From contig VGSJ01000027.1 in NCBI GenBank assembly GCA_016875015.1, forward strand, positions 1 to 32,826: a stretch of 32,826 nt of DNA, read 5' to 3'. This DNA comes from Deltaproteobacteria bacterium. Lineage in GTDB: Bacteria; Desulfobacterota; Desulfobaccia; Desulfobaccales; 0-14-0-80-60-11. Below the pieces are notes generated by a model. The model searched no databases and was not told the DNA's origin. It saw only the letters and a list, made by a program, of their open reading frames with translations. A program made the translations under genes and the position numbers. This document shows positions 1 through 32,826 of the stretch, in pieces (position 1 is the first letter of the stretch; each line of letters starts with the position of its first letter).

Positions 1-32
1 TATGGTTAATAGACCCGGCGACATCACCTACT

Positions 33-61
33 CCCTCTCCCCCCGCTTCGGGGGGAGAGGG
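33..61. repeat. Dispersed-repeat-like perfect hairpin
   Basis: A 12-bp perfect inverted repeat, CCCTCTCCCCCC (33-44) and GGGGGGAGAGGG (50-61), has a 5-nt loop and is followed by a GGTTGGGGTGAGGGG tail. This pattern is a familiar intergenic repeat in GC-rich bacterial genomes (from memory; not searched). It lies upstream of the metal-efflux promoter and could also end transcription coming from the left, although no T-run follows the stem. Confidence 0.65.
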
Positions 62-167
62 TTGGGGTGAGGGGGGCTGAACAACCGCATGCAATTTCCT
101 AACCGGACAGTGCTGGGCAGTGTCAAGAAACGGCAGTGCAAAACGTTTGTCGGAACCCCAAAAATGC

Positions 168-196
168 TTGACAGAGGCTAATGGCAAGCTTATAAA
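168..196 (+). promoter_or_regulatory. Sigma-70 promoter of the metal-efflux operon
   Basis: A consensus TTGACA (168-173) is separated by exactly 17 nt from TATAAA (191-196). Transcription would start at about 202-204, right at the ATG of the small Cys/His-rich protein at 203, so the message would be leaderless or start at an internal ATG (236). The 17-nt spacer argues against a MerR/CueR-type promoter, which typically has 19-20 nt. No metal-sensor operator was recognised. Confidence 0.7.
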
Positions 197-202
197 CACA
201 CG

Positions 203-487
203 ATGAGATTAGTGAGAGGCTCGTGCAGGTTGGGGATGGCGTTGGTGGTCTTATTTCTCCTGTCGGCGTTCATGTTGACGGGGGTTAACCACTGCCATGC
301 CGATGTCCATAACTGCGCGGGGGATTGCGCCCACAGCGAGTGCTGCGGCGGCCACTCGATGCCTCTCCTGTCCGCGGCTAAGGCCGTCCCGATAGTCAGA
401 CACTACTTCTCACCCTATCATGCCATCGAAGAGCAACCTGCACCGAGAATCTTTGCCTCCAGCATTTTCCGTCCCCCCCGGGCCTAG
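203..487 (+). CDS. Small exported Cys/His-rich protein ahead of metal efflux genes
   Basis: This 94-residue protein has a basic N-terminus and a hydrophobic stretch (about residues 11-27) that looks like a signal peptide or anchor. A Cys/His-rich segment follows (about 30-51, pattern HCHAD..HNCAGDCAHSECCGGH), suggesting periplasmic metal binding. The end, IFRPPRA, resembles the C-termini of small proteins that often precede heavy-metal RND operons (recollection of family habit, not checked). It lies 71 bp upstream of the TolC-family gene, same strand, and its start coincides with the predicted transcription start. ATG 236 (residue 12) is an alternative start that leaves a 33-nt leader and keeps the hydrophobic segment. 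Function is not established; a metal chaperone or sensor accessory is a guess. Confidence 0.6.
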   Translation: MRLVRGSCRLGMALVVLFLLSAFMLTGVNHCHADVHNCAGDCAHSECCGGHSMPLLSAAKAVPIVRHYFSPYHAIEEQPAPRIFASSIFRPPRA

Positions 488-561
488 CCCCTTTCATCCC
501 CTTTAATCTGTAGTTCGGCAATTAATTTCTGTAGTCACGCGCGTGGCAACGGAGGTGTGTG

Positions 562-1800
562 GTGAACCTCAAGTGGATTGCGGTGGGGGTGGTCCTTGGC
601 TTGGCCCCCCTATGGTCCGGCGGAGCTCTGGCCGGACTCCGGGCCTATTCTCTCCCGGAACTGGAAGAGATGGCCTTGAAAACGCATCCGGCTTTGCAAG
701 TCGCCGGGGCGGAGATCAAGAAGAGTGAAGCGGAGTTGCGTATCGCCCGCCAGTACCCCAACCCGGAAGCGGAAGGAGAGGTGAGCCGCCAAAAGGGCCT
801 GGAAACCGGCGCCTATGTTACGGGCTACAGCCTGTCGCTCTCCCAGACCATCGAGTGGCCGGGACGCCGGGGGAAAAGGCAGGAGTCAGCCCGGTTCGGC
901 ATTGATGCGGTTAACCAGAAGTTAACCCAGGAACAGATCAACGTACGCGCCCGGTGCCGGGAATTCTTTTACCGGGTGCTGGCCGGCGAGCACTTGGTGA
1001 AGATTGCCGCGGAAAATCTTGAGTCGGCCAAAAAACTTTTGGATATCGCCGAAAAAAGAGTCCGCCTGGGAGAAAGCCGGCCCCTTGAGCTGGTCAAGGC
1101 CCGGGTGGAGTTTTTTTCCCTGGAAAGGGAATATGACAAGGCCAAAACCACCCTGGCCGGAGACCGGCAGGTCTTGCGGCAATTCCTGGGCGCCGCCTTG
1201 CCCGCCGATTTCGCCCTGTCCGGCGAAGGCGAAGTTATTGACACGGTCGCACCTCTGAAGCGTTGGCAGGAAGCGGCCTTTGCCTCGCATCCGTTGCTGG
1301 CGGCCCAGGAAGCCCAGGTCCGCCAGGCGGAGAGCACCCTGGGGGCGGAGCGCCAGGCCTGGGCGCCGGATGTGACGGTGAAGGTGTTCCATACCCGGGA
1401 TGTGGACCTCAGGGCCACCGGCGGCGGTCTCAGCATCCCCCTCCCCTTATGGAACCGCAAGGAAGGCGAAGTAGCCAAGGCCGCCGCCGCCAAAAGCCAG
1501 GCCGACTCCGAACTCCGGCTGCTCAAACAAGACCTGGAAACCAAGTTGGCCGCCCAATACAGCCTCTATGAAACGGCCCGCCGGCAGGTGGAGTCCTTCC
1601 AGACCGCTATCCTTAAAGAGGCGGCGGAATCTCTCCGGGTGGCCCAGTTCAGCTATGAGCACGGCGAAACCAGCCTGCTGGAACTCCTGGATTCCCGCCG
1701 GGTTTATCGGGGGACGGAACAAGACTACTACAGGGCCCTGTTGGATTACCGCCTGGCTCGGGCGGAACTCTGGCGATTGGCCGGTGGAGGTGTCAAGTGA
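562..1800 (+). CDS. TolC-family outer-membrane efflux protein (CusC/CzcC-like)
   Basis: This is the outer-membrane channel of a tripartite heavy-metal efflux pump. The 412-residue protein has a signal peptide (about residues 1-25, ending near GGALA). It then has the two helical OEP repeats typical of the family: YSLPELEEMALKTHPAL near the start, ASHPLLAAQEAQVRQAE at mid-protein, and a late segment ending YRALLDYRLARAELWRL. Length matches CzcC/CusC. There is no lipobox cysteine, unlike E. coli CusC. Two adjacent GTG codons are possible starts (559 and 562); 562 is preferred because GGAGG (551-555) then has a 6-nt spacer. The stop overlaps the start of the adaptor gene, so the two are translationally coupled. 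The metal handled cannot be read from this subunit. Confidence 0.88.
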   Translation: MNLKWIAVGVVLGLAPLWSGGALAGLRAYSLPELEEMALKTHPALQVAGAEIKKSEAELRIARQYPNPEAEGEVSRQKGLETGAYVTGYSLSLSQTIEWPGRRGKRQESARFGIDAVNQKLTQEQINVRARCREFFYRVLAGEHLVKIAAENLESAKKLLDIAEKRVRLGESRPLELVKARVEFFSLEREYDKAKTTLAGDRQVLRQFLGAALPADFALSGEGEVIDTVAPLKRWQEAAFASHPLLAAQEAQVRQAESTLGAERQAWAPDVTVKVFHTRDVDLRATGGGLSIPLPLWNRKEGEVAKAAAAKSQADSELRLLKQDLETKLAAQYSLYETARRQVESFQTAILKEAAESLRVAQFSYEHGETSLLELLDSRRVYRGTEQDYYRALLDYRLARAELWRLAGGGVK

Positions 1801-3125
1801 TGCGGATGCGGTTGACCAAGACCCGGTGGCTGGTGATTATTCTGGCCACTCTGAGTGCGGCGGGCCTCCTGGGGCGGTGGTATGTACACGAGCGGCACGA
1901 GCACGATCAACATGCTGGTCACGACCATGCCCAGCATGCTGACAAAAAAGAACCCGCGGCGGCGCCGGCTAAAATCGAGACGGCCCCCGCTGATCACGAC
2001 CATTCCAAACATACTGGAACAAAAGAACCCGAGGCGCCGGTGCCGGGCCAGGTGAAGCTGACCCCGGAGGCGGTGCAGCAGGCTAAAATTGAGACGGCCC
2101 CGGTGGTTCTCGGTCCCCTGAATAATCGGGCGTTATTTACCGGGGAGCTGGTCTTCAACGAAGAGCGCCTGGCTAAAATCCACTCCCGGGTGCCGGGACG
2201 GGTGGTGCAGATCGTCGCGGACTACGGGCAAATGGTGAAGCCGGGGGAGGTTCTGGCGATCATCGACAGCGTTGAACTGGGCCAGGCCCAGATGGGCTCC
2301 CGGCAAGCCGCGGCTAAATTTAACGCCGCCCAAAAGGCCCATGACCGGGCCCGCCAGCTTTATGAGGGCAAGGCCATCAGCCGGGCCGAACTCCAGGAGC
2401 GCCAGGCCCGGCTGGAAGTGGAGCGGGCCGATCTGGATTATGCCCAAAACCGCCTCCGCCTCCTGGGGGCCGGCGGCATTGCTCCCGCCTCTTTGCCGAA
2501 AGGCGCCCGGTCCGGCGCGATCTTCGCCCTGCGCTCACCCATCGCCGGCCGGGTGGTGGACCGTAAAGTCACCCCCGGCCTGGTAGTCAAGGAAGACGAA
2601 GAGCTCTTCACCGTGGCCGATACCTCCGCCCTGTGGTGCTTCGTCCAAATCCCCGAGAAGGATCTGCCTTTAGTGAACGCCGGTTCCCAGGCGATTATAA
2701 CCGTCAGCTCCTTGTCCCGGGAGGAATTTCCGGGCGCCGTGGATTACCTGGCCGACATGGTGGACAAGGCCACTCGCACCGTCCGGGCCCGGGTGCGGGT
2801 GGATAATCCCGGCAACCGCCTCAAGGCCGGCATGTTCGCCAATATCGCCGTTCGGGTGGGCCAGCGCACCGTCCTGAGCGTGCCGGAAACCGCAGTCCTT
2901 TCCGCCAACGGCGAGCTCTTTGTCTTCGTGGAAATGGCTCCCGGCATCTACCAGAAGCATCTTGTCAAGACCGGAGTAAAAGGTGGGGGCCGGGTGGAAG
3001 TGCTGGAGGGTCTGGACGCGGATGAGCCGGTGGTGGTGCAGGGAGGCTTCACCCTGAAATCCGAGGTGGAAAAGGGCGCCTTCCAGGGCTGCGGCCTCGG
3101 CGGGGGGCATGGACATGCCCATTAA
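1800..3125 (+). CDS. RND efflux periplasmic adaptor (CusB/CzcB-like) with His-rich ends
   Basis: This is the membrane-fusion protein linking the inner-membrane RND pump to the TolC channel. The 441-residue protein starts with one membrane-anchoring segment (about 8-25) and a His/Asp-rich stretch (about 28-70, e.g. HERHEHDQHAGHDHAQHA, then DHDHSKH) likely to bind metal. A beta-barrel/lipoyl/hairpin core follows (ARIHSRVPGR-like lipoyl half, coiled hairpin with QLYEGKAISRAELQERQARL, second lipoyl half SPIAGRVVDRKVTPG) and then the membrane-proximal domain. The C-terminus ends GGGHGHAH. ATG 1800 overlaps the upstream stop by one base (TGATG); GTG 1797 is equally possible, both served by GGAGG at 1786-1790. 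His at both ends suggests the adaptor captures metal ions in the periplasm (inference). Confidence 0.9.
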   Translation: MRMRLTKTRWLVIILATLSAAGLLGRWYVHERHEHDQHAGHDHAQHADKKEPAAAPAKIETAPADHDHSKHTGTKEPEAPVPGQVKLTPEAVQQAKIETAPVVLGPLNNRALFTGELVFNEERLAKIHSRVPGRVVQIVADYGQMVKPGEVLAIIDSVELGQAQMGSRQAAAKFNAAQKAHDRARQLYEGKAISRAELQERQARLEVERADLDYAQNRLRLLGAGGIAPASLPKGARSGAIFALRSPIAGRVVDRKVTPGLVVKEDEELFTVADTSALWCFVQIPEKDLPLVNAGSQAIITVSSLSREEFPGAVDYLADMVDKATRTVRARVRVDNPGNRLKAGMFANIAVRVGQRTVLSVPETAVLSANGELFVFVEMAPGIYQKHLVKTGVKGGGRVEVLEGLDADEPVVVQGGFTLKSEVEKGAFQGCGLGGGHGHAH

Positions 3126-3148
3126 TGCAGGTTGCGAGGAGGCTGAAG

Positions 3149-6100
3149 ATGATTGATCGGGTTATTCAAAGCTGCCTGCGGCATCGCCTCATGGTCCTCA
3201 TTGCCCTGGCGGGACTGGTTTTCTATGGGGTTTATGCGTCCCTTAAGCTCCAGGTGGACGCCTTCCCGGACGTCACCAACGTCCAGGTGCAGGTCTATAC
3301 TACCTGGCCCGGCATGTCCCCCGAAGAAGTGGAACAGCAGGTCACCTTCCCCATTGAAGTGCAGATGGCGGGGCTGCCCGACATGGTGGAACTCCGCTCG
3401 GTGTCCCGGTTCGGGGTGTCCCTGATCACCGTGGTCTTCGCGGACCAGGTGGACCTGTATTTTGCCCGGCAACTGGTGTTGGAGCGCCTCATCGCCGCCA
3501 AGGAGAAAGTGCCTAAGGGAGTGGAGCCCGTCCTGGGGCCCATCGCCACGGGTTTGAGCGAAATCTACCAGTACACCCTGGAAGAGGAGAACGCACCGCC
3601 GCTGGCCGCACCCGGCCCGGAGACCGCCCGCCTCATGCGCCTGCGCACCATCCAGGACGCCATTGTCCGGCCTTTTTTGAAAACCGTGCCCGGCGTCACC
3701 GACATCAACTCCTTCGGCGGCTACGTCAAGCAATACCAGGTGCAGGTGGACCCTGACCGGCTGCGGAAATTCGATCTCAGCCTGAAGCAGGTCTTCAGCG
3801 CCCTGGCCTCCAGCAATGCCAATGCCGGCGGCAACGTCCTGGAGAAGGGGAGCGAGCAGGCCCTGGTAAGGGGCCTCGGCCTGATGCAATCCATCCAGGA
3901 CATTGAAGCGGTGGTGCTGAAAACAGTGAACGGCACTCCGGTGCTGGTCAAGGACGTGGCCACGGTGGTTGAAGGTCCGGCCAGCCGCTGGGGCGCGGTC
4001 CTTTCGAACGGCAAACGGGAAGCCGTGGCCGGCATCGTCTTGATGATCCGGGGCGGTAGCGGCCGGGAGGTGGTGACTGCGGTCAAGGAAAAGGTCGCCC
4101 AATTGAACGCCGGCGGCATCCTCCCCAAGGGGGTGACGCTCAAGGCCTTCTATGACCGCACCGGCCTGGTCCGGGACTGCATCAACACCGTCAGCCGGGC
4201 CATCGCCGAGGGCGTCCTCCTGGTGATCCTGGTGGTTTACCTGTTCCTGCGCAGCTTCCGAGGGGCGCTGGTCATCGCCTTAACTCTGCCTTTGGTGGCC
4301 CTGGCCACCTTCATCACCATGCGGCAGGTAGATTTGTCCGCCAACCTCATGTCCTTGGGGGGGCTGGCCATTTCCATCGGCATGATTGTGGACAGCGCCA
4401 TCATCCAGGTGGAAAACGTTATGCATCACTTAGGGGAGATGAAGCCTGGGCAGAATTTCCGCCGAACGGTGCTCAACGCCGTCCTGGAGGTGCGGAAACC
4501 CAGCCTCTTCGGAGAGCTGATCATCGCCTTGACCTTTCTCCCCATCATGACCCTGCAAGGCATGGAGGGGAAAATGTTCGCGCCCCTGGCCTTCACCGTG
4601 GTCATCGCGCTCTTGGCCTCCCTGGTGCTTTCCATCGTCGCGATCCCATCCCTGTGCTCATATGTGCTCAAGCCGGCGCCGGAGCGCGTCAGCGTCCTGG
4701 TGCGGGCGGCCCAGCGGGTTTACCGTCCGGTTCTGGCCCTGGCCCTGGAAAACCGCAAGACCGTGCTCCTGGGCGCCGGGGGCTTTCTGGCGCTGTCTTT
4801 GGCCGCCGTCCCCTTTCTGGGCACCGAGTTCATCCCTCGAATGGATGAGGGCTATATCACCAATATCACGATCCGTTTGCCGTCGGTCTCCCTGTCCCAG
4901 TCGGTGGAGATGGAGCGCCAGATGCAGCAGGCCCTCTTGAAATTTCCCGAAGTGGAGTCCGTGGTCTCCAAGATCGGCGCCGCGGAGATCGCCACCGAAT
5001 CTCACGGGGTGGAATCCAGCGAGCCCATCGTGGTCCTCAAGCCCCGGAGTCAGTGGCGCACCGCCCGCACCATCGAGGAGTTGATTGCCAAGATGCGGGT
5101 GGAACTGGAGAAGATTCCCGGGGTCGCCTACAACTTCTCCCAGCCCATCGCCCACCGGGTGGACCACCTGGTTTCCGGGGTCAAATCCCAGGTGGGGGTG
5201 AAGATCTTCGGGGATGATATGAACCTGCTCCGGGCCAAGGCCGAAGAGGCGGCCGCGCTCCTGCGGACGGTGCCCGGGGTCACCGACCTCCGGGCCGAGC
5301 AGGTGGCCGGCATGCCGAATCTCAACCTCAAGATCGACCGGGCCAGGCTGTCCCGCTACGGCCTCACCGTGGCCGACGTCCAGGAGGTCATTGAAACCGC
5401 GGTGGGCGGCAAGGCGGCCACGGAGATCATCGAGGGCCAGATGCGCGTTGAGGTGGTGGTGCGCTTCCCGGAAGCGCGGCGCAACAGCGCTGAGGCCATC
5501 GGCAACATCCTGGTGACGACTCCGGGGGGAGGGTCCGTGCCCCTAACGGAGTTGGCCGAGATCATCGAGACCGAAGGGCCGGTGCAGATCAGCCGGGACA
5601 ATGCCCGCCGCCGCATCGTGGTGGAGTTCAACATCAAGGGCCGGGATACCGGCAGCGTGGTGGCCGACGGCCAGCGGTTGCTGTCGTCCCGCCTGGCCCT
5701 GCCGCCGGGCTATTACGCCACCTGGGGCGGCACCTTCGAGAACCAGGAACGGGCCATGCAGCGCCTCCTGCTCATCGTGCCCGTCACCCTGGCCCTGGTG
5801 TATCTCATGCTCTTCCTGACCTTCGGGTCGCTCCGCTACGCCAGCCTCATCATGCTCAATCTGCCCCTGGCCTTGATAGGCGGCATTCTGGGACTCTTAT
5901 TCACCGGCCTCTATCTGAGCGTCCCCGCCGCGGTGGGCTTCATCGCCCTCTTCGGGGTGGCGGTGCTCAACGGCGTGGTGCTGGTCTCCCAGATCAACCA
6001 ACTCCGGGAAACCGGCCGCTCCGTGGATGAATCGGTGCGCCAGGGCTGCGAGCGGCGCCTCCGGCCTGTGCTCATGACCGCCCTGGTGGCCATCCTCGGT

Positions 6101-6256
6101 CTCACCCCGCTCCTGTTTGCCAGCGGGCCGGGCTCCGAAGTGCAGCGGCCCCTGGCGGTGGTAGTGGTCGGCGGTCTGTTTACCGCCACCCTGCTCACCC
6201 TGGTGGTCCTGCCGGTGCTCTACCAATGGTTCGCCGAGCCGGAGACGGAATCATGA
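3149..6256 (+). CDS. Heavy-metal RND efflux pump (CusA/CzcA family)
   Basis: This proton-driven inner-membrane pump exports metal cations through the adaptor and TolC channel. The 1035-residue protein has the full family layout: N-terminal TM1, a large periplasmic porter domain, TM2-6, a second periplasmic loop and TM7-12. The TM4 proton-relay region reads SIGMIVDSAIIQVEN. It keeps the Asp and Glu equivalent to CzcA D408/E415 but lacks the first Asp of the CzcA DFG motif, which is closer to CusA. However, where E. coli CusA has a Met in a loop of the form RIDMLSTG, this protein has RVDHLVSG, so Cu/Ag specificity is uncertain. An in-frame ATG at 3125 overlaps the adaptor stop, but ATG 3149 has a proper GAGGAGG (3136-3142) and gives the family-typical start MIDRVIQ. 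Confidence 0.92.
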   Translation: MIDRVIQSCLRHRLMVLIALAGLVFYGVYASLKLQVDAFPDVTNVQVQVYTTWPGMSPEEVEQQVTFPIEVQMAGLPDMVELRSVSRFGVSLITVVFADQVDLYFARQLVLERLIAAKEKVPKGVEPVLGPIATGLSEIYQYTLEEENAPPLAAPGPETARLMRLRTIQDAIVRPFLKTVPGVTDINSFGGYVKQYQVQVDPDRLRKFDLSLKQVFSALASSNANAGGNVLEKGSEQALVRGLGLMQSIQDIEAVVLKTVNGTPVLVKDVATVVEGPASRWGAVLSNGKREAVAGIVLMIRGGSGREVVTAVKEKVAQLNAGGILPKGVTLKAFYDRTGLVRDCINTVSRAIAEGVLLVILVVYLFLRSFRGALVIALTLPLVALATFITMRQVDLSANLMSLGGLAISIGMIVDSAIIQVENVMHHLGEMKPGQNFRRTVLNAVLEVRKPSLFGELIIALTFLPIMTLQGMEGKMFAPLAFTVVIALLASLVLSIVAIPSLCSYVLKPAPERVSVLVRAAQRVYRPVLALALENRKTVLLGAGGFLALSLAAVPFLGTEFIPRMDEGYITNITIRLPSVSLSQSVEMERQMQQALLKFPEVESVVSKIGAAEIATESHGVESSEPIVVLKPRSQWRTARTIEELIAKMRVELEKIPGVAYNFSQPIAHRVDHLVSGVKSQVGVKIFGDDMNLLRAKAEEAAALLRTVPGVTDLRAEQVAGMPNLNLKIDRARLSRYGLTVADVQEVIETAVGGKAATEIIEGQMRVEVVVRFPEARRNSAEAIGNILVTTPGGGSVPLTELAEIIETEGPVQISRDNARRRIVVEFNIKGRDTGSVVADGQRLLSSRLALPPGYYATWGGTFENQERAMQRLLLIVPVTLALVYLMLFLTFGSLRYASLIMLNLPLALIGGILGLLFTGLYLSVPAAVGFIALFGVAVLNGVVLVSQINQLRETGRSVDESVRQGCERRLRPVLMTALVAILGLTPLLFASGPGSEVQRPLAVVVVGGLFTATLLTLVVLPVLYQWFAEPETES

Positions 6257-6325
6257 AGGAAAATCCGGAGTAGGACCTGTGAGGAATAAGAAACACCGAC
6301 ATTTTGCCGTAAAGGGAGAAATGCC

Positions 6326-6916
6326 ATGAAGAAATTAATGCACCCGGCTCTTTTGCTTGCTGTCGTTGTCCTGGCGGCCAACTGCGGCACGGCCCGGGAA
6401 CAGATTCGGACTCAATCCAAAACCTTGTGTGAGGGGATTTTTTGCGAGGTGACCACCTCCGACGGGCCGCCCCCTGGATATGCCGATGTGGTCATCAAGG
6501 CTTCCCTGAAAACCCATTTGCCGGGAGAAGGCGCCTTGTTGGAGTCCGGGAGTTCTCCCCATGGCGGGCCTTTTTACCACTTCACGGTGAATGTTGACGG
6601 CCAGGCGGTCACCTGGAAGGTCCCCGGCCAACGGGAGAACCTCCCGGTGGTGAAAGACCGGGATTCCCAAGATGAGGGCGACGGCATGAGGTATGCGCTG
6701 GGAAAGAAAATCCGGCTGCGGGCCGGAACCCATCAGATATTTCTTGGCGTCCGGGAAAAAAACACTGCCAAAACCGTGATCGTCAACTTGCGGGAGGGCG
6801 CGTCATCTACCCTAGAATTCAGGCCCATCTATCCAAGATATAAATGGGGCCACCCGGCTTTCCGACTGGGATTTCTGGGGTTTAGCGTATGGTTAGACCA
6901 TACCTCCATCAATTGA
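6326..6916 (+). CDS. Probable lipoprotein of unknown function
   Basis: This 196-residue protein begins with a basic residue pair and a hydrophobic segment ending VLAANCG. It resembles a lipobox but has Asn at -1 to Cys20, which is unusual though tolerated in some lipoproteins. The mature part contains two further Cys (LCEGIFCEV), a predicted beta-rich region and a GTHQIFLGVREK segment that recalls a small Ig-like or carbohydrate-type fold. I do not recognise the family. AGGGAG lies about 8 nt before ATG 6326. It sits 70 bp after the RND pump on the same strand with no visible terminator between, so it may be the last gene of that operon, but nothing in it looks metal-binding. Envelope location is likely; function is unknown. 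Confidence 0.6.
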   Translation: MKKLMHPALLLAVVVLAANCGTAREQIRTQSKTLCEGIFCEVTTSDGPPPGYADVVIKASLKTHLPGEGALLESGSSPHGGPFYHFTVNVDGQAVTWKVPGQRENLPVVKDRDSQDEGDGMRYALGKKIRLRAGTHQIFLGVREKNTAKTVIVNLREGASSTLEFRPIYPRYKWGHPAFRLGFLGFSVWLDHTSIN

Positions 6917-7053
6917 TTCCTTGGTTAATGTTAGGGGGTGCCGGATATTTCCTGATGGAACAGGCGTCTAGCCTGGATGGTACTGGAAACCTCAAGATGG
7001 TGTGGCTTATGAACCTGAGTTGCCGGCCAGGATCTAAACTGGCGGTCTTTTAG
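6889..7053 (+). CDS. Possible 54-residue membrane peptide
   Basis: An ATG at 6889 opens a 54-codon frame that overlaps the last 28 bases of the 6326 gene in another frame and ends at TAG 7051. Residues about 8-23 (LIPWLMLGGAGYFLM) could span the membrane. There is no clear ribosome binding site and the tail is low in character. It is listed because it covers much of an otherwise empty gap; it may be chance. Confidence 0.15.
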   Translation: MVRPYLHQLIPWLMLGGAGYFLMEQASSLDGTGNLKMVWLMNLSCRPGSKLAVF

Positions 7054-7189
7054 GGGAGCTTCGGCGGACCTAATCGAACCCCGTTATTCTTCTTCTCCTG
7101 AACATCCCCTTTCCATGGTCAACTGCTCAATATCCATTTGATTTCAATTAGTTGATTTTTTCTGGGACAATGACATAATGGGCAAATAA

Positions 7190-8839
7190 ATGCGCCGTCT
7201 CGCCACATTCTGCCTCCTTGCGGGGTATCTGTTGTGCGGCTGCGGCCAAGACGCCGCCGCGCCGGCGGGGGCCTTTCCGCCCTTTTATCCCGAGGCGCAG
7301 CCCTTTCGGGGCGCCATTCGCCTGGCCGAAAGCACCCCCCTGACCCAACGCATCACCGGTCTTACCGTGCCGCATCACCTGCTGGCCGCGGACCTCATCG
7401 CCGAGGCCTTCGCCCTGGCCTCCCGGCAGGATTACCGGCGGATCATTATCCTCAGCCCCGACCACTTTGGACGGAGCCCAACGCCTTTCGCCGTCGCCAT
7501 CCGGAATTTTCATACTGTCATGGGCGAAGTGACCATCGACGCCGGGGCCGTAGACCGCGTCCGGGAAAACCCCCTGGTGTCGGCCTCCAATCTCTTTTCC
7601 CACGAACACGGCGTCCAGGCGCTCCTGCCGTTTTTGGCGCATTACTTTCCCCGCGCCCGGATCGTGGCCGTGGCCATTCACCGCGCCAGCCAGCCCGCGC
7701 AGTGGGATTGTCTGGCCCAAACCCTGGCCCCTCTCCTTACCCCCGACACCCTCCTGCTCCAGAGCACGGACTTTTCCCACTACCTCCCCTGGCCGCAGGC
7801 CCGGCAGCATGACCAGGAAACCCTGCGAGTCCTGAGCGCCGGCGACCCCGGCGCGGTGCTCGCTCTCACCCAGCCGCAGCATCTGGATTCCCGGGGCGCC
7901 CAATACCTCCAACTCCGGCTCCAAAAAAAGGTGCATCAGGCCAAGCCGGTGGTGGTGGCTTCCCGCAACTCCCAGGAATATGCGTCCCAGCCGCTCACTT
8001 CGACCACAAGTTACCTTGTCCAGGTCTATAGCCCCGAAATTCCTCCCATAAACGGGACCCAAAGGTTCTTCTTCGCCGGCGACACGTTCTTTGGCCGCTA
8101 CCTGGCAGGCAAACTGGCCCGGCGGCCGTGGCGGGACGGGCTGGTCAACCGGGTCAGGCAGCTCACGGGCGGCGCGCCCCTCATCGTCAACCTGGAAGGC
8201 GTCATGATGGCCGAGTGCCCGGCAAACCCCGGCCCCCTGGAGTTGTGCATGGCCGCCCGGCCAACCCTGGACCTCCTCAAGGAACTCAACGTGGTGGCGG
8301 TGAGCCTGGCCAACAATCACCGCCATGACTTCGGCGACCTTGCCTATCGCACCATGCAGCATCTCCTTACCGATGCCGGCATAACCGTGCTGGAAAACCG
8401 CGCCGTGAAAGATCTGGGGCCTTTCCGCCTGGCCGCCCTCACCGACCTGGACAACCGTAAAGAGCCTTTTCGGGCCTTGCTGGCGGATGCCGATCTGCCC
8501 CGGTTCGATGCCATCAAACCGGACAAGCCCCGCTTCGCTTTCCTGCACTGGGGCGAAGAGTTCACGGGGGAACCAGGTCCCAGGGAACAGGCCCTGGCGG
8601 CCAGGCTGGCCGGGAGGGGCGTGGAACTCATCATCGGCAGCCATTCCCACCGGGCCGGCGGTCTCACCGGCGACCGCAAGCAGTGCCTGGCTTTCTCCCT
8701 GGGCAACTTCATCTTTGACCAGCGCCGGCCGGGGGTGTCCGGGGCTCTCCTGGAAGTCATTTTCTACCCCCAGGGGACGTATTTTCTGCGGCTCCACCCG
8801 ATCGGCAATCTCTATGGGGAATCTTTCAGTCCGCCGTAA
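7190..8839 (+). CDS. Lipoprotein fusing a Memo-like domain to a CapA-like phosphoesterase
   Basis: This 549-residue protein has a lipoprotein signal (lipobox LLCGC, Cys at about residue 18). Residues about 40-270 match the Memo/AmmeMemoRadiSam protein B family, which shares the fold of class III extradiol dioxygenases: LSPDHFG, SHEHGVQALLPFL and STDFSHYLPW carry the expected His residues. Residues about 295-545 match the PGA_cap/CapA family, with every metallophosphoesterase-like motif present: FAGDTFFGR, NLEG, LANNHRHDFG, LHWGEEF, GSHSHR and SLGNFIFDQ. CapA proteins act in polyglutamate capsule or cell-surface polymer handling; Memo's reaction is unclear. No AMMECR1 or radical-SAM partner is adjacent. 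The ATG has only a weak Shine-Dalgarno. A role in the envelope is inferred from the lipid anchor. The family calls are secure; the joint function is unknown. Confidence 0.85.
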   Translation: MRRLATFCLLAGYLLCGCGQDAAAPAGAFPPFYPEAQPFRGAIRLAESTPLTQRITGLTVPHHLLAADLIAEAFALASRQDYRRIIILSPDHFGRSPTPFAVAIRNFHTVMGEVTIDAGAVDRVRENPLVSASNLFSHEHGVQALLPFLAHYFPRARIVAVAIHRASQPAQWDCLAQTLAPLLTPDTLLLQSTDFSHYLPWPQARQHDQETLRVLSAGDPGAVLALTQPQHLDSRGAQYLQLRLQKKVHQAKPVVVASRNSQEYASQPLTSTTSYLVQVYSPEIPPINGTQRFFFAGDTFFGRYLAGKLARRPWRDGLVNRVRQLTGGAPLIVNLEGVMMAECPANPGPLELCMAARPTLDLLKELNVVAVSLANNHRHDFGDLAYRTMQHLLTDAGITVLENRAVKDLGPFRLAALTDLDNRKEPFRALLADADLPRFDAIKPDKPRFAFLHWGEEFTGEPGPREQALAARLAGRGVELIIGSHSHRAGGLTGDRKQCLAFSLGNFIFDQRRPGVSGALLEVIFYPQGTYFLRLHPIGNLYGESFSPP

Positions 8840-8906
8840 GCTGCGCTTGCCTATCGGGTAACCAAGCAAAAGCCCTTTGGGGCCCCTCTCTGTTTCAGAC
8901 AATTTC

Positions 8907-8935
8907 TTGACTATACCAAGGCATTGCGCCATGAT
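8907..8935 (+). promoter_or_regulatory. Candidate sigma-70 promoter of the nuclease-methylase pair
   Basis: TTGACT (8907-8912) lies 17 nt from CATGAT (8930-8935), which matches 4 of 6 positions of the -10 consensus. Transcription would begin near 8942, after the first in-frame ATG (8924) and 45 nt before ATG 8987. If real, it rules out the upstream start of the nuclease gene. Confidence 0.4.
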
Positions 8936-8986
8936 GGGCTTTATCAGTTTAGTTTTCTGAAAATAATACCGAAGGATATTGCATCG

Positions 8987-9595
8987 ATGAAACCGGGATA
9001 TCGCCAAGAGGTTCTCAATGTCGTCCTGGCCCAAATTCTCCAGGAACGGGGAGTGGTTTCTGTTCCCGAAAAAGTCGTGAGAGAAGTTCTCTCGATGCCC
9101 GGAAAGCGCCGTATGCCCGATATCATGGTGGATTTTATGGGGTTACGGACGGTGATAGAGGGGGAAGTGGATGACCAACCGGATGCCAAGAGCCGCTCCC
9201 TGGAATCCGCCGAGAAGCGGGTGGAAGAGGGGATTGCTCATATCGGGGTAGCCGTAATTTACCCGGCGTTTCTGCGGCAACTTGAACTCGGCGCATTGAA
9301 ATCTCAAATGGCGGAGTGCCATTATGAAATCGCGGTAGTTGCTGAATCACAGTTCGGGGAACGCAGTTTTAATCATGGCGATGCTAACTATCTGGCGGAA
9401 GCTCTGCGAAAAACCTTTGACCAACTGGTCAAGGAAGATGTGGTGTCCCAGGCCGTTGCCCTCTTAGATGCCGGGATTGACAAGTTAGCCGCCGCGGTGC
9501 GTCATTGCCCCGGTTTTGTCCCGACCGCCGCCCAGGTTTTAGGAATTCGGGCTTTGCCCCCCAGGAAAAAGACCAAGGCTGAGGCGACCGAGTGA
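8987..9595 (+). CDS. PD-(D/E)XK-like nuclease candidate paired with a DNA methylase
   Basis: This 202-residue cytoplasmic protein has no signal or membrane segment. Residues about 42-62 read RRMPDIMVDF then TVIEGEV: a Pro-Asp on one strand and Glu-Gly-Glu on the next. That is the geometry of a PD-(D/E)XK nuclease core with E-X-E in place of D/E-X-K, as in BamHI. Helical segments before (RQEVLNVVLAQILQ) and after (Lys/Glu-rich) fit the fold. ATG 8987 is preferred over 8924 because it has AAGGA upstream and lies downstream of the predicted promoter. The stop overlaps the methylase GTG by 4 bases, so the two are co-translated. The likely role is the restriction or target-cleaving half of a restriction-modification pair, but the nuclease call rests on a short motif only; a DNA-binding accessory protein is the alternative. 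Confidence 0.6.
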   Translation: MKPGYRQEVLNVVLAQILQERGVVSVPEKVVREVLSMPGKRRMPDIMVDFMGLRTVIEGEVDDQPDAKSRSLESAEKRVEEGIAHIGVAVIYPAFLRQLELGALKSQMAECHYEIAVVAESQFGERSFNHGDANYLAEALRKTFDQLVKEDVVSQAVALLDAGIDKLAAAVRHCPGFVPTAAQVLGIRALPPRKKTKAEATE

Positions 9596-11883
9596 CCAAT
9601 AAGATTCCCCCGCAACAGGCCGACGCCATAAGCCGGATCAGCGGTCTGGTTTTAGTAAATGCCATGATATTCCAGGAGATTCTGGCATATCATGATGATC
9701 GGGTTGATTCCCTGGAAAAAACTTTGGATGAGCCCAATCCCTTAGGTTCATTCAGCGCCCATTGGAGATTTATTCTAGAAGATATCAACTATTACCCCAT
9801 CTTCTATCTGGCCAGGGACATCATTATCAATCTAACCGCGGACGCGGATATTATCGCGGCGCTCAAGAATTTGGCAGGAACGGCTCAAAGAATAGTTAGT
9901 ATGCGGGCTGCCTTGCGCCACGACCTGATGGGACGCGTTTACCATCGGTTGTTGGCTGATAAAAAATATCTTGCCACCTATTACACCAAGATTCCACCAG
10001 CAAATCTGCTTCTTAAACTCGCCCTGGATTATGACAATTTCCCGGTCGCCTGGCAGGATTTGGGCCAAATTTCTCAACTCCGCATTGTTGACCTGGCTTG
10101 CGGCACCGGCACCTTGCTGATGGCCGCGGCCGATGCCATCGCCGACAACTATTTGCGAGCTTCGGCGGGACATGGTTTGGTTCCTGACCTGGATGGTTTG
10201 CAGAAACGGTTGGTAGAGGAAATCATTCATGGTTATGATGTGCTGCCCTCGGCCATCCATTTGACCGCCTCGACCCTGGCCCTCCGCGCCCCGCAAATCC
10301 CGTTTGAAAAAATGAACTTGTTCAGCCTGCCCATGGGAGGACCGGCAATCCGCCTGGGAAGCATTGATTTTTTGGATGGCAAAAGGGTGGCGGTCCATCG
10401 GGATTTGATCGGCGCTGATGTGGAAGCCCGCCAAATGGGCGGGAAGGGGGCTAAACGGGTCAGCACAAACTTACCTGATTTGGACCTGTGCGTGATGAAC
10501 CCCCCTTTTACGCGCAGCGTGGGCGGAAATTTGCTCTTCGGCTCTCTGCCGGAAGCGGACCGGAAGAAAGCCCAGGAAAAGCTCAAAAAAGTAGTCCGGC
10601 GTCGGGAGCTACAGGCCAACATCACCGCGGGCTTGGGTTCGGTGTTTGTGGCCATTGCGGATCGTTATATCAAACCTGGGGGCCGCATCGCTTTAGTGCT
10701 CCCCAAAGCGGTGATTTCAGGGGTGGCTTGGGAACCGACGCGGGAAATTTTGCGCACTAAATACCAAATAGAATATCTGGTAGCCAGTCATGACCCGCGG
10801 CAATGGAATTTTTCGGAAAGCACGGATTTAAGCGAGGTCCTTTTGGTGGCTCGCAAAGAGGACCCCAGGAGGCCATCGCCGCCCAGGTCAACCGTGGCCT
10901 TGAACCTCTGGCGCAACCCGGCCACTAATTTTGACGCCCTGACGGTTTGTCAGACGCTCAGGACCCATACCGCTCCCAATATTCCCACCGGGCAGGGGGC
11001 ATTGGAAGTTTTTGTGGGACATGAAAAATTCGGGGAGGCCATCAGTTATCCCTGGGAGGATTTGAAGGCCTGGGGTTCCTGGATCATGCCCTGTGCCTTT
11101 GCGCAATCCGAACTGCTGCGCGTCGCCTATGATTTGCTGCGCGGGCAGCTTTATCTTCCCGGTTACGGGCAAGTAGGGGAAATCGCCCTGTGCCCCCTGC
11201 ATACTTTCGCCACCCTGGGGCCAGACCGCCGGGATATTCATGACGGTTTTACAGTGGGCAGTCAATTCACCCCATATCCCGCTTTTTGGGGCCATGAATC
11301 CAAGGATGTTTTCAGTATTGCCCAACCCCCCAATGCCTACCTATCGCCTTTGCCAGAGGCCAAGCCGGGCCGAAATCTTCGTTTGGCACAAGAGCTATGG
11401 CCTTCGGCAGGAAATATTTTGATGGCCGAAAGAATGTGGTTAAAGACCCAGCGACTTGTTGCCCTTAGGGTTTCCGAGCGCGTGCTTTCAAATATGTGGT
11501 GGCCGGTTTCTCTAAGGGGCCAATTCGCTCATCAAAGTTTTGAAAAGGCCCTGGCCCTTTGGCTCAACTCGACCTTCGGATTAATTTTGCTCTTGGCCAA
11601 CCGGCAAGAGACTAGGGGTGCATGGGTTGATTTTAAAAAGCCGGTGCTAAGCGAAGCGCCAGTGATTGATTTGCGAACTCTTTCCCCCGATGCGATGGAA
11701 ACCCTGGCCGCGACCTACGATGCGGTATGCGACCAGGGGCTTCGGCCATTTTCCGAAATGGACGCGGACCCGGTGCGGGAGAGGATTGACACGGCTATTG
11801 GTCAGGCTTTGGGTTTGCCGGATATCGCGGTTTTGCGCCGTCTCCTGGCAAGAGAGCCCGTGGTTTGTCTGCGGCGGCTGTGA
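9592..11883 (+). CDS. N6-adenine DNA methylase with TRD-like C-terminal region
   Basis: This protein would transfer methyl from S-adenosylmethionine to adenine in DNA. In the 763 residues, YLATYYT (about 127-132) is the motif-X region, DLACGTGTLLMAA (167-179) is the SAM-binding motif I and NPPF (303-306) is catalytic motif IV. The order X-I-IV is that of gamma-class enzymes such as HsdM and type IIG proteins. After about residue 430 there is a long region with WWPV and ALWLNSTFGLILLLANRQ, resembling target-recognition regions of type IIG or type ISP enzymes, so it may set specificity by itself. No helicase or nuclease motif is seen in it. It starts with GTG overlapping the upstream stop (GTGA). 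No hsdS or hsdR lies nearby. It probably forms a two-gene restriction-modification unit with the 8987 protein. Confidence 0.85.
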   Translation: MTNKIPPQQADAISRISGLVLVNAMIFQEILAYHDDRVDSLEKTLDEPNPLGSFSAHWRFILEDINYYPIFYLARDIIINLTADADIIAALKNLAGTAQRIVSMRAALRHDLMGRVYHRLLADKKYLATYYTKIPPANLLLKLALDYDNFPVAWQDLGQISQLRIVDLACGTGTLLMAAADAIADNYLRASAGHGLVPDLDGLQKRLVEEIIHGYDVLPSAIHLTASTLALRAPQIPFEKMNLFSLPMGGPAIRLGSIDFLDGKRVAVHRDLIGADVEARQMGGKGAKRVSTNLPDLDLCVMNPPFTRSVGGNLLFGSLPEADRKKAQEKLKKVVRRRELQANITAGLGSVFVAIADRYIKPGGRIALVLPKAVISGVAWEPTREILRTKYQIEYLVASHDPRQWNFSESTDLSEVLLVARKEDPRRPSPPRSTVALNLWRNPATNFDALTVCQTLRTHTAPNIPTGQGALEVFVGHEKFGEAISYPWEDLKAWGSWIMPCAFAQSELLRVAYDLLRGQLYLPGYGQVGEIALCPLHTFATLGPDRRDIHDGFTVGSQFTPYPAFWGHESKDVFSIAQPPNAYLSPLPEAKPGRNLRLAQELWPSAGNILMAERMWLKTQRLVALRVSERVLSNMWWPVSLRGQFAHQSFEKALALWLNSTFGLILLLANRQETRGAWVDFKKPVLSEAPVIDLRTLSPDAMETLAATYDAVCDQGLRPFSEMDADPVRERIDTAIGQALGLPDIAVLRRLLAREPVVCLRRL

Positions 11884-11965
11884 GACAAAGAGATGTGAAC
11901 CGTCAGCAACGCCTGGGGCCCCACCCCGGCGGGGAGACTGTTGCCTTGACAAATTTTTGGTGGCG

Positions 11966-12036
11966 CCGGCATCTTGCCGGTGCAGCGCACAGGCTGGAAG
12001 CCTGTGCCACTAAAAGCAGCGGGCGGCGGCCCGCCC
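11966..12036. terminator. Three hairpins between convergent genes (dispersed-repeat-like)
   Basis: Three consecutive perfect inverted repeats lie between the convergent methylase and M50 protease genes: CCGGCA/TGCCGG (11966-11980, 3-nt loop), CACAGGCT/AGCCTGTG (11988-12006, 3-nt loop) and GGGCGG/CCGCCC (12021-12036, 4-nt loop). The middle one resembles a repeat scattered in many bacterial genomes (recollection). None has a clean T-tract on either strand, so a bidirectional terminator role is inferred from position. Confidence 0.5.
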
Positions 12037-12067
12037 CACCGGAAAACCTGGGCGAGACCGGGCCGCC

Positions 12068-13201
12068 TCAGTCTTGCTCTTCCAGTTCCACCTTGAGGGA
12101 AAAGAAATCCAGCAGGTCTTTTAAGGTTACCAGCCCCACCAGTCGGCCGTTTTCCACCACCAGCAGCCGGCTGACCCCGCTCTGGTTCATCATGGCCAGG
12201 GCCTTGATGGCGTCGGTCGCAGGCGAGATGGTGTTTTCATCCGAGCAGGGGCTGGCCGCTTCCCGGATAGTCTCCCGGCCCCACGCCTCCCGGGGAATCT
12301 CCTTCACCTGCCGGGTGGTGATGCAGCCTACCAGCTTCTCCCCTTCCATGACCGGGAACATTTTATGATGATACTTGTAGATATAATTTTCCACCAGTTC
12401 GGCCACGGTGATGTAATCCGGCGCCGTCACCGGGTCGGCGGTCATGAAGCGGCGCACCGGTTCGCCCTCCAGGGCCGTGCGCACCAAAAGCTGCTGGTAT
12501 GACATCTGGGCGGCGTTTCTTAAAAACATGCCGATGAGGAACATCCACACCCCGCCGATGACATCGCCGCCGACGAACCGGAGGACGCCCAGAAAGAGGA
12601 GGCCGAGACCGAACGCGGCGCCGATGGACGAGGACACCCGGGTGGCCCAGCGCAGGTTGTCTTTGGCCCCCCACAGGATGGCGCGCAGCATTCGCCCGCC
12701 GTCCAGGGGGAAGGCCGGCAGGAGGTTAAAGCCCGCCAGGATGATGTTGATGTAGAAGAGGTAATAGGTGACGGCATTGACCGGAGTATTCCAGGCGCCG
12801 GCCTCTCCCCCGCGGTAAACCAGGTAAAATATGCCTCCAATCACCAGGCTGGACAGGGGTCCGACCACGGCCATCATGAATTCGGCCCTGGCGGTGGGAG
12901 GCTCGTCCCCCATCTCCGCCACCCCGCCGAAGATGAACAGGGTAATGCCCTTCATGGGTATGCCGACCTTCCGGGCTACCAGAGAGTGGCAGAACTCATG
13001 CGCCACGATGGAAGCGAAGAGGCCCAGGGCCCCCACCACCCCCATGATCCAGTAGGTCAGCGGGGAGAGGTTCGGATACCAGTAGGGAAAGGCCCCTTTC
13101 GCCAGGGACCAGGTGACCAGCACCGCGATGACGAGCCAACTGAGATCGATACGCACCTCGAACCCGAGGAGCTTAAACAGCTTCATGCGCTTGCCGAACA
13201 T
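12068..13201 (-). CDS. Site-2-type M50 zinc metalloprotease with tandem CBS domains
   Basis: This inner-membrane protease would cut substrates within the membrane. The 377-residue protein has about six hydrophobic segments in its first 230 residues. HEFCH (68-72) is the zinc-binding HEXXH and NLLPAFPLDGG (159-169) supplies the third ligand (LDG motif). Residues about 240-370 form two CBS domains (RRFMTADPVTAPD... and TISPATDAIKALAMMNQSGVSRLLVV), which in this family bind adenine nucleotides and gate activity. It is the last gene of the mla operon: its ATG follows the TPR lipoprotein stop by 3 bases, with GGGAGG in the end of that gene. The substrate is unknown; a role in envelope stress or lipid homeostasis is suggested only by its neighbours. 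Confidence 0.9.
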   Translation of the reverse strand: MFGKRMKLFKLLGFEVRIDLSWLVIAVLVTWSLAKGAFPYWYPNLSPLTYWIMGVVGALGLFASIVAHEFCHSLVARKVGIPMKGITLFIFGGVAEMGDEPPTARAEFMMAVVGPLSSLVIGGIFYLVYRGGEAGAWNTPVNAVTYYLFYINIILAGFNLLPAFPLDGGRMLRAILWGAKDNLRWATRVSSSIGAAFGLGLLFLGVLRFVGGDVIGGVWMFLIGMFLRNAAQMSYQQLLVRTALEGEPVRRFMTADPVTAPDYITVAELVENYIYKYHHKMFPVMEGEKLVGCITTRQVKEIPREAWGRETIREAASPCSDENTISPATDAIKALAMMNQSGVSRLLVVENGRLVGLVTLKDLLDFFSLKVELEEQD

Positions 13202-13204
13202 CTC

Positions 13205-14056
13205 TCACCTCCCGTTGCCCTGTTTGAGCAGCGCTTCTAGTTCCCGGGCTTCCTGCTCCTGGCCCCGGGCCTGGTAGATGCCCAGCAGGAGCTGCCCGTT
13301 GAGCCTGGCCTCAGCGTTATCGCCCCGGGCCAGGGCCAGGAAGGTCAGGTCCTTGAGCGCGGCGGCAATGCCGTCGGTATCCTGGAGGCGGCGGAATTCG
13401 CTCAGGGCCTCCTTGAGATACACCGCGGCCCGGTCATAGTCCTTCAGGTCCAGAAAGGTGCGCCCCAGGCGCTCCTGGCGCAGGGCGCGGCCCCGCCGGT
13501 CTTTACCTCCCGTATCGATCATGAGGGCCTGGTGGTAATAGTTCAGGGCCGGCATGTAGTCCTTATGGGCCCGGGCCACATCCCCCAGGTGGGTCAGGGT
13601 CAGGGCCAGGAGCGGTCCGGGGGGCAGCTGCCGGGCCTGATCCAGGGCTTCCAGGTAGACGGCGTTGGCCTCCCGGAGGCGGCCCTGGCCTTGATAAGCC
13701 CGGCCCAGGTTGTTCAGGGTCTCGCAGATGGCGGCGGGGTCGTTAAGTTCCCGGTTCACGGCCAGGGCTTCCTTAAAGAGGCGCACGGCCTCCTCCAGGT
13801 ATCCCTGGGTCTGGGCGATGACCCCCAGGTTGTTGAGGTTGCCGGCGATGCCGGACCTGCGATCGATGAGCCGGTTGTATTCCAGGGCCTTTTCGAACTT
13901 TCCCTGGGCCAGGTCAAAGCGGCTCTGCCGGTAATACTGATACCCCGCGTCATTGAACGCGATGGCTTCCTGCTTGAGGTCCACGCCGGTCTTGGCGGGC
14001 CCGCCGCAGCCCAGCAGGAAAACCAAAACCCCTAGCCACTGCCACCGGTCAGTCAC
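13205..14056 (-). CDS. TPR-repeat lipoprotein in the mla operon
   Basis: This 283-residue protein has a lipoprotein signal (lipobox FLLGC, Cys about 17), so it is likely anchored in the envelope. The rest is a run of five to six tetratricopeptide repeats (e.g. AFNDAGYQYYRQSRFDLAQGKFEKAL, NLNNLGVIAQTQGYLEEAVRLFKEAL, TLNNLGRAYQGQGRLREANAVYLEAL), a protein-binding scaffold. It starts at GTG 14056, 2 bases after the mlaD stop, and the protease follows 3 bases after its own stop, so it is translated with the operon. Such proteins can act as assembly factors for outer-membrane complexes. No known Mla component has this architecture; the partner is unknown. Confidence 0.8.
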   Translation of the reverse strand: MTDRWQWLGVLVFLLGCGGPAKTGVDLKQEAIAFNDAGYQYYRQSRFDLAQGKFEKALEYNRLIDRRSGIAGNLNNLGVIAQTQGYLEEAVRLFKEALAVNRELNDPAAICETLNNLGRAYQGQGRLREANAVYLEALDQARQLPPGPLLALTLTHLGDVARAHKDYMPALNYYHQALMIDTGGKDRRGRALRQERLGRTFLDLKDYDRAAVYLKEALSEFRRLQDTDGIAAALKDLTFLALARGDNAEARLNGQLLLGIYQARGQEQEARELEALLKQGNGR

Positions 14057-14058
14057 GC

Positions 14059-15072
14059 CTAATCCTTTCCCGGCGCCGCATCCAGCCGGATGGTGCGCTC
14101 CTGGGGTTGGGGTACGTAGGAGCGCAGCAGCCAGGACCGGTTCGCCGCCTTGGCCGCCTGGTCGGCGTCCCCGAACAGGGTCTGGCCCTCGGTTACCAAC
14201 CCCGGCAGGCCCTTTCCGGCCTTATCCAGGTTCACCACGAAACTCTCCAGTTTCTTCGCCATGTCCGGCAGCCGGGCCGCCACGTCCTTCAAATCCGCCG
14301 TAGTTTTGTTGAGGTTGGTAAAAGTGGCTTGCAGCTCCGCCATGGTCTTGACGGCCTGGTCCTTAAAGGCCGGGTCATTCATCAGCATGCCGACCAGGCC
14401 CTTGCCTCTTTCCAGGTCGCCGACGAATTTCCGCAGTTGCGCCATGGCCTCCGCGGTATCCCGGTAGAGGGCGGGATCGTTCACCAGCTTTCCCATGCTC
14501 CCTTTGCCGGAGTTGACCTTGGAGACGATGTCCCTGACTTCGGAAAGGATCGTTTTGGTATCACTTCCCGGCTCCGCCAGGTCATCAGTGAGGGACACCA
14601 GGTTGCTGATGACTTTTTGCAGGTCCTCCAGGCTGGGACCCGCCCGGGCCAGGAGTTGGGTGATATCCAGGGGCTCCACCGAAGTAACCAGGCCTTCCGG
14701 GGGGATCGGCGCTTTACTGAGGGAACCGGAGGTCAGGTCCAGGCTCTTGTCGCCCAGCAACCCCATGAAACCGATGGTGGAGCGGGAATCCTCCCGAATC
14801 CGGTCGCTGTTCTTTTTCAACACCCGGAAGGTAACCACGATGTTGCCCTCGGCGTTGATGGCGGTGCTAAGAACATTGCCCACCGTGACCCCGGCCAGGT
14901 GGACCTCGGAGCCGGCTTTGAGGCCGCTGACATTTTTGAAAATGGTCCGGTAGGTGACGTACTCATGAAAGATTCCTTCCTGCTGGGCCACGATTAAGAT
15001 CATGGCGAGGAGAGCCGCCAGCGAGCCCACGACGAAAATGCCGACGATGGTTTCATATTTGCGCGCGATCAT
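14059..15072 (-). CDS. mlaD: MlaD-like MCE-domain lipid transport protein
   Basis: This is the periplasmic lipid-binding ring subunit of the Mla ABC system, which moves phospholipids between the membranes. In the 337 residues, one membrane helix (about 9-28) is followed by the MCE domain (about 38-116: TIFKNVSGLKAGSEVHLAGV, GFMGLLGDKSLDL). It is longer than E. coli MlaD (about 180). A helical tail contains a repeated segment, GSMGKLVNDPALY and GLVGMLMNDPAF, about 55 residues apart, then an amphipathic helix, as in the long MCE proteins of Desulfobacterota and in TGD2-like proteins. Its ATG overlaps the mlaF stop by 4 bases. The tail may form a longer channel or needle (inference). Confidence 0.88.
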   Translation of the reverse strand: MIARKYETIVGIFVVGSLAALLAMILIVAQQEGIFHEYVTYRTIFKNVSGLKAGSEVHLAGVTVGNVLSTAINAEGNIVVTFRVLKKNSDRIREDSRSTIGFMGLLGDKSLDLTSGSLSKAPIPPEGLVTSVEPLDITQLLARAGPSLEDLQKVISNLVSLTDDLAEPGSDTKTILSEVRDIVSKVNSGKGSMGKLVNDPALYRDTAEAMAQLRKFVGDLERGKGLVGMLMNDPAFKDQAVKTMAELQATFTNLNKTTADLKDVAARLPDMAKKLESFVVNLDKAGKGLPGLVTEGQTLFGDADQAAKAANRSWLLRSYVPQPQERTIRLDAAPGKD

Positions 15073-15911
15073 GGGGTCATTTCCCCCAGGGGCTCCAGAT
15101 GGAGAAAGCGCCGGACCTCGGGATGGGAGGAGTTCAGGAATTCCGCGTAGGTCCCCTGAAAGGCCCAGTGGCCCTCGTGGAGGAGAACCTGCCGATCCGC
15201 CACCAGTTCTGTCAGGCGCAGGTCATGGGTGACCACGATGGAGGTGACCTTCAGGATCTTCTGGAGGCTATAAATCAGCTGGCCGATCTCATTGCCGGTG
15301 ATGGGGTCCAGGCCGGCGGTGGGCTCGTCATAGATGATAATCTCGGGGTCCAGGGCCAAGCTGCGGGCCAGGGCGGCCCGGCGCTGCATGCCGCCGGAAA
15401 GGGCCGTGGGGTCCAGGGGCTCCACCCCCGGCAGCCCCACCTGGCCCAGCTTCTCCGCCACCCGGCGCTCGATCTCGGCTTCGCCCCAATCGGTATGTTG
15501 CAGCATGGGGAAGGCCACGTTTTCCCCCACCGTCATGGAATCATACAGGGCCGAACCCTGGAAGAGGTAGCCGGTCTTCAGCCTCAGGTTCCTCCAGTCG
15601 GTATCCGTGACAAACTCGGTAATTTCCACCCCTTCCACCGTGATGGCGCCCGCATCCGGGGTGGTCAGCCCCACCAGCATGCTGGTCAACACGGTCTTGC
15701 CGGAACCGCTGCGGCCCAAAATCACTATGGTTTCCCCCTGGTAGACCTCCAGGTCTATGCCGATAAGCACCTGATTTTCGCCATTTTCCCCAAAAGATTT
15801 GTGGATCCCCCGGAAGGAAATCAGGGGACGGCCGGGCTCCGGGATGACCCGGGCAGACTCCGCTTCCACCCTAAGGCCAGAGGAGTATGGTGAGTTTGGT
15901 GAGAAAGACAT
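15069..15911 (-). CDS. mlaF: MlaF-like ABC transporter ATPase
   Basis: This is the cytoplasmic ATPase that powers the MlaE permease. It has Walker A GRSGSGKT (about 68-75 counting from TTG 15917), the ABC signature LSGGMQRR, Walker B IIIYDEPTAGLDP and the switch His in VTHD. The start is uncertain. ATG 15911 has no clear ribosome binding site and overlaps mlaE by 41 bases. TTG 15917 is two codons earlier. GTG 15869 begins just after the mlaE stop and would drop 14 poorly conserved residues ahead of the family-typical ISFRGIHKSFG. Together with mlaE and mlaD it forms the core E-F-D unit; no mlaB (STAS) or mlaC gene follows. Confidence 0.88.
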   Translation of the reverse strand: MSFSPNSPYSSGLRVEAESARVIPEPGRPLISFRGIHKSFGENGENQVLIGIDLEVYQGETIVILGRSGSGKTVLTSMLVGLTTPDAGAITVEGVEITEFVTDTDWRNLRLKTGYLFQGSALYDSMTVGENVAFPMLQHTDWGEAEIERRVAEKLGQVGLPGVEPLDPTALSGGMQRRAALARSLALDPEIIIYDEPTAGLDPITGNEIGQLIYSLQKILKVTSIVVTHDLRLTELVADRQVLLHEGHWAFQGTYAEFLNSSHPEVRRFLHLEPLGEMTP

Positions 15912-16668
15912 CGGCAACCAGGATCAGCAGGACGGACCTCACCACCGAAGTTTTGGTGGCTTGGCCCACCCCGAACGTGCCATGTTCGGTGTTATAGCCG
16001 TGATAACAGCTCACAGTGCCCACGATAAGCCCAAAGATTGCGGTCTTGCCGATGCCCGGCAGGACATCCTTCAGCGTCAGATACTTGATAGTCAGGGTAT
16101 AGTAATAGGCGGGGGTCATACCCACCTGGGTCACCCCGATGACCAGGCCGCCTAAGATGCCGACGAAGTTGGCAGCCACGGTCAGCAAAGGCAAGACCAG
16201 CATGCAGGCCAGAATCCGGGTGACCACCAGGTATTTCATGGGGTTGACCGCGGAGACGGTGAGGGCGTCGAGCTGGTGGGTAACCCGCATGGAACCAAGT
16301 TCGGCGCCCATGCCGGCGCCGCCCCGGGCCGCCACCATGATGCCGGCCATCAGCGGGCCCAGTTCCCGGAAAAAAGACATGGCCACGCTGGTGGCGATGT
16401 AGTTGGAGGCCCCGAACCAACTCAACACCTTGAGGCCCTGCATGGCCAGGACCAACCCCACCGCAAAAGAGGCCACCACCACCAGGGTGAAGGATTTCAC
16501 CCCCAGCTGGTACATCTGGTGGACAACCTCCCGAATGAACCAGGGCGGGTGGGCCAGGGTGCGGCAGGCATCCACAAAAAAGAGGAACAAGTCCCCCATG
16601 TAATCGACGAAAGCCATCGTTTGATGGCCGGCCCGATAAAAAAAACCCCCTTTCAAGCCTCGCCCCAT
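15871..16668 (-). CDS. mlaE: MlaE-like ABC transporter permease
   Basis: This is the inner-membrane permease of the Mla phospholipid transport complex. The 265-residue protein has an N-terminal amphipathic helix and about five membrane spans. It shows the signature region FRELGPLMAGIMVAARGGAGMGAELGSM (the conserved R-E-L-G-P and G-A-E-L-G motifs of the MlaE/YrbE family). Length is as usual. ATG 16668 is preceded by GTGAGGG with suitable spacing, and a promoter candidate lies at 16745-16773. First gene of the leftward operon. MlaE in this group works with MlaF and MlaD; direction of lipid movement is debated for the family. Confidence 0.9.
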   Translation of the reverse strand: MGRGLKGGFFYRAGHQTMAFVDYMGDLFLFFVDACRTLAHPPWFIREVVHQMYQLGVKSFTLVVVASFAVGLVLAMQGLKVLSWFGASNYIATSVAMSFFRELGPLMAGIMVAARGGAGMGAELGSMRVTHQLDALTVSAVNPMKYLVVTRILACMLVLPLLTVAANFVGILGGLVIGVTQVGMTPAYYYTLTIKYLTLKDVLPGIGKTAIFGLIVGTVSCYHGYNTEHGTFGVGQATKTSVVRSVLLILVADVFLTKLTILLWP

Positions 16669-16744
16669 GCAACCCTCACAAACGCAAAAGATATGTCCGG
16701 GGCAACCTGACCTCCGACGCCTCGTTTAGGGTTACAACGTCTTA

Positions 16745-16773
16745 AAACTACCCAAAAATCAGGCCTGTGTCAA
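16745..16773 (-). promoter_or_regulatory. Candidate sigma-70 promoter of the mla operon
   Basis: On the minus strand TTGACA (16773-16768) is 17 nt from TAGTTT (16750-16745). The -35 is consensus; the -10 matches 3 of 6 positions. Transcription would start near 16738, giving mlaE a leader of about 70 nt. Confidence 0.45.
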
Positions 16774-16835
16774 GGAGAAACCCCCGGCTCCGGTCCGATA
16801 TCCGCCCGCCTCCCTGGGAATGGATCATGGATCAC

Positions 16836-16883
16836 ATTTTCGTATAAAAATGTTATCATTTTTGTGGATAAATATACGAAAAT
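16836..16883. promoter_or_regulatory. 11-bp inverted repeat, possible operator
   Basis: ATTTTCGTATA (16836-16846) and TATACGAAAAT (16873-16883) are exact inverted copies 26 bp apart in an AT-rich island within GC-rich DNA. The spacing between dyad centres (37 bp) is close to three and a half helical turns. It lies between divergent genes, so it could bind a regulator of the activator gene, the mla operon or both. The binding protein is unknown. Confidence 0.4.
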
Positions 16884-16956
16884 GGAATATAGGTGATATA
16901 GTTAAAGGGGATCGGACGGACGGACGAGGGGTCCAGGCCCCCGCCGGGGAGAATCC

Positions 16957-16983
16957 GCCGCCGGGCCACCGGCGGCTTTTCTC
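16957..16983 (+). terminator. Terminator-like hairpin in the activator leader (possible attenuator)
   Basis: GCCGCCGG (16957-16964) pairs perfectly with CCGGCGGC (16969-16976) around a GCCA loop and is followed by TTTTCTC. It is the best intrinsic-terminator shape in the window and lies 57 nt upstream of ATG 17040, reading in the direction of the gene. A second small stem, CCCC-GCC-GGGG, precedes it (about 16939-16950). No standard leader peptide or known riboswitch was recognised. Confidence 0.5.
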
Positions 16984-17039
16984 AGATCACCCAAGTAAAA
17001 TACGCCAAATTTTGCAGCCGGCTGCCAGCGAGTAATCTT

Positions 17040-18551
17040 ATGAACGACCTTAACCTGCTTTACGAGATTACCGAAACCATGGGGACCCTTGGCCCCCTGC
17101 CCCGCACCCTGCAACGGGTGCTCCAGATCCTGGCCCAGAGCATGGGCATGCGCCGGGGCACCGTCACCATCCTCAACCCGGAGACCGCGGAATTGCAAAT
17201 CGAGGTAGCCCACGGCCTCACCGCGGAAGCCCGGCGCCGGGGGCGCTACAAGCTGGGAGAAGGCATCACCGGCCGGGTGGTGGAGACCGGGGATCCGGCG
17301 GTGGTCCCCCGGGTGAGCCAGGAGCCGCTCTTTTTAAACCGGACCCGGTCCCGGGGCGCCCGGGAAAAGGACGAACTCTCCTTCCTGTGCGTACCCATCA
17401 AGATCAACTACAAGATCATCGGCGCCCTCTCGGTGGACAAACTTCACCGGGACCTGGACCTGGACCGGGATCTCAGGCTGCTCACTATCATCGCCTCCAT
17501 CATCGCCCAGACGGTCAACAACTTGCTGCTCGTCGACCGGGAAAAGGAACGCCTCCACAACGAGAACCTGAAGCTCAAGGGCCAATTGCAGGAGCGCTAC
17601 CAAATGGGGAATATCATCGGCACCTCCGGCCGGATGCGGGAGGTGTTCGAGATGATCGAACGGGTGTCCAAGAGCAACGCCACCATCCTGATCCGGGGCG
17701 AATCCGGCACCGGTAAGGAGATGGTGGCCTCGGCCCTCCACTACAACAGCCTCAGGGCCGACAAGCCCTTCATCAAGGTAAACCTGGCGGCCCTGCCGGA
17801 GACCCTGGTGGAGAGCGAACTCTTCGGCCACGAACGGGGGGCCTTCACCGGGGCCATGCAGCGTAAGCAAGGCCGCTTCGATCTGGCCCAGGGGGGCACG
17901 GTTTTTCTGGATGAAATCGGCGATCTCAGCCTCAATGTGCAACTCAAACTCTTGCGGGTTATCCAGGAGCGGGAGTTCACCCGGTTGGGCGGCACGGCCA
18001 CCCTGAAAGCCGACATCCGCCTGCTGGCCGCTACCCACCGGGATCTGGAGCAGGCCATGTCCACAGGATTTTTCCGGGAAGACCTTTACTACCGGCTCAA
18101 CGTCTTTCCCATCTACCTGCCCCCCTTACGGGAGCGCATGGCCGACATCCCGGCCCTGTCGGAGCACTTCTTGAACAAGTTCGCCGGGGAGCACCGCAAA
18201 TCGGTAAAGCGCCTGTCGGCCCCGGCCCTGGACCTGCTCATGCAATACCCCTGGCCCGGCAACGTGCGGGAACTGGAAAACATCATCGAGCGGGCGGTGC
18301 TGGTGTGCGACGAAGACACCATCCTCAGCGTCCACTTACCTCCCACTTTGCAGCGCCAGGAGCCCGGGGGGGACCACCGGGGCCTGTCCGCCCAGGTGGA
18401 GAACCTGGAGCGGGAACTCATCACCGAGGCCCTGCGCCAGACCCGGGGCAACCAGAGCCAGTCGGCCCAAATCCTGGACACCAGCCTCAGGATCCTGGGC
18501 TATAAGATCAAGCAGTACGCCATCGACGCCAAACGGTTCCGGGCCGATTGA
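17040..18551 (+). CDS. NifA-like sigma-54-dependent transcriptional activator (GAF-AAA-Fis)
   Basis: This enhancer-binding protein activates promoters read by RNA polymerase with sigma-54. In the 503 residues, a GAF domain (about 20-160) is followed by a short linker helix. The AAA+ domain (about 190-425) has Walker A GESGTGKE (220-227), the sigma-54-contacting GAFTGA loop (267-272) and Walker B VFLDEIG (288-294). A Fis-type helix-turn-helix closes it (about 455-500, ending RILGYKIKQYAID). The order and the C-terminal form resemble NifA and related nitrogen regulators. No cysteine motif of oxygen-sensing NifA was seen between the AAA and Fis parts. A -24/-12 promoter in front of the downstream glutamate synthase-like gene makes that a plausible target. 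Which small molecule the GAF domain senses is unknown. Confidence 0.87.
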   Translation: MNDLNLLYEITETMGTLGPLPRTLQRVLQILAQSMGMRRGTVTILNPETAELQIEVAHGLTAEARRRGRYKLGEGITGRVVETGDPAVVPRVSQEPLFLNRTRSRGAREKDELSFLCVPIKINYKIIGALSVDKLHRDLDLDRDLRLLTIIASIIAQTVNNLLLVDREKERLHNENLKLKGQLQERYQMGNIIGTSGRMREVFEMIERVSKSNATILIRGESGTGKEMVASALHYNSLRADKPFIKVNLAALPETLVESELFGHERGAFTGAMQRKQGRFDLAQGGTVFLDEIGDLSLNVQLKLLRVIQEREFTRLGGTATLKADIRLLAATHRDLEQAMSTGFFREDLYYRLNVFPIYLPPLRERMADIPALSEHFLNKFAGEHRKSVKRLSAPALDLLMQYPWPGNVRELENIIERAVLVCDEDTILSVHLPPTLQRQEPGGDHRGLSAQVENLERELITEALRQTRGNQSQSAQILDTSLRILGYKIKQYAIDAKRFRAD

Positions 18552-18578
18552 GGCCGGCATGGCGCGCCAATAGGGAAA

Positions 18579-18610
18579 CCGGGCGGAGGCGCGAGGCTCC
18601 GCCGCCCGGT
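18579..18610 (+). terminator. GC-rich hairpin after the activator gene
   Basis: ACCGGGCGG pairs with CCGCCCGGT across 18579-18610, with an inner CGGAG/CTCCG arm, 27 bp after the stop of the activator. No T-run follows, so it may work as a Rho-assisted end or an mRNA 3' stabiliser rather than a textbook terminator. Confidence 0.4.
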
Positions 18611-18753
18611 TCCGCCGCCCTGAACCCCGGCGTCTCCCCAAGCCTGGCTCCCACCATGCTCCGTCATCCTCAACCCAAGCCCCGACCCTTCTATGCACAG
18701 CGTCATAAATAATTGGACATGAATATGGTTGTTGCTAATCCAATGCTGCCTAC

Positions 18754-18842
18754 TTTGTCACCCTGAGCCGCAGGCGAAGGGTCTCTTGATTGGCGGCAAA
18801 GACGAGATTCTTCGCCGCCTGCGGCGGCTCAGAATGACAAAA
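18754..18842. repeat. Imperfect long palindrome, dispersed-repeat-like
   Basis: The left arm starts TTTGTCACCCTGAGCCGC and the right arm ends GCGGCTCAGAATGACAAA, so the roughly 89-bp segment folds back on itself with a few mismatches. Translated by chance it gives strings like CHSEPPQAAKN, which recur as spurious ORFs in many bacterial genomes (recollection). No coding capacity, so probably a non-autonomous palindromic repeat. Confidence 0.6.
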
Positions 18843-18884
18843 AAATCGTTTGATTGCTTTTTTTATATGAAAATATCCCGGTAG

Positions 18885-18931
18885 GGCGGGTCTCCGGGCC
18901 CGCCAGCCAGAGGCGGCCAGGGACGGCCGCC
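18885..18931. repeat. Paired REP-like palindromes
   Basis: Two neighbouring inverted repeats, GGCGGG/CCCGCC (18885-18904) and GGCGGCC/GGCCGCC (18912-18931), are flanked by GTAGGGCGG on the left and CCGCCCCAC on the right, themselves roughly inverted. The layout resembles the element at 21580-21608 but differs in sequence. Confidence 0.5.
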
Positions 18932-19090
18932 CCACCAACGCCAGCCATTTTTTCATGCTTCGTTGTGTCCGTAAGGAAATGATCTTTGGTATAAAAACCC
19001 CCGACCTGCCCTGCCTCTCCTGAGACCATAATCTCCCCGGTGCGAGACGTCTGGCGATATTATTTTATTTAATCAACCAGTTATAGACAT

Positions 19091-19130
19091 CGCCCCCTCC
19101 CGACTGGCGACCGACAGCCGGGAGGGGGCG
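19091..19130. other. Very stable 40-nt hairpin in AT-rich surroundings
   Basis: CGCCCCCTCCCG (19091-19102) and CGGGAGGGGGCG (19119-19130) form a perfect 12-bp stem, extended past one A-C mismatch by CTG/CAG, with loop GCGACCGA. Flanks are AT-rich. It could be the end of an unannotated small RNA, a repeat, or a structural element upstream of the sigma-54 promoter. No T-tract follows on either strand. Confidence 0.45.
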
Positions 19131-19282
19131 ACAATTGTTACGTTATTGTCAAAGCCACTAATGTTTAATACATTTTTGGCAACTACCCGCTTTTAATGAA
19201 CTTTATCGTAGGACTATTGGGGCTATCTGACATTTTTGTATGCGGCCAAATGGTAACTCATTGAATTATCAGTATTTTATGA

Positions 19283-19298
19283 TGGCCCAATCTTTGCA
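19283..19298 (+). promoter_or_regulatory. Candidate sigma-54 (-24/-12) promoter
   Basis: TGGCCC-AATC-TTTGCA has the invariant GG and GC placed exactly 12 bp apart (G19284 to G19296), matching the sigma-54 consensus TGGCAC-N5-TTGCA at nearly all key positions. It reads toward the glutamate synthase-like gene; transcription would start near 19308. A weak NifA-type upstream site, TGT-N10-TCA (19136-19151), lies about 147 bp before it; the consensus would be TGT-N10-ACA. Confidence 0.55.
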
Positions 19299-19570
19299 TT
19301 ACTAAAGATGCGATTTTGCAACTTTTTCAAGGGGTTGGCTTACGCCTAACTATTTAACCTATTGTTATTGCACATAATATGCATATAATTGCCACCATTG
19401 GTTTTCTGCTGGCCATCCCCCCTGTCCTGAAAGCATCGCAGTCTATTTTCAATTTTGTCAATTTACTAACACCGAGATTACCATATTGTGGTCAATTTTT
19501 GGTTTTATCGTAGAAAATAAGTGGCCGCGGCTCAACCAGGCCCATAATCCCTGAAGGAGGACAAAAAACC

Positions 19571-21148
19571 ATGAGTCTCAGCAATCCCAACCGCAGCCCC
19601 GCCACCTTAACCAAAAACCGGGTGAAGGCCGCTCCCGGCTCCGGCATCTGCGTCACCTGCCTGGACAGCTGCCCCGGTCCCTGCGAGATCGGCCGCTCGG
19701 CCATCCGGGGCCGGGAGATGCTCTATCCCCAGCCCTTCGGCAATGTCACCGCCGGGGCGGATAAAGACTACCCGGTGGATTTTTCCCACTTCAACATCCA
19801 GGGAACTTGCGTGGGCGCGGTAGGTATCAAGGCCGACTCGGATACGGCTATCTTCCCGGCGGTGGATGTCTCCGCGGAAATCGGGGTGAAAGAAAAAGTC
19901 AAATTATCCTTCCCGGCCTTTACCGGGGCCTTAGGGTCCACCGAGATCGCCCGGGTGCACTGGGAATCCATGGCCATCGGCGCGGCCATCAGCGGCATTA
20001 TCATTGTGTGCGGGGAAAACGTCTGCGGCATGGACCCCGCGGCCGACATCAAAAGCGGCCGCATCGTCCGCTCCCCGGAAATGGAGCGCCGGATCAAAAC
20101 CTTCCGTAAATGGCATCAGGGAAAGGGCGACATCATTATCCAGGCCAACGTTGAGGACGGCCGCCTGGGCGTCCCCGAATACGTCATCGAAAAACTGGGG
20201 ATCGAGTTCTTCGAACTCAAGTGGGGGCAAGGCGCCAAGAACATCGGCGGCGAGGTCAAGCTGCACACCCTGGAGCGGGCCCAACTCCTTAAAAGCCGGG
20301 GCTACATCGTGCTCCCCGACCCCAGCGACGCGGCCACCGAAGAGCGCTACCTGGCCAAGGGCATCAAGGAATTCGAACGCCATTCCCGGGTGGGCATAGT
20401 GGATGAAGACGACTTCCATAAGACGGTGGAGCACCTCCGGAACGTCGGCGCCAAGCGCGTCTCCCTCAAGACCGGGGCCTACCGGCCCGTGGACCTGGCC
20501 CGGGCGGTGAAATTCGCCTCCGACGCCAAGATCGACCTGCTCACGGTGGACGGCGCCGGCGGCGGCACCGGCATGAGCCCCTGGCGCATGATGAACGAGT
20601 GGGGCATCCCCACCGTCTACATCGAGTGCCTGCTGTACGAGTTCCTGAACCATCTCAAGCAGCAGGGCAGGTTCGTGCCCGACTGCGCCATCGCCGGCGG
20701 CCTGTCCCTGGAAGACCATGTGTTCAAGGGGCTGGCCCTGGGCGCGCCCTTCGTCAAGCTGGTGTGCATGGGCCGGTCCATCATGACCGCGGCCATGGTG
20801 GGCACCAATGAGGGCCGGAAACTGGAAGAGGTGTGCTTCCGGGAGGAACGGGACTGCAAAGAGGCCTACGTGGAGCATTTCGCCGAGGCCGCAATCCTGC
20901 GCCGGGATTATCCCCTGAGCCAGTATGGCCGGATTCCCGCCGGCGCCATCGGCATGTACAGCTATATAAGCCGCATGACCCAGGGGCTGCAGCAGTTCAT
21001 GGCCGGGGCCCGGAAGTTCGCCCTGAAGTATATCGACCGGAACGATCTCTTTGCCCTGACTGAAGAGGCCGCCAAAGTCTCCGGCATCCCCTATGTCATG
21101 GATGCGGATGCCAAGGAAGTGGAGCGGATCCTGGGCTATCGGCGTTAA
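19571..21148 (+). CDS. Stand-alone FMN-type glutamate synthase family protein with N-terminal Cys cluster
   Basis: This 525-residue protein matches the central/FMN (GltB domain-2-like) part of glutamate synthase, which reduces 2-iminoglutarate to glutamate. It shows KWGQGAKNIGGEV (217-229), the flavin-binding DGAGGGTGMSP (327-337) and AIAGGLSLEDHVFKGLALGA in a TIM-barrel arrangement. There is no glutaminase domain, so it is not a full GltB; archaeal-type and anaerobe homologues are similarly short. The usual C-terminal 3Fe-4S cysteines of GltB are not seen. Instead the N-terminus carries C27-X2-C30-X3-C34-X3-C38 (CVTCLDSCPGPC), which could hold an iron-sulfur centre. A strong GGAGG precedes the ATG. 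A -24/-12 promoter and a neighbouring sigma-54 activator suggest nitrogen control. The true substrate in these short family members is often unproven. Confidence 0.85.
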   Translation: MSLSNPNRSPATLTKNRVKAAPGSGICVTCLDSCPGPCEIGRSAIRGREMLYPQPFGNVTAGADKDYPVDFSHFNIQGTCVGAVGIKADSDTAIFPAVDVSAEIGVKEKVKLSFPAFTGALGSTEIARVHWESMAIGAAISGIIIVCGENVCGMDPAADIKSGRIVRSPEMERRIKTFRKWHQGKGDIIIQANVEDGRLGVPEYVIEKLGIEFFELKWGQGAKNIGGEVKLHTLERAQLLKSRGYIVLPDPSDAATEERYLAKGIKEFERHSRVGIVDEDDFHKTVEHLRNVGAKRVSLKTGAYRPVDLARAVKFASDAKIDLLTVDGAGGGTGMSPWRMMNEWGIPTVYIECLLYEFLNHLKQQGRFVPDCAIAGGLSLEDHVFKGLALGAPFVKLVCMGRSIMTAAMVGTNEGRKLEEVCFREERDCKEAYVEHFAEAAILRRDYPLSQYGRIPAGAIGMYSYISRMTQGLQQFMAGARKFALKYIDRNDLFALTEEAAKVSGIPYVMDADAKEVERILGYRR

Positions 21149-21178
21149 CCCAGTAATATCTGTTTTCTGTAAAAGAAA

Positions 21179-21213
21179 GCCGGGGCCGCGCCGCCAGTGG
21201 CGGGCGCCCCCGG
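21179..21213 (+). terminator. GC-rich hairpin after the glutamate synthase-like gene
   Basis: GCCGGGG and CCCCGGC form the outer stem and CCGCC-AGT-GGCGG the inner stem of a strong hairpin 31 bp after the stop. No T-run follows, so transcription end is inferred from position only. Confidence 0.4.
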
Positions 21214-21305
21214 CCCGTACCTTTGCTTCCGGCGCGCTTAAGCCCGCCCCGCCCTCCCGCTTGGGACCCCCTTTCCCTAAACCGCCCGCTAACTGTTCTA
21301 AAAAG

Positions 21306-21333
21306 TTTTCCGTTTTCCGTTTTCCGTTTTCCG
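21306..21333. repeat. Tandem heptamer repeat, TTTTCCG x4
   Basis: Four exact head-to-tail copies of the 7-bp unit TTTTCCG. Short heptamer arrays of this kind occur in intergenic DNA of many bacteria and can vary in copy number. No gene is nearby in phase to be affected. Confidence 0.85.
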
Positions 21334-21515
21334 TGGAACCGCCGCCCCGGCTGTGGTGCTCTGAAAAGTTAACAAGGGCTGGCACTGCCCGCCATAATTA
21401 CGATCTCTACTTTTTCATGCTTTACGGGTGGACCAAGGACTCATGAATGACTGACCTGAACAGTTCCGGCGTTTTTCGTAGTTTTTCGCAGGGCGCGTCT
21501 CACGCCCCATTCTTG

Positions 21516-21633
21516 GTGCGTAATACCGTGTTCCCTTTGAAATGAAACAAACCATCCAGATAACCTATTGATATCTCTCGTAGGGGCGGGTTTCAAACCC
21601 GCCCCTACAAAACGAACACGGTATAAGACGCAC
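21516..21633. repeat. Nested inverted-repeat element (MITE-like)
   Basis: Outer arms GTGCG-TA-ATACCGTGTTC (21516-21533) and GAACACGGTAT-AAGA-CGCAC (21614-21633) are inverted copies. Inside lies a perfect palindrome, GTAGGGGCGGGTTT / AAACCCGCCCCTAC around a single C (21580-21608). The whole is about 118 bp, non-coding and in a gene-free gap, like a small non-autonomous element that has captured or contains a REP-type palindrome. No flanking target-site duplication was identified with confidence. Confidence 0.55.
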
Positions 21634-21800
21634 CCTTGAAGGGAAATTACCTTTTTGAGCGCAGGTTGGCATTAGCCATCGAGATCTCGCGCCCGCAATC
21701 CCGCCGGCGCCTTCTGGTTAACATCCCAAGTTCAACCGAACTCTTAACCGCATGATACCTGGTCAGGGGCCGCTGGCGCCGGCCCAAGGGTAAAATTTGC

Positions 21801-21830
21801 TTGACTTTAGTTAGGTTATCAGCAGATTAT
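21801..21830 (+). promoter_or_regulatory. Weak promoter candidate for the RND-MlaC pair
   Basis: TTGACT (21801-21806) and GATTAT (21825-21830) are 18 nt apart in a locally AT-rich patch about 160 bp upstream of the TTG start at 21990. The -10 match is modest. Confidence 0.3.
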
Positions 21831-21989
21831 ATTTGCATATCATAAAGTTGGGGGGGGGTCCCGGTTCGGCCAGCATCCTTGGGGGAGGGCAGGCCTCCCG
21901 GCCCGGGACGACATAGACGAGCCGCCACAACCTTTGCTGCAGATTCAACCTTTCCCCTGAAAAGCCGATCTAACCGGTAGAGGAAAACG

Positions 21990-24803
21990 TTGCCTCATCG
22001 CCAAAACCTGAGATCATCCGGCGCACAATTGATGCGCGGTTTTCGGCTGTGCGCCTGGCCCCTATTGGCAGTAGCCGTGGTCCTGGCCGTGGCGTCAGTT
22101 TATTATACCGTTACGAACTTGACCATTCGCACCAGCCGCAACGACCTGGTGGCCAGCAATCAGCGCCTGGTCCAACAGACCGAAAAGATGGACAAGGCCT
22201 TTGGGGGCCGGGATGGGATGGTGGTGGTGGTGGAGAATGGGCATCCCAAGCGGGCCGTCAAGTTCGCCAATGACCTGGCCGCCGAGTTGCGGCGCTATCC
22301 GGACCACTTTCCCGAACTCTTCTATCACGTCGATCCGGAAAGACTAAAACGCTCGGCCCTGCTCTATCTGGACCCCCCGGACCTTGACAAGATCAAAGAC
22401 AGTCTCCTGAAACAGGAAGACCTGTTGTCGAGCTTGGCCGCCAACCCGCGCCTGACCACTTTTTACGGGCTGGTGAATGACCGGATCGCCCGGGCCATGA
22501 TCGGCGAGCTCTTCACCGGGTTCCTGGCAGAAAAGGAAAAGCCGGAACTGCCGGACCTGTCCCTGCTGAACACTTCCCTCCGGGGGCTCTCTGCCAGCCT
22601 GGAAGGCCGCCAGTCCCAGGAATCCTTGTTTAGCAGCTTTTTCCCCAAGGAATTGAATGATCTTGAGGGCGCCGGTTACTTTTTTACGGAAAATGACAAA
22701 TTCCTCTTGTTTCTGGTGACCCCGAAAGGCGACGGGTACGCCTCCCGCGGCCAGGACCTGGCCCTCCTCAGGAAGGTGGTGGATCAGGTCAAAGCCCGGT
22801 ACCCCGGCCTGGAGGCGGGGGTGACCGGCCCCGACGCCCTGGAAGCCGACGAAATGAGCAGCGCCATGAAAGACATCACCCTGGCCACCTGGTTATCCCT
22901 GGCCGGCCAGTTGGGACTGCTGCTCCTGTTTCTCCGGAGTCTGAGGCGCACCCTGGTGGAGGGGTTGGTGCTGGTTCTGGGTATGTGCTGGACCTTTGGG
23001 CTGGTCACCCTGGTGGTGGGCCACCTGAACCTCCTCTCCCTGATCTTCGCGCCCCTGATGCTGGGCCTCACCATCGACTACGGCATCCATTGGTTTTGCC
23101 GCCTGGAAGAGGAGGAGCGCGCCGTCGGGCAAGGCAGCATCACGGCTTTAACCTGCACATTTCAACGGGAAACGCCGGGGATTATTTATGCGGGATTGGC
23201 CGCCACCGTCTCCTTTGTGCCCCTGGCCTTCGTGGGCTTCAAGGGCCTGGCGGAATTGGGCCTGATCCTGGCCATGGGCATCCTGGTGATGCTTACGGCC
23301 ACTTTGACCCTGCTGCCGGCCCTGGTGATCATTACGGAAAAATACGCCGCCGGGGAGGGCGCCGAAGCATGCGCCCCACAACCCAAGCCGTTTCTCCAAC
23401 TGGCCTGGCGCCGGCCCGGCCTGTTGGCCGCCTCAGGGGTGGTGATTGTCGCCCTGGGCGGCGTCAGCCTTCAGGCGGTCAAGTTCGATCTGAATCCGCT
23501 GCATCTGCAGAATCCCGAGACGGAATCGGTGGTGTGGGAGTACAAGCTCATTGAGGATTCCAAATATTCCACCTCCTACGGCGCCCTGGCTACCGCCTCC
23601 CTGGAGGAGTTGGCGGCCCGGACCGAGGCCCTGAAACGGCTGCCCACGGTGTCTCACGTGGAATCGGTCCTCTCCTTTCTGCCTCAACAGGTGGAGGCCA
23701 AGCGTCTGCTCCTGACCGAAATGCAGCCGGTCCTCCATACCATCACCTTCCCCCGGGTCCCGGCGGGACCGGCTGAACCCCAGGCACTGGCTGCGATCTT
23801 GGGCCGGATCAATTTCAAAGTGGCTGAAGCCGCCAAAAATCTCGGGAACGATCAGGCCGCTACCCGGAAACAGGTGGAGGAAACCCACCGGCTCATTAAT
23901 AAGATTATTCCTCTACTCCAGGCGGGCGACCCGCACGCGTCCAGGCGTCTGGATGAGTATGGCCGGTATTTTTTCTCGGATTTGCGAGACACCTGGGACC
24001 TGTTCCGGGGCTATGTGGACACGGGGTTGACGACACCCCCTCCCACCCTGGCGGACTTGCCCCAACCGGTGCGGCAGCGCTTCATCAGCTCTGATGGCAC
24101 CTACCTCATCCGGGTCTTTCCCTCTGAGGACACCTGGAATTTCGGGCCTCTGAAACGGTTTGTCCAAAGCCTCTGGACTGTCGACCCCAATGCCGTGGGC
24201 GACCCGGTCCTCCTTTATAGCTTTACCCTGGGTTTCCGCAATTCCATCCTCTGGGCCGCGGGCATGGCCCTGTTGGCCATCACCGTCATGCTGGTGCTCT
24301 TATTCCGCAGCTTGAGAATGGCCATGCTGGCCCTGATCCCCCTGGTGGTGGGCACCGGCCTGACGGTCAACTTGATGTGGCTGCTGAACCTCCCCTTCAA
24401 CCAGGCCAACGTCCTCTTCGTGCCGTTGATCTTGGGGGAGGGGATCGAATTCGGGATCATCATTTTGGCCCGGTGGCGCCAGGAGGAATCGGCTCGGGCC
24501 ATCACCCTGCCCGCCAGCACCGCCAAAGGGGTGGCCCTGGCGGCCTTGACCACCGCCGTGGGGTTCGGCAGTTTGATGGTATCGGGGCATCAGGGGACCT
24601 TCAGTCTGGGGCTCCTGGCCACGGTAGGCAGCCTCAGCGTGCTCCTGGCCTCGTTGAGCATCCTGCCGGCCTTCCTCAGGTTGGTAGAAAGAACTTACCG
24701 GCGCCAACCCGCGTTCCAGCCTTACTTCACCCTGGGGCGGTGGTTACCCTACCGGATAAGGAAGAAAGACCATGAAAAAGCCGCTCTGGATCTGGATAAT
24801 TAG
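21990..24803 (+). CDS. RND/MMPL-superfamily transporter, HpnN-like
   Basis: This 937-residue inner-membrane protein has the duplicated RND layout. TM1 (about 20-42) is followed by a large periplasmic domain, a five-to-six helix bundle (about 290-455, with GLTIDYGIHWFCRLEEEE carrying the membrane Asp), a second periplasmic domain and a second bundle (about 745-905, PLILGEGIEFGIIILARWRQEES). Length and the neighbouring MlaC-type gene fit HpnN, an RND protein that moves hopanoids to the outer membrane in other bacteria. No squalene-hopene cyclase or other hopanoid gene is in the window, so the cargo could be another lipid. It starts at TTG with AGAGGA just upstream; ATG 22032 is a fallback. The 3' end overlaps the MlaC-like gene by 32 bases. 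Confidence 0.82.
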   Translation: MPHRQNLRSSGAQLMRGFRLCAWPLLAVAVVLAVASVYYTVTNLTIRTSRNDLVASNQRLVQQTEKMDKAFGGRDGMVVVVENGHPKRAVKFANDLAAELRRYPDHFPELFYHVDPERLKRSALLYLDPPDLDKIKDSLLKQEDLLSSLAANPRLTTFYGLVNDRIARAMIGELFTGFLAEKEKPELPDLSLLNTSLRGLSASLEGRQSQESLFSSFFPKELNDLEGAGYFFTENDKFLLFLVTPKGDGYASRGQDLALLRKVVDQVKARYPGLEAGVTGPDALEADEMSSAMKDITLATWLSLAGQLGLLLLFLRSLRRTLVEGLVLVLGMCWTFGLVTLVVGHLNLLSLIFAPLMLGLTIDYGIHWFCRLEEEERAVGQGSITALTCTFQRETPGIIYAGLAATVSFVPLAFVGFKGLAELGLILAMGILVMLTATLTLLPALVIITEKYAAGEGAEACAPQPKPFLQLAWRRPGLLAASGVVIVALGGVSLQAVKFDLNPLHLQNPETESVVWEYKLIEDSKYSTSYGALATASLEELAARTEALKRLPTVSHVESVLSFLPQQVEAKRLLLTEMQPVLHTITFPRVPAGPAEPQALAAILGRINFKVAEAAKNLGNDQAATRKQVEETHRLINKIIPLLQAGDPHASRRLDEYGRYFFSDLRDTWDLFRGYVDTGLTTPPPTLADLPQPVRQRFISSDGTYLIRVFPSEDTWNFGPLKRFVQSLWTVDPNAVGDPVLLYSFTLGFRNSILWAAGMALLAITVMLVLLFRSLRMAMLALIPLVVGTGLTVNLMWLLNLPFNQANVLFVPLILGEGIEFGIIILARWRQEESARAITLPASTAKGVALAALTTAVGFGSLMVSGHQGTFSLGLLATVGSLSVLLASLSILPAFLRLVERTYRRQPAFQPYFTLGRWLPYRIRKKDHEKAALDLDN

Positions 24804-25368
24804 CCTGGCCCTGGCCGCCTTCTGGGGATGGACTTTGCCGGCGCGGGCGGAAACCCCCACCGCTTACGTGCGAGGTATCTTGGACCAGGTGATGGGAATC
24901 CAAAATGCCCCGGCCCTGTCCACCCAGGCCCGGGCCCAGGCCATCCGCAAGATAATCGAAGGCAACTTCGATTTTGCCATGATGGCCAAAGACTCCCTGG
25001 GGCCGGCCTATGAGCGCCTCAGCGGCGGCCAGCGGCAGGAATTCACCCGTACCTTCAGCAATCTGTTCCAGGACTCTTACGCCCGCCTGGTCCTCAACTT
25101 CTTGAAAAAGGAAAACATCCAGTACGGCCGGGAACTCCCGGAAGGCGATAAAGCCCGGGTGGACACCGCCATCGTTCGCACCAATGAGAACATCCCGGTA
25201 ACTTACCTGATGCACGCGGCCCCCCAGGGATGGATTCTCTACGACGTTATGGTGGACGGGGTCAGCATCCTGCAAAACTACAAGACCCAGTTCGCCCAGG
25301 TCATTCGGACCAAGTCTTTCGAGTTTCTCCTGAATAAAATGCAAGAACAGCGCCGGGCTATTCAATAA
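24772..25368 (+). CDS. MlaC/Ttg2D-family periplasmic lipid-binding protein (HpnM-like)
   Basis: This 198-residue soluble periplasmic protein has a signal peptide (about 1-26, cleaved after ARA). The rest matches the Tgt2/MlaC family: an early helix (YVRGILDQVMGI), FDFAMMAKDSLGPAYERLSGGQRQEFTRTFSNLF, a Tyr/Leu-rich middle, and the closing strands GWILYDVMVDGVSILQNYKTQF. MlaC proteins carry one phospholipid between membranes; HpnM is the version beside HpnN. It overlaps the RND gene by 32 bases, with GGAAGAAAG before its ATG, so expression is coupled. It is the only MlaC-family protein here, while MlaEFD lie 6 kb upstream on the other strand. Either system could use it. Confidence 0.87.
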   Translation: MKKPLWIWIISLALAAFWGWTLPARAETPTAYVRGILDQVMGIQNAPALSTQARAQAIRKIIEGNFDFAMMAKDSLGPAYERLSGGQRQEFTRTFSNLFQDSYARLVLNFLKKENIQYGRELPEGDKARVDTAIVRTNENIPVTYLMHAAPQGWILYDVMVDGVSILQNYKTQFAQVIRTKSFEFLLNKMQEQRRAIQ

Positions 25369-25563
25369 CTTGCCGCAGGCGGGCTGCCAGCCGCACTTAT
25401 TCACAAATAAGTTAATATAATTAACATGTTGCTTGCTTAGCCTGAAAATTGCTTCACGATCTTAAAGCGCGTTTGGGAGCAAGCCGAGCGCCGGGTTAGC
25501 TCCAGGCAGACCAGGTTAACAACGCATCTTTGCTCACCAATGACATGATTTTGCAAAAAAGTA

Positions 25564-25591
25564 TTGAGAGTTTTTCATTTACAATTATAAT
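25564..25591 (+). promoter_or_regulatory. Sigma-70 promoter of the polysaccharide export gene
   Basis: TTGAGA (25564-25569) is 16 nt from a perfect TATAAT (25586-25591). Transcription would begin near 25598, which places the TTG codon at 25595 outside the message and supports the downstream TTG at 25649 as the start. Confidence 0.6.
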
Positions 25592-25648
25592 AGGTTGAAA
25601 GATGGGAAAAATTGGCGGATCCAAGTAACCCCAGGGGAGGGTGCTCAT

Positions 25649-26284
25649 TTGATTAGATTGCCTTCGCAAGTAAACTGGAAATGGGTGATTGGCAGCCTGG
25701 GAGTGGTGCTCAGCCTGGTGGTGATGTGTGGCTGCACCTCGCCGGGGAGCCATCTTACCGAGGCCCAGGCCGTGGCTGCGGCAGTTGCCGCTCCCGATCA
25801 GGACAAGTATCTCCTGGGACCGGAAGATGCCATTGAAATTTCCGTCTGGAAAGAACCAGACCTGACCAAGCAACTGGTCGTGCGGCCGGACGGTAAGATT
25901 ACCTACCCCTTAATCGGGGAGGTGCAGGCCGCCGGGCGCACCGTCAAGCAACTCCAGGAAGAGATCTTAAAACGTCTGGAAAAGTTTGTCACGGACGCGC
26001 ATGTGACCGTCATCCTGCTCAAGGCCCAGAATTATAAGGTCTATGTCACCGGAAAGGTCAACAAGCCGGGAGAATTCTTGACCGGCAAGCCCGTCAACGT
26101 GATGCAGGCCATCTCCATGGCGGGCGGCCTGACGCCCTTCGCCTCGCCCGGATCGATCATGGTCCTCCGGACCATGGGCGGTAAGGAGGAATTTTTCCCC
26201 TTCAATTACAAAGAGGTGGCCAAGGGCCAATTCTTGGAGCAGAACCGGATGCTGTTGCCGGGAGATGTGGTGGTAGTGCCCTAA
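25649..26284 (+). CDS. Wza-like polysaccharide export lipoprotein (XrtA/PEP-CTERM type)
   Basis: This outer-membrane lipoprotein belongs to a capsule or exopolysaccharide secretion channel. The 211 residues have a hydrophobic signal with lipobox VVMCGC. The Poly_export domain follows (YLLGPEDAIEISVWKEPDLTKQLVVRPDG and YPLIGEVQAAG) and then one SLBB domain (VYVTGKVNKPGEFLTGKPVNVMQAISMAGGL). It is shorter than E. coli Wza (about 380) and lacks its extra domains, like the export proteins of exosortase-linked loci. The start is TTG 25649: GGGGAGGG lies 7 nt upstream and the predicted transcription start (about 25598) excludes the earlier TTG at 25595. First gene of the polysaccharide locus; the beta-barrel gene follows after 22 bp. 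Confidence 0.86.
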   Translation: MIRLPSQVNWKWVIGSLGVVLSLVVMCGCTSPGSHLTEAQAVAAAVAAPDQDKYLLGPEDAIEISVWKEPDLTKQLVVRPDGKITYPLIGEVQAAGRTVKQLQEEILKRLEKFVTDAHVTVILLKAQNYKVYVTGKVNKPGEFLTGKPVNVMQAISMAGGLTPFASPGSIMVLRTMGGKEEFFPFNYKEVAKGQFLEQNRMLLPGDVVVVP

Positions 26285-26306
26285 CTGAAAGGAAAATAGG
26301 GAATTT

Positions 26307-27509
26307 ATGGGCGCTATAATCTGGGTGGGGCTGGCAATATTCATCGGCATGTGGACCACCAACCTCGCGGTTGCGGCTGACTGGTCCCTGGTGCCCTCGG
26401 TGACTCAGAAATCCGAGTTTAACAGCAATATAAACATGACTTATGGCAGCCCGCTCAGCGACTATATTTTTACCTTGACGCCGGCCGCGGACTTCAACTA
26501 CACCACGGAAATCACTCAGTTACAGGGCCATTTGGCGTTAAGTGGCCAGCATTACATAACTAATAGCAATCTCGACCATATCGACCAGAATTACCAGATC
26601 AATGGGAAATATCAGGCAACTCCTAAAGTCAATCTGTCGTTGAACACCTCTTATATTGTCGATAGCACCTTGATGCAGGAATTGCTGACTTCCGGTCTGG
26701 TTATGGGCCGCTCCCCGCGCACCTCCTTCATGGCAAACCCAGGAGTGACGTACAATATCACCGAACGCCTGTTGGGCACGGTGAACTATAACTTTAGTAG
26801 AGTCCTCTACCAGCGTCCCCAGTTCACGGATTATACGACCCATCAAATAGGATTGACCTTTAATTACTTGATGAAAAATGAAAAGACCACCCTCACCAAT
26901 ACCAATATTGTCCGGGAAACACTCTATCCAGGAGGTAACAGCTACAAAACTCTGGGGATTTACCTGGGAGGCAACCATAAATTCAGTGAAAACTGGGAGT
27001 TCAATCTCTTGTCTGGCCTGAACATCAATAAGTCTGACTTTGACACCCAAGTGCAGGATGTTTCCCAGTTTCCCTTCTTTATCTCGGTACAGCAAAAGAG
27101 AGTCACCCACACCAAAGGGACTCCATTCTTTAATGTGTCCACCAAGCGCCGCTGGACCAATTTGAGTTTAACGGCCGGATTTTCCCGGGATCAAAACGCC
27201 TCAGCTTACGGGTATGTCACCAATTTCAGTCGCGTTTACGCTTCTTTGGCGTACAACTTTACGGAGCGCTTGACCGGAAATTTGGGGGGCGCTTATTCTT
27301 TGAGTACGCAGGCTTCTCAGGCGAATAGTTTGGACAATAACTATTATAATGTCACCGCGCAGTTGGCTTATAAAATTACCGAAAAATTCTCAGTAACGCC
27401 CGGTTACAGATTTAGCCAATCCGATAATGTCACCGCGGCGCAGTCTGCGCATGCTCATTCCGCCTATGTGATGTTAAGTTATGCCTATCCGATCCATTTC
27501 CAGAAATAA
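26307..27509 (+). CDS. Outer-membrane beta-barrel protein of the polysaccharide locus
   Basis: This 400-residue protein has a signal peptide (about 1-23, ending AVAA). The mature part is made of alternating polar/hydrophobic strands rich in Asn, Thr, Ser and Tyr (e.g. GTVNYNFSRV, SLAYNFTERLTGNLGGAYSL, FSVTPGYRFSQSDNV) and ends with a Tyr-rich strand, as in outer-membrane barrels. The C-terminal residue is Lys rather than the usual Phe, after AYPIHFQ. It resembles the barrel proteins that accompany exosortase-type polysaccharide loci, where they probably form the outer-membrane exit. It is less GC-rich than its neighbours. The exact family is not certain. Confidence 0.75.
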   Translation: MGAIIWVGLAIFIGMWTTNLAVAADWSLVPSVTQKSEFNSNINMTYGSPLSDYIFTLTPAADFNYTTEITQLQGHLALSGQHYITNSNLDHIDQNYQINGKYQATPKVNLSLNTSYIVDSTLMQELLTSGLVMGRSPRTSFMANPGVTYNITERLLGTVNYNFSRVLYQRPQFTDYTTHQIGLTFNYLMKNEKTTLTNTNIVRETLYPGGNSYKTLGIYLGGNHKFSENWEFNLLSGLNINKSDFDTQVQDVSQFPFFISVQQKRVTHTKGTPFFNVSTKRRWTNLSLTAGFSRDQNASAYGYVTNFSRVYASLAYNFTERLTGNLGGAYSLSTQASQANSLDNNYYNVTAQLAYKITEKFSVTPGYRFSQSDNVTAAQSAHAHSAYVMLSYAYPIHFQK

Positions 27510-27559
27510 AGCCGGCTTTTTAGGCAATAGCGCTCGTCCATCTCATTTTCGCGGGTTTG

Positions 27560-27565
27560 TATAAT
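27560..27565 (+). promoter_or_regulatory. Perfect -10 hexamer before the isomerase gene
   Basis: TATAAT preceded by TTTG lies 26 bp upstream of TTG 27592. No convincing -35 is present at 16-18 nt. The same 10-mer TTTGTATAAT occurs before the chain-length gene (28610-28619). Confidence 0.35.
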
Positions 27566-27591
27566 TCATTGAAATCGGTTATCTTTTAAAT

Positions 27592-28584
27592 TTGAACCAG
27601 AGCGATCATACCAAGGATTGGCGGGAAATCGCCCGGGCGGTGCTGAAAGTCGAGGCTCAAGCCCTAACTGCGGCGGCGGATCGTCTGGATCATAACTTGG
27701 CCGAAGCGGTGGAGCTGCTGCTGCGACATGACGGTAAGGTCGTGGTCAGCGGCATCGGCAAATCCGGCCACATCGGTCAGAAAATCGCCGCCACCCTGGC
27801 CAGCACGGGCGCCCCGGCGGTGTTTCTCCATGCCGCTGAGGCCGTGCATGGCGATTTGGGGATCTATACCCCGGGCGACCCCAGTATCTTGATCTCCAAA
27901 AGCGGCAGCACCGCGGAATTGCTGCGGTTAATCCCCGTGTTACGGCAATTCCGGTCGCCGTTGATCGCCATCGTGGGGAACCTGAACTCACCCATGGCCA
28001 AACAGGCTGATGTGGTTCTGGATGCCCGGGTGGAACGGGAGGCTGATCCCCTGAACCTGGCGCCTACCTGCAGCACCACCGTGGCCTTAGCTCTTGGGGA
28101 TGCCTTGGCGGTAGCCTTGATGATGGCCCGACGTTTTACCGATCAAGATTTCGCCCGTTACCACCCCGCCGGCCAGTTGGGGCGCAATTTATGGTTGAAA
28201 GTGGCGGATGTCATGCACGAAAATGATGCCGTGGCCTGGGTTAAGCCGGATACCCCCCTGCGCCAGGTAATCATTGCCATGTCCCAGCGCCCCTTAGGGG
28301 CGGCGTGCGTCGTGGATGAAGCTTTTCAGTTGCTGGGGATTATCACTGACGGTGACTTGCGGCGGGCTCTCCTGACCCATGAAGATATCCGTCTTCTCCA
28401 CGCCTCCGAATGCATGATGCGGCAACCAATTACCATCACCCCGGAGGCCAGCCTCAGGGATGCCGCCCGGCTGATGGAAGATCGCCCCTCGCAGATCTCC
28501 GTCCTCCCGGTAGTGGACCCGGGCCGCCAACGCTGTCTGGGGTTAATCCGGATCCATGATATTTATCAACCGGAATTAATCTAA
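27592..28584 (+). CDS. Arabinose-5-phosphate isomerase (KpsF/KdsD/GutQ family)
   Basis: It interconverts ribulose-5-phosphate and arabinose-5-phosphate, the first step toward Kdo for lipopolysaccharide or capsule. In the 330 residues, a SIS domain (about 35-175) contains the signature VSGIGKSGHIGQKIAATLASTG, then HAAEAVHGDLG and ISKSGSTAEL. Two CBS domains (about 205-330) follow: VADVMHENDAVAWVKPDTPLRQ and MMRQPITITPEASLRDAARLM. Length and order match KdsD. It starts at TTG 27592 with only a weak ribosome binding site; no better start keeps the N-terminal helix. It sits inside the polysaccharide locus, unlike the usual place in Kdo/LPS gene clusters, which suggests a Kdo-containing polymer or just shared regulation (inference). 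Confidence 0.9.
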   Translation: MNQSDHTKDWREIARAVLKVEAQALTAAADRLDHNLAEAVELLLRHDGKVVVSGIGKSGHIGQKIAATLASTGAPAVFLHAAEAVHGDLGIYTPGDPSILISKSGSTAELLRLIPVLRQFRSPLIAIVGNLNSPMAKQADVVLDARVEREADPLNLAPTCSTTVALALGDALAVALMMARRFTDQDFARYHPAGQLGRNLWLKVADVMHENDAVAWVKPDTPLRQVIIAMSQRPLGAACVVDEAFQLLGIITDGDLRRALLTHEDIRLLHASECMMRQPITITPEASLRDAARLMEDRPSQISVLPVVDPGRQRCLGLIRIHDIYQPELI

Positions 28585-28613
28585 GGACTGGATAGGGCTC
28601 AACGCACGATTTG

Positions 28614-28619
28614 TATAAT
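28614..28619 (+). promoter_or_regulatory. Perfect -10 hexamer before the chain-length gene
   Basis: TATAAT within TTTGTATAAT lies 31 bp upstream of ATG 28651 in the 66-bp gap after the isomerase. The -35 region is not recognisable. The shared 10-mer with the kpsF-like gene suggests a common promoter design in this locus. Confidence 0.35.
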
Positions 28620-28650
28620 AAGTAACCTCGGCACCTGAGAGGGCCAAAAT

Positions 28651-30405
28651 ATGCAACCTAATGAAACAGCAGATATCGGTCAATATATAACTATTCTGAA
28701 AAGCAGGAAAAAGTACTTTATTATTCCGGCCGTAGTGGTGTTGGTGGCAGCTATTCTGGTAGCCCGGCTCTTGCCGTCCATCTACCAATCGAGTTCGACC
28801 ATTTTAATCGAGGAACAGCAGATTCCCCAGGAGTTTGTCAGATCCACGGTGACCGGCTTTGCGGATCAGCGGATCCAGAGCCTGACCCAGCAGATTCTCT
28901 CCCGGGTCAAGCTCGGGGAAATTATCAAGCAATTTAACCTCTACCCGGAAATGCGGGAAAAATTCACCCGGGAAGAGATCCTCGAGAAGATGCGCGATGA
29001 TATTAAGCTGGATACAATCAGCGCCGATATAGCAGATAGAAAGGGAGGACGACGGCCCACCCAGGCAGCGGTAACCATTGCCTTCTCCATCTCGTATCGC
29101 GGCAAGGACCCGGGTACGGTGCAAAAAGTTTCGGGAACCTTAGCCTCCCTTTATTTGGAGCAAAACCTCAAGATCCGGGAGGCCCAGGCCCAATCCACCA
29201 CCCAATTCCTGGAAGCGGAATTAAAGCAATTGCAGGAGCGCATCAAAGTCCTGGGGGAAAAGATCACCGCCTTCAAAGGGCAGCACGAGGGTTTGCTCCC
29301 GGAACAGCAGAGCTTCAACCGGGAACAAGCGGCGCGGTTGGAGATGGAAATCAAACAACTGGATAATACCGCCCGCAATGCCGAGGAGCGGAAGAACTAT
29401 CTGGAAGGACAGATCGCCACGGTGAGTCCGGATTCTACCTTCACCGGCAGTCCCGGGGAAAGGGTTATGGGCCCGGCCGACCGTCTCAAGGCTCTGGAAG
29501 TGTCCCTGGCCGACCTCCGGTCCAAGTTTGCTCCCGACCATCCTGATATCCGCAAGGTTCTTAGGGAAATCGCCGAACTAAAAAGATTGTCGGGCGCAAC
29601 TGACGGTAGCATGGTGGCGCGGCGCAAAAAGCTCGCCCAGCTCAAAACAGAATTGGCCGAGAAGCAGGGAAAATATTCCGACCAGCATCCGGAAGTTAAA
29701 AAGCTGAAAAACGAGATCGCCCTCCTTGAACAAGAACCCAAATCAGTTTCTGGTCCTAAACCGGTAACCGAAGCGGAGAACCCGGCGTATATCTCTCTTG
29801 CCATCCAGATTAAGAGTGCGGAGACTGATATCAGCGCTTTTCGCAGGCAGCAATCGGAGTTAAAAGATAAACAGCAGATGTACCGGCAGCGTCTCGAAGC
29901 CGCGCCCAAGGTGGAGCAGGAATACCTGGCGCTGGCGCGGGATTATCAAAACGCCCATTCCAAGCACCAGGAGGTCATGAATAAAATCCTGGAGGCGCGC
30001 ATTTCCGAAGGCATGGAAGAACATCAGAAAGGGGAGAAATTCACCCTTATCGACCCGGCGAGTTTCCCTGAAAAACCGGTGTCGCCGAAAAGGTGGTTGA
30101 TATTTTTGGCTGGGGTCATCATGAGCCTGGGGGCGGGGTTGGGTGCCGTGGCTCTCGCCGAGCACGTCGACCGCTCGGTAAAAAGCAGCGACGAACTGGC
30201 CCGGCTCACCGGCCTGCCGGTCCTGGGATCGATCATTCGCATGCAGACCAGCGAAGATATCACCCGGGCCCGCCGGAAACGGCAATTGATCTGGGGGGTC
30301 ACCGGTTTATCCCTGGTTATGGGACTGGCCCTCTTCCACTTTTTTTATATGGACCTCTGGGTGCTCACTGCCAGGTTGCTGCGTCTGGCGGATAAATATA
30401 CCTGA
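28651..30405 (+). CDS. Wzz-like polysaccharide chain-length/co-polymerase protein (PEP-CTERM type)
   Basis: This inner-membrane protein controls polymer length and links synthesis to export. In the 584 residues, a Wzz-type N-terminus (YITILKSRKKYFIIPAVVV, TM1 about 24-45, then YQSSSTILIEEQQIP) is followed by a long periplasmic coiled-coil region (about 170-450). A second membrane helix (about 472-495) and a third near the end (about 545-570, LIWGVTGLSLVMGLALFHFF) follow. The extra C-terminal helix and the absence of a kinase domain are typical of chain-length proteins in exosortase (XrtA/PEP-CTERM) polysaccharide loci, where the kinase is a separate gene, as here. ATG 28651 has GAGAGGG about 7 nt upstream. 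Confidence 0.86.
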   Translation: MQPNETADIGQYITILKSRKKYFIIPAVVVLVAAILVARLLPSIYQSSSTILIEEQQIPQEFVRSTVTGFADQRIQSLTQQILSRVKLGEIIKQFNLYPEMREKFTREEILEKMRDDIKLDTISADIADRKGGRRPTQAAVTIAFSISYRGKDPGTVQKVSGTLASLYLEQNLKIREAQAQSTTQFLEAELKQLQERIKVLGEKITAFKGQHEGLLPEQQSFNREQAARLEMEIKQLDNTARNAEERKNYLEGQIATVSPDSTFTGSPGERVMGPADRLKALEVSLADLRSKFAPDHPDIRKVLREIAELKRLSGATDGSMVARRKKLAQLKTELAEKQGKYSDQHPEVKKLKNEIALLEQEPKSVSGPKPVTEAENPAYISLAIQIKSAETDISAFRRQQSELKDKQQMYRQRLEAAPKVEQEYLALARDYQNAHSKHQEVMNKILEARISEGMEEHQKGEKFTLIDPASFPEKPVSPKRWLIFLAGVIMSLGAGLGAVALAEHVDRSVKSSDELARLTGLPVLGSIIRMQTSEDITRARRKRQLIWGVTGLSLVMGLALFHFFYMDLWVLTARLLRLADKYT

Positions 30406-30474
30406 TCATCGAGAGCTGGGGGGAGCTCAGCCCGTGATTAATTTAACCAATCATAACCATAGGAAGCCAACACA

Positions 30475-31380
30475 TTGAGTTTCATTAATAAAGCTTTAGA
30501 AAAAGCCAAAGCTTTGCATCACCAGAAGGTGAAGCCGACCCCTTCCCCCAGCCAGGCGCCACCGCAGACGCCTTTGCCTGACCTGGATGAGGTCACCGGT
30601 TTTTCCGAGACTCCAGGGGAGATTCATTACGCCTACACCCGCAAGGTGGCGGTAGATATGGACAGTCTGCGCCGGCAGCGCTTGATCGTGGCTGGCAGTG
30701 ACGAGAGCTTCGGGGAAGCCTATAAATTGTTGCGGACCCACATCTTGCATAGCACCAAGCGGGAAGGCCGGAATACCCTGATGTTTACCGGCCCCCTGCC
30801 CAACGAAGGGAAAACCCTGACGACCATCAATTTAGCCATCGCGATTTCCCAGCGCGTCGGCCAGTCGGTGCTCTTGGTGGATGGTGATCTGCGCAATCCG
30901 TCAATGCACCGCTACCTTGACCTGCCTCCGGGACCGGGGTTGTTTGATTATTTGACCTCAGGGTATCCCATTGCCGAATCTCTGGTGCATCCCGGGGGCT
31001 TGGCCAACCTGGTGGTGCTCCCCGCGGGGAAATCTACCCCCCAATCCGTAGAACTCCTCAGTTCTCCCCTCATGGTGGATTTGGTCCGGGAATTGAAACA
31101 TTTTTATCCAGACCGTTACGTGCTCTTTGATTTGCCGCCTTTGGTCTATGCGGATGCCCTGGCCTTTGCCCCCCTGGTAGACGGCATTATTTTGGTAGTG
31201 GAGGCCGGCAGCACTCCCCGGGAAGAAATCACCCGTGCCCTGGCGCTGCTCAAAGCCTTTCCGGTTCTGGGGTGTGTGCTCAATAAGATAGACCCCATAG
31301 ATCTATCTTATGACTATTATTACAAACACTATCCGGATCGAAACTCCCAGAAAAAATTCAAACTGCCCTGGTTTAAATAA
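30475..31380 (+). CDS. BY-type tyrosine autokinase of the polysaccharide locus (CpsD/CapB-like)
   Basis: This cytoplasmic kinase partners with the chain-length protein and regulates polymer synthesis by phosphorylating its own tyrosine tail. In the 301 residues, a Pro-rich N-terminal segment (about 20-45) is followed by Walker A TGPLPNEGKT (105-114), Walker A' LLVDGDLRNPS (about 134-144) and Walker B VLFDLPPLVYADA. The C-terminal tail DLSYDYYYKHYPD holds five tyrosines, the usual autophosphorylation cluster. It starts at TTG 30475 with AGGAAG about 7 nt upstream, 69 bp after the chain-length gene. The ATPase gene begins 2 bp after its stop. Confidence 0.88.
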   Translation: MSFINKALEKAKALHHQKVKPTPSPSQAPPQTPLPDLDEVTGFSETPGEIHYAYTRKVAVDMDSLRRQRLIVAGSDESFGEAYKLLRTHILHSTKREGRNTLMFTGPLPNEGKTLTTINLAIAISQRVGQSVLLVDGDLRNPSMHRYLDLPPGPGLFDYLTSGYPIAESLVHPGGLANLVVLPAGKSTPQSVELLSSPLMVDLVRELKHFYPDRYVLFDLPPLVYADALAFAPLVDGIILVVEAGSTPREEITRALALLKAFPVLGCVLNKIDPIDLSYDYYYKHYPDRNSQKKFKLPWFK

Positions 31381-31382
31381 CT

Positions 31383-32522
31383 ATGTACGAAGATTTTTAT
31401 GGACTGAAGGAACGCCCCTTTACCCTGGTACCTGACCCGGATTATTTATATCTGGGTTCCCAGCACAAACTGGCCCGGGCTTACCTGGAATACGGCATCA
31501 AAGAACGGATGGGGTTTGTGGTGCTGACGGGAGAGGTAGGCACCGGCAAGACCACCTTAATAAAATCGTTATTGCGGGAAAAAGAAGCCACCCAGCGTGT
31601 GGGCGTCCTCTATCAGACTTCCGTGGAGGCTGAAGATCTCCTGGATCTCCTCCTCAAGGAATTTCAAATTCGCGGGCATTTGGGGGGCAGTCGGGCGGCC
31701 CGTCTCGGGGCGTTTAATCAGTTTCTGCTGTTGTCGCACGGCCGGGGCGAACACGTTGTCCTGGTGGTGGATGAGGCCCAGAACCTGGGGTCCAAGGCCC
31801 TCGAGGAATTGCGTCTTTTATCCAACCTGCAGACGGATAAGGAACCGCTCTTGCAGGTAATTCTGGTGGGGCAACCCGGGCTACGGGAGCGGCTCAGGCA
31901 TCCGGCGCTCCGTCAGTTGGCCCAGCGGGTGGCGATCCATTACCATCTCAGACCCCTGGACCAAGATGAAACCAAGGACTATGTCCGTTTCCGCCTGGCC
32001 CGGGCCGGCGGCAGCGGCATTTTTACCACCTCGGCTTTAGATAAACTCTATGAATATACCCAAGGGGTGCCCCGCCGGCTCAATGCCTGGTGTGATTTGG
32101 CCCTGGTGGCCGGCTACGCTGAGGGACGGCATGAAATAGATGGGGAATTTATCGATCTGGTGATCTCGGCCCAAGGCGGAAGCCTGGAAGACACCGAGGG
32201 GGGAGAGTCCTCAATTTCTGAAGATCTAGTTATCTTGCCAGAGACCTTGGGCAGCCGCCTTCAAGCCTCTGACAACGGGCTGGAGGCCGCGGTGCAAGAT
32301 CTATCGGGGAGGTTGACCCGGTTGGAGGGAATGGTGCTGGAGCTTACGAGCCAGTTGCTGCCGGTAATAACGACGGTGCTGTCTAACCACACGCCTACCT
32401 TGCCAAAGCAACCAATATGCCACGATGATGCCGACAAAATTAACCCGACTACTCATGAAGAACCCCAATCCCAGGATGTCGTTCCCCTGGCTCGGGGTAA
32501 GTTTTGGAAAAAATTTTTTTGA
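31383..32522 (+). CDS. PEP-CTERM-type AAA ATPase (ExeA-like) of the polysaccharide locus
   Basis: This cytoplasmic ATPase is found with exosortase-type polysaccharide genes; its precise job is unknown. The 379-residue protein begins MYEDFYGLKERPFTLVPDP, the family-typical start. It has Walker A GEVGTGKT (50-57), Walker B VVLVVDEAQN (about 123-132) and a sensor/lid region (GVPRRLNAWCDLALVAGY). The last roughly 110 residues are not conserved and include a likely coiled-coil (LEAAVQDLSGRLTRLEGMVLELTSQL), which may mediate partner binding. It starts 2 bp after the kinase stop, so the two are co-translated. The usual ATPase of these loci is about 270-350 residues, so the extended tail is slightly long. 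Confidence 0.85.
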   Translation: MYEDFYGLKERPFTLVPDPDYLYLGSQHKLARAYLEYGIKERMGFVVLTGEVGTGKTTLIKSLLREKEATQRVGVLYQTSVEAEDLLDLLLKEFQIRGHLGGSRAARLGAFNQFLLLSHGRGEHVVLVVDEAQNLGSKALEELRLLSNLQTDKEPLLQVILVGQPGLRERLRHPALRQLAQRVAIHYHLRPLDQDETKDYVRFRLARAGGSGIFTTSALDKLYEYTQGVPRRLNAWCDLALVAGYAEGRHEIDGEFIDLVISAQGGSLEDTEGGESSISEDLVILPETLGSRLQASDNGLEAAVQDLSGRLTRLEGMVLELTSQLLPVITTVLSNHTPTLPKQPICHDDADKINPTTHEEPQSQDVVPLARGKFWKKFF

Positions 32523-32826
32523 TCCTGAATTGATAATGCCGTGAACCATAACCACAGATTACCTCTTTTTTTCAGACTAATCCCCTCATACCTGAGCTTC
32601 TTATAAAGTTGCCGTCAAACTCATCTTCGACAGTTGTAAAAAAATAGTTTTGGATTATCAGTAAGTTAAGCCATGGCAAAAAAGGGTTGGCACTACATGC
32701 TATTGGAGTCCGGCGTCTGGTCTTCAACTGACCGGTCCCAGAGGGGTGACCGCCGACGGCGGCCGCACCCCGGCGGCGGCGAAGGCGTGGTGGGCCGAAC
32801 CCACCAGGTCGGTGCGCAGTTGATAA
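32523..32826. other. Region after the ATPase gene: palindromes and a possible partial ORF
   Basis: The first roughly 150 bp are AT-rich with no gene. The last 100 bp turn very GC-rich and contain CCGCCG-A-CGGCGG (about 32750-32762) and GGTGGG-CCGAA-CCCACC (about 32787-32805), both palindromic and repeat-like. No terminator was found after the ATPase stop. Confidence 0.5.
32673..32826 (+). CDS. Possible start of a further gene, cut by the window edge
   Basis: ATG 32673 opens a frame that stays open to the end (51 codons). It begins MAKKGWHYMLLESG and then becomes Arg/Gly/Pro-rich across the palindromes. There is no good ribosome binding site and the second half looks like translated repeat, so it is more likely chance than a gene. 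Confidence 0.15.
   Translation, partial: MAKKGWHYMLLESGVWSSTDRSQRGDRRRRPHPGGGEGVVGRTHQVGAQLI

Follow-up and report, generated by a model that had tools for sequence, protein, structure and literature searches.

The window, that is, the whole stretch of 32,826 nucleotides that was analysed, contains two overlapping genes, both on the + strand like all of their features given below. The first gene, R, lies at 8987..9595 and encodes a 202-residue protein which is taken as a candidate PD-(D/E)XK nuclease subunit from its ATG open reading frame, the starts of its homologues, its predicted fold and a weak Foldseek match. Its putative catalytic motif, P44-D45 ... E58-G59-E60, is encoded at 9116..9166, with D45 at 9119-9121, E58 at 9158-9160 and E60 at 9164-9166. 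The motif is defined by conservation across 35 aligned R homologues, in which D45 and E58 are invariant, P44 and G59 are nearly invariant, and residue 60 is E, K or, in one case, D. The original prediction had described a 202-residue protein with a Pro-Asp...Glu-Gly-Glu core, and this core was verified in the 8987-9595 frame. The span given there, 8907-11883, is kept at its end, 11883, but not at its start, since 8907 falls in upstream sequence and the R homologues begin at the ATG at 8987.

The second gene, M, starts with GTG and lies at 9592..11883. It encodes a 763-residue putative gamma-class N6-adenine methylase with a C-terminal recognition domain, as indicated by a Pfam N6_Mtase match (3e-5) and by the fold of a fused homologue. 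The four bases GTGA at 9592..9595 belong both to the start of M and to the stop of R, and it is likely that this overlap couples the translation of the two genes. The N-terminal helical region of M (9592..9921, limits approximate) is connector-like and corresponds to the helices between the R core and the methylase in the fused model. Methylase motif I, DLACGTG, for SAM binding (M residues 167-173; 10090..10110) is invariant in nearly all alignment columns, and motif IV, NPPF, for m6A catalysis (residues 303-306; 10498..10509) in its columns as well. The order of the motifs, DLACGTG followed by NPPF and then by about 450 more residues, is that of the gamma class. The C-terminal target recognition domain and tail (11002..11880, limits approximate) were placed by alignment to CamA and M.BseCI over about 670-700 columns and by a local drop in identity. 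Both the four-base overlap and the 763-residue gamma-class methylase with a tail resembling a target recognition domain had been predicted, and both hold, the latter on the Pfam match, the motif order and the BpuSI and CamA folds.

The immediate neighbours of the pair encode an RND pump, a Memo/PGA_cap protein, an M50-CBS protease, a TPR protein and MlaD, and are housekeeping-like. No HsdS, HsdR or helicase was found among them, and these adjoining genes are unrelated, in agreement with the earlier statement that no HsdS, HsdR, BREX or DISARM partner lies nearby. Clustering of the open reading frames that flank the R-M homologues gave no conserved third partner. GC content is 0.547 for R and 0.542 for M against 0.591 for the remaining window and about 0.62 for the nearest flanks, which bears out the lower GC noticed before.

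Searches of R against Pfam, PADLOC, NCBIfam and the PDB, as a single sequence and as a profile, gave no convincing match. The best PDB profile match, to a viral spike chain at the long helix (E=0.008), was judged to be a chance coiled-helix match. On plasmids, R retrieved two fused R-M proteins of 971 and 947 residues with the canonical PD...EGK (WP_126447967, WP_108610813); in phages it had no match. A scan of the genome collection with an R profile yielded 50 loci from Desulfobacca, Chloroflexi, Planctomycetota, Acidobacteria, Proteobacteria, Sulfobacillus and others. Where at least 1.5 kb of sequence followed R (51 loci), M was directly downstream of R or fused to it in 50, the sole exception being L031, a truncated remainder in Mesorhizobium. 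As R was the query, its company with M is informative. The original prediction would have been refuted by homologues of the small protein standing mostly without the methylase, which is not what was seen; with the same pair or its fusion at more than 50 loci in many phyla, the association is not a chance one. When M was the query, nine close homologues were found in the family and order of the window's genome, the window copy and a second copy in the same genome included, and R was fused or adjacent in all nine. Viral contigs searched with M alone gave none that could be confirmed, the single-sequence patterns being narrow.

The closest homologues are fusions of R and M (L010, 62% identical to M; G191; WP_126447967; WP_108610813), and fused homologues are about 940-970 residues long. 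A tenth, distant M homologue from the same phylum (L094, in G102) is a fusion of 1045 residues whose N-terminus reads RPD...IEAE, an ExE form, which suggests that ExE arose or persisted more widely. Some homologous loci are degraded by frameshifts or deletions (L021, L027, L028, L031, L038 and L047). Degraded loci are usual for restriction systems. Small PIN-domain-like and AbrB-like open reading frames, toxin-antitoxin-like by eye, were observed near the fused homologues L044, L046, L048 and L051 of Competibacteraceae. At L023/L024 one 12.5-kb stretch is present twice on one contig, inverted, which could come from an assembly that is palindromic or from a real duplication in inverted orientation.

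Structure prediction was in line with these assignments. The model of R (pLDDT 88.9) has a helix at 7-20, strands at 46-50 and 53-61, a helix at 67-80, a strand at 86-92 and a long helix at 133-173, which appears to be a PD-(D/E)XK arrangement in which D45 and E58/E60 sit at the hairpin where they would be expected. A predicted fold unrelated to nucleases, which would have refuted the original prediction, was thus not what the model gave. Foldseek matches of the R model were weak, the best being a Holliday junction resolvase of PD-(D/E)XK fold (E=0.048). For the fused homologue L010 the AlphaFold model (pLDDT 85, pTM 0.87) matched BpuSI first in the PDB, with E=2.1e-17 over 1088 alignment columns, followed by CamA (TM 0.70 by target length), M.BseCI, BrxX, BsaXI and DrdV. 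TM-scores of L010 with BpuSI were 0.36-0.39 and the rmsd was 16 A, which would mean that the domains match and that their relative placement differs or is mis-predicted.

In a tree of 48 members, 30 are fused and 18 are split. All 18 split forms belong to one clade of 23 members, and the remaining 25 are fused and ExK without exception. Under parsimony the tree needs five switches between the split and the fused state, and three between K and another residue. Most split loci have ATGA or GTGA overlaps, across independent assemblies and with one viral contig among them, and the split R subunits have charged C-terminal tails of their own. The sisters L087 and L089 have EGE and EGK, respectively, so residue 60 interchanges between sister loci. 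EGE is a lineage variant in a family whose members mostly have EGK. The BamHI-like ExE of the original prediction is therefore right as to E60 and is refined to a variant of the family EGK.

Nei-Gojobori dN/dS for closely related loci was 0.05-0.16 for R and 0.05-0.19 for M. In two more distant comparisons dS was saturated for one gene, and in several others it exceeded 1, so that the ratios of these latter are rough. In the split EGE pair L011/L014 the values were 0.16 for R and 0.19 for M. Both genes are thus under purifying selection, and the low dN/dS of R indicates that it is not drifting as a dead domain. In the close pair L019/L023, M identity exceeds 0.9 across much of the catalytic core and falls to about 0.5 at residues 481-630, a drop that would be expected if recognition differs between the two. 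The window and second-copy M proteins are too diverged to show such a drop clearly.

It is very probable that the pair is a two-subunit restriction-modification enzyme which works like Type IIG (IIC) and is split at the junction of R and M. This reading draws on the fused homologues, the co-conservation of the two genes, the BpuSI fold match, the topology of R, the conserved overlaps, the low dN/dS, the lack of a third gene and the precedent of BamHI for E in place of K. Speaking against it are the missing sequence and profile matches of R, its weak Foldseek matches, the low TM-scores with BpuSI and the broken state of several homologous loci. The candidate restriction cassette of an ExE nuclease and an m6A methylase, as first proposed, is favoured by the homologues and the models alike. 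The C-terminal recognition domain of M would bind a specific sequence, in which M would methylate one adenine, using SAM. R, with one PD-(D/E)XK site in the ExE version, could dock on the N-terminal helices of M and cut unmethylated DNA near the site, and coupled translation of the overlapping genes may keep the subunits balanced. The pair may have a role in defence.

It could also be that the genes form a classical Type II system of two enzymes, R being an endonuclease that acts independently and has a specificity of its own, and M a separate protecting methylase. There are two genes with two start codons, the R model folds confidently alone, and the Type II enzyme BamHI is known to have E for K (PMC4081073). 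However, R has only about 200 residues, and in the model it is mostly one long helix after the catalytic core with no evident recognition domain. Fusion of R and M in most tree members, including one clade that is fused throughout, and the near absence of R without M also argue against independent enzymes, and this explanation is very improbable. It is very improbable that the change from K to E marks a loss, the nuclease half being dead or decaying and M a solitary regulatory methylase. ExE does depart from the EGK of the family majority and several loci are visibly degraded, as listed above, but R is as constrained as M in L011/L014, the P-D, E and flanking R and A positions are kept in EGE members, E and K interchange between the sisters L087 and L089, and both copies in the window's genome are intact. 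It is hardly credible that a fused gene only looks split owing to an error of assembly or a frameshift. Close relatives such as L010 and G191 are fused, and a single base could in theory bring the two frames together, but 18 loci from different assemblies are split, most of them with ATGA or GTGA overlaps, both copies of one genome are split at the same place, and the split R subunits have tails of their own.

The split enzyme working like Type IIG can be compared with known systems. By the definition in reviews, a Type IIG enzyme joins R and a gamma-class M in one polypeptide, of which R is the permanent N-terminal part (PMC4081073; PMC3874165). The window pair consists of two genes with a four-base overlap, and the single polypeptide is found in the fused homologues; the pair is therefore filed as working like Type IIG and not as a strict member. 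An N-terminal PD-(D/E)XK-type cleavage module is predicted, with weak matches in the fold library, and a gamma m6A methylase with a C-terminal recognition domain is present by the N6_Mtase match, the motif order and the BpuSI and CamA folds. With BpuSI, MmeI, DrdV and Eco57I it shares the order of R, helical connector, gamma m6A methylase and C-terminal recognition domain, but it is made of two polypeptides and has ExE in place of the usual ExK. No sequence-level match to a solved Type IIG enzyme was found. HVO_A0006/HVO_A0237 of Haloferax volcanii is a suspected split Type IIG on one replicon (PMC4389544), and its deletion left m6A unchanged (PMC5867850). Compared by description, it is alike in having a separate PD-(D/E)XK R fragment and a gene for M and recognition, whereas its pieces lie apart among transposases and the window genes are adjacent, overlapping, conserved and under selection. 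Other precedents for a split Type IIG were not found in open-access full text, in a limited literature search. With moderate confidence the split arrangement is regarded as new, REBASE being outside the comparison. The original prediction had not recognised the pair as a named system; this stands for the two-gene arrangement, whereas the combination itself is known, as that of a Type IIG-like single-chain enzyme which is here split.

Type I systems (HsdR, HsdM, HsdS) are similar in that a separate R subunit docks on a gamma methylase, as it would in the window pair, and hsdM and hsdS are known to overlap and to be coupled in translation (PMC6158711). The window pair differs from Type I in having neither a helicase motor nor a separate S subunit; its R has 202 residues, and the genes next to the pair are unrelated. 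CamA, M.BseCI, other gamma methylases, BREX PglX/BrxX and MADS MAD2 share the fold of methylase and recognition domain but are without an R partner of the window type. Membership in BREX, DISARM or MADS was rejected, as profile scores are far below the curated cut-offs (MAD2, 29.9 against 720; BREX-6 PglX, 23.8 against 900) and no partner genes lie among the nearest neighbours.

M homologues were found in 6 of the 22 genomes of the window's family, with R present in all six. The pair was absent from the three same-genus genomes searched, two of which are only about 72% complete. The second intact split pair of the window's genome (L009, G000:C100:7536-10425) also has EGE, and its R and M are 54% and 62% identical to those of the window. 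The patchy distribution, the low GC and the two diverged copies would fit horizontal gain of the R-M pair. A clean empty site was not found in the same-genus genomes; G166 and G298, without the pair, have other genes there (patatin and others), so the locus has been rearranged. No evidence was seen for a phage or prophage origin. Among the neighbours of the second pair are TPR and MlaD genes distantly paralogous to the window's (27-29% identity). A repeat at 32619-32826 of the window is present, whole or in part, at 18 places in the genome with 99-100% identity, mostly at contig ends, and is probably a mobile element; on C100 it starts right at the 3' end of the second M gene. Another 106 bases, at 21521-21626, are identical to C100:2936-3041, with an inverted repeat around GTAGGGGCGGGTTTC. 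More N6_Mtase matches, in frames of 845-1429 residues, were observed on contigs C5, C8, C9, C60, C114 and C139 of this genome, so that further Type IIG- or PglX-like systems, several in number, are probably encoded in it.

The R nuclease family is missing from Pfam, NCBIfam and PADLOC, and annotation pipelines probably overlook R. In reviews the R of Type IIG is permanently joined to the methylase, and a conserved separate R occupies the space that lies between Type I and Type IIG. It is possible, though rather doubtful, that these loci represent a conserved branch of restriction enzymes which lack a motor and whose nuclease, as a free and exchangeable subunit, joins a complete methylase. If so, they could restrict with a delay as Type I systems do, without a motor, and would be a living intermediate between Type I and Type IIG; the two diverged pairs of one genome might even share R subunits. 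Sister loci, some fused and others split, with ExK or ExE, make a natural series for testing the docking of R on M, the delay of restriction until host DNA carries its methylation, and the replaceability of the catalytic lysine by glutamate.
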